Shown piece by piece: positions 1 to 64,000 of a stretch of 64,000 nt of DNA. How positions within the stretch are numbered: position 1 is the stretch's first letter; the number at the start of each line of letters is the position of its first letter. The notes under the pieces are model-generated. The model was not told the DNA's origin. It worked only from the letters and a program-made list of their open reading frames with translations, and did no database searches. The stretch is from Tubulanus polymorphus (taxonomy: Eukaryota; Nemertea; Palaeonemertea; Tubulaniformes; Tubulanidae), in the NCBI RefSeq assembly GCF_964204645.1, contig NC_134026.1:24818650-24882649 (forward strand), written 5' to 3'. A program made the translations under genes and the position numbers.

Positions 1-1710
1 GTTGTCTCTGTATTTCTTCGCTAATCCGAAATCAATCAAGAAAACCTGTAAATAAAATATTTGATTATACAAAGTACACAATACATGATAATACAGATAG
101 AAGTGAATATATACAGTTAAATTCATGCATGAAATACCTTATTACAATGGCGACCAATACCCATTAAAAAGTTATCTGGTTTGATGTCTCTATGAATGAA
201 ATTTTTGTTATGTACATATTCTATCCTTCCAATCATCTGGAAATAAACATGAAATATCACCATATATCACCAAAACTATCATCAGGGCTGAGAAGATTCA
301 ACACCAGTCACTTTCCTCAAGTGAAATATTTCACTATATGATGTGGCAAAAAATCTTGACAATATAATTAATTTGGTTACTGCAGCACTGAGTGTCACAA
401 ATGCGAAAGGCCAAGTGATATCATTTCAATACTTGGTAAACAAACCAAAAAGGTTTCATTCTTGAAATCGAGCCGATGAATTAGATATGGGAATCCCAGT
501 TTTCGTGGATAAAGTGAAAATGAAGAAATGCTGGTATTTATGGAATAAACAGACTACTTAGTTCTCACACATTTCTCGTTATGATTAAAAAACCGAAGAA
601 CGATATCTAGGCCTAACATCAAAAGGTGAAAGTCTAGAATTGATCTAAGATAAGCTTAGATAATATCAAAGCCAAGTTATTTTTACAGTATATATCAGTC
701 AGCTTGGTTTTTCTCAGGTGAAATTCCAAATTATTAACTTTTTATCAAACCATAGAAACTTACTACGTAAAAACCTCAACAAACCTGATCTGCCAACATA
801 AGAACTGTTTTCATTGTGAACCTTCTGCCACAGAAGTTGAATAAATCTTCTAGGCTGGGACCTAATAAGTCCATGACCAATACACTATAGTCTCTTTCTG
901 TACCATACCATCTAAAAGTAAAACAGGTAGCATTTTTTCTAAGTTTCATAAAGTTCAAAATCATTTGCACTAAATCTGACACTCAGTGTCCTTGAAAGAC
1001 ATCATATGGATTCATACCTTATATGTGGGATACCTACACCGCCCTGTAGGATTTTATACAATTTACTCTCATACAAAAGTTGTGGATGTCTGGCTTTCAC
1101 TGATTCAAGTTTTACTGCAACTTCCTGAATCAACCAAAATACAAAATATTAGATCATAGTTCAGTATTGAAAACCAAGTGGCATTATTTACGCCAGTGTG
1201 AATATGAGGTGAAGGATTAGGATTAAAGAAAAGTTTAATTCATCATTGATTGTAGATCTAACAGATTTAACAGTGTTTACATAGAACATATGTTTTGTTC
1301 AAACAAACTCATGAGATTGAGCCGTACCGTACAAACCATACGATTCTAGTCACTGAGGAAAATCGAAATGTGTACTATGAACAGTGGAAACGGTACATTT
1401 GACCTCCTGTCAATGAAGATTCAGCAAAGTGGTCAGGGAAGAAGAATGGAGGGTGAACTGATTAGTCATTTGAGTCGCGATTAAAAATCACTAAATTTAA
1501 AATGTACAAATTCAAAACTGTTAGTACAAGAATGAATCTACAATTCTAATATCCTCTACATCAACAATCAAATACCACAAATCCATTACTTACTTCTCCC
1601 GTCGCGATATTAAGCCCCAAATATATATCACCGAATGAGCCACTTCCAATTTTTCTGAGAAGTCTGTATTTTGAATTAATTAAAAACTCTTTTGAACCGC
1701 TAGAAGCCAT
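1..1710 (-). CDS. CSNK1A1: Casein kinase I alpha, N-terminal part (gene runs off the left edge)
   Basis: Serine/threonine kinase of the CK1 family; CK1 alpha primes beta-catenin for destruction in Wnt signalling and acts in the cytosol and nucleus. Five exons can be read on the minus strand: 1710-1594 (ATG at 1710), 1124-1018, 911-785, 236-138 and 45-1 (incomplete). They give 165 residues. Visible are the glycine loop ([13 protein letters not shown]), the ATP lysine (VAVKLES), [10 protein letters not shown], the catalytic loop HRDIKPDN and the [10 protein letters not shown] segment. The start MASSGSKEF and the sequence throughout follow CK1 alpha rather than delta/epsilon. Every splice site is GT-AG and phases agree. 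The rest of the catalytic domain and the tail lie outside the window. It is transcribed away from the CLIP-type gene to its right. Confidence 0.96.
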
Positions 1711-3171
1711 CGTTATTGTTTTAATGTCGATTCCTGGTGATAATATAGATATGGGTGATTAGCGTGGTGCCGATAAAACCGAACAAACTTATTTAGAATA
1801 CGCTCGAAATGTGTCTAAAAGACTTCATTTTATTGTGTTTCTCTCTAGGGTGACTATTCCCGTCACTGCTAGTGATGATGCACTGTGGGTAGTTTACACT
1901 AATTGTATGGGACGCCGAAACTAAATTATTAATTTCATTTTCAATTTTCAAGATTTAATTAATCATCCATTCCTCGGCATACAGGATGGTAAGAAAAACA
2001 TAAGCAGTATATTTTAGGTTTTTCTTCAACGCACAAATAGAGAGGCCATAAAAGAACGCGCAACCAACGCTTTCAGGATTCGAACCCACTCTCCGGCGCT
2101 TTTTTCGTGAAGTTGCACATAGCGTAAAAGATTGTGGAATAATTCCAGAAAGAACGGGGATTTATATTTATTCTAAAAATGGTAGGGGCATGATTATAGA
2201 TTAATCAGTGATCTGACTTAGACCATCGTCGTCTAGACTGAACGATACGATGACCGCTACATCACAAACTATCCTCATCGGACGCTACGGCTCAATGAGT
2301 TTTACGGTAACCTTAAACACTTCCCAGTTCCCCAAGGTCGTTGCGCGAATATTTAGTTTTTTAAATTTTGTTTTTTATTGGTTTTAAATCTGTCTGCTGG
2401 AACTTGAAATAAGCTTAAATGGATCTCTTATCTTTGAATCTGCTTGTCTGACTGAGTTGAATCTGCTTAAGAGGACTTTGAAAGGTAAAGCCTATTGTTT
2501 TTTTTTATAAACAAAAGTCAACGTCATGTATTCTACTAAGTTTAAAAAGATTTTAGAATTTAGATTGTTGATGGATGATTTTAATTTTCAGCGTTTTGAT
2601 TAAGCAATTGGTTAATAGCTGTTATTGATATGGGTCATTTAAAGTAATTCATAGTTTGGAGTAATCATTCACTGATTACTCCATGCTCAAAGCATTAGAT
2701 AGTCGATAGAGAGGCTCTTGTCAAAGGTACATGAGCCACCTCCAAAACAGGTTCCATTCCATAGATATTACTGACACTGGAGTAAATATTCTTCTATCCG
2801 AGAAAAATTTGAATTGTTAATTTCCACATAAATGAATAAGATCTGCTATTGTCATCTGGGCATCTCTAGAGAAGTTAGGCCCCTAATTGATTTATAGCAG
2901 TAAATAGCATTACATTTGACACAGTTTGAGAATGTCATGGTCTGTGATCAAACCCATGTCCTTTGGAGCATGCATAAGCCTGTCTTGTGTGTACAGTGTG
3001 GTTGTCACTTTGTACTAAAACCAGTATATTGTGTACATTTCAAAAATATTCTCTTGGGCTTAAGATGCAGTTTTTGCCTTAACTGGATAGCAATTAATTT
3101 AACCCGATTAAAGGAGTAACGCGTGTTTTTGATGGAAATTTCTTGTGACTTAGTAATTCGGTGCTAAAATT
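1711..3171. promoter_or_regulatory. Head-to-head intergenic interval, CSNK1A1 / 3172 exon
   Basis: No convincing coding exon. It must carry the CSNK1A1 promoter and that of the rightward gene. It contains CAAGGTCGTT at 2333-2342 in a locally GC-richer stretch (about 2200-2350), a motif shared with two other divergent promoters in this window. At 2079-2091 there is a pol III B-box-like string in minus orientation (GGGTTCGAATCCT) but no tRNA fold around it. A 67-codon open stretch at 2916-3119 lacks an ATG start and looks like chance. Confidence 0.5.
2333..2342 (+). promoter_or_regulatory. CAAGGTCGTT promoter motif, copy 1
   Basis: Exact copy of a 10-mer also found at 25181-25190 and 31905-31914, each time between divergent genes. 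The core AAGGTC resembles a monomeric nuclear-receptor half-site of the ERR/SF-1 type, but that assignment is inference. Confidence 0.45.
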
Positions 3172-3722
3172 ATGGAGGAATACAGAGAATGCAGCAAATC
3201 AAAGCTTGATTCATCATTATTGATGGGGTCACAGTTGACAGTTGATTCTGGACATGTTTCTGCTCAGGGTTTAAGTGCAGATCAATTGAAATCTGCCAAA
3301 TGGGTCTGGAATGAACAAGAGCTTGGAGAATTTATCAAAGATGTTAATGCATCATCTGTAGATTATATGGAAAGTTTAATAAGTAATGACGCTGATGATT
3401 ATGAACGTTCAGTAAATGACATTTTTGTACAACGTCTTGATCTAGAAGCTTTAGATTCTTCTATGTATGAAGACGATATTGCGTTAGGAGAGGATTTTTC
3501 TGGTAAACCGTCGATTCGCATAAATGAGGTCTTCCCTTTGGATATCATGGGCAAACTCGAAATCGATGATTCTAATTTAACAATGGATTATTATAGTTTG
3601 GTTGAAACATTCGAAACTCAAAAAGATGGAGTAAGCAACAGAATTGGACTGATTGAGGGAGATAACTGGGCCTGTCTAGACACTACTGTTTTAACAGATG
3701 ATGACAGGCAATCCATTAATGG
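3172..3722 (+). CDS. Acidic coding exon, probable N-terminal exon of the CLIP gene or a separate small gene
   Basis: Open frame of 184 codons starting at ATG 3172, rich in Asp/Glu and Ser, with no domain I recognise. It ends in a good donor (GG|GTAGGT at 3723) directly before an in-frame TAG, so it may be a first coding exon rather than a whole gene. A pyrimidine-rich acceptor at 5431-5432 would join it in frame to the first CLIP coding segment, adding seven codons before the ATG at 5455. That would give a CLIP protein with an acidic N-terminal extension of about 190 residues. Another in-phase acceptor at 5203 opens a frame to a stop at 5390, but its second half is low-complexity T-rich. If unspliced, it is a 184-residue orphan protein. 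Coding potential is good because the frame is long and codon use is not AT-slanted; its connection is uncertain. Confidence 0.6.
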
Positions 3723-5454
3723 GTAGGTTATGGTCCAACTATTGGACCTCAATAGGCTTACTTAGGTATACTATTGCCGATGTAACCATAATTCAAAATG
3801 GTTTGGTAATTATCTACTTCAAAATGTGATTTAATTAGCTAAATACTAAAAAAAATGCAAAAAGTGCTACCTGTATTTTTGTTATCAGTAACAAATAATA
3901 ATATCTTTTAAACTGTAAAACCTGGGGGTTATAGCAGAAAAAAACTTGTGCAAATTTTCATGTTTCTCTGATCTGATCTTTTATCTTTCTCCGTGATTAG
4001 AAATTACCGATACATTATCCAGGGACTAAAAAAGTTTTGATATGGAAAATTGCTTTATCATATGAGTCATATCCCTAAGTATAGACTATCTTTAAGTGGC
4101 TGTTTTCATCGTTCTTCTTTCCCGATAAAGATTGAAGCGTCTGGGTTTCTGAAGGATCGAGGCAAAATACTGTGCTATCATCGACGCTGTAATATATAAT
4201 TGATGAAACATTTCTTCAGCTATATCTGACTATATGAACTAGAGAGAGAGAGAGAGATAGTGAGTGAGAGAGAGTAGTATCAGTACATGAACAGTGATTT
4301 GTAAATCATAGATCCTGAATTTCATGTGAATGAACAGGAATTGAACGCAATCTTGTTTCAGACAGCTCTTATATTCTAATTATTGAAGTATGAAGAGGTT
4401 CTATTTAGAAACACAAGACAATGTTATATAACATAATTCACCGCTGTGTGGTTACTGATTAGTTAAATGATTCTCAGGGAGATTTCAGCGATGCATTACA
4501 GACTTTCAGTGTTTAACTCTGGATTATCTGCTCTGGGGAATATGTAAGATCTGCACAAAGATTGCCTGAAAAGAACAGTTGGAAAGGAAAGCATGATTTC
4601 TTGTAGAAGGTATTTGAAGAGTTAGTCCAATTCCTTGATATGTCTGTATCAGTAATCGTTTCATCAACTTTATCATATAGCATTTCTAGTTACATTTATT
4701 TCATCTCATTGTAATTGACATTGATGCATAAGCCATTAATCTTGAGGTATTACGAATACCAGTATCTACGTGAAAGATGATGAATTTCGTTGGGGTAAAT
4801 CTTACCGGTATCTGTGTTGACTAAGCTGTCTTTTTTGTTTACGTTTACGAAAATATTCACTGTAAGAGTTCATCAGAGTGCTAGATGTGATATAATCTCT
4901 TAGCCTATCAATATTACAAAAATGTCTGATATTTCTATCCCATAAGTTTAAACATATTGTCTTATATTGTTATATATTTAATTCTTTCAAGTAAGGCTAT
5001 GTAGTTATTTCGGGATTTACTTGGGGGTATCAGTTGAATGCGTTATAATGCAGGAAGATTTGTGTTGAATCGTTTGAAAAAAAGAGATTGATTCCTTCTG
5101 ATGTAAACTACCAGTATGATGGTGAATGTTTTAGGGATCTTATATCACCTGAAATCTGCTATTACTGCTTGTTTTCCTTCCCGAATGTTTAACTGCTTTT
5201 CAGCGATATTTCTGCCTCACAAGCCATAGAATGTACAACATCTTCATTGATTGCAGCCACCAGCAGTACATGTATTGTCTGTTGGCTCCTTCTTCACGTT
5301 TCCGTCAGTTTTCATAGTGATGTTCTCCAAATAGTCCTTTTTAAAATTTTCATTTTTGAAAATTTTTTCCTGAATACTAGTTTACAATAGTACATTTTTC
5401 TAAAGCTTGTTTTTTCGAATTTCTATTTTAAGAGTTTTGACTACAAGAACAATT
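3723..5454. other. Probable intron / 5' region before CLIP ankyrin exons
   Basis: AT-rich, with no long conserved frame. It holds a GA microsatellite near 4241-4274 and a possible exon at 5204-5390 (see the 3172 entry). Most simply it is a 1.7 kb first intron linking the acidic exon to the CLIP exons. Otherwise it is the 5' flank of CLIP. Confidence 0.4.
4241..4274. repeat. GA/GAGT microsatellite
   Basis: Run of AG dinucleotides interrupted by ATAGTGAGTG. Simple repeat in the putative first intron. Confidence 0.8.
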
Positions 5455-8400
5455 ATGACGCACACAGATGCAGAAAATGAAGAAACAGCAATGGAGACGG
5501 ACGTCGAAGTTACTCCAAGAACTACCCCGAAAGTTCATCCCGCAGTTGATCCACCGATTTGTGAAGCTTGTGCAAAACTTGATATGACATTCTGTGACCC
5601 TCAATGCTGTGGCTGTAAAAATGTTATAACCAATATGGATACAACGATTGCTCAGATATTTGCTGTAATTCGCCAGTGGACACCTCAGACACAACAGAAT
5701 ATTAAAACGCTCGTCCATGAGGTAGATCAATTGCATTTTCAAAATTAATCTCAATGCAGATATCAATATTGAAGTGTGAATTTCTTTAGATTTTGCGCAG
5801 AGGAGCGAATGCTGATGATAGAGATGGGCTAACTGATATGACTATACTCCAGTATGCAGCCAAAGCTGGAGCTCATGGAATTGGAGATCCAGAAGCTGCT
5901 GCGCTTGCTGTGCAGCTATTGGTTGATAAAGGTGCAGATGTCTTCATCCGATGTCGCTGGACAAACATGACTGCCTTGCATTACGCTGCATACTTTGACG
6001 TTCCGGATGTCATCAGAATTTTGCTGAAAGCATCACGATGTGTCGGTGAGTCAGTAAACAAATTCATAAATTTCACAAGTCAGAACTCAAGAGTAAGATA
6101 GAAGTAACTGCATAACATTTGATTTTGAGTGTAGATATTGAGAGTGTTTGCACTGAATTTGACCATGGTACACCTCTACATATCGCTGCAATTAATTTGG
6201 CGCTGGAAGCTGCAAAGTGTCTGATACAGAATGGTGCTAATCCTTTATGCAAAGACGGTTATGGACGGACTGCATTAGGTAATTATTTGTTTATAGTAGA
6301 CACCATCGTTTGACTGATATTCCAAATGAGCTTCATGATTTTAAATTGAAAGGAAAAAAATTTCAACTGTGATTTTATGAGTATCGAGCAGCGAGAGGAA
6401 TTCGTTGTATTGATATTTTGCATTTTTTATTGAAATCTTATACATGGCCGAACAGCCAATGAAAGTTTTGCGCTGTTCATCTAAAACAGCTGATGTATAA
6501 TATTGAATTGTTACAGTTAGTCACTTACACCAGGTGTTCCTACTTAAATTATGCCCATTACTATTCAATGATTTTAACCACTGTATTAATGTGACGTACC
6601 ATCCATTTGCATAGGAATATATGTCATTAGAGAATCTGTGATATATTGAACTGAATAGTGCCTCTCTAGAGAGTATTTTTTGGGGATCATTTGATGAGTG
6701 ACAATCCAGGGAATATACCTTAAAAGTGTCTAGATGAATGAGTATTTGTTTATGAGATCGTATGATAGTTATATTACGAGTCCATACCCATACAGGCGAT
6801 GGTCAATAACTTACGCCGCTCTAGTGAAACGTCGCTATTATCATTATGTGGATAGTGATGATGTTGATGATGAAAATGATAAGGGAGGTTCGTAAATTTG
6901 AAAGTGATGTTTTCTCATTGTTTTTATGAATTTTTCTATTCAAACATAATGAATGCTGACATACCACGATAGGCACATATTACCCCAGTACCAATGAGTG
7001 CACATACTTTCACATTGGCTAATTTTTGGCTCTTCTGTTTCATTTTGTTGAGTAGAATGCCTGCCTGATCAGGCCAAAATCGATAAGGATTCAGAAATGG
7101 GGAAATTGGTTGGTAAAATGAGGAAGATGTTATCGGATGCCGAGCCTGCGTCTCCAAAACAATCCCCACCAAATTATGACCTTGTGCCAAGCAAGGTCAC
7201 TTTGCAATCGATCGGAGTAAAATTAGGAGATCGAGTAATTGTTGGAGGCATCAAGGTGATAATTACTCCTATAATTCCAATCATATCTTCGAAAATGAGG
7301 AGTAATATATACATATGTATGATAAATACATGTATATCTTACTATTTCAGGGTGGAACACTGAGGTACTGTGGCCCTACTGAATTTGCTGCAGGGATTTG
7401 GGCAGGGATTGAGTTGGACGAATCCATTGGTAAAAATGATGGAAGTGTTGGAAATATTTCTTATTTCCAGTGCCCTAAAAACCATGGTATGTATATACAC
7501 TTCAACTTTGATGGCCAAACCAAAGGATTCATCCATCCTGTGCCTTTTTGTAATACAGTGTAAATTACTATAGGTATTTTTGCACCTATCAACAAAGTAA
7601 CGAAGGAAGGAAACTCATTTATGCGAACAGCTAAGACAGGTCGAAGAAGTTCTTCTCCACAAGCATTGAGAGCCGTCACTCATCCCAAAATTGACGTATC
7701 CCGAGTTACTGCTAAAGTTAATACAGGTTTGTATCTTTTTCTTTTACTGGTCATTTCATCTTGTTGATTTAGCAATGATATAGAAGTCGAGTAACCAAAT
7801 ATGATCCGGATCAGTGTCATCCAGACTTTGATCTACAGTGGAATCTCATTACAACACACTTACAGAAAATATGTCCTGTTTGGGATCGAGTTATAGTGTA
7901 ATAACTGATAAATGTCCATTTCATCCGAATCCAGGCATTCTAACAACTCTACTGTATTTTTGTTCCACTTGTATTGTAATGTCCAATAAATGCTCCAATC
8001 CCCAATAAAGAACTCATCCAAACACCAATTCTTTTTTTGAAAACTGTTTTGTACTTTTTATTAAAGAGATTTTTATTATTACATTATATTTATATTTTAC
8101 AACATTGTGTTACTAATATATAAACTCAAAAATAAAATGAGCAAACATTAAACCACAATCAGTTATTAAATGTTTTTTACACACGTTTATATCTTGGTCA
8201 AACAAGTGCTTAATCCAAAGATATACACACAAGACTGAAATGAGTTGTGAATAAACGAACTGGATGAAATTAAGTTTCAACCATCAAACAAATAAGCCTA
8301 GAACTAAAGCTGAAAAATCATTTCTACTGTTTTCACCTTTAATTGGACATCACTAGAAAATGGACACTCATTCTACCAATAAATTAAGTTATTATAAAGT

Positions 8401-11400
8401 TGTGGGACTTCAACTACATACTTATTGGTAAAAGAAAGTAAAGAAGGGTTCATACTGTAGTCATTGATACTCCAACCTTAAGAACCAAATGTTCATTATA
8501 GCTACTCCTGGTACTAAATGAGGTATGCGCTTAAAACACTGGTTAAATTGAAAATCTATGGTATGAAACACCAGTCTAGTACTGAAACCACAAGAAAAAA
8601 TCACTTTTTGAAATGCCATAGCTTTTTCAGTAGCTTTAGGCACAAAACTTAAACAAGCCTTGAAAAAATGATTACCGGTACTAAATCTTTAGTACAAACC
8701 CTGGTAAAGGCGATGATCTCTTTGCCCCATCCATGATTCGAAAAACCAGGAAATCGAATAACCGTGAAGAAATAAATATGAGGCTATGAGTCTCTTGGCT
8801 TTCTTTTTACAGAAAAGCATGGAAAACATGTCAAATGCATAAATCAAATTATGCTCATGGATTCAATAAATATTCATATAGAACATTAAGTTTATCGAAA
8901 AATACACTTCACTAACATGATTTTCATCAGTTAACGATATATCAAGAGTTCTGATAATTTTTCACCGCCGCAATCAAAATACAAAGACTAATCGTGAAAG
9001 AGGTCATTGATTGTTCTCGTCACTATCTTCCGCATCAGATTCACTATCGCTTAACATTTCATCTCCGCCTTCGCTCGAGCCGAACACCTGACAACGTAAA
9101 TTAGTCAATTCATCCGCTTTTCGGCAAGCGTATTCATAATACATGTTTCGTATGCCTTCCAGTACGGCCATACGTAATCTCAGACTGTATCTGAACGAGC
9201 GCTGTTCAGCTTGAACGGCGCGTAAATAACGATTCTGTAAATCATCCAAATTCTGGTTCAATAACACAATCTGTTGACACGACGAACGGAAACGATTTTC
9301 GGTTTTGCGAATTTCGGCGAATATCGTAGAATTGCCGTCCTGGTTCAGGCCCGGGAGATTTCTCCGTACGCCGTCTATGACGTTATTATTGTTCGTATTG
9401 TTGGAGTTTAATCCGTTTATCGTACTGTTTAAAGTACTAACTCCCGCTATAGCGGGAGATGAGGTCCGTAGTGCGGTCGACATCGATCTGGTAATCACAC
9501 CGTTTTCACGCGAGCGCATCAGTCGCCTTCTCGCTCGACGACGAAACATTATTATCTGAAATAAATAAAACCCATGTTTTGAAATATCGCGATAATTTCA
9601 GCAGATACCGCCGACTCAATATCAAATTGTTGTATTGGTCAAAGAAATGGTAATATAGTCACGAAATGACTAACAACTTCTTACAATTCTTCAATTCTCT
9701 ACTTACTACAGCCTGATGAGCTGAAGGAAAGTTACCGTCTTACGAGTTCTTCCCTACGCGAATATTCTATCGAAGTTCTTTATCCACATCTTTGTCCTCT
9801 ATGCTTCTGAATCATTTGCGGTTTCGGAGCAAATTCTGGTATTTTGAATAACAATATTACGCCCTAATTCTTGGATTTTAGTTCTGACTTACTATTTCGC
9901 ACTTCTCTACATTATATGGTGGTAGCGACCTTGGCCTTGTAGCGGCGGGTATACTGTGATTTAGCGGATATTATGGCGCGCCGATAGTGACAATATTAAA
10001 TAGCTCGCGTTGCGGGCTTAGTGCGCCGGGCACATTTACGTGGTATTCGCGTTTCTGAAAAACGATACAAAAATTGATTTGATTTAGAGATCTATCATAT
10101 GATATGGCATTTCATTGATTTTGAAAGCCAAACATCGCCCCATCCAACGTCACAATTATATACGTACCAAAAAATGAAATCGTTTTAAACTTCGTCGGAC
10201 ATAATTAATTTGGAGAATCGATAACCTAAATTTGCCTTTCATTTGATTCTTGCTAAATTTTAGGTTTACATACGTCTTCATCTATGACATCTGAATGCAC
10301 AGAATTAGAAATTGGTGACCGTGTTCTTGTAGCTGGTCAACGCAAGGGAACTGTTAAGTTCATAGGTGAAACGCAGTTTTCTCCAGGTTAGAAACAATTA
10401 TATTATCTGCATGACTATGATTTTTTATTTACCTTCAATTTGACATTTTTTTAACTTCGAATTTTATGAGAATTCAGTACATTTGATTTGTAATTGATAT
10501 TTTGGGTATATTGATATTGATTCATGCGCTCAGCCCTTATGTACAAATAGGTGTATTTTTATTCATTAATAAATAGGTACATGGTACGGTATTGAGTTGG
10601 ATAGATCAGTTGGTAAAAATGATGGTGCCGTGAATGGAGTGCGATATTTTACTTGCCGTCCGAGACGTGGAGTATTTGCTCCAATATCAAGGCTCAAACT
10701 GTAAGCATTTGAACTTATTTTCATCATGGAACAAAAAACCAGAGCTATTGATTTGATATTCCTGGTATATTTCGACAGGTTGATTCCTGGTCATCTGGTG
10801 GGTTCAAATGAATCAATAGACAGTAGTGCCAGTATGGATACGTGGACGGATCGAGAGAAAAAACTTTCAGGTACGAAAATGTAACATTTCATTATCTAAA
10901 TACCACCTCAGGTTAATGTTAGTTTTATCTTGCATTTATTGTGTTTATAGCGGCTGTCAATAAACGCAGTAAGTCTTTTTTTTAGTATTTCACGTAACAT
11001 AGGCAGGTTTTGATTGAACTTAATCCGGATTAGAAATAGCGATTCCAGATAACAAACTCTCTACCGCCCTTCTATCAGATTTACCGATTAATCTAGTCCA
11101 GAGTAGATGTGTATTTCTAGTCTAAACGAACACACCAGAAGAGTATTCCAGAATCAGTAGAGACCAATCAAAACCTGCCTTAGTATTTTGATTAGTGTTA
11201 ATGTACTGTAGTAGGTGCTTTGAAGAATATTTTCTCTTTATACACAGGTCTTTCAAATGCTTTTGTAACAATTTTGATAAAGATGTTTGTTATACACTTG
11301 TAGTAGTAGGTTTTCTAACAAAGGACTTATGGGTGCTCGCACAATGTTGTCTCACCATGAATACTGGGTATTGAATGGTGTTTTTATTTCCTTTCCCCAC

Positions 11401-12059
11401 ACACCTGCCATCCAAACTTTACAAAAGCTCTGAAATCAAACAAATATTTCTATTTTTTCAGGAAGACAAAGAGGCGGAAGTTTGTCTAGTTTAAATCTCT
11501 CATCTTCACCCAGCAAGTCTGAGCAAAATCGGTGAGTTCCTTTTCTTTGCTTATTCTTTTCTTTCAAAAATAAAACATGTTTATCTGCATTACATGCATT
11601 TGTTTTATATAAACAGACCTAATAGCAGTAACAGTGGCAGTCATCGAAGAACTTCAAAAGTCACCTCAGATTCTGAACAGTACCTGAAAGTTGGCATGAG
11701 TTGTTTTTGCAATAATGAACTTGGTACATACCTCGGTTATTTATTCACGTTGGTATTCATTCAGATCCTTGTATTTTTGTCTTCATCTTTTGTCCATTTC
11801 TATCATGTATGTAGGTACCATCCGTTATATTGGACCGACAGATTTCGCTGAAGGTATCTGGTTGGGTGTCGAATTACGAACTCCAAAAGGAAAAAACGAC
11901 GGGACTGTCCAAGGATATCGTTTCTTTCATTGTAAACCAAATCATGGACTTTTAGTAAGGCCAAGTAAAATATCAGTGCGTGGAATCAATGGTGCCAAGT
12001 TATTGGGCGATATCCACTCCTCATCAACTCCTAATGAAAGTCAACAACCTGCTTCGTAA
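5455..12059 (+). CDS. CLIP4: CAP-Gly domain linker protein 4-like (ankyrin repeats plus three CAP-Gly domains)
   Basis: Microtubule plus-end or membrane-associated CLIP family member; CAP-Gly domains bind EEY-type tails of tubulin and EB proteins. Exons: 5455-5721, 5790-6045, 6135-6278, 7056-7255, 7351-7486, 7574-7726, 10264-10386, 10577-10700, 10779-10870, 10951-10968 (18 bp), 11462-11531, 11617-11723, 11815-12059; 644 residues from this ATG. The N-terminal part has FAVIRQWTPQTQQN and ankyrin repeats (DRDGLTDM, TALHYAAYFDVPD, GTPLHIAAIN). CAP-Gly 1 has GPTEFAAGIW and GKNDGSVG. CAP-Gly 2 has GTWYGIELDRSVGKNDGAV. CAP-Gly 3 has IRYIGPTDFAEGIWLG, GKNDGTV and a C-terminal VRGINGAKL, as in human CLIP3/CLIP4. 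Human CLIP4 is about 705 residues. The true start may lie in the acidic exon at 3172. The intron 7727-10263 hosts an antisense gene. CLIP3 and CLIP4 split in vertebrates, so the symbol is a family-level choice. Confidence 0.93.
7985..8009 (+). terminator. Two intronic AATAAA signals on the CLIP strand
   Basis: AATAAA at 7985-7990 and 8004-8009, about 260 bp after the exon ending at 7726. They could end a short CLIP form with ankyrins and one CAP-Gly. They sit back to back with the 3' end of the antisense gene (its AATAAA at 8062-8057). Inference only. Confidence 0.3.
8057..8062 (-). terminator. Poly(A) signal of the nested antisense gene
   Basis: TTTATT on the plus strand reads AATAAA on the minus strand, about 940 bp downstream of the stop codon at 9004. 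Other AATAAA-like strings between could also serve. Confidence 0.35.
9004..9549 (-). CDS. Uncharacterised 181-residue protein nested in a CLIP intron, antisense
   Basis: Uninterrupted frame from ATG 9549 to TGA 9004. The N-terminus is very basic (FRRRARRRLMRSRE), followed by an Asn/Ser-rich linker with an N-run, then a helical, probably coiled-coil segment (about residues 78-150, with RNMYYEYACRKADEL), and an acidic Ser/Asp/Glu tail ending DSDENNQ. Six bases before the ATG is a good acceptor (TTTATTTCAG at 9556), so a 5' UTR exon is likely. Minus-strand GTAAGT donors occur at 9706 and 9891, and a CpG-rich stretch at about 9925-10050 could be its promoter. GC content is higher than in neighbouring introns, supporting real coding. 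I do not recognise the family. It lies wholly inside the 2.5 kb CLIP intron and is transcribed against it. Confidence 0.75.
   Translation of the reverse strand: MFRRRARRRLMRSRENGVITRSMSTALRTSSPAIAGVSTLNSTINGLNSNNTNNNNVIDGVRRNLPGLNQDGNSTIFAEIRKTENRFRSSCQQIVLLNQNLDDLQNRYLRAVQAEQRSFRYSLRLRMAVLEGIRNMYYEYACRKADELTNLRCQVFGSSEGGDEMLSDSESDAEDSDENNQ
9920..10050 (-). promoter_or_regulatory. CpG-rich stretch, candidate promoter of the nested gene
   Basis: Unusually CpG-rich for this AT-rich window (GGCGCGCC, CGCGTTGCGGGC, GCGCCGGGC), just upstream of the antisense gene inside the CLIP intron. It also holds CCAAGGTCGC on the minus strand, one base short of the CAAGGTCGTT motif of other promoters. Confidence 0.4.
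10951..10968 (+). other. 18-bp microexon of the CLIP gene
   Basis: Flanked by a good acceptor (GTTTATAG) and a perfect donor (GTAAGT). It has phase 1 on both sides, so it adds six codons (A-V-N-K-R and part of the next) or can be skipped without a frame change. Already included in the CLIP exon list. Confidence 0.55.
11001..11180. mobile_element. Miniature inverted-repeat element (MITE-like), 180 bp
   Basis: Perfect 16-bp terminal inverted repeats: AGGCAGGTTTTGATTG at 11001-11016 and its exact reverse complement at 11165-11180. The interior has no coding frame. TA is found beside both ends, which could be a TA target duplication of the Tc1/mariner type. It lies in the CLIP intron between the exons ending at 10968 and starting at 11462. 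Confidence 0.7.
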
Positions 12060-13529
12060 ATTCTATTCGAGCAATTTTTTTGTAAATCATAATTCATTAT
12101 CTCTGATGAGGCTATGATTTTTTGTGCAAATAATCATCAATGAATTTCATTTACTTTGCAAAGTCTATATGGATTTAGGTATTTTGTATTCAGAGCTTCC
12201 TACTCTTTGTACATGTAGTTAGTTCTCTTGTACATTGTTAAGTGGATTATCAAATGTTGGATATTTATTTAAGATTCTATTTTAAGGTAGTGGTCTAATG
12301 CTGTAGGTGATATTATTAAAACAAAAACAAATGTAACCCTGTTTACCGCTAGTCAAATATATCCGCCCCATGTATTAATCAATTAAGTGCCTTATAAGTA
12401 ATATAATGAGCAAAACTAATGGTATGCATACCAATACAACCCACCCACCGTTAAAACATGTTTACACTGAAAAGTTTCATATTTTCATGTAAAGTTTACA
12501 TGCACAGAAATTAGTAAATTACATACTGCTTATGATTTATGAAAATTATTTATGAATACTATTTAAACAGTAATTATTTATTGTATTTATTTTATAAAAT
12601 AAAATTAATCTGTCAGCTGTATTCGCAGTGTTGCGCGTTTGCTCTATTAAGGTATTGCTTTTAAGATATCCAAATTGATTTCATTTCAACCATTTGGAAG
12701 CATCTGGGTCTACCTACAGGCCCGTATGCCTATACAGCCCCTCCAGGGGTGGGAGTATGCAGTGAAGGTGAAACAACTCGGCTATTGGACATAAGGCTCG
12801 AATCAAAGTTATTTCACATTAGGCAGACGAGTCGGCATCATCATCGATTTCAATAATATTTCGTAGCATTGGGCGCAGTAAATATTTACACCATGTGTAC
12901 CGAAAGCCTTATTTCTGTAAAGTAAGAAGTTTTCAAAGCAAAATGAGAAAACATTGTAGATCCTATCCAATTAAGACAGAAGATGTCAATACGTTACCTG
13001 GCCTTTATTGCTCTAAAGACATGTGTTCAATAAAATTACTTACATTACAATGGAAATAAATGCATCCACATTTCTTAAATGTACAATCCAGTATTAAAAA
13101 CACTAGCATCGTTTATACAAATATGTAAATAAAATAATTACATGTCCCAAAAAGAATTAGTATAAGTGAATAACCATTAACTATACAAAGCATCAGCATA
13201 TATAAAATTACTTATGAATGTACTTAGTCGATGAAATAAATGAGCATGAAAATCTATCATTTTATCAATTCTTTTAATGGAAAAAGTTTCAACAATTAAG
13301 GAGCTTTATAGCACAATATGTACCGTGAAAAACAGCATTATTGACTGGAAAGTACTGAAAACGATAAATTACATTTGACGTTATTTTACACAAACAGTCA
13401 CTGCCTAGCTTCATCTCAAGCCTCCCAGTCGCAGCATTGTGAAATGAGATCCTTGAATGACTGAAATTTCAAAAAGTGAGTCAACTAAATATTCCAGTCT
13501 ATCGTGACAATCTTTAGCACGAATTCTCA
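12060..13529. other. Converging 3' UTRs of CLIP and HDAC3
   Basis: No coding exon seen. A plus-strand AATAAA at 12598-12603 fits the CLIP 3' end; a minus-strand AATAAA at 13009-13004 could serve HDAC3. The stretch 12707-12790 is more GC-rich, with a short palindrome (CCCCTCCAGGGG). Confidence 0.5.
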
Positions 13530-16265
<2,736 letters not shown>

Positions 16266-16806
16266 TTTGTCCCGTATTGTGCTGCCACCTAGCAAGCGGA
16301 TGATCTACAGTTCAAAGATTTTCTTTCACTCCAAACTGCTCGAATTACGAAGCTCAGTCCATCTTGCGTTTTTGAATAGGGTTCTTTGTGATAAATACTT
16401 AATATATTTACTGGTTACCGTGCGATGGTTTCGATTTACAATCAGTTATTGGAAAAATAACAACAAAGCTCAGCAGAATAGCGATCAGTAGATATTCCTA
16501 GATGGCGCCACCAGCTGGTAGTCCGATTTGGTTGAATACATTTCCTAATACTGACCAACATAAAACCGAAAGAAATAAGCGATATATAAGAGATATATAA
16601 TAAGAGCATATAACTTAAAACTATCACATATTTATTCAGAAATCAAACAAATTACTAAAATTGTGACATACATAAAGAAAAAATATCACATTCTGAGGCT
16701 GTAAGAGTCCAATTTTGTAGTTTCTATCGTTTCCAGTCCTGTGAAATCAATCGTAGCAAAATGTCATCCAATGACATACGAGCTTAATAAGTCAGATTTG
16801 TCTCCA
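16266..16806. promoter_or_regulatory. HDAC3 upstream region and UBE3C 3' UTR
   Basis: The two genes run the same way, so this 541 bp holds the UBE3C 3' UTR followed by the HDAC3 promoter. No coding exon, repeat or clear core promoter element recognised. Confidence 0.4.
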
Positions 16807-19800
16807 TTAGCTTAATTCAAATCCTGCACCGGATTCAATGGCGTACAGAAGTTTATTTCGCATGGTTTCTTCGTCTTTAAACTCCGGCAATTTCAGAAGA
16901 TTCATACACGTACTGGCTGTAGGCAATCTGTCCTCTTCATTTCCACCGAAATGAATACAGAATGCTGGATATAAATCCTACAGAAAGAGGTTTATGAAGC
17001 TGAATTTTGCATGAACAAGTTAACAATTGCTAAAGATATGCTGTGACATTCTTGAAATACCTTGAATCCGAGCAGAGGTGGCCTCGAACAGCTGGTCACA
17101 AACTTCAGAAGTTGGGCACGTTCTTTTTGGTTGAATGTCTCGACTACTTTCCAGAAGTTACTAATCACAATATGATCAGCAGCGTATCCTCCTAAAATAA
17201 TCAGCAGTAGATTTTAATAAACCATTGACTCTGAGCGCTGCATGGTCCTTGCACAATGAGAGGTCCTCACCGGAATAATTTGTGTGCTGTTTAAGATCTT
17301 CAAGGTCAATCGGAATCTGGGCACCGGAGATCAATATCTGAAGTTCGTGTTGATCAAACATTCGTAACCATTCCAAATTGACAACATCTGCTAAACCTTG
17401 TCGAAATGCATTGCTCTGCGCTCTGATTTGTCGATTCAAGCGATAATCAGCGACTCTGTGAATATATTCTATTCTATTTATGTTCGTTACTGGTATATCG
17501 CTACCACCGGGTACGAGCTCTTCTACCTGTATGAATTAGATGAAATACGTGAGACATTTTCACATAACTGGTACGTGGGTTATTGAACACCGATAATCGT
17601 CTAAGCGTTCACCTTAGTTTCACCGAGGATACTACTGGCAACTGTAAAGTCGATCTCTAATTCTGCCACATCACCGGCATAGTTTTTCAAATACAAGAGA
17701 TTCCTAGGGAAGAATGTGAAAAATGTTCATATTACACAGAATGCAAGGCTTTCTAGGCCCAACCAAAATTGTCAACTTACTTGTAAACTTGAGGATCAAG
17801 TGAAGCCAAGTGATGGACATCAATGTCTCCGCTGTGTCGACTTAAAATCTTTGACAGGAAAAATCCAGCAAATGGCAATTCCACCAGCATATTTTCATAT
17901 AAAGCCTAGAAAATCATTTACAAGTAAACCGAAATTATGTTCAATATAACAATATCATAATTTTGATTATTCCGAAAGAAAGAAAAATAATTTTGGTCAA
18001 CATTTAAACATTACCTTGCCTAGGATGCGACCGACAAAATAGTAGTGCTGATTGAAATTTTCTAATAAAACATCCGCTTGAGGGTTTGGATAAATCAACT
18101 GATCGGTTGTAGTTTGAAAGAATCCCCTATTCGGATCGTACGCCGTCTTGATTAGTTCAGATAGAAACTCTCGAAAGATTCCTCCACCATCAATACCAGC
18201 CTCATCAAGACCTGCTGCATTTACTAATTGCACTCGCATTTTCAGTTTGAGATTTGGTTCTGGAATTAGATCGTAGAACTAGCTTTCATTTCATTGATAT
18301 AATGAAAGAATAAAAGAAGAAGAATCTATAACTGCACTATACCATTATCGGGTGACAATTTTTCAAAGGCATCTTCATAAATGTAGTTTCTTCTGATCAT
18401 AACGTTTATGAGGTTACCACTGAGAAAATTGTAACGATCTCCTTGCTGTTGATCTTTATCATTTTGAAGCAATTTCTGGAAAATCTTTATCGAAAAAATA
18501 CATTTGAAACACACCAGGAAACAACATCTTCCTAAGGCTACTATTGACATTTACTGTAAACTTACTTTTACACGCTCTTGGAATGGTACAACAAACGGCA
18601 ACTCAGTTAAGATGGTCAAATTCCGTACTTCTGTATTTGATAAGGGAGGACCTTCTTCTTCTACAAAGACATCACACGGTAATAGGATATTCAGAACTAA
18701 TGTTCAAGATCAGTTTAGATATGGAAGTAATATGACAAACCTTCAGGGCTTTGGTTCAGTAAACTAAGTGCACCAAACTGTCGACTGACAAACACTGAAT
18801 TCTGTGCTCGGTATATTTGTGATGGCTGCAAATATAAAGATACTCATCAGAATCATCCAATAAGTGAAAGATATACAATCATTTATACGCATATTATCAT
18901 GTTTAGTCAACTGACCTTGTCAGCAAATATGCTAACTCTGTTTGACAACCAATGTCGATTGGGACAAAAAGGATGTCTACTGTCTCTGGCATATAATTGT
19001 TTAACTAGCTGAGCTGTCACCTTTTCAAAGAAAACATGAATTCATGTACATAGAGTTAGTCTAAATTCTAGGATTCATGGCAATAAAGAACATTATAATA
19101 CCCGGAATACATAAGCCCATGTTGCAGTTTGAGTCTCAAGTTCTTCAGCTGTTACTGTATTACTATGAAGTCCAATTGATTTGAAGACTTTGTGATAATC
19201 TTCACGTAATGATGGTTTGGTGTCAGGATGAGCTAATTCAATTATACCAAGACAGGCATCTCGTAATGCTAAACTGATTGGAATTAACTCAGATATTGTA
19301 AATGACATGGCCGCTCGGTGAGATGATTCATCTACAAATAAATAAGTCCATGAATAAATAACTTTTAAGTGTCCTCGCGCTGACTTGGTTACAGTAAGTT
19401 ACCTTCAGCAAAGAATTCAGCATCATGAAGAGACATGATAGATGTACAGAACAATGAACAAAATAGTGATAAAACAGGAACGATTCGATCGCGATCAATG
19501 GTTGTCATGGAAAGTCCACGCGATAGCAGTTGCAGAAGAGGTGTCTCAGCTCTGAAATGAGTGAGAGAGAATTTAATTTTTCCAGTTCAGAAGTTCAAAA
19601 CCCTGGGCTAAGTTTCACAAAGTTGAGTGATGATTGAACGGAATTGTTGAAGTCGTTGAGAATGATTTTGTAGCTTCCTACTTACCCAGTAACACTGGTT
19701 GTAGTGATGGAGATGCACAATTGCCACAAACTGCGAATGAATGGCACATTAAACGCTAACGTATACAATAACCTAAATATTCAAAATATAAAAAACAAAG

Positions 19801-22079
19801 TACAATATACACATATCTTATATATCGAAGTTGAATTTTGCATTCTGGTATGACTATTATTTTCCTCACCTGTCCCGGTGGACGACGAACTTGTGTTTTG
19901 CCATCAATGTATGGCAAATTGTGCATATTGCAAAAACTACAGAAGGTGGTGGATTTTCTCTTTGTACAACGGATATAATACAGTTCACTTGCTCGGCTTC
20001 CTGTATATAGCGCAACGATTCTTCTGAACATCGTCCAAGGTTATCAGTAGGTACGTCCATCTAAAAGATTATGCAATGATCTTTGATGAAATGAACAAGC
20101 TTTTTCACACTCATTCCGGACATATTGCAATATTGTTTGAAACAAGAAGAAATACACAACCGGCAATGATTAAATTGAGGTTCACTTTTTATAGTTTTTA
20201 TATTTTCATAGACTTGTTTTTCATATTTCACATATTTACAGAAACACTTACACAGTCATCATCAGAATCATCATCGCTAGTAGCTGTATTTGCAACAAAT
20301 GATGCCTTTTTATACGGTAACTGTGGAATCAGTTGTTGTAAGATCAGTATGTACTGCCCTTTATCAACTTCCGAAAGATTATCTACAAAAGTAATTATAC
20401 GTCGATGAACGTTTGTTTTTATCTTTACTTCTGAATTACTGATTCTAATACCATATCAATGTTCACAGAGATCAACAACAACTCACCAAGATGGCTTTGA
20501 CTAAACTTCAGAACTGCATAAAGTAACCAAAGTGATGATGGAACTGTGAGACCGAAGTTCATTTGACTAGAATCTGGTGGTAGGAGGGCATGTACTATTT
20601 GTTGAAAAGGGAATTGATCATTGGCTAATGCAGGGATGAGAAAGAGGGATACTTGCTCAGAAAATGCTGAGCACAGAATGTCTTTACAAAACTGGCACAA
20701 AATAAGATTACTGAAAATAGAGAATGTGCAACCATTAATCAAACCATTTGTATTTCCATTACACAATATTATCAATATGGGTGTAATCTTACTTAGCTGG
20801 GTGATTTGTCATAGCTTTTACAACTAACAGTGGTTTCTTAATGAAATCTAAGATTGCTCCGGCGACTGGTGTCGGTGGGATAGGACTTGATTCTAAACTC
20901 GATGGTACACGATTTTCCAAGAGTTTACGCATGACCTGGAAATAACCTGTTAGGAGGAGAACAATAAATCATCTATCTGAAATTCTCGGTAGTCAATCGA
21001 ACGATATAAATGCGACTTGAGGACTTACCTTTTTCAACGAGATAAATCATTAATGAATTGACGATATTCGAGGAAAGATCAGAACTTGAGCAATGTTGTT
21101 CATAGGAGGCTGTTTTCGTAAACAATTCAAGCATCCTCATTGGAAGAGCAATAGGAGACAATAGGGCTGCTATATTACCGAGGTACCTTCAAAAATAAAG
21201 CCATTTATGATGACAGAATTTGAAAAATGCAACGATTAGATGCTAATATTACATTTTTCGTGATAGATATCTACCTGCAACATAAGCTAAGAAGTCTTTG
21301 CAATAAGTAGTAGGAACCATTTTTGTCACGACAGACACTGGCAGCTACTCCATCCTTGTATTTCAATACCAGCTGACAGAGTGAAATCTAAAAATTGTAG
21401 GTAGAAATTCATACGGATGAGTGATAGCAGAGCAAACTGACATGATCTAATTTTCATCCTTAATAGTTATGTTACCAATCTATCAGCATCAACTGCATCT
21501 TTATAGAAAAATAATAGCTTTCTCATCATTGAGAATATATCAGTGACGTCAAATTCCAGTCCGACTTTTTTCAGCTTGACCAAAAGTTCATCATATTGAT
21601 TTCGTTGATCAGTTTTCTACCGAAAGAAAAAAATACATACAATTTTCACAAAAACTTAAAATAGAACAATAGAAGTTCTTGATAACATGATTTGACTATG
21701 AAGATCTATAAAAACATACCTGTAGTTGTCGGACCAAATGACCTCGATAGAATGACTGAATTGTCAGAGCACTTGTAACATGTTTGCGATGATCCTGCAA
21801 AACTACTCCAATTAGAAAATTGATTTCTTTATAGATTCAGAAATTACAATGACAATACTCACTTCTCTTTTTTGTCTTTCTATTTGGTTCTTGAGCAGTA
21901 GTGAAGCAGTTCTTTCCTGAAATAATATTTACACGAATTGCATTCCTTCCCTATCATAATCAATTAAAACAATTGTTTGGGCTAATAAACCTTAGCCTAT
22001 ATCAAATACTGACCTGCTTACTGGCACCCGACAAAGACTGCACCGGTCTTCGTTTGTAATCACCTTCAAAACTAAACAT
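16807..22079 (-). CDS. UBE3C: HECT-type ubiquitin-protein ligase E3C
   Basis: Proteasome-associated HECT E3 that extends ubiquitin chains to keep degradation processive. 23 exons: 22079-22014, 21916-21863, 21794-21720, 21616-21476, 21387-21275, 21186-21029, 20946-20793, 20710-20487, 20382-20252, 20060-19870, 19772-19686, 19551-19403, 19331-19102, 19020-18916, 18825-18741, 18660-18566, 18484-18343, 18259-18015, 17905-17781, 17703-17613, 17526-17271, 17191-17061, 16977-16807; 1072 residues (human 1083). [12 protein letters not shown] is the family start. An IQ motif ([13 protein letters not shown]) follows near residue 55. The HECT domain has [26 protein letters not shown]-like and [11 protein letters not shown] segments. 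The catalytic Cys is in [15 protein letters not shown] (codon 16908-16906, about residue 1040), and the C-terminus is AGFELS. All phases close. Confidence 0.97.
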
Positions 22080-22945
22080 TGCTAGCGGTATCCAATACCT
22101 AAAAGTAAAATCTGATAGTACTCCAGGCCTGCTCAAGTTCCCAACTTGAATATCGACGACATTATTTGTCATTTAATTGGATTGATTGATTTGAATTCAA
22201 ATTGAAAATCCAAAATAAATCAAGCTTTTTGTCTGAAATTAAATCCAGCTTTCCGAAGCTTTATGGGGAAGCTTAAGGCCTAGTATTTTTCAAAACATTC
22301 GTATTCACCGCCCTTTATTCGTGTTCAGGCTATAACATATAAAAGTTTACCTTCTATGCGAAGAATAATGTCAAATCATTCAATAATTATAATTTTGATT
22401 CCAAGGTATTTCACTGGTCACGGTTCGAACACGGAAAACGGTAAATGACGCATTATGGATTCGGACATGAGACATACTGTTGATTAGCCCAGGCGGCGAA
22501 ACCAGAGAGACTGAGAGAAATAACAGCTCAAAATAAACAACAAAAAAGAAATAATTTTTCAAATATGATTACGCAAAACTCTTTATTTTCATATTTTGTA
22601 AAAAAAAATGTATAACTCATGTCCAAGAAAGTGGACAGATGCAATTATTCAAAAAGTGAATAGAAAACAGCTGTATCTGGCAATATCACAATTAGTGCAA
22701 ATAAGCAAACGATATGTTTTATACTATTGAGTGTGTATAAGTTTAAAATTAACAAAATAGTTATTGTCTAATCATCTATCAAATAAATACTGTATCAAAA
22801 ATATACAAAAGAACACAGGGCACATACAATAATAACTGTTCTATGATTGGCACAATTGGCTATATACAGTCCCAAACAACGTAGATTAATGCTCGAGAAA
22901 CATCATCAAGACCACCAGAAAATCTACGATTTTTGTGCGGGACAT
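22080..22945. other. UBE3C promoter region and GAREM 3' UTR
   Basis: 866 bp without coding exons. Genes run in tandem on the minus strand, so it contains the GAREM 3' UTR (lower part) and the UBE3C promoter (upper part). A B-box-like GGTTCGAAC at about 22422-22430 stands alone without a tRNA fold. Confidence 0.4.
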
Positions 22946-24982
22946 TTATAGTTTTGGCTTATAGCCTGCTTGTATTTTCTTTACTTTCAGCATTTGAAAC
23001 TTATTAAGTTTGAAAGGCTCTTCAAGAAGTATTTCCTCAGTCAAAGAAAGAAACATTGCACCATCTATAAGATTTTCCATGAATTTCATGGTCAAATCAC
23101 TGAGTGCATTGAACCTTAGCAATTTTGATACTTCAACTACACTCAGCGTTGATAAATCTTCAGGTATCTCATCTAGTGATCGAAAATTAGATGAAGAGCC
23201 AGCCGAACTACTGTTAATTTGATTATTGACAACAGATTCCTCGGCCTCAGGACGCTCATCAAATATTGGGATAGTATAAATATCCTCTTCTTCATTACAA
23301 TCAATGATTTCAGCCTCATGCTTTAATGGGGGAACAGTGTTCAATGGTTTATCAAATCTGATAGCCAATACTTCGTCATAAAATTCTTCCGGACTGGTTA
23401 TATCTGCTTTACTTTTAGACCTGAAAAGACCAGCCACTTTCTTTTTCAATCCTCGACTTTTCCTTCGGCGTGAATGTTCCGGCAATGGGATAGATTGTGC
23501 ATCTTGATAAATTTCAGCCATCACTCCAGACCCTGATAATGATATACTTCGTGCAGGAACAGAGGGTTTGTCCTGTAAAAATATGAAATAATAAGAGTCC
23601 GTATACTCAAAAAATAAACACTCGTCTAAAAGTGAGCCTATAAATGCTTACTGTTTTATCTCCAACATTATACTCGGCTGTATTTTCCACAGCTTCCTCC
23701 TGTAGGTCGCGGTAAACAAACGTCTGAATAGGTGGAGCTTTACCCTTAGCTGGCAGAGGAAGAACATTAGGCTCAGGTTCTTTCACCTCAGGCTTTACTG
23801 AAATAAGAAAAATTGTTGTCAGTAGGCGCTAATCATAGTTTAGAAACATAATAGTCAAATACCAGTATCTGATGTTTTACTTTTCTTTTGTGTTGGAAGC
23901 GCTGGTTTTTCTAAGCTGCTAGTATAAGATTGTATTCTAACACGATCTTCATATGGAGAAATAGCGTTCCATCTACTCAGCAGGGCAGGATTGAAGCCAA
24001 TCTTTCTCAAAACGTCCATTATTCTATTGAAATATCCTGTGAGCCGCTCATCATTGACTGCTTTAGAAAATGAAATTTCTTTAACCACTGGATCACATGC
24101 AACCAATGGAAATAAAGCAACCTCAGTAAAGTTGTGCTTGCTTGTGAATGCCTCTATCATGTCTATCGAAAGGCAACAAATTGGAGCACAAATTGCATAC
24201 TTTTGAGTGAATCTTTTCATCAGCACGAAACTTTCATTGTGAATAACTTTGGAGCTGAGCCCCGAGAGAAAGGGCATCCCTTTAAATCTTTTGAACTGGA
24301 TCCGCAGTGGAAATTGGTCAAATGTATCAAGAAGCTCTTTCAGATTGACATAGTCTGTTTCATCTGGTAAGACGGTAAAATCACCATTGAAATCTAGTGG
24401 CAGCAAAATTCTGCTGTTGTCGTTTTGAATACAACAGAGCAAAAATGCGTTCTTTCGTTGCCAAACAGGATATTCCAACAATTCCAGTACACCACCGGAC
24501 TCAATTCGGGTGTTAGATGAGGGTAATCTTATAGTTTGATTAACTTTAACAAATCTTGGCATAGGCCTATGGACGACCAATTCTGCAACTGTGTTGTAGC
24601 TATGAATTTCAGTCCGCTGTTTTAATCTCCTGACAGGTGCATCAATATCAACTGGAATGCAACACTTCTGATTATCGGGAAGGTTGGCCAGGCATTCTTC
24701 AGGTATGGCTTCTATCATTTCCTTCTGCTGAATGCCGATAAAACAGTAAACGACACCGGCATCTATGCTATCTTCATTTTCCTCGCCAAAGAAGCTATCT
24801 TCAGCTTTAACAATACATGGTAACGTGGAGCTGTCGCCACAACTGTTACTACAACTATCACCACATTCTACTTTCTTCAACAAATCAGAAAGGACAATTT
24901 TTGTCTCACCCCATGTCAACTCTTCACCCCAATCAAAAGCATTCACTGGCGAAAATTCTAATTCTGCCAAATAATCATCCAT
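22946..24982 (-). CDS. GAREM: GAREM/THEMIS-family adaptor with CABIT and SAM domains
   Basis: GAREM proteins are GRB2-binding adaptors that feed receptor tyrosine kinase signals into ERK. Three exons: 24982-23863, 23797-23652, 23572-22946; 630 residues. The first exon (373 residues) carries a divergent CABIT-type region. The C-terminus is a SAM domain whose VVEVSKLLRFNALSD, LIDGAMFLSLTEEILL and GYKPKL line up with the EVSKSLRFIGLSED, KIDGNLLVQLTEEIL and GWRPKI of human GAREM1. Between them lie Tyr motifs (EFYDEV, DIYTIP, EIYQDA) suited to SH2 binding, and Pro motifs (KPSVPARS, KGKAPPIQ) suited to SH3 binding. The CABIT part is diverged, so family membership rests mainly on the SAM domain and architecture. 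It shares a 242-bp divergent promoter with PLAA. Confidence 0.85.
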
Positions 24983-25224
24983 GTCGTCGCTATCCGAGTC
25001 CCTTCATGACGATTGGACATATATTTTTAAACCAATCCGGGCGTTTTAGTTTCATTCTCGGACTTCCTGGTTCAAAATTTGTTTGACATTTAAATAACTA
25101 CGATGTTTAATAATCGATGTAATGATTAATCTGGAAGTATGTAATTCCCCGACCGGTTTTTTAATCTGCCCCGGTGTGCTCAAGGTCGTTTACCGAAGCC
25201 GACGGGCCGAAAGAAGTGAAAGTC
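24983..25224. promoter_or_regulatory. Bidirectional promoter GAREM / PLAA
   Basis: Only 242 bp separate the two start codons. It contains CAAGGTCGTT at 25181-25190, 35 bp before the PLAA ATG. No TATA box seen. Confidence 0.6.
25181..25190 (+). promoter_or_regulatory. CAAGGTCGTT promoter motif, copy 2
   Basis: Exact copy of the 10-mer at 2333 and 31905, immediately upstream of PLAA. Confidence 0.5.
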
Positions 25225-28200
25225 ATGTACAAATTTCGTTGTTGTCTCGCCGGTCATCAAAAAGATGTTAGAGCGCTCTGCTCTATTTGTATTCCAGATG
25301 GTTCATTTGTTTCTGGATCTCGTGACCTAACGAGTCGTTTATGGAGCACATCAGGGTAAACTCACTGTTATTATTCTAACTGGTACTCTCCTCACACCAC
25401 CTAATCGAAGATTCGAATGTCTATTTCAACCTGACTTGAGACTGAGAGCATTCCAGGTGGCCTAGCTCGCTCATTTTTGGTAGTACATACCTGATAAAGG
25501 TCTTAGTAGGACCAGAGAGGACAAGCAGTCGACCTAAATCATCATTTTTAATCCATTTGAAACTGTATTGAAGGATATCCAAAAAGTCTTCACTGAAAGG
25601 GGTTGAATGAAGAGAAGTGACTCCATGATTTGAAAGTTTAACAATATGTTTCCATGCCTACGTACCAAACTTCATTTGGTAGGCATGGAGACATATGTAC
25701 AATTTCAAAATGAATTAATTTATTGTAAACCCTATAGACATAGTAAATAAAGACTAAGGGATTTGGAGCACATTGTGATATATTAGCTGGTGTTTGATCG
25801 TCTTATTATTGATATTTCAGTTCTGTATACTCAGAAGTTCAGTGTTTCAGAGGACACAGCAATTTCATATCCGCTGTTTGTTGTATGCCACCAAATGAGA
25901 AATATCCAAATGGTTTGATATTCACCGGTAGCAATGACTCTAACATACTTGCATTTTCATTAGATGCAATTGATCCATTGTACAAATTATTTGGACATAC
26001 GGATACAGGTGACTTTCTTATAACTTCCGTATTGTTACATTTTTACATCGATCTTGTATGATCTTGTGTGATGTGAATGGTGTTTATCATTGTATTTCAG
26101 TGTGTTGCCTTGCTGCCGGGAAATTTGGAACATTGATCAGTGGCTCATGGGATGCAACTGCAAAAGTGTGGCTTAATCAAAAAAATGTCATGACTTTATC
26201 AGGTGAGGTATTTATTATTGACCTCGTATCATTTATCTAGATAACTTTATTATTTCAGAAACTGTTGTTTTCAAAAAAATATACCCAAGTTGAACTGTCA
26301 TAATTTTCTTGGATTTTAGGTCATGAGGCATCAGTATGGGCTGTAGGTATTATGCCTGAGCAAGGATATATGATAACTGGTTCAGCAGATAAATCAATCA
26401 AAATTTGGAAAGCCGGGAAATGTGAACGCACATTAAAAGGTACAGTATTTGAAATCTTTTAGTTCTTGGTGCGGGTTTCGTTAACTCTAGTTGAAAAATT
26501 TTCAATGATGAATTATCTTTTATTTTTAGGTCACACAGACTGTGTTCGTGGAATTGCTGTCCTGTCAGGTGTTGAATTTTTAAGTTGTTCGAATGATGCT
26601 ACTGTAAGAAGATGGTTAATCTCCGGTGAATGTGTGCAGACTTACTACGGTCATAGTAACTTTATATATAGCATCGCCATTTTGCCGAATGGACAGGATT
26701 TTGTAACATCAGGTGAAGATAGAACAATGCGGGTGTGGAAAGGTGGAGAGTGTGTGCAGACTATCACACATCCTGCTACATCAGTGTGGACAGTATGTAC
26801 TTTATCAAATGGCGATGTCATCACTGGATCAAGGTTAGAATCATTGTAATGTCAACCATCATATTGGTACCAGGGCTTAGCATGGTTTGTAAAGTTTTTC
26901 TAAGCTCACGTCTTTTTTCAGCGATGGAATGATTCGTATATTCTCCGAATCACCGGATAGAATTGCAGAGCCGGAACAGATTCAGCAATTTGAAGAAGAA
27001 GTTTCCGCTTCAACTATCCCTAGCCAAGTAGGCGACGTGAAAATGGAAGATCTTCCCGGTCCTGAAGTTCTTACTGAACCAGGTTGGTAGGTTTGAGGTG
27101 AAACTTGTAAGTGTTAAAGGGATGATTTTATTTGCAACCATATCTTTTTAATCAGGTGAAAAGGATGGCTTTGTGAGGTTGGTTCGTGTTGATAATAAAG
27201 CTGAAGCTCATCAGTGGAACGCGGCTGAATCTAGATGGATTAAGATCGGTGATGTGACAGGCTCAAGCGGTGGCTCGCAGGAAACTTCAGGAAAAGTCCT
27301 CTATGAAGGAAAGGTAAAATAGCATTAAAATGGACAATTTCATATGTAATACTTACGATGGACAATAAGACTGTACGTATTTGATAGGAATACGATTATG
27401 TATTTGATGTGGATATTGAGGAAGGGAAACCACCCCTGAAACTGCCTTACAACCGCATTGATGACCCGTGGCATGTCGCTCAACAGTTTATTTATAAACA
27501 CAATCTCAGCCAACTATTTCTCGATCAGATAGCCAACTTCATTGTTGATAATGCTAAGGGAGGTGCTAATGTAGGATCTACTGCTCCTACACAATCTTAT
27601 GTCGATCCATTCACTGGTAAGTCAGAATTTGATTTCGGAGAATTCATTTGTTGAATATTGTGTGATAATATTCATATTGTTACCATAGGTGGTGGACGTT
27701 ATGTACCAGGTAGTTCAAGTGAGGATAATGCTGCGATTGCAGCTCGTACAAATATTGCTGATCCATTTACAGGTAAACTGAATCATTACTCGCATACTTT
27801 TCCAACATTCAGCAGAGTACATTAACGTATTATAATGTTTCAGGTGGAGGCCGTTATATCCCAGGAAGTGTGACTACCGGTAGTTCTGTAGGTAGTAATT
27901 CGGGCGGTGGTGATCCATTTACAGGTACTGTCCACTCAGTTGGATTGATTTGAGGGATTTGGATTTTCGATTGCAAATTCATGTGTATGTTATAATTTCA
28001 GGTGCTTCTAGTTACCGTACAGGTGGTTCCAGTCAAGCACAACCAGTTAATAATATCCCCAAGTATTTTCCCAAGTCTGACTACATATTTTCCGACGCTG
28101 CTAATATAGCTGCAATTGTTGGTATGTTCTTCTACATCTCAAGCCTTTTATTTTCATGATTGCCATGGTTTGTGCTTAGATCCATCTTTCACCAATTAAT

Positions 28201-29023
28201 TACAGGCAAAATGAAGGAACTTAATGAGAAGCTAGATGGCAGTCTCAGAGTAGATGCTGAATACTTCACCGAGTTATCTCGTAGTTTAGAAAATTCCAAT
28301 TTTAGCCAGAACGTTCTTCAGATTCTCAGCTCATTACTGAAATGGCCGAGGGGTGAGTAAATCGATTGAACTTGTAAGATATATATATATTATATAGAGG
28401 TATATATATTGCTATTAGATGTTCTTGTCTAAAATGACAATGAATTATTGATATTTTTAGATTCATTGTTACCTATCTTGGATGCTATTCGGTTAGCTTT
28501 GCGTACAGCGGATGCAACGAAATACTTCTTGAATCAAACATTCCTACAGTTCTTGATCAACACTATTGAAACCGATGCAGTACTGGCTAATCAGCTGCTA
28601 GCTTTACGAATTCTCGGCAACTTGTTCCGATACGATGACAGCTGTATGGTAATGGTGAATCAAAGAGACTCTGTGATATCTGCCGCATTGCATCTCAAGG
28701 AAAAGACTAATAAAAGTTTACAGATAGCTCTTAGTACCTTGCTGTTGAATTATTCAATCGCGATGACCAAATACAATCGACAGGATATGGAAGCAATGAC
28801 CCAATGTCTTTTGGCTATAACTTCTGCACTGCATACCCAAAAAGACCACGAAGCCTCTTTCCGTCTTTTGGTTAGTATTGGAAATCTTATAATGGTCCAA
28901 GACAGCGTAAAAGATCTGACAAAATCACTTGACATATTACCTCGCCTTGTTGAGCTTTCTGCTGTTAGTGAGCCGCAAAAATTAGGGAGTTGTGCTCAAA
29001 GCATATTAAAAATTATCCAATGA
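25225..29023 (+). CDS. PLAA: Phospholipase A2-activating protein (Doa1/Ufd3 orthologue)
   Basis: Ubiquitin-binding cofactor of p97/VCP in endolysosomal sorting and protein quality control. Exons: 25225-25355, 25821-26008, 26101-26202, 26320-26439, 26530-26833, 26922-27082, 27156-27313, 27388-27616, 27689-27772, 27844-27924, 28002-28121, 28206-28352, 28461-29023; 795 residues, equal to human PLAA. Seven WD40 repeats ([21 protein letters not shown]-like, FLSCNDAT-like) fill residues 1-320. A PFU domain follows ([29 protein letters not shown]). Then come [13 protein letters not shown] repeats and a C-terminal PUL armadillo-like domain from about residue 525. The usual ATG at 25225 is chosen because the open frame upstream has no ATG. 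Exons 9-11 each encode one DPFTG unit and are all phase 1-1. Confidence 0.97.
25645..25695 (+). ncRNA. Long hairpin in PLAA intron 1, candidate pre-miRNA or small foldback
   Basis: 25645-25661 pairs with 25679-25695 over 17 positions with one G-T wobble (arm TCCATGCCTAC against GTAGGCATGGA). The stem continues inside with ACCAAA/TTTGGT after a 4-nt bulge, and outside with imperfect pairing towards TTTGAAA/TTTCAAA. Size and shape fit a microRNA precursor, but a small foldback element is equally possible. No known miRNA recognised. Confidence 0.4.
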
Positions 29024-30309
29024 TCTTTGCCCGTAAGATTTGTGTTAATGCTAGGTTTTATTGTACATGTACAATTCATGCATATTTCACCAATTACCAC
29101 ATTTACTGTTGTCGCTTTATGTAAATCTGTTTATTCTACATCGAAAATGTATGCGTATTTAATGCGGACAAATGAAGCATTATAAACACAAGTATGTATG
29201 AAGCATCTTGAATGTTCTATTCTCAACATGTGTTGAAGTTCCTTGGCTTGTGAATTACTTTGCAATTCAATTACTTTATGTTGCTTACAATTTTATATTG
29301 GAATGAGGTACATGCGTACGAATGTTTACTTCATATACAATCATTAATGGTGATGAAGTAAAAGGTAATAAATCAGTTTGTATTTAAATACTAGTGGTTC
29401 TTATTTAGGATACTAGGAGTTTCGAATCATTTGGTCGTGTAGCTGGCATCTTAGTTTCTTCGTACATAAACAACATACATTTATTCACAATAATAAATTC
29501 TTTATGGTTTTAGATATTTGTTGCTCCTATCTCCACCACTGGCTCCTAGATGGATAAACAGTAGATCTTAATGAGATCATGGCCTAATTTCACAAAGCTT
29601 ATTTACTATCATTGAGTTAAGAGAAAAGAGGACACTTGTCATTTAGTAACAGTTGAGCCTCATTATTACAATTCTATTTGAGACAAAATCCATTTATTAC
29701 GATGATTTCCAAAATGTCCAGCTTAGATATTGATATTAATCAAGCTTTGGATAATACAAAACCCGTTTGATACGACAATTTCGCTTTTGCCCACAAGATT
29801 CATATAAATAAGGTTCCACTGTTGTCACACATTTATTTCCTGAAACTGGATCCAGTAAACTACCATCAACAAGAAGCTTCATTTTCTGAGAATTATATTA
29901 TAAAATGATATTTCAAGTAAATACATGTACTACAGTTACAATACATTCACAATAAGATAATCCAGTATTCATAATATTTGCAAATTCACCAAAAAATTAA
30001 AAACATGCATTAGACATAAATACAAGGTACGACCGAGTTACATGCAGACACAAATGGCAACACTTCATATAACGAATGAATTAAGAATCGGATGATCAAC
30101 AACGGCTTCATTAATTCAATGATATTGTATCGACAAAATATGCATATACTGTATTTCGTGAAAACACAGAACAAAGAAGTAACAGAACATCAACAAAAAC
30201 CTTTGCGTTAATGAGATCTAATTCAGTAACATTATTGAAATTATGCACAAGACATTAAATATTCTTGACATTTTACCAGCATTTACTACAAAAAAGAATT
30301 CATATCACA
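29024..30309. other. Converging 3' UTRs of PLAA and KMT5A
   Basis: 1.3 kb AT-rich, no coding exon. A plus-strand AATAAA at 29367-29372 could end PLAA mRNA. Confidence 0.5.
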
Positions 30310-31600
30310 TCAACTAGCTAACCAAGGGTGCGACTGCAGTGAATCTTTATTTCGATCTCCATAATCATATAACAGTTCTTCACCTTTGGTTATGTTGCGT
30401 GCGGCTACTAAAATCAAGTATGGTCGTTCACCTATTGCTACTACCCGTGTCATACAGTTACCCATTTTACTACTGTGGTTTATAAGACGTCCTAATCGAC
30501 CGGATTCTTTTGTGGCATCGACACTACAAAAGATAACAATTTTCATACAGTAAGTATGATCTTAAGATTATTCGCACCGCTTAGAGAATAATGAAATTCT
30601 CATCAGAAAACTTACCAATAATTTTGGTTTTTATGTTTAAAGTAATACATGTAACATCCAATATCGGAGTTTTTCCCATATTCAACCTCTCTATCTTTGG
30701 CAACATTGAGATCGATCAGATCTCCGGCATACTCAACAACAAAATCCCCACGTTTAAAATCTTTATCTGCAACAACTCCGCGACCTTTCTGTGGAAATTC
30801 AATAACCTAAAAATAATCGAAAACATAATGTTTAGTCCAATTTGAAGCCCTGAAGTTTAGCAACCCCAGAACATATCAGGCTTACTTTCAGGCCTTCTTC
30901 TTTACCCTGCAAGATTGCATCCTCTATATCTAACTTATTTTGCTTCTATAAAACATCAAATAAAAAGACAAATGAATTCGAATTAAGACATTAGATATTT
31001 TGTAATCATCATCGATACTTCATTCTATAATTTACCTCAATGTCTGTTTTACATCTTCGGTCGCTTCTCCTTACAGGGAAATATTCAGTTAATTTATGAC
31101 TATCTAAATCTTTTTTCTTCCTGGTCGCAGTTTGTTTCACTTCACTCTTTACTACGAGTTCAGCTGGTTGCTCTTCAGTTGACAGAGGTTTCTTTCTCCT
31201 CCCTCCACGCCTTCGTCCCTTTTTGCCTTTTGTAACTGCTGCTGGTGTATCAAGCTTTGCTTGTTCAACTTCAGTGGAACTTGTTTTCACTGATTGTTCA
31301 GTTACAACTAATTTAACTGGAGTTTTTACTTCTGTAAAATTAAAACATTAGATCATTTCAATTCATTCGGTTGCAGTTGAATAGATAAATGACATTTTTC
31401 TAGTCATCAAAATCTAAAACAAATTTACTGATTTTACCTTCCAATTTAACGTCAGCCAGTTCCTTTTTCGTGGGTACATCGTCAGCCGACTTATCTTCTT
31501 CACCGGCGACAGCCTCGCTAATCGTTGGACTAGGAGGAAAGAAATCTGTGATTTTCTTTCGGTTTTTTGAACGCTTTCGAGGAGAAATATTTGACGCCAT
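30310..31600 (-). CDS. KMT5A: Histone H4-K20 monomethyltransferase (SET8/PR-Set7)
   Basis: SET-domain enzyme that monomethylates histone H4 Lys20; needed for chromosome condensation and genome stability. Five exons: 31600-31438, 31331-31036, 30945-30886, 30806-30616, 30523-30310; 307 residues. The SET domain fills the last 140 residues: GRGVVADKDFKRGDFVVEY, GDLIDL, GCYMYYFKHKNQNYCVDAT, RLGRLINHS, GEELLYDYGDR and the terminal HPWL, as in human SET8. The N-terminal part is basic and low complexity. Two PCNA-interaction (PIP degron-like) motifs are visible, KKITDFFPPSP near residue 16 and KLTEYFPVRRSDRR before the SET domain. Human SET8 also carries such motifs and is destroyed through CRL4-Cdt2. 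The frame extends above 31600 but without an ATG. Head to head with FBXW8. Confidence 0.96.
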
Positions 31601-32225
31601 TCTGCAAATTTCTTCAACGTTAAGTATTTCTCTCACCTTTCAGCCCTAGCAATATAAACAATCAATATTTCATTTTAATTTGACTTGATCTGAACAAATT
31701 AGGAAATGTTCGCTGTTTTTGTAATTTGTGATCTCTATGACGATGACATTTGCTATGTTAGATTTTAAAACAATACATAAATGGTCAAAGCCAACAAAAC
31801 ATACCTTTCCCTGCTTTTAACTCGATAGCTTTGCAAAATAGTGGAAGAAAAACAAAATTTAAATGTGGCGCCACTGAGCTTATTTTAATCTTCGCGACAA
31901 ATCTCAAGGTCGTTGAGCACTTCGTTTATTTTATTTTATTTACTTCATAATTTTCAATGTTTTTCATTTACTTGACAAGTGCTCTAATTGATTAGGCTAG
32001 AATTGATCAATTTGTGGGCATCGTGTTAAAGAAATTCACCCATAACAAACGATTGCATGCATTGTGCCGGTTTAAAAAGTCGCTTCGAATGATTTTGCTC
32101 TGTGGGACTATATGGGACCTATTCACTGTCCTGGTGTGTGTTGTAGTATAATCTAAAAATCAATGTAATCACTTCGATCCAACAAAATATTTTTGCCAAA
32201 GGCTAAAGCAAGATCGATCATCATC
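31601..32225. promoter_or_regulatory. Bidirectional promoter KMT5A / FBXW8
   Basis: 625 bp between the two start codons, with no exon. CAAGGTCGTT lies at 31905-31914, near the middle. FBXW8 probably has only a short 5' UTR here. Confidence 0.55.
31905..31914 (+). promoter_or_regulatory. CAAGGTCGTT promoter motif, copy 3
   Basis: Third exact copy. Local context TCTCAAGGTCGTTGAG is itself partly palindromic (CTCAA...TTGAG). Confidence 0.5.
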
Positions 32226-34941
32226 ATGGATGAAAATGAACTTGATAGATTTAGAAAAGCTTGGAAAAATGAGATCCAAAAATGTACCAAGGACAAACCA
32301 GATGGATCAACACCTACTTCAAGTTCCGTGTCGGAATACGATAGGAAAGATCTTTCACTCCTTGATAGGGATAAATCTATGAATGAACAATTCCCTTCTA
32401 TTGGCATTGCAAATGGATTATTAGAAAAATGGATTTTAGACCCACAAGAATCACAAAATGGTGTACTCGCCTGTATTTCAACTGGAAAGAGAAAAATCGA
32501 CCAGATTGAACGTAGTCAACCTCCTCTCAAACGCAAACCTGAATCTGAACTTCTTGATCAACTGCTAGCTGATCTGGTAATAGTTGTCAATATTTTCTGA
32601 AAGTTATATCATGGGACTATTTCAATATTCAGTCAAACATTTTAATATGTTTCCTTTCGTCATAGGATGAGATAAATGAGATTCCATTTTTTGATCTGAC
32701 TGTTCCAAGAGAAGTTGCCATTCATATCTTCAAGCATCTTAGTATGTTTGATCTTTGTCAGTGTGCCAAGGTATATAGGACATGCATGCTTTCAGTAACA
32801 TGGTGTATTTATACATTTCATTTTATTCAAAAACCAATTATTTGCTTCATTAAAACAGGTCAGCGCTGCTTGGAGGCACATAGCTGAAGATGAATGGTTA
32901 TGGTGGAAAATCTGTGTGGAACTTGGCTTTGAAACTAAGCATGTAACAGCTGATAAAATGAACTGGAAATCTCTAGTTAGAGAAGCAGTCACAAGTCGAA
33001 ATAGTCTATTTCACAACTGGAAGGTATGTATACATTATGAACGGGTATTTGAACGTGCTACTGGTACTTATACCTTTATCCAACTGCCTTTATCTATGAT
33101 ATAGGCCTAGATGATATTCAATAATCCCATTGTTTTATAGAACAGAATTGGTAAAATTAGTTGTTTAGAACATTATCAAGGAGGAATACTTTGTGCTGTT
33201 GATTCGTTTAAAAGGACAGTTGTGGCAGCGTAAGTAAAAATTACAGTGCATTAGTTTCACATGAATTACCAGCAGATACAGAGTTATGAGCAAGTGTATT
33301 TTTAAAATCAAATTTTAGTTATACAAGTGGAGATGTTAAGCAATGGAATATTGACTCAGGCGATGCTTGTACATTCAAAGCTTCAAATACATCACTGGTC
33401 GTAGATGAACGTGTAGACCAAGGAACACTGAATAACTTTTCTACATCAGTTGCAATTGGAAATCATCACATTATTGCCGGTTATGAGCAAGGTAATCTGA
33501 CATGAAATGTTTCTAATGTAGCTAATTTGATTCATGACAGATACACAATGCTTTTGCTGCTGTTAAATCTAAATCTGTTGCTTGATTCAATGGTATTTGA
33601 TTTGAAGGTTATGTGGATATATGGAAAATGGATATATCATCACCTATCATCACTTACAGCGGAGATCACAGTATCAAACATGTTAGTGCTGCCAAATCAG
33701 AATCAATATTTGCTTCATGTTGGGACAGACACGTTCGTGTTGATTACATCGATGATACCACTTTACGAAATACTTATCACAGTAATCTAGGAGAAGTAGT
33801 GAGTGCTTTTGTGCTTGTAACTTATGATATTGAATGCATTGTTAATTTCGATATGTGATAGTTCATTCTATATCGTATGTTGTAGGTTAAACAAGTGAAA
33901 TTAGTACAGCGATCATCGACATCAGTATTTCGCTCGCATTGCGCTATAATATCGACAACATCTAAAGTTCATCTTCTAATACCGGGCCAAGATTCCTCAG
34001 TTTTACATGAACTGGCAGCATCTATGTTAACTTGTATGGATTGTTCAACTAGCGAAATGGCTTGCGGTGTCACTTCATATGGATTACTAAATGGATGCAA
34101 GGTATGCTTGTTTTGAAAAGATCATGCAATCATTCTTGAATATCTGCTATTCTTAGAATATAGATTTAACTGGATGAGTATTTACTGCAGATGTATGTTT
34201 ATTGTGTGTCAACTGGACGTCTCATTACTACTCTCAGAGGACATGGTTCATCTTGTATATCTGTAGTTGATATTTCAAGGGCTCCACCCCACATGATTGT
34301 AACTGGCAGCGTGGATAAAACGTATGTATTTAGTGAAACATTAAGAATTTCTTGTTGTTTGAAATGAAAATCAACTGATATTAGATAATCTTGCAGCTGC
34401 TGTGTGCATGACTTGCGTTGTGTAAAAACAGTAATGCAATTAAGAGGACACAGTCGAGCCATATCATCGGTACAAATGGATGATTGGAAAGTTGTTTCAG
34501 GAGCTGAGGATGGAATTGTCTGTATTCACGACCAACGAATGTCATCAAAGTTGTGGGAATATCATAATAGGTATGTATGAAAATTTGTGGATGTCATTGT
34601 TTGGAATGAAATTTTGACAAAGAATTAATTTGCTTCATTTAAATTTTGCTTCCTTTTTGCTAAATTTAATTCATACCTGGTACCTTAATCTTTTCAGCCA
34701 TCCAGTGCGTTACTTGAATTTCGATAAAGAAGTACTTTTATCAGGACATGTGCCCACTAGTAAGGAGCCATTAGTCGATGAACAGGACTGTGTTATGCAT
34801 AAACGCTACAGAGGAGTTATTCAGATGTATGACTTCTCGGCTTCTAGAGAAACTTTGGGCATACCATCGATTTGTATGTCAAAATATGATGAGCCACAAG
34901 GATACAATTATAACATTAAGCTAACTGTGCCATATGATTGA
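32226..34941 (+). CDS. FBXW8: F-box and WD40 protein 8
   Basis: Substrate adaptor of the CUL7-SKP1-RBX1 ubiquitin ligase. Ten exons: 32226-32576, 32666-32770, 32859-33023, 33141-33229, 33319-33491, 33608-33795, 33886-34101, 34191-34321, 34397-34570, 34698-34941; 611 residues (human 598). The start MDENELDRFRKAWKNE parallels human MDDYSLDEFRRRWQEE. The F-box is IPFFDLTVPREVAIHIFKHL. FBXW8-specific segments follow: AEDEWLWWKIC, SLFHNWKNR, YTSGDVKQWN, VQMDDWKVVSGAEDG, SKLWEYHNRHPVRYLNF. A charged N-terminal region without a domain precedes the F-box. The frame above 32226 has no ATG. Confidence 0.95.
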
Positions 34942-35201
34942 AATATTAATTGATGTGAATTATTTTTGTTAAAATTCTAGTCTACGAATTATTAGGGATG
35001 TTTTAAAAACTTATGTAAAAGCGTGTACATGTATTATGAAATTAAGTTTGTATCAATTGTTGCATTACTTTCGCAATACATATGTATAATATGCTATATA
35101 TGTATCATATGCTATATGTATATATTTATGAAAATATAATGGTATACTTTAGTGAAATATTGTTTTTTTTTTTGGTTGTCATTTCTCTACTTCTGTTTTA
35201 G

Positions 35202-35472
35202 ATTATTCTGTATCAAATTGGTGGAGGAATGACATATTCTCAGTTCGTCAATTGGATAAGACTATACGAAAAGGAAAATTGAAAGGAGAAGGATTGATGT
35301 CACTTCGTCGCTTGCTCCTTATTCCAACTATTTTCGTGAAGCAATTATCCTTATTTGTATTATCGAGAATGCACCGCAAATTGGCAGAAGAAATTGAACT
35401 AGATAAAAGCAAAAATAACGCTTTTTATTCAAATATACATACCCATTTAACCTCTAAAAACTGCTTACATTG
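35202..35472 (+). pseudogene. Orphan open stretch after a strong splice acceptor, possibly a decayed exon
   Basis: After TTCTGTTTTAG the sequence is open in one frame for about 90 codons to TGA 35473. A second frame reads protein-like segments broken by stops and a frameshift (MTYSQFVNWIRLYEKE, then IDVTSSLAPYSNYFREAI). This looks like a remnant of a coding sequence, but I recognise no family and it is attached to neither neighbour. Confidence 0.25.
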
Positions 35473-35595
35473 ATAATAACACCGGGCCATCTCGGATAAA
35501 AACTGATACATTGTAACAAGTGTTTTTGATATCAAGGGTGCAGATAACTTGAAGTTTGTCCAGTTCATTGCGTCTGTATGGATTTGATAAACTGT

Positions 35596-35602
35596 TATAA
35601 AA
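35596..35602 (+). promoter_or_regulatory. TATA box of vitellogenin A
   Basis: TATAAAA 48 bp upstream of the ATG at 35650, a spacing that allows a short 5' UTR. The inverted copy has an equivalent box. Confidence 0.6.
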
Positions 35603-35649
35603 GACGACATTGAGTTTTATAGTTTCAAACGTCTTCGGAACAATCAAAG

Positions 35650-38600
35650 ATGAAGGTTGTTTTGTTGTGTATGATCGGAATCGGCCTTGCAAGTAAGTCA
35701 GTAATTATACCTGCATTGATATTTTGATAATCGTGAACTGTTTGAAACGGGAACTATTCGACTTTCTTTTAATGTTTACAGCCGGACTTCTGGAGGAATC
35801 GAGCAAGAGAGGTAGGTTCCGCATATGAGAAACGACTCAGTTACACATTTCAACCGAGGAGCAATCTTCCGACAAAACTTCAAAATTTCAACTATGCCAT
35901 TCTGTATTCGAATTCCCCAAATTCCTGATATTTTATCAAATACATGATCTCCATTTTTCACACACGTTTCAGTGTTTCAACCGAATCACGAATTTGTGTT
36001 TGATAATGAAGTGCAAATTGTCACTGGTCTTCCCGAACTTAGTCGTGCCTCGTCTGGTTTGAAAATCAGATCTGTGGTTCGTGTACAATTTCTGGAGGGC
36101 GATCGAGTAGTTTTGAAGGTATCTTTTTCAACTCTTATTTCTTCCACGGTTGCACTCGTTAGTTCCTCCCTGTATTTACTAAAAAGTTGACCAATTGTTA
36201 TGAGTGCCTTTAAAGTGATCGGAAATGTAAACGTATTGCAATTCTTCTTAAGATGACCGCACCACGTATCTACATATTGAATAGAGAAATTCCAACTCAT
36301 CAAACGATCTCTAGTCTGCTACCAGACAGAATCTTCATGGAACTTACTGAATCAATTGCTGAAAAGCTCCGAGCCGATTTGATCAAACCAGTATCATGCA
36401 GGTAGACCAGAATGTACAGCCGATGAGATATCTGTTGGAAGTATGGAATGTATGAAATAATCACTTAATTTTCGTTTCAGATTCGTTGATGGAGCCGTGA
36501 GTGACGTACATGTATCCGAGGGAGATGCCATTTGGTCAGTGAATATAAAAAAAGCACTTCTCAGCCTTTTACAAGTTGATCTCGAAGGAGAAAATACCAT
36601 AGCTGATCAGAACATCCACGCTCATTTATACAAAAAGTCCTTCTCCAAACATTCGGAATTTAAGGCTTTCAAAGTTATGGAGGTATCTTTCGATTTTTAG
36701 ATGTCTACTTTTAAAGATTTTGGACATTTTGAAAATGGCAACTTATTTGGTATCATTCGTTACAGGAAAGCACGGTTGGAAGCTGCGAAACGTTCTACAG
36801 TCAATGGGCGGCCCCAGTGATGTCTGGAGCTGATAGCGGATTGATGGTCGTGAATCTAACTAAAACTGTTGATCACAATCGTTGTTCAAGCGTTCCACTC
36901 ATGGAGAAATCCAATATCAAAGGACGCAACTGTAACGACATTCCGTGCGCAAATGTAAGAAGTGGACACAATTCATTTCCATGAATTACATTTTAGACAA
37001 TCCTTAATCTAAAGCTATTTAACTTAAAACAATTTGATTTCATATAGAAAGCATGGATCGTCAAACCAGGTACCACAATTCATTACAAATTGTACAAATC
37101 TGGCCGAAAATTTATGGTTGATACGGCTGAAGTCAGGAGTCAACTAGTTTTAAGTCCTGTCAATGATAAGATGGGAAGCATCACTACGTTCATACAGTAA
37201 GTATAGTGCGCTTTTTACTGCATCCATAATCAAACAGTTCTTATTTTAAACGTTGATTCTATGCCCCAATCTTTCAGTCAATCTACCAGACTTACTGCCA
37301 TTCACACTATCAGCAGACCGATCTCAGTGCCAACCATGAAACCTGCATCTGAAGGACTCAGAATGATCATACCTGGAATCATGGGGGCAACGGTTCCTAT
37401 GCAAGCACCATCGGCTACAGTCACCGAAGTATTATATTTTGAAGATATATAAATGTCCCCGAATAGATTGCAATTTTTACAAAACATGCATTTTCTGTTT
37501 AAAGATTGAAAGGATTATCCGCTTGATATCAGCATTACCTGAAACAGAGTTACCCAAACCTGAATGGATCATAACTTTGATCAAGGAATTGAGAAAATGC
37601 CCGCTCACTACCCTCAACAGCTTGATCAAACCTTATTTACAACCAAGCATTGAAAATCCCTCCCACATGAGAGTCAGGTTCGTATTTGGATAAGATGTGA
37701 TATGAAATGAGATTTGAAAAAGAGATAAACATTTTCTGAACGTAATGCAAATTTCTCTCAATATCAGACGTATTGTCTTAAACCTGCTGCCAACATTGAG
37801 AACTATGCCAGCTCTTCGACTGATCAAAGCAAGCATTCAAAGTCAACTGATCAAAGACGCCAGTGAAATGTCGTTCATCCTGAGTACCATTCCTGTTACA
37901 TATGAGCCTATGCCAGAATACATCACCGAGATATTGGTACAGTTCGCATCGTCTCCTTCATGGTGTTAACTTAAGATGATTTGATCTCATTTGTAGTTTT
38001 GTTTTACAGGCCATCTGCAAAGATCCATCGGTTATGAAGCAAGTACAACCAAAACAAACTTGTTGGTTGGCAGCGGGAGCTCTTATTCACCGATTAGTAA
38101 TCAGTAATCAGCCAAGACCTAGCTCATCCGACATCCATCAGAGACATTTTGGCAATATTCTTGTAGAAGGGCAGATCACAGCACAAAGATTGAATGCGCT
38201 GAAACGGCATTACAGCCAAGAGATCCTTGCTTTATTCCGCGCAGCTCAATCCGAACCTGAGCGTCTATTGGCACTGAAAGTAATCGGAAATTCTGGATTA
38301 GTTGAACTTGTTCCATACGTTGAGAAGACTATTGCTGACATGAATGCACCAAAAATCTTGCGCGTTAAGGCTATGTACGCGTTACCACAAATGGCAAAAT
38401 TCATTCCACGAAAGGTTGGCTAATGTAGTTCAGATTCAGCCGATCAAATTAAATCTGATGAATACATTTGTTTACTTAATTTATATTCGATTTTAGATCC
38501 AGTCAATTTTGATGCCATACCTGCTAAACCCCGTAGAACCGACGGAATTGAGAATTGCCGCTTACTCGATGATTATGGAAACTGAACCAGAGTTTGCGCT

Positions 38601-41600
38601 GATAGAGACTGTCGCCAATAATCTGCGCAAGGAGCAAAATCTCCATGTTGCCTCCTACATCTACAATCACATGAAACATGTTTCACGATCAACACAACCT
38701 TGCTATCAATCACTGTATGCAAAAGACCACTAGGCCTACATATTCTTGTTCCTGATAAATTTGAATGATTTAACTAATCCCTTTTATCTTCTTACAGAGC
38801 TGTGAAGTTAAAACGCGCTCTCCACTTCGCTAAACCAATTGCATTGAACATTCTATTGCCACAACGGATTCATCTTCCTTATAACTTTGGTAAAATACCA
38901 TCTGCTTCATCCTAATTCCTAATAATGAATCGTCAAAAAATTATATATCCTTTGATAACGATACCTGTTTATACATTTTCAGAAAAACTTGGTTTTTCTG
39001 CCGCGCTTGATATGACGCTAATCTCGACAACGAAATCATTCCTACCTCAATCTGGAAATATCAAGATAAAGACTTATATGCTGGGTCATTCTGTCGATCT
39101 TTTCTCTGTAAGTTAAATCGATTTTGCAATTACCTCAAGTAAGAAGGTTTATTTCAGTTATGTTTACGACTTTGAAAATTTGTATCTTATACAGGCTAGC
39201 TTATACACGGAGGGTCTTCAAAATATGTTAGAAAAACTGATAGGACCATACGGGTCCGTACACAAATCTAAATCAATTTTGGACGTTTTGAAACCACGAG
39301 GAAAACGTAGTATTTCTCCAGAAGATGAACTCAACAATATTAGAAACAAGGTATACTGTGCTCAAAGTATTAATTTTTAATGATAAAAAGGAAATATAGC
39401 AATGGGTTTTTTCTCAGGTGAATATGAAATCAGTGAAACAAGAAGAGTTCAAAGGTGCCATGTATGTCAGCATGTTTGGTCATGACCTGAGAATGTTCAC
39501 AATGGATAAAGAAGTGGTCCGTACTATTTTCGAATCCGGAAAAATTAGAATCGGCAATATTGAGTCTGAATTGAGAAATGGAAAATCATGGAATGTCGAA
39601 AAGACTATGGTTCTCGAAGATGCAATGGTTAAAGTCCCGACATTCGTTGGTCTGCCAGTTTCCCTGAATCTAACTGCATTGGCCCATCTCGAGTTGAAAA
39701 GTCAGGTGTCATTGAGAGTTGAACCAAGTATTTTTAAGGAAAAACGGACACAAGCAATGCCACAATTTGCCAAGGCCACAATTATTGCTAAACCTAAGTA
39801 ATTAATTAAATGTGACGTATCAAAATCGCTTTGAATGATAATTTGTTGATTGTAAGTTAAATGAACTGCCATTTCTTTTCCAAGTTTGGTTACTGATGTC
39901 GAGTTGACGATGGGAGTTGCCATTCCATTCTTGCGTGCTGGAACAAAAGCTACCGTTCAATTACTGAGTAATACTCCTATCAATGCTGAAGTCAAGTACA
40001 CATGGGCTACTAGAAAGATTGAAATTAGTGTTCCAACAATTCAACAGGTACCAACCAACTTCCAACTAACTACGTTTGAGATCTGTGGTGGAAACATCTC
40101 GCTTGGTTCATCTATGTATTCATATTTAGGAATTACGACTAATTGATCTTCATGTAAAACCAGTAACTTTTGTTGAGACGATCACACCTGGATACTCAGG
40201 AGCTCATAAATCTGTAGATATAAAAGATATCGTATCTCAGGGAAGCAATCCTGCATGGCAAATTCAACCTGAAAATCTATACTCCACTCAAAAGGTAGTT
40301 ATTCGCCATATTTACCGTATCAATCATTAGAATACTATTGATTAGATTTAATCCATTTCTTTCGTTCGGATTAGAAAACCATGTCGTTTGGAAAGAACTC
40401 ACTCGGAATTGAATTTGTTGCTGAAATAGAGGCAACGTCACGACCAGATGCTAGTCTCAGCGAGAAGATTTGCCCATGGACTGGAATGAAATCAATGCGC
40501 ATCTTCGCCCGTCCTGGTCACATGACACCGGAAAAGATCGTTATCGAATCAACCTGTAACCCATCTTCGGTACCAATGCAACAGTCGAGTCAATCAAGCC
40601 AATCCGGTGAATCAGAATCGACCGGTCAATCCAGTTGGTCATGGCTTTGGTCAACAAGTGGAGAGAAATCTGAAAGTACCGAAGATCAAATAAATCCAGC
40701 AGCCGGTTCTACACAATCCAGCTGGAAAAAAACCAATGTCGAAGCCGCCGTCAAAATAATGGGAATTAGAAATGGACAAACCGAACGATACGTTAAACTA
40801 GAAATGAACATTCATTCAGCGGGAGCTTTGACGAAGAATATCAGAGTGAACATCATCCGCAGTCCTCTTCCAAACTACGCAGCGACTCCATTTAAGGTAA
40901 ATCTATAGATGCATTTCAATGTATTTCTCATGTTTGAAATTTGAATATTTGATAGAAATGAACGATATGTTCATCAAAAATTTGTTTTAGATTTGTGCTA
41001 AAGGGGTTTATCGACATCCACAATTACCAGTTCCAACGTTTACGCAACCTCTACCAGCTAGCGAAATCAGCCGAACAATGACTTGGGAGTATATGTGGGG
41101 AGAGGAATGTACTGATAGCAAGAAGATCTGGATGCAGGTAACGAAAAGTTTTATAGTTTATACTCTTTATTTGACGCAATCATTGCATAAATCAATCGTA
41201 GGTGCACTCCATGCACCTCCAAATTAACAAGTAATCAAAGTATGATGATTTGTCTCAACAATATCAGATAGTGGTGGTTACAAGTATTTGAATTTAATCT
41301 AACATCGTAGGTGCATTTCGAGAAATCGCAAGAACAGCAAGAGTTCGAGCAGAAAAGATTGTTCGAAAGTTTACCGGAATATCAAATTTGTCAAAAGGAA
41401 AGACGCGCAGGAAGCATCCTAGCTCCATCATGTATGAGACTGAAGAAGTTCATGTATGCTTTGAATCAAATGAAAGTTGAGATTCACTATCCCATAACTG
41501 AGGTATGTTTTGTTTTTGTTTTGTGTGGAAATTCAAGGGGTTTTGAGTATAGATTTATCATATCTTTTTTTAAACATATTCAGGTTCCACTTCCTTTGTG

Positions 41601-42838
41601 GAGAGTTGCCCATGTTGCTCGTCACTACCTAAGAAACTGGCTGTTTGCCAGATCCTGGATCCGTGATACTGGAATTTCGAATACACCGGGACAGGTTGTG
41701 ATACATGCCAAGTTCTTGCCCGAAATGTACAAGGTAAGCCTCGATAAGCTTCTTTCTTCTTTTTGCTTTATGAAAAGCTACAAAATTGTGTGACCCCTCG
41801 AACAATGTTTGTTTCTAGACGTATTGGAAACTGCAAACACCAACAGCAGTAGAGGAATACAGCCACATCCCAATGATGTTCGACCCTACGGCCCTAATAC
41901 CCTCCAGCCATCCGTACGAGTATAATGTTCTGTGGAAACACCTTTCTAACTTCCGATTACCCGCTAAATGTCAACTGACCGCAGCTAATGAAGTGATGAC
42001 GTTTGATGGAATGTTCGCTAAGGTTCCTTCGGTTCCGTGTGAAATGGTTCTTGCAGCTGATGCAACTCCACAACCGAAAATGGCTGTCACTGCTACAATC
42101 GTTCCGCAATCAAATATGAAGGTAACCATTTTCATTGTTAATTTGAATATTGTGATGAGAGTTTCATTAATGGATAATGAATAAGTTTCATTAAGTTGAT
42201 GGCTATATTTTTGGAAATTTGAATTTCGTTTCAGATAGTGAAGGTGATTGTTGATGGACGTATTATCGTTGTTCGTCCATCCCAAAGTTCAACGGTTTCC
42301 CCTGTTATAGAAATCAATGGTGAACCAATATCTATCCTCAGAGAACAAACATTCATCATCCGCCGTCAACCGAATAATCCTAGGTAACCTTCATCAATTA
42401 TTTCGTCGTGTGTCTTAGCTTCCGTGATGACACAGAGTAGTTCGATTGTTCGATTGTCTTTCTTTCAGCTCTAGGATTATCTTGTCAATTCGAATCAGTA
42501 AAGCTGGTGTCGTCGTCATCAACAGCCAAATTTCCCTACTTACCGTAAAAACAAACCTCAAGGACGTAATTGTTAAAGTAAATAAATTTCTTATTCTATT
42601 GTGCTTTCATTCCAAACTTAATTGTTTCATATTAACCGATGTTGAATATTGTTTTTTGTAGCCTTCGCCATTCTGGTTCTCGAACATCAGAGGTTTGTGC
42701 GGAGATTTCAATATGGAGAAAACGGCTGACATGAGTAAACCAACCGGTGAACCTGTCTGGAAACCAGAAGTCTTTGTGCATAGCTGGTTTTTGCCAAGTC
42801 AGCGTTGCACTGTAGCTCCAGTTGCACCCGCCATGTAA
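35650..42838 (+). CDS. Vitellogenin-like large lipid transfer protein, copy A
   Basis: Secreted yolk lipoprotein precursor. 26 exons: 35650-35692, 35782-35811, 35973-36118, 36253-36401, 36481-36682, 36766-36954, 37048-37196, 37278-37428, 37505-37677, 37768-37936, 38010-38414, 38497-38714, 38798-38889, 38983-39107, 39195-39350, 39418-39797, 39885-40047, 40130-40294, 40375-40896, 40991-41137, 41311-41502, 41584-41733, 41819-42121, 42235-42383, 42469-42577, 42662-42838; 1617 residues. Signal peptide MKVVLLCMIGIGLA. The N-terminal lipovitellin domain (about 25-750) has GLPELSRASSGLK and paired Cys. A furin-type site RGKR (782-785) precedes the DUF1943-like part. A Ser-rich, phosvitin-like stretch spans about 1098-1150, and a C-terminal von Willebrand D segment carries GLCG at 1570. 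Frame and phases close throughout. Apolipophorin-type function is an alternative. Confidence 0.9.
35650..42838 (+). repeat. Left arm of an inverted gene duplication
   Basis: Pairs with 46715-54078 in opposite orientation. Exon number, exon lengths (all but the last) and intron phases are the same. Identity is very high from the middle of exon 16 to exon 26 including introns, high in exons 6-7 and 9-11, and low in exons 1-4, late 11, 12-15 and their introns. Confidence 0.9.
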
Positions 42839-43602
42839 ATCGAAGGCAGTCAATGGATTCAAGGCGGATGTGACTTATTCTCTTTCCTTTTCGAATTTGA
42901 TCAGTTGTGAAATACACTATTCTTCTGCCAAAAAGATTATCCAACGTTATACGATTTTTATGGGTTAATAAATTCATTTCATATCCTTATCCTCATGCGT
43001 CGAATATTCATATTTTTGAATTAATGCAGCTCATCCAAGAATTCATTTACGGTACAATAGCTACAGGAAAATTTAGTACGTTATCATCGAACTCGACTGG
43101 CGAAAATACAAAGTAATTGAAGCTGTGGATATATCTCTAGAAAATCCTTTATTCCGTACGATTGCAAATAGACAAACAAGATGCGATGTATTAGAAATAC
43201 AATGGTTTACGATGTAATGCCGATTCGTTTCACCAATAGTTCCCATCGCACCAACATGATTTATATCGTTTTCCGGGCTGGAGCGTCAGTTCCAAACTGT
43301 TTTCGCTTCAGCTCTTCATCAGAATGTAAATGATGTTGGTGATAACCATAGCAATTTCATCTGCTTTCACCGTGGCCCAAACGGTACAAAAAAACAATCG
43401 ACGAAATAAGATACCTTGGAACTATTGATGACATGACTTTAAAGCTCGTTACTTGGATTAGTATTATATTTCCATTTCGTCTAGCTAATGCGAATTGTCA
43501 TTCTCGTTTTCACTTTACGACGATATTTAAGTTCATTATGATTTCACTTTTTACAAAATGATAATTTAGACTATATACACAAAGTGCGGATAAGCATAGT
43601 GA
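42839..43602. other. 3' UTRs of vitellogenin A and SELENON
   Basis: Converging genes. A plus-strand AATAAA near 42965-42970 can end vitellogenin A, and a minus-strand AATAAA at 43153-43148 can end SELENON. The minus-strand UTR holds the candidate SECIS element. Confidence 0.55.
43262..43325 (-). promoter_or_regulatory. Candidate SECIS element, type II
   Basis: In SELENON mRNA sense: ATGA at 43319-43316, 12 bases, then AAAA. A helix pairs GCTGAAGCG with CGCTCCAGC (one mismatch). After the AAAA a ministem CAGTT/AACTG with loop TGG follows, and a 3' GGAA supplies the GA partner of the core. An unpaired AA below an extra ministem is the type II SECIS layout. The basal helix is weak. Position in the 3' UTR, about 280 nt after the stop, is correct. 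Confidence 0.55.
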
Positions 43603-45821
43603 CTATGATTGAACGGCAACTTTGCCAGCTTTATCAACACCATCCTTTAGAACCTGCATGTACCGATACGTCATGCGATCACCGAGACTAAAGAGAAAGA
43701 AAAATACATCGTTAATGAATCAGCTGTTTGATTTACCAAGACTAGACATAACTGACTAACATACCCATCATAATAAGTGTTTTCGGATTCCATATTTTCT
43801 TGGTCACCGAACAATATGTCATTTAAGTTGGCATCATGGACGATCGTTCCATTCGGTAAATGCACCATGATCTGAACCGGGAACCTAGAGAGGTATTCAC
43901 ATGCTCATTGTGAATATAAATCACTGAATAACTCTGAAATCTATATGGATTTTTGGGCACTCACTTGTACGTATCCAAACTTCCGTTTATTCGTTCTTTT
44001 ACTTCTGCTGGTGTTGTCTTATCGTCTCGGAGTTTCTCCAGATCGACGACTAGAGACCAGCTGCTAACAAACTTCTCCGTGAGAAGTTTCTGGATGGGCG
44101 GACTCTCCAGCGGGCCATGTCGGAGAGTTCGCCCTGAACCTATGAAATATGGGAGAGTGTTAAGAAGAAAATAACAGATAGTAACACATATCATATTGCG
44201 ATTATCTTACCTCAGCAGGACTGGTCATCGAGAGCACCCCACATTATAATAGAATGCATCAGCTTATTTTCAGCTTTTGCTCGAGATAGCGCTTCGGGAA
44301 ATTCGAGATATTCAACTTGCTTAAATGGATATAATGCTTTTTCCATATCCCTATCAGCCTCCTTCTGCGATATTTCCTCTGTCCATCTGAGTTGGGGTGG
44401 TGCTTGGATACTGTCTGGTGTATCACTATCCTTATTTTCTGTGGACGGTGCCATCGATTCTAGCTCCATCTGCGGCATATAACCAATCTCTACTTGCATA
44501 CCTTCGTGTTCACTCGGACCACTTAACCATTCCATATCTATGTAGAAAAGAACAATTTTCAACGCTATAAGAATCTTGTTTAATGACGGACATGAATGTA
44601 CGTAGTTTATGGAGAATGTGTCACATCTTACCGACGTTCAAGTTCTTTTTTGCAGGTACATACATATGGAAATATTCTATATGACTATAATCCTTTGATA
44701 TGATGAGATTGCCCGTGAAGTATGCCGGAGTAAACCAAAATGGCCATGCCGGTGGTTCATTGATTTGGAATTCTGCGTGGATTCTAAAACATATCGGTTG
44801 GAATATTAACAACTTAGGAGCATCTGGAAAAGTGCTCAATATCTCATTTTGCATGGCTTTTTCGAACATTTAAGGAGGCTAATCATAATATCTTCTCAAA
44901 TTTGCTTAGTGCAAAATGCATTAATCTTGAGATGCTCACCTGAAGGTAATATCAAGATATTTATCATTTTGCGCACGAACAACACCAACTGCTCCCTGTG
45001 GCGCGAATCTCATCACAGTGAAGGCATTGGGATGAAACATCTTTAGCATTTCTGTGATGAAGTATTGGTCTCCGACAGGAATCGGTGCGTAATACCGATT
45101 ACTTGAATATGTATCTTTATCAGCACGATATATATGCCATACTTTACTAACCCGAGGGACGCGTGTTTTTGGGAGCAATGCGTCGAATTTGAAAGTATCA
45201 AATACGGCAGTCTCGTTCTGGACGGTTTTCCATTCTTTCAATCCGGTAATTATCAAAGGATCGGTCTAAAATATACGTTACCCCAATCAACGACACAATG
45301 TCTTGAAAATATTTGTGAGAAACAAGAAACCTAGTTCATATGCTTCGTGGGGAAAATAGTTGGATTCTTACCGCAAAACCTCCTGTAATATCATCTTGGT
45401 ATGCCTTCATTGTTTCCATGATTAACGGCTTGAAAGAGGTTTTTAGGGTAATATATTCATTTTTATCACTTCCCTTGTGTATGTCACTATGTGGAATCTA
45501 TAGAAAATGTGTTGCTTGTTAAAACATCCTTTATCCCAAACGGTTAACAGATTTGTACCATTTTCGAAGCTATATTACCTGACCAGTTAACTTCTCAAGA
45601 ATGGCACCAAATTCCTCTGGTGATAACTGTCCATCCTCATCAACGTCTAGTGTTGTAAAATAATATGAACCTTGCTGTCCTAGAACTTTCAATGCATCTT
45701 TTCTCTGCTCTTTGCTTTGTTGAAATCCAATACCGGATAATTGTATTATAAGCGACAAAATGGCTATGAAAGCAGCTATGGAAGCTACAGTTAAAGCTGA
45801 TATTCCTGCAGAGGTCACCAT
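43603..45821 (-). CDS. SELENON: Selenoprotein N, with in-frame TGA read as selenocysteine
   Basis: ER membrane selenoprotein that controls redox and calcium handling (SERCA regulation in vertebrates). Exons: 45821-45579, 45497-45372, 45265-44940, 44783-44632, 44537-44211, 44139-43965, 43884-43765, 43687-43603; 517 residues. It starts with a hydrophobic anchor ([20 protein letters not shown]) after a short luminal/cytosolic head, then one EF-hand ([13 protein letters not shown]). Conserved SELENON segments follow: [49 protein letters not shown] and [22 protein letters not shown]. The Sec codon TGA is 44214-44212, one base before the donor at 44210. Upstream in-frame codons to the acceptor at 45864 lack an ATG, so ATG 45821 is used; a non-coding first exon near 46160-46230 is possible. 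It sits between two inverted vitellogenin genes. Confidence 0.94.
44212..44214 (-). other. Selenocysteine (UGA) codon of SELENON
   Basis: The reading frame continues on both sides with conserved SELENON sequence (SC-U-GSGRT), so this TGA is recoding, not a nonsense mutation. Confidence 0.93.
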
Positions 45822-46714
45822 TGGAGGTGGCCCCGCTTTTTTCTTCTTAGTCGACGACGCCTCCTGTAAATATTAATAATTTTCATTCCTTGGTTTTGTA
45901 TATCCTTGGTGATTGCTATAACTCGCATTCAGTTTCAAAGTTGGAAGGTTATACGCGTTCTATGTTGTTGATAGAATATTGTTAAAGTTCTAAAAGAAAA
46001 ACTATACGACGAATTTCAATTTCATTTTGATATTCTGAATTCTTGATATAACGGTAATTTATGAAATTGTGTCGTCGTTGTCAAAATCTAATTATTCTAA
46101 TTTTCAATAGTTTCAATTGATTAATAGAAACAGTTTCAAAGCTAAAAATGTACACAGAACATACCAGCTCGCCGGGGTAGCCTTCAAGCTCTCAGTTCGG
46201 AATTAAACAGCTGAATGAAAATTATGTGTGTAATGTATTTACTTAATAACAACGGAAGTAAATTCAAATATACCACGTGTATTTGGTTGATAAGCAGGGG
46301 CGTTTTTCTCACAGCCAGCTATGGTGTACATGCATTTCCCCACGTGCCATAATCTCGAACCTTATATCCTTATCTTATTACTGCGAATATTATTCGTCTA
46401 CAGGATGAACACTACATTTCTTCGGTATTTTCTAACACAAAAAACTGTCACTTTTTGAGATGGGTTTGCGATTTCATTCAGTCTTCCTCTGGTTTTATGT
46501 ATGACGAATCTAACATCATGTTATCACAAGAACGTTTTCCTCAAAATTGATTAAAACGAATCACACATAATTCATAAACGACATCAGATTTGTTTCATTG
46601 CTTGATAGATATATATTTTATTGAACCATAAGATAGATTGATATACATATACATGCGAAAAGTTATTAGTCCGTTAAGGGTTAGCGCGGGTCTTCTACGG
46701 ATGAATCCTTCGAT
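45822..46714. other. SELENON 5' region and vitellogenin B 3' flank
   Basis: An acceptor at 45864 shows that the SELENON start exon is preceded by an intron. A donor-like site near 46163 suggests a 5' UTR exon above it. No other coding exon seen. The SELENON promoter should lie about 46200-46400. Confidence 0.45.
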
Positions 46715-49700
46715 TTAACTGCTAGTGGTCGCTGGACAGCGCGAACTTGGCAAAAACCAGCTACGCACAAAGACTTCTGGTTTCCAGACAGGTTCACCGG
46801 TTGGTTTACTCATATCAGCCGTTTTCTCCATATTGAAATCTCCGCACAAACCTCTGATGTTCGAGAACCAGAATGGCGAAGGCTACAAAAAATAATGCGT
46901 CATATTCAACATCAGTTAATATGAAACAATTAAGTTAGGAATTGAAATACAATAAAATAACAGCTTTATTTACTTTAACAATTACGTCCTTGAGGTTTGT
47001 TTTTACGGTAAGTAGGGAAATTCGGCTGTTGATGACGACGACACCAGCTTTACTGATTCGAATTGACAAGATAATCCAAGAGCTGAAAGAAAGACAATCG
47101 AACAATCGAACTACTCTGTGTCATCACGAAAGCTAAGACGCATGACGAAATAATTGTTGAAGGTTACCTAGGATTATTCGGTTGACGGCGGATGATGAAT
47201 GTTTGTTCTGTGAGGATAGATATTGGTTCTCCATTGATTTCTATAACAGGGGAAACCGTTGAACCTTGGGATGGACGAACAATGATAATACGTCCATCAA
47301 CAATCACTTTCACTATCTGAAACGAAATTCAAATTTTCAAAATATAACCATCAACTCATTGAAACTTATTGAATACCCATTGATGAAAGTCTTATCACAA
47401 TATTCAAATGATAAATGAAAATGGTTACCTTCATATTTGATTGCGGAACGATTGTAGCAGTGACAGCCATTTTCGGTTGTGGAGTTGCATCAGCTGCAAG
47501 AACCATTTCACACGGAACCGAAGGAACCTTAGCGAACATTCCATCAAACGTCATCACTTCATTGGCTGCGGTGAGTTGACATTTTGCGGGTAATCGGAAG
47601 TTAGAAAGGTGTTTCCACAGAACATTATACTCGTACGGATGGCTGGAGGGTATTAGGGCCGTAGGATCGAACATCATTGGGATGTGGCTGTATTCCTCTA
47701 CTGCTGTTGGTGTTTGCAGTTTCCAATACGCCTAGAAACAATCATTGTTCGAGGGGTCACACAATTTTGTAGCTTTTCATAAAGCAAAAAGAAGAAAGAA
47801 GCTTATCGAGGCTTACCTTGTACATTTCGGGCAAGAACTTGGCATGTATCACAACCTGTCCCGGTGTATTCGAAATTCCAGTATCACGGATCCAGGATCT
47901 GGCAAAAAGCCAGTTTCTTAGGTAGTGACGAGCAACATGGGCAACTCTCCACAAAGGAAGTGGAACCTGAATATGTTTAAAAAAGATATGATAAATCTAT
48001 ACTCAAAACCCCTTGAATTTCCACACAAAACAAAAACAAAACATACCTCAGTTATGGGATAGTGAATCTCAACTTTCATTTGATTCAAAGCATACATGAA
48101 CTTCTTCAGTCTCATACATGATGGAGCTAGGATGCTCCCTGCGCGTCTTTCCTTTTGACAAATTTGATATTCCGGTAATCTTTCGAACAATCTTTTCTGC
48201 TCGAACTCTTGCTGTTCTTGCGATTTCTCGAAATGCACCTACGATGTTAGATTAAATTCAAATACTTGTAACCGTCACTATCTGATATTGTCGAGACAAA
48301 TCATCATACTTTGATTACTTGTTTAATTACTTGTTAACTACGATTGATTTATGCAATGATTGCGTCAAATAAAGAGTATAAACTATAAAACTTTTCGTTA
48401 CCTGCATCCAGATCTTCTTGCTATCAGTACATTCCTCTCCCCACATATACTCCCAAGTCATTGTTCGGCTGATTTCGCTAGCTGGTAGAGGTTGCGTAAA
48501 CGTTGGAACTGGTAATTGTGGATGTCGATAAACCCCTTTAGCACAAATCTTAAAAAAATTTTTGATGAACATATCGTTCATTTCTATCAAATATTCAAAT
48601 TTCAAACATGAGAAATACATTGAAATGCATCTATAGATTTACCTTAAATGGAGTCGCTGCGTAGTTTGGAAGAGGACTGCGGATGATGTTCACTCTGATA
48701 TTCTTCGTCAAAGCTCCCGCTGAATGAATGTTCATTTCTAGTTTAACGTATCGTTCGGTTTGTCCATTTCTAATTCCCATTATTTTGACGGCGGCTTCGA
48801 CATTGGTTTTTTTCCAGCTGGATTGTGTAGAACCGGCTGCTGGATTAATTTGATCATCGGTACTTTCAGATTTCTCTCCACTTGTTGACCAAAGCCATGA
48901 CCAACTGGATTGACCGGTCGACTCTGATTCACCGGATTGGCTTGATTGACTCGACTGTTGCATTGGTACCGAAGATGGGTTACAGGTTGATTCGATAACG
49001 ATCTTTTCCGGTGTCATGTGACCAGGACGGGCGAAGATGCGCATTGATTTCATTCCAGTCCATGGGCAAATCTTCTCGCTGAGACTAGCTTCTGGTCGTG
49101 CAGTTGCCTCTATTTCAGCGACAAATTCAATTCCGAGTGAGTTCTTTCCAAACGACATGGTTTTCTAATGCGAACAAAAGAAACGGTTTAAATTTGGCTG
49201 CGTGACAATTCAATAGTATTCTAGTGATTGATACGTTAAATAAGACGAACAACTACCTTTTGAGTGGAGTATAGACTTTCAGGTCGAATTGGCCATGCAG
49301 GATTACTTCCTTGAGGTATGATATTTTTCATATCTACAGATTTATGAACTCCGGAGTATCCAGGTGTGATCGTCTCAACAAAAGTTACTGGTTTTACATG
49401 AAGATCAATTAGTCGTAATTCCTAAATATGAATACATAGATGAAGCAAGCGAGATGTTTCCACCACAGATCTCAAACATAGTTAGTTGGAAGTTTGTTAA
49501 TACCTGTTGAATTGTTGGAACACTAATTTCAATCTTTCTAGTAGCCCATGTGTATTTGACTTCAGCATTGATAGGAGTATTACTCAGTAATTGAACGGTA
49601 GCTTTTGTTCCAGCACGCAAGAAGGGCACGGCAACTCCCATTGTCAACTCGACATCAGTAACCAATCTTTGAAAGAAAATTTACAGTTCATTTAACTATA

Positions 49701-52700
49701 TACGTTATATTCAATAAATTCAAAGCGAATTTGATACGTCACATTCAATTACTTACTTAGGTGTAGCAATAATTTTGGCCGTCGCAAATTGTGGCATTGC
49801 TCGTGCCCGTTTTTCCTTAAAGATACTTGGTTCAACTCTCAATGACACCTGACTTTTCCACTTGAGATGGGCCAACGCAGTTAGATTCAGGGAAACTGGC
49901 AGACCAACGAATGTCGGAACTTTGACAATTGCATCTTCAACAACCATAGTCTTTTCGACATTCCAAGATTTTCCGCTTCTCAGTTCAGACTCAATATTGC
50001 TGATTGCAATCTTTCCAGTTTCAAATATTGTACGAATGACTTCATTGTTTAAAGTGAACATTCTCAATTCATGGCCAAACATCTTCATGTAAATCATGCC
50101 CTTGAAGGCTTCCGGTGTCACTGCCTTCATGTTTAGCTGAAATGGTAAAGATAGTTGTCTCCAAGTCTTACGTATTCATAACAAATCGAATTGATGCAAA
50201 TACGTGCGAAAGACGAATTCACCTCCAGAGAGGAATATCAAATTCTATATTTATTTTTCAGTTGCAAAAATGCATTATAACATAAAGTTCATCCGAATGA
50301 TAGCTTTATCAAATTTACTGCAGCAATGTACCTTGCTTCTGATGTCGTTGAGTTCACCTTCAGGAGAGACGCTTCGTTTCTGGCGTGGTTTAAGGATATC
50401 TAGAACGGTCTTCGATTTGCGTACTGATCCGTATGGTCCCCACAGTTTTTCCATTAGTGTCTGCAGACCCTCGGTATAGAATCCAGCCTGTGCGCATTGG
50501 AAATAATTCGGTTATCAGATGATTATATGGATGATAAAGAAGATAATTATTAATTGCATCGTGATTTTACCTCAACGATATCAACGGAATGTCCGAGAAT
50601 GTGAGTATTCAGTTTCATGTTACCAGACTGGGGAAGGAAAGATCTACGCGTTGGAATCATGGACATATCCCAAGCACCAGCGATTCCCATAGATACTGAA
50701 TAAGAAATACAGATCTCCTTGAAAATATGGAAATCTCGACATTGCGATATATATCGCTGTTATTCTTACCGGATTTGTATGGAATATGAACGCGTGTGGG
50801 CATCAGAATGTTCATTGGAATTGGTTTCGCAAAATGCAGAGCAAGCATCATCTTTTTTGCCCTGTAAATTAAAATGTTTTAGAATTTGTCTTCAGTGTTT
50901 CGAATGGCAATCAGAGATGGCAATGAATTTGGTCGAATACTCACATTTTAAGGCAGCATGGGTGGCTGGACATAGATACTTGTTTCATGTGGTTAAAGAT
51001 ATAGGAGGCAACATGAAGATTTTGTTCTCTGTGAAGATTGTTGGCGATTGTTTGTAGCAGGGCGAATTCTGGTTCGGCTTCAGAAAGAATGACGTAGGAT
51101 GCAACACGTAATTGAGTCGATTCGATCGGATTGTTCAGATATGGCCAGAGCATTGTTTTTACCTACATGAAAAAAGCGTAATGCAAGATATGTTTCAGTA
51201 TCAAGTCCGGATACAAAAGGGGCACATTATAGGCGAAATGCTACCTACTTTTTGTTGAATAGCATGAACCAAGTGACGAAGGGAATAAATGGCTTGGACT
51301 CGAATTATTTTTGGAGCGTTTATATCAGATATGACTTTTTCCAAGTATGGAACATGCTCAATCAATCCAGCATTTCCGATTACTTTCAGTGCCAATAGAC
51401 GCTCAGGTTCGGATTGAGCTGCGCGGAATAAAGCAAGGATCTCTTGGCTGTAATGACGTGTCAGTGCACTCAATCTTTGTGCGGTGATCTGCCCTTCTAC
51501 AAGAATATTGCCAAAATGTCTCTGATGGATGTCGGATGAGCTAGGTCTTGGATGATTACTGATTACTAATCGGTGAATTAGAGCTCCCGCTGCCAACCAA
51601 CAAGTTTGTTTTGGTTGTACTTGCTTCATAACCGATGGATCTTTGCAGATGGCCTGTAAAACAAAACTACAAATGAGATCAAATAATCTTAAGTTAACCC
51701 CATGAAGGAGATGATGTGAACTGTACCAATATCTCGGTGATGTATTCTGGCATAGGCTCATAAGTAATAGGAATAGTACTCAGGATGAACGACATTTCAC
51801 TAGCGTCTTTGATCAGTTGACTTTGAATGCTTGCTTTTATCAGTTGAAGAGCTGGCATAGTTCTCAATGTTGGCAACAGGTTCCAAACAATACGTCTAGT
51901 GGTAAAGAATACACTCGTAGAAATTAGAATCAAATGCCAATGAGAATATCTATTCTATCTAATCTAATACGAACCTGACTCTCATGTGGGAGGGATTTCC
52001 ACTACTTGGTTGTAAATAAGGTTTGATCAAGCTGTTAAGGGTAGTGAGTGGGCATTTTCTCAATTCCTTGATCAAAGTTGTGATCCATTCAGGTTTGGGT
52101 AATTCTGTTTCTGGTAATGCTGATATTAAACGGATAATCCTTTCAATCTTCAAACAAAAAATGTATGTTTCGTAAAAATTGCAACTAATTTTTTGACATA
52201 TTTATCTTCAAAAAAATAGAATACCTCAGTTACTGTAGCCGACGGTGCCTGCGTAGGAATCGCTGCCCCTATGATTCCAGGTATGATCATTCTGAGGCCT
52301 TCAGGAGCAGGTTTCATGGTTGGTACTGGGATCGGTCGGCTGATCGGCCGAATGGCACTTACTTTTGTCCATTGACTAGAATGAAACATAGAGGGGTTGA
52401 GTTGTAAACCATGAAATGTTGCTTTTAAAGCTATGGGTGGGAGAAAAACGTATAAACTTACTGCATGAATGTGGTGATGCTTCCCATCGAAACATTAACT
52501 GGATAAACTACAACTTGACTCCTGACTTCAGCCGTATCAACTAAAAACTTTCGGCCAGATTTGTACAATTTGTAATGAATTGTGGTACCTGGTTTGGCGA
52601 TCCATGCTTTCTGTAAATACGGAAAAAGCGAACGATCATTTTGCGTACGATAAATATTTGTTGAAATAATTGGATGACAAAATCTCAAAAGAAATCTCAA

Positions 52701-54078
52701 ACTTACATTCGCATACGGAATGTCGTTGCAGTTGTGTCCTTTGATATTGGATTTCTCCATGAGTGGAACGTTTGAACAACGATTGTGATCAACTGTTTTA
52801 GTTAGATTCATGACCATCCATCCGCTATCAGCTCCAGACATCATTGGGGCCGCCCATTGACTGTAGAACGTTTCGCAGCTTCCAACCGTGCTTTCCTGTA
52901 ACGAATGATACCAAATAATTGTAGCCATTCATGAAAATATGCATCACAAATCTTTAAAAAATCTAATATCTAATCTTGAGAGTCATACCTCCATAACTTT
53001 GAAAGCCTTAGATTCCGAAGCTTTTGAGAAGGATTTTCTGTATAAATGAGCGTGGATGTTTTGGTCAGCCATCGTCTTTCTTCCTTCAAGATCAACTTGT
53101 AAAAGACTGAGAAGTCCTTTTTTGATGTTCATTGACCAAATAGCGTCGATTTCTGCTACTTGCACCTCACTTATGATTCCGTCAATATATCTACAACCCC
53201 AAAAAGTGACTTTATTACATTCATTTCTATCTGAGTAATATTCGTTCGAGTCTGTTCTTAGTTGCTTTTTTACAGGGATATATTCCAACGTTACCAACAT
53301 TCCAACATACCTGAATTGAACTGGTTTCATGATATCAACTTTCAGTTTCTCCGCAACTGATCCGGAAACTTCAGTGAAGACATTAAGTGGAAGTGGGTCT
53401 GAAAATGCAGTCGGTTTTGGTATTTCTTTGTTCACTTGGTAGAATCGTGGTGCGGCCACCTGAAGAAGAATTCCAAGCATTAAAAGCCGATTTCATAAAC
53501 AATGTGTCAACTAAACGTATTCAATAACGAAATAACTGTACCTGTAGAACAACTCTGGTTTCATCCAAAAATTGCAGACGAACGGTACATTTTACCTTCA
53601 ATCCAGAAGCAAGTCGACTGAGTTCGGGAAGACCTGTCACGGCCTGACTCACGGTGTCGTACTCAAATTCGTATCGTGGCTGGAAAACTACAATTTCAAC
53701 ACAAAAACATAATTTTCCAAAAACCTTTGAAACTGTATTCAAGAATATTAAAGAATTTCAAGGAATGAACTAAATATTATTCAAAACCCTTTTGAATAAA
53801 TTAGATTTAAGATCAATAATCGTACCTTTTTTCCAGCTGATATCATTATCAGCGGCTAGAAAATAAATGACATTAATATAATCAATATCAAATCAATATG
53901 GAATTATTTCTGCAAATTCTGCTATTTTGCAAAATGTCATAAACCTCCAATGAGTCTTTCATATATGAAGATTCAGTAACATAATCGGATTTTTGCAATA
54001 AAAGATGTGTAACAGTATGAGAAATATTTGCTTACCTGCCAAACAGGCACCAATGAAAAGTAGAATGATAGGTTTCAT
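46715..54078 (-). CDS. Vitellogenin-like large lipid transfer protein, copy B (inverted paralogue)
   Basis: Same architecture as copy A. 26 exons: 54078-54036, 53855-53826, 53687-53542, 53459-53311, 53190-52989, 52895-52707, 52610-52462, 52375-52225, 52147-51975, 51895-51727, 51653-51249, 51162-50945, 50861-50770, 50695-50571, 50487-50332, 50136-49757, 49666-49504, 49421-49257, 49164-48643, 48548-48402, 48238-48047, 47966-47817, 47731-47429, 47316-47168, 47082-46974, 46882-46715; 1614 residues. Signal peptide MKPIILLFIGACLA, furin site RQKR, Ser-rich stretch and vWD GLCG are all present. The last exon has a different C-terminus (FLPSSRCPATTSS against FLPSQRCTVAPVAPAM in A). Exon lengths match copy A in exons 1-25, so both genes look functional. 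Confidence 0.9.
46715..54078 (-). repeat. Right arm of the inverted gene duplication
   Basis: Mirror of 35650-42838; the 3.9 kb spacer between the arms holds SELENON. Confidence 0.9.
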
Positions 54079-54138
54079 CTCGCTGGTCCACACTTTAGAC
54101 CCCAAGAATCAATTGATATTTTCAGCGTTCAGGCATGG

Positions 54139-54146
54139 TTTATATA
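54139..54146 (-). promoter_or_regulatory. TATA box of vitellogenin B
   Basis: TATATAAA on the minus strand, about 61 bp upstream of the ATG at 54078. Confidence 0.6.
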
Positions 54147-55048
54147 GCAGACAATTCTATCAAAACAATCGGACATGAGGCGACATTGGGTAAACTTCAA
54201 GATATTTGCACGCCAACATCTAAGTTCATTAAGGGATTGTTGTCAAAGTTTTCCCGATATCACTGCGTATTCTATTGGCGAATGAATTTTTGTTGAATTC
54301 TGTCGGTACATAATTCTTGAGAAGGTCCCAAATAATTGTTTATGTCATTAGTTTTGAAATCAGAATGAGATTAGGTTTGGACTAGAGTCACCTTATGATC
54401 CGTCAATTTTTAAGTGTTGAGTGCTTTGCACCCCCATCGCCACTGACTTGCATCGGAATACAAAAAATAATGATATAGGACACGTTATAGATTTTTGATA
54501 TTAGTACAAGTTCTAACATGATATTAGAGTTTATACTGAATCATAGCATTTCTATTTCGTGAAAAATTCACATTTGATTCTGCACGAAAATTTGCCCACT
54601 TTGTTTATAGAAATTGATTCAATAAGACGATCGTACTTGAAATTCACTAACAAATTTTTTGTATTCACTTTCTTAGTATTTCTATATAATATTTTAAGAT
54701 TAATTACAACGACATGGAAAGGAAGGTTCATGGCTTTAAATCAATATTGGAGCACTCTAAGTGATTACAGTATATCATATTGAAGTGTTCCCATTTAGAA
54801 TGATATATTTTATCTATCATATCTTTGAAAAAAGATTTATGAACTCATGACACTTTACTGGCAGATAAAGTCAAGTGCATACAAGTGAAAGTGATACTTT
54901 TGAAAAATGTATGCTTAGATGGACATTGCCGCATCGATGAATTAGCAAGGAAAAGTTCTTAATAACAACTTTGGATGTATAGATTTCTATCATCAAAGAA
55001 TAGAAAAAATCGGTAAAATCACTAAACAAACGATATTCTTTTTAGCAT

Positions 55049-55090
55049 TTTAGACGTAGTTTATTGAGATTTAGACGTAGTTTATTGAGA
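55049..55090. repeat. Two tandem copies of a 21-bp unit
   Basis: TTTAGACGTAGTTTATTGAG is repeated once directly behind itself; copies are essentially identical, so the duplication is recent. Confidence 0.8.
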
Positions 55091-55134
55091 AATATACAAT
55101 ATATGGACCAGTTAGTTCTTGGCGTGGTGATTCC

Positions 55135-58100
55135 TTATAAGTAGTGCGTCACTGTCTCTAAAAAAAATTGTTCAAACGTGATGATCAGAGAAAGGGAAAT
55201 ATGTTTTGTTAAATAAATATCTTTGAAATATGTTTTGTTCTTATGATCCATTGAAAATATTTTTAAATATGAAAAAAGAAAGTTTTGAATTAACACCTTT
55301 GTATAATTGGTTACCGCGAGTAGTACACATAATTTCTACTCCGTTACCCCATGTCCAGCTCGAACCGACTGGCACGGTGTCCTGGCTATATTCATGGGCA
55401 CGACAGTTCTCAGCTGAAAAAAAGAGAATAAAACAGTCAAATTGCTCATCATAAGATTTGTCACTATTCAGAATAAAAATGATAAGCCCACGGGTGAAAC
55501 CAATAATTCGAGTTGAGTATTCAAACGGTCAAACACATTAGGCCGGGTTTTTACTAATGAGACTAAAACCTCCATACCTTGACAAACCCCGCACATCTCT
55601 GGACAGGTATCGAACACCACTGTGATGTTGCAATTATCCGGAGTATGGGGTATACGGACATTGGAGTAATGTAGACCGCATTTGATATCTTGTGGTGTCT
55701 TACAAACCTTGGTTTTCACTGCCGCAGCTGATACTACAAACATTATATATAATTCACGATTCTTTCCTCAATGATAAACGGTTATGCAAGGATGTCTTAC
55801 CGTCATATAACAAATCATAATCGGTAACGTCTGGAAAAAAACAAGCAATTCAACATTGAATTGATACTTTCCTTTCAATATTCTCTGATCACGATTTAGG
55901 ATTAGATTTCGAGATTATTTTATCCGCTTACATTCGATCACCTTATTGCCAGTGATATCACAAACAATCGTCGCCTTCGTGACTTTGTTTCCAGAACGGC
56001 AGGTAACCTGATACTTATCTCCGATATTCACATATTCTCCATACTTGCCTCCATACTTTTGACATCGGGTCACTGATGAAATAACCAGCAGCGATTAAAG
56101 GTATTTCGAAATGTAAGTGTTTGTCATCGACTATAAACATAAACCTACTTTGGCATGAATCTTTAGAACATAAACTTCTACATCCATCCTCACATTTCAA
56201 AGTGATGCCACAGGCTGCATTCTCATCCTCGGGCTTACAGGGTTCTAATTCTATAAATGAATATATCATATATCATTTGTCGAAAATTATGAATAATTGC
56301 CCAACCTAGATGCAGTGATATCTATAAGTCACCTAGGAGCCGGTTAGAAATAAGAAACAATTTAGAAAAAAACTAATGTTCAAGCAATTTCGATGTTCGG
56401 ATTTATTCTTTAATACATATGATTACCACAAAGCCCGGACGCTTCATTGTACACAAGTGGCTTCGGACATTCTGAACCCTTCACACCAGATGGATACGGC
56501 CTGTGGATGGAGTTTCTATAATTCCCACTACGGAGAGGTGTATAAAATCACAAGAAGAAATATCAACATTGATATCCATTGAGGTTATTGTTCGGAAACT
56601 GAATTTTGATGAATTAAACAGAATAGAATAATCATCATGTCTACCTACCCAGGTCCATAGTTGCACATTAGATACGGAACTTTTCCGCAAATAGCAAAAC
56701 CACAACCAATATACTGCGTAGTCGCCCATACTAGCTGTTATTGTAAGTGTGGGAAATCATTTTTCATCATACAGTCGTAAACCAATAAAAAAAGTAAGAG
56801 TGATTTTCAATAAGAATCTATTCATTTCAATCTGAAAACTTTACCTGGGTATAATGCCCCACTTTCATAATGTCTTTGATTGTAGTAACATTGTATACGA
56901 AGTTCTTATATTCATCAAAGAAATAGGATATTGCCCGAACATTATCGTTAACGTTCCAAGCGGCGTTCTGACCAACAAACATCCACTGCTCTGAAAAATG
57001 TTCGCTCAATTCACAACTATACCATTGCGCACGTGACGGTTGAGATAAATTATGTTACAAAGTTTGCTGGAAGCAAATAACTTTTTGTACGTATCATCTG
57101 AGATTGGTGGATTCTAATTTTCCAGACTAGATTTGTAGATTTCTAGATTATCAAATCTGTTGCGTAAGGATGAGTAGGTATTTAGCATTGTTTATATACA
57201 CAAAATCTAAGTAGCACTACATAATACATAAGAAATAATAAAACTCTGTTGGAAGCAGTTTCAGGAACATGAATAAGGTAAAATATACTTGTCATCCGAG
57301 ACTTCCATGAATCATGGCGCCCTACAGGTCCGCATTCATTTGCCCAACCTTGTGCACTTGCTGCTATCTCATCGTTCCATATCTTAAACACGACCAAAAG
57401 TATGGGCAAATAAGTGAAATGAATATTGAAAATTCGTTTATTTATGTGATATTCAAAATATTGAATTGATATGCGACCTAACGCACTAATACTAATACTA
57501 ACAAGTAAAGACTAACCAATTTTAGCATTATGGAGGCTGGGACTCCTTCTCCATTTTCTCCTGTGTGATATCTCTCAACCGAGCCTCTGAGTTCGTTATG
57601 TTTATTCAAAATCAATTGCTGCTCATCGTAAGTCAAACCTATATATTGAAAAGCACTAAAACGTTAATCTATACAATTTCTTTAAGTGCGACCAGAAATC
57701 ATTTGAATAACAGCATTTACTCCATCTTTCTGGACATGTTATTTTGAATAAGATTTAATGATTGTTTGTTGTTTTGAAAAATATAGATCCCCCGCGTTCT
57801 TCGAACGCTTCACACCTTATGCATTATTTCGTATCTCAGTACTGTTTATTGGACATATTGGAAAATCAAAATGAGAAAACTATTCAAACTGAAATGAGAG
57901 ACGGCATAGAACTAATCCTCAACGAGACACTTTATAAAATATCGACATGTGGCAGAGGACCGTAGCAAGAGCCCAGTGTATACATGTTTTCCAGTGCCGT
58001 GCGAGTTTAAAGATTAAAACTACTAATAAAAATGCTCAATGCTAAAAATATTCAATTCTATCAGCAGCCTTTGCAACATATTTATTCGTTTCTAGAAAGA

Positions 58101-58890
58101 TATATTTCTATGAGATATATTAAACACTTTTGTATGGTAAAAACAATCGAATTACTGCATTTTTCGATATTGCAACCATGTGGTTTATTTTTACATGATA
58201 TAGCAATTGTTGTTTTAAAATCATGTATCGAAAATGCCATTTTGTTAAATCCGATAGAGCGAAAGTCCAAACAACTAGTCATAGCAAGAAAGTCAAGGCC
58301 AACAGTTGGATTTTAACAATCTAACAATGTCGTGGAAACTGTTACAATCAATATGTTGGTCTTGATTCTTTTTTTGCAATTTCGTTGAAATTAATGAAAT
58401 CGGTTTATTTTTATTGATACGTACCGGGCTTTTTGCGCTTATCTAACAAATGACAAGATGAATGCGTTTCGGCATAGCCTTTGGAATTGACTAGTTCTTG
58501 TGACGGGGTACAAAAGCTAGTGATGATAGAGCCCTTAAAATGATAATGATGATATACATAGTAAAAGTAAAATCATAGAATTTAGAATTATGAATTGAAC
58601 CACAGAATAGTATTTCAATTGATAATTAAAGCCGCTAGGGATTTATATATGAGTAAATATTGAATTCTGACTTACCTGAACAGTCGAAATAAGTAGTGAA
58701 TCTAAAAATAGAATAAAATCAGAATTTTATCAAAATTCAAAATTGGATTTAGAAATTGGCAAGTATGATTCCGTTCAAGCCAAAGCTAACTTCATACCAA
58801 AATGTGTTGCATTGCGTGTGGATTAAGTTAAATGCATACTAGAAAAAACAACGTACGAACAATTAGAAGAAATATTCCATTGGCATACAT
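55135..58890 (-). CDS. Secreted CAP-domain (CRISP-type) cysteine-rich protein
   Basis: Member of the CAP/SCP superfamily of extracellular proteins. Exons: 58890-58857, 58701-58676, 58533-58425, 57638-57517, 57382-57289, 56990-56845, 56734-56649, 56515-56427, 56250-56149, 56072-55932, 55830-55801, 55733-55578, 55413-55315, 55157-55135; 418 residues. Signal peptide MYANGIFLLIVHSLLISTVQG. CAP domain about 57-230: KHNELRGSV, WNDEIAASAQGWANEC, the signature GHYTQLVWATTQYIGCG and NYGPGGNSIHRPYPSG. Then a Cys-rich hinge-like segment (EPCKPEDENAACG, CEDGCRSLC) and two Cys-containing modules of unclear family. In the CAP site the usual GEN is GQN (Gln136), so one of the four pocket residues is changed; His70 and His174 are kept. 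The last exon is the least certain; reading through the donor at 55314 would give a different tail. No activity can be inferred. Confidence 0.82.
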
Positions 58891-59737
58891 GATGAAGTAA
58901 TCTTGAATCAGAATGATCCGTCCCAATCAAACGACGCCTTATACTTTAATCGCCAGCTGCTTCGCATAATATGATATCAGTATAAGTAAAACGCATGGTT
59001 CGTTTCAAATTATGAACACTGGTATACTATACTGATACTACACTTTACTTGAAACTATGGTAGTCGTTATTTCCACGATACGTACGCATTTACGTTGATA
59101 GAAAATCCAACTATAGGGAACGACCCGAGGTCTTAAAACTCAATCAATGTAAATGTCGAGATTAAAATATATTTTTCCAGTCGGCAATATCAAATCAAAT
59201 GTACATTAATATTAAAAAAAATATTCTAGTAGATGTTTCAAACGTCATACACCGTGATGCACTAGACTTCATAGTTATTCAATCTATGCTTTCGAGTTAA
59301 GTTGTATAGGCCTACGTAAAACTGTGAAATCCACTACGTGTATACTCTAAAAACCCAATAATTGCTTCATACATCAGAACACACCTCCGTGTAGAAAACT
59401 CGCAGCAATTTCATTTCGTGAATTATTTCAAAATGATTTTAAAATCCAGCCTTATTTGCTACTATAAGTATTTTGCAGTTATCAGAATGAGGTGTTGATT
59501 TCATTTGGGTCGTAGTTAATATTTTGATATAATTGATGTTGGTTTTGTTGACTGATGTAGTGTACATTGGTAATATTTGACAGCTCTAAATTGTTATTTT
59601 AAATAATTGAATATGTGAAGCAATTATCAATAGGCCGAAACATTATACATGGGGTGTTCATAAGTGCTGCGTCGGCTGTAACTTTGACTCGCAACTATGT
59701 AAATGTTCATGACCACAGCATCCACTCATTTGCGAAA
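58891..59737. promoter_or_regulatory. Divergent interval, CAP gene / Kv channel
   Basis: 847 bp head-to-head spacer, AT-rich. The Kv frame continues open above 59738 to 59615 but without an ATG, so it is treated as 5' UTR. Confidence 0.45.
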
Positions 59738-61548
59738 ATGGATATAGATTCGGAAGACGAAGCCAAAAAACAATCACCGTCGCCTTCCAGAAGAAGAGTA
59801 AGCGGTCAAGAAAGAATTCGTTTGAATGTAGGAGGAACGACGTTTCAGGCCTTACGATCAACTTTGACGCGACATCCAAACACGGTTTTATCAGAACTAA
59901 ATGAACACGATCAGAGTTACGATTCAACAATTGGAGAATACTTTTTCGACAGAAATCCGCTGATATTCTCGTCAGTTTTAGAATATTACAGGACCGGTGA
60001 ATTGCACATACCGTCAAATCTATGTGGACCAGCTGTCCATATTGAATTGGAATTTTGGGGAATGAAGTTTGATGATGTGGCTCCTTGCTGCCAGACCAAC
60101 GTTCTCCGTTACGACGTAGAAGTCCGGAAAAGGGAAGAGCTTCTGCGCGAGTTCGACGGCTTACAAGATGTTGATGAAGTATTTTCAAATCGCGTTACTG
60201 AAAATGGTATTCGATATTGGCGATGGCGTTTGTGGTTAATTCTAGAACATCCAAGGTCTTCAATCGCAGCGAAAGTAAGTATAAGATATTAGAATACTTT
60301 ATTCTCACTAATATAACACATACATATAAAGAAATACAATAGCAATGGTAATGGTAATATAGCAGTAGTAAGTTAGTACGATGATGATAATGATAATAAT
60401 AACAATATCTATAATGAAGATAAAAATAGTGATAGTAGTAATGATAATAATTCGTATATATACAAATTTGGCTTTCAGAGAAATAACAAGTCGGTTGTTA
60501 AATGAAATTAAGTTTTAATTTTTCCATATAGGTATGGTCGGTATTCTATGGTTTGATAGTGTTAATGTCGATCATCATGTTGCTATTTCATTCGAATGAG
60601 AATATGAGAATATTGTTGCCAAACTATATTAACATGAGCGATGAGATTGATAATTACAAAAACAAGTTACGATATTCAAGCCAAATACCGTGGATCCTAT
60701 ACACAGACGTTGTGATAATGGCTATCAGTACCCTGGAAATTCTCACTCGCATTTTGGTCTCACCAAATAGGAAGAGAATTCTGACGTCGATTCTAGGCCT
60801 GGCGCACATAATTTGCGTCATAACGTTCTGGTTTCTAGCCGTTGTGCGCATGTTACCAACCCTTAGGAGAATGCGCGAGAGAGATGACACTGTGTTCACC
60901 GTCATAACTGTTTTGTGGGCGTTTCAAGCACTGCGAATTCTTCGCATATTCGAATTGTCTCGACAGTTTCTAGGATTGAATGTCTTGCTTTTAGCTCTGA
61001 AACGCAGCAAGCGTGAGCTGTTTCTGTTGGTATTATTCATATGTTTAGGAGCGATCACGTTTTCATTCGTCGTGTTCTATCTGGAATTGTCGGCAGCCAA
61101 TGACGAAGGCAAGAAAAGTCAAATAACTACAGTTCCCACCGCTTTGTACTGGGCTGTTATCACGATGACTACCGTGGGATATGGTGATGTGGTACCAATA
61201 ACAGCACCGTCTAAAACATGTGCCGTCCTCTGTAGCGTCACGGGCATGGTGCTGACCAGTCTCGCAATTCCCATTATCAGTAACAAATTTTACCTATACT
61301 ACAACTTCGTACAAGCTCCAGATATACAAGAATATATAAAAACGTTGAACAAAACGTGGCACGTCAGGATGGATCAAATCCGAAACGCTAGACACCACCG
61401 ATATTGGGCCAAATCGATGAAGTTTCCACGTTTTAATTACGTAAATTCACACACCCTGAAAACACCGAGGGAGCCGCAACAACGGAGAGCCTCGGTAGTT
61501 GATAGTCACGTTGAAGAAAATCCATACGCTAACAATCATAAATATTAA
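59738..61548 (+). CDS. Shaw/Kv3-like potassium channel with a reduced voltage sensor
   Basis: Six-TM potassium channel alpha subunit. Two exons, 59738-60274 and 60532-61548; 517 residues. T1 tetramerisation domain about 27-125 (RIRLNVGGTTFQ, DRNPLIFSSVLEYYRTGELH) with the zinc signature H90-x5-C96-x20-C117C118, typical of Kv2/3/4 and absent from Shaker. The selectivity filter TVGYGD is intact (393-398). S2 acid E248 is kept. S4 reads LWAFQALRILRIFELSRQF: aligned by eye to Kv3, the two outer arginines are replaced and the Lys position is Glu320, leaving R314, R317 and R323. The S3 aspartate seems to be His271. The S6 PxP hinge is AIP (424-426). The ATG at 59738 has a good context (AAAATGG). 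Likely a voltage-insensitive or modulatory subunit; this is inference. Confidence 0.88.
60340..60450. repeat. GAT/AAT-rich low-complexity tract in the Kv intron
   Basis: Irregular array of GATAAT, GATGAT and AGTAGT triplets in the only coding intron (60275-60531). Confidence 0.7.
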
Positions 61549-62740
61549 AGTTTTTCGATAGTAATTTCAGTAATTAGTCATTTTGAAAAGCATATCCAAT
61601 TGTTAATTGGTAGTAAAATAAATTTGGTCTCTTTAAGAGATGATATACTTGAGAGAAATCTACTGAAATAACAACTCTTTCAAAAGGTTTCCACAAGCGC
61701 CGTGCATAAATATTATAATACTCATCGTCTTTTTGCATTTCTATATATATGGTGTTGTTCACTCCGGTTGAAATTTTTGTAAATTTGTTCAATATTAGAT
61801 TTACGTCATGCCTCGGTGAACAACTTAATAATAGCAACCCATTATATCAGCCGGTGTCGAAACAGGTTAGACGATATCGGTTTTTGAATAGCACTTACAC
61901 CATGTTAATTTGTGTTGCTTCTCTGCCTATTACCAAATGATAAATTATGGATACAACTGTACTTAGCAAAATATATCGTTTCCATGTAAATAGCGTTTTT
62001 AGTAACTAATCACATACGAAGACTGTAACATAATGATGTTAAACATATACATATATTAGAAAAAAACGTGTCACTTAAAGTAAAGAAACGTTTATGGCAA
62101 ATGCAGGGATATCGGTTTTGAGTTACAGTACTCCATAAAGCATCGTCATAGAAAAATCACTATTTAATTTAAAATGATCAAGCAAAAAGTTCAAAGCTTA
62201 TTACAATCAAACCACATTGGTTACGTCATTGAGAATGGGAAGGTTGCCATATGCAAATATTTTTTCTTTGTGGAACTGACTGCCCTCTTCAAGAATTTAT
62301 GATAGAAGAAGAAAAATATATTTTACTTTATTATTCCATTTTTGTTCTCCTAGATTAGTCAGTTGGAAATAAAATCAACTGAAGACATTTTATGGGGCCG
62401 GGTCGAGAATCAGATACCTCGGCTCTGATCTTAAATCGAATGCGAATAATTCAATTTTAGTTTAATTGATTTTAATAATAGTTTAGTTTCAATTTTCAGA
62501 TGTTGTTATTTCATTTTTTATCATCTCATAATTATTGTGTTAAGAACAATTCCTATTGTAAGATATATTACTGCAAATAAATTCATTCGTCAAGTAAAGT
62601 TCTTAAGGCCGTTCTCTCATTGTGATGCGGAGGATGTGGGACGACTGTGGCATGTGAGTATTTCGGTAAAGAAAAGGCAGAAGGTTGCTGCACTCCAGCG
62701 CGGATATTTGACAGCCGTATTTCGACAAGTGAATTCAATT
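61549..62740. other. Kv 3' UTR and STN1 upstream region
   Basis: 1.2 kb, AT-rich, no gene recognised. The STN1 frame is open back to 62537 without an ATG, which leaves room for a longer or spliced N-terminus. Confidence 0.45.
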
Positions 62741-64000
62741 ATGACCTTAGATATAATTCCAAGAGAATATTGGGGCCTTGATCCCGTTTTCAGTTCGTTT
62801 GTGAAGCTGTTCATTAAAGACATCCATCGACTTGAACTGTATGCGGAAGACTGTAAGCACACTTGTGGCAGTAAATGCACTTTGACAAAAAAGCAGATAT
62901 TTTTTGTAGTTTTTAGAAAATAAGGTTTTGTATAAGGATTAGAAAAAGGGTCCCTAAGATTTAGAAGCGAGTTTGATTTAGCCTAAAATTAGGATTAATC
63001 CTCATAAATGAGGTTTAGAGTTTGGGTTAGGTTGGTTGAGGGTAGTTAATACATAGTTACCTAATTGTTGGTGGTAAGCTTTTTTTTATAATCGGATGGC
63101 TTACCGATCGTGAAACTAAACCACAGACAGATTACTTACTAGATTAAGGGCTACACAGGTTAGTCGGTTTGAATTCAGATTTTTCACTAATTTCTCTGAG
63201 CTAGGCAAAATAGTTTTTATGCCAAATCGGAAAAGCGTTACTGACCAACCCAGAATATTCATCTGCTGCAGACACAGATTGCAGTAGCATGGCTGAGATG
63301 AAAATTTGACCACCAAACTCCCTGTCTACAGATTTTACATCAAACCTACCAATTTGTGATGATGAATTATTTGATTCAGCTGACTGCACATACAGATACA
63401 AAAACCATCCACTTTACAAGGTAGATGTTCAAGGAATTGTTGCTAGACTGGTAAATAAGGAAAAGTGTTTCATTTGTGACGGTATGTATTAGGCCTATAC
63501 GTTTAATTGTTGTACTGTATAAAAGATTCGCTACAGTAACAAACTATATTTTATAGCCTGAATTCGTTTTTTTGAAGTTGATGATGGAACAGGAGTTATT
63601 CGAGTATGTTGTTGGAAATCACAATATGGAAGTTGTCAGGATGTGTGCATATACAACAGTGATAAAAAGTACATGGCTCTCTCGACTGCAATTAACCAAA
63701 CTGCCTCTCAGGATGAACCAGAGCTCGGATATTTACTACACGTTCGAGGCAATATCAAAATATACCGTGGATCCAAAGAATTATCTGCAAAATATTACAA
63801 TATCCTTATTTATCAAAAACATTCTGAAGACGGCTTAAGACCTGTGACAGGTTTATATAGGTGATGCATTAATCAATCCTGACTGAATTGAAGAAAAAAC
63901 TGATAATTTTTCCTTAATAATCGAACCAGTCATGCCTGATCCAATGGCTGAAATCAGTTACATGTGTCATCGGGTTCATCTTTATAAAACTGTGTATGAT
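62741..64000 (+). CDS. STN1: CST complex subunit STN1 (OBFC1), 5' part
   Basis: Single-stranded DNA binding OB-fold protein; with CTC1 and TEN1 it stimulates polymerase alpha-primase fill-in at telomeres. Exons read: 62741-62852, 63380-63481, 63578-63850 and 63930-64000 (cut by the window). MTLDIIPREYWGLDPVFSSFVKLFIKDI matches the human LLWGLDPVFLAFAKLYIRDI start. The OB-fold follows: NHPLYKVDVQGIVARL, then VDDGTGVIRVCCWK (human VDDSTGVINCICWK), then LLHVRGNIKIYRGSKELSAKYY. The last exon ends ISYMCHRVHLYKTVYD, as human ARMLELPTIYRKVYD. Splice phases agree, but the donor at 63851 is weak, so the junction to the last exon is less sure. The C-terminal winged-helix half lies outside. Confidence 0.88.

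Follow-up and report, generated by a model that had tools for sequence, protein, structure and literature searches.

The question raised by this locus is how two copies of one gene can be near saturation at silent sites in some segments and nearly identical in others. The locus lies in a window of 64,000 nucleotides from the nemertean Tubulanus polymorphus (contig NC_134026.1, positions 24,818,650 to 24,882,649). The contig is 31.9 Mb in length and the whole genome 268 Mb; coordinates below are those of the window. Gene A (35650..42838, forward strand) has 26 exons and encodes 1617 amino acids, and its inverted partner, gene B (46715..54078, reverse strand), also has 26 exons and encodes 1614 amino acids. 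The gene models were built by dynamic programming and finished by hand in some places. They open at start codons at 35650 on the forward and 54078 on the reverse strand, contain only GT-AG introns and a single terminal stop each, and agree in the length of every exon but the last (177 versus 168). The genes are convergent, lying tail to tail across a short, unique spacer of 3.9 kb (42839..46714) that contains SELENON and is outside the repeat. The inverted arms measure ~7.2-7.4 kb, of which a portion of ~3.3 kb is highly similar, and arm-to-arm similarity is absent beyond ~42808 / 46736.

The pair is identified as vitellogenin, a large lipid transfer protein, by the order of its Pfam domains, all above cut-off: Vitellogenin_N (aa 26-662, E = 1.9e-83), Vit_open_b-sht, the open beta-sheet (aa 699-985, E = 3.3e-53), and VWD (aa 1423-1588, E = 2.1e-10). 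The best relatives of the protein among solved structures are lamprey lipovitellin (1lsh, E = 1.6e-30) and honeybee vitellogenin. TATA-like motifs are present at ~35596 and ~54146, ~54 and 68 bp 5' of the respective start codons. The promoters of the two genes are otherwise largely unrelated, the 5' ends having escaped homogenisation.

The 626 CDS differences between the genes are clustered in blocks. Segmentation of all CDS positions, tested against codon-block permutations, placed the main edges at 36530, 37142, 37315, 38298, 39548 and 42798, separating diverged blocks (D1 to D3) from homogenised blocks (C1 to C3), given here on the forward strand of gene A. D1 (35650..36530, partner 53141-54078) comprises exons 1-4 and exon 5 as far as its middle (aa 1-140), and differs at 170 of 418 CDS positions and 17 of 33 fourfold sites. 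Homogenisation starts within exon 5, with C1 (36531..37142, partner 52516-53140) reaching late exon 7, minus a non-homologous intron 6, and showing 33 differences in 436 CDS positions and 5 in 52 fourfold sites. D2 (37143..37315, partner 52338-52515) comprises the end of exon 7, intron 7 and the start of exon 8, and is again diverged (27/92 CDS, 6/8 fourfold). C2 (37316..38298, partner 51365-52337) covers exon 8 to late exon 11, minus intron 9, with 42 CDS differences in 744, and D3 (38299..39548, partner 50006-51364), which begins late in exon 11 and ends midway through exon 16 (aa 564-843), has 289 in 838. C3 (39549..42798, partner 46746-50005) starts midway through exon 16 and continues to exon 26, taking in the introns; it differs at 1.2% of positions across 40450-42798, with perfectly matching stretches as long as 291 bp, and holds older sub-blocks at 39677-39927 and 40198-40449 that are ~9% diverged and set between near-identical stretches. 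Expressed as nucleotide difference along the segmented CDS, the alternation is 41% (aa 1-140), 8% (aa 140-285), 29% (aa 285-316), 6% (aa 316-564), 35% (aa 564-843), mostly 0-9% in sub-blocks to aa 1060, and 1.2% (aa 1061-1605). Sharp edges fall within exons 7, 11 and 16.

Silent sites follow the same blocks. Synonymous divergence (dS, Nei-Gojobori, 40-codon windows) is ~0.7 to unbounded in codons 1-160, 0.04-0.25 in 161-280, 0.4-0.7 in 281-360, 0.04-0.20 in 361-560, 1.6 to unbounded in 561-840 (the range found across D3), 0.31 in 841-880, and 0-0.12 in 881-1600. By this measure saturation is reached or approached in aa 1-140 and 564-843, whereas aa 941-1605 are almost unchanged at silent sites (dS mostly 0-0.1) and the blocks in between are intermediate. 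In a scan of fourfold sites only, the best segment was 39639-42796, where 4% of sites differ versus 35% outside; its likelihood ratio of 51 compares with a maximum of 12.7 in 300 permutations. dN is well below dS across D3 and most of D1, a ratio that is rough owing to saturation, and there is thus no signal of positive selection in these segments.

The introns were compared by z-score against shuffled controls, in place of identities from gapped alignments, which run too high. Homology is strong for introns 10 and 16-25 (z 12-26) and intermediate for introns 5 and 8 (z 9-10), whereas introns 1-2 and 11-15 have no homology relative to shuffled controls, introns 3-4 are only weakly similar, and introns 6 (z -0.3) and 9 (z 1.8) are at shuffle level, with intron 7 (z 2.5) slightly above. 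Intron 15, which is among those lacking homology, directly precedes the C3 edge. Intron 10 is homogenised throughout (94.5% identical over 73 bp), as are the introns of C3, which by gapped alignment are 88-100% identical apart from length changes, intron 21 being 100% identical.

These silent and intron sites refute the suggestion that a single duplication date, combined with selective constraint that varies from one part of the gene to another, produced the mosaic, an explanation that is left with almost no probability. The coding exons of the homogenised blocks are indeed low in amino-acid change as well, as constraint would predict. However, the block pattern recurs at fourfold sites and in introns, from the high identity of the C3 introns to the shuffle level of D3, and similarity flips in the middle of exon 11, within one exon. 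Since introns 10 and 16-25 track the exon blocks, protein constraint is not the cause.

The sequence-only reading had described two facing 26-exon genes of matching structure across a 3.9 kb spacer around SELENON, and both models are intact, with the start coordinates and the spacer as it gave them. Its further observation that similarity is uneven holds in CDS, fourfold sites and introns alike: exons 1-4 differ as strongly as it proposed, and the edges that it saw in late exon 11 and exon 16 are located by segmentation at ~38298 and ~39549. The near-identity that it saw from late exon 16 to exon 26 extends through introns 16-25, including the intron after exon 22, described as matching nearly base for base and found to be 98.8% identical. 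Its statement that exons 6-7 and 9-11 are almost identical is correct as to the low divergence of the exons, and is amended in that homogenisation begins in exon 5 and spares introns 6 and 9. Uniform divergence, named in advance as evidence to the contrary, was not seen.

More than one homogenisation event is needed to account for the level of similarity in the blocks. Fourfold differences number 29 of 162 in C1 and C2 together versus 13 of 321 in C3 (Fisher P = 1.3e-6), a more than fourfold difference in level, and at least two homogenisation ages are therefore required. Within C3, introns 16-18 (27/243 differences) are also more diverged than introns 19-25 (42/703; P = 0.01). This heterogeneity bears on the converse scenario, in which the inverted duplication is recent and the diverged blocks were imported later from a divergent allele or a third paralog. 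A mosaic of two sequences is symmetric, and at any one block imported divergence and imported identity look alike. Against such importation, a single date predicts equal divergence in the similar blocks, contrary to the levels in C1 and C2 versus C3; several separate imports would be needed; the two genes share little similarity in their promoters and outer flanks; and a search of the family gave only distant paralogs, the C3 segment being present just twice in the assembly. This scenario is accordingly considered very unlikely.

The copy number is two, as the C3 segment has matches in the genome only at these two places. In addition, four further loci with vitellogenin domains are found on the same contig, at 1.38 Mb, 2.89 Mb, 23.0 Mb and 29.2 Mb. 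Such vitellogenin-like loci were rejected as outgroups, with ~22-32% protein identity by tblastn and no match at 29.2 Mb. Because the family members in the genome are this distant, the order and direction of the transfer events are a matter of inference. One scan for stray relatives in prokaryote genome contigs found none.

An assembly artefact, or mixing of haplotypes in one arm, would offer a technical origin for the mosaic, and the sequence-only reading had named an assembly duplicate as a finding that would overturn it. Both copies are intact and have unrelated flanks, so the pair is not one gene duplicated in assembly. The saturated blocks, the clustering of the CDS differences, and the presence of only two copies of the segment on the contig likewise speak against a technical origin, which on the evidence of the assembled sequence appears extremely improbable.

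The alternating blocks are very probably the result of repeated non-allelic gene conversion after an old inverted duplication, as the sequence-only reading had preferred over one recent duplication; block dS, the introns and the existence of at least two ages support that preference. The divergence blocks at silent sites are sharp-edged, introns inside the tracts are low in divergence with the exceptions of introns 6, 7 and 9, and copy number and position are unchanged, with exon lengths in register, as expected for a non-reciprocal process. The coexistence of saturated and near-zero silent blocks in one pair cannot be explained by a single duplication date, by protein constraint, or by crossing-over alone. 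Crossing-over between inverted copies exchanges or inverts material without raising identity, and so does not fit.

In the proposed sequence of events, an old inverted duplication would have generated two convergent vitellogenin genes that then diverged to near-saturation at silent sites. Later, and at several times, DNA-templated non-allelic gene conversion between the arms, presumably while these inverted arms were paired, would have copied patches from one to the other. The most recent and longest tract, a composite of ~3.3 kb, would be the one closest to the spacer, beginning midway through exon 16 and ending shortly ahead of the stop codon, whereas the patches in late exon 5-7 and exon 8-11 would be older or shorter. 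The segments aa 1-140 and aa 564-843, the promoters, and several introns would have escaped conversion.

Introns 6 and 9 are a counterpoint to conversion in its simplest, long-tract form, as they are unrelated but lie inside homogenised stretches. The exons around them are 94% identical, similarity ends at, or a few bases from, the exon edges, and homogenisation in exons 6-9 is largely limited to exons. Simulation of co-converted introns, using the indel ratio of C3 (n = 60), found that such introns would remain recognisable at intron divergence of up to ~0.3 or more. At a simulated divergence of 0.3, a similarity as low as that observed arose in 0/60 cases for intron 6 and in 2% for intron 9, the latter being weaker evidence, as dS in exons 9 and 10 is ~0.2 and introns in this pair evolve somewhat faster than fourfold sites. 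The halting of similarity at exon edges, together with the simulation, is what would be expected if the patches in exons 6-9 came from a spliced, reverse-transcribed mRNA donor, which would also explain the unrelated introns 6, 7 and 9. However, introns are retained rather than lost, and homogenisation includes intron 8, intron 10 and the end of intron 5, none of which a spliced donor could supply. In intron 5, for instance, it takes in the final 23 bp along with exon 6, so the donor there was not spliced cDNA. A spliced donor is thus a very improbable source of these patches. Introns 6 and 9 are likely to reflect DNA-templated conversion that skipped existing heterologies, or separate exon-sized tracts; the skipped introns may already have been heterologous and then either been looped out or bounded separate short tracts.

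A related issue is why D1 and D3 escaped. D1 spans the beginning of the N-terminal domain, and D3, by alignment to 1lsh, the last part of the helical domain together with the first part of the beta-sheet region. Escape by chance, or because divergence itself blocks pairing, is favoured over selection. That selection keeps D1 and D3 apart, as different co-adapted receptor-facing and lipid-cavity parts in two yolk proteins, is unlikely; if it did, the locus would balance homogenising conversion against selected divergence within one gene pair.

Mosaic concerted evolution has been described in mosquito vitellogenin genes, where it was attributed to gene conversion and includes introns in some tracts, and the present pair resembles those paralogs in having some homogenised and some diverged segments (PMC2875236). 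That paper describes the Anopheles copies as arranged head to tail and those of Culex and Aedes as not tandemly repeated, and it does not use the words inverted or palindrome (PMC2875236); here, in contrast, the pair is convergent with a gene between the two copies, and the blocks that escaped conversion are close to saturation. Short converted tracts between vitellogenin paralogs were also found in amphibians by GENECONV, at the protein level, but that case has no inverted pair carrying a silent-site mosaic (PMC8596760). Inverted paralogs held similar within one genome are known from Caenorhabditis (HSP16, F44E5.4/F44E5.5), in convergent or divergent pairs, through a proposed conversion-like process (PMC1803023). 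In Caenorhabditis the near-identity of the arms extends across genes and intergenic repeats alike (PMC1803023), whereas here it is confined to intragenic blocks, with a longer spacer that carries another gene. In mammalian sex-chromosome palindromes, inverted copies around a spacer likewise undergo arm-to-arm gene conversion, reported as GC-biased, and the arms are >99% identical (PMC3723533, PMC8981503). In the present pair identity is patchy, with D1 and D3 saturated where palindrome arms would be near-identical throughout, and GC at third positions is not clearly higher in converted blocks (0.38-0.45 versus 0.37-0.43). A search of part of the literature turned up no comparable mosaic in an inverted pair of vitellogenin genes. 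The locus is regarded as a clear and unusually clean case of gene conversion, a process already known, and not as a system of a new kind.

As a record of repeated conversion between inverted copies the locus is unusually legible, because near-saturated and near-identical blocks alternate in one pair, which allows tract edges to be located within exons. Since introns 6 and 9 escaped, the locus is also suited to asking how conversion gets across DNA that does not match. Ages of such genes estimated from trees or from identity over the whole gene would be misleading.

The coding exons of the spacer gene, first exon aside, were read from the sequence at 43602..45863 on the reverse strand. We take this gene to be SELENON on the basis of its sequence; a Pfam search with two of its exons gave no match. 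It has an in-frame TGA at ~44211 within the motif D-D-Q-S-C-U-G-S-G-R, and the corresponding codons, TGC TGA G|GT TCA GGG CGA, span an intron near 44211-44138 that splits the glycine codon after its first base. Neither an Rfam match nor, in a simple scan, a convincing SECIS hairpin was found in the 3' region, and the SECIS may be divergent or located further downstream. Elsewhere in the assembly, a COX1 search found no mitochondrial contig, and TTAGGG arrays are abundant near the ends of several contigs, with the SL1 leader and TTAGGC arrays absent, which speaks against a typical nematode or arthropod even though introns are ~80 bp. Within the window, positions 60532-61548 hold an unbroken reading frame of 338 codons for a Shaker/Shab-type voltage-gated potassium channel.
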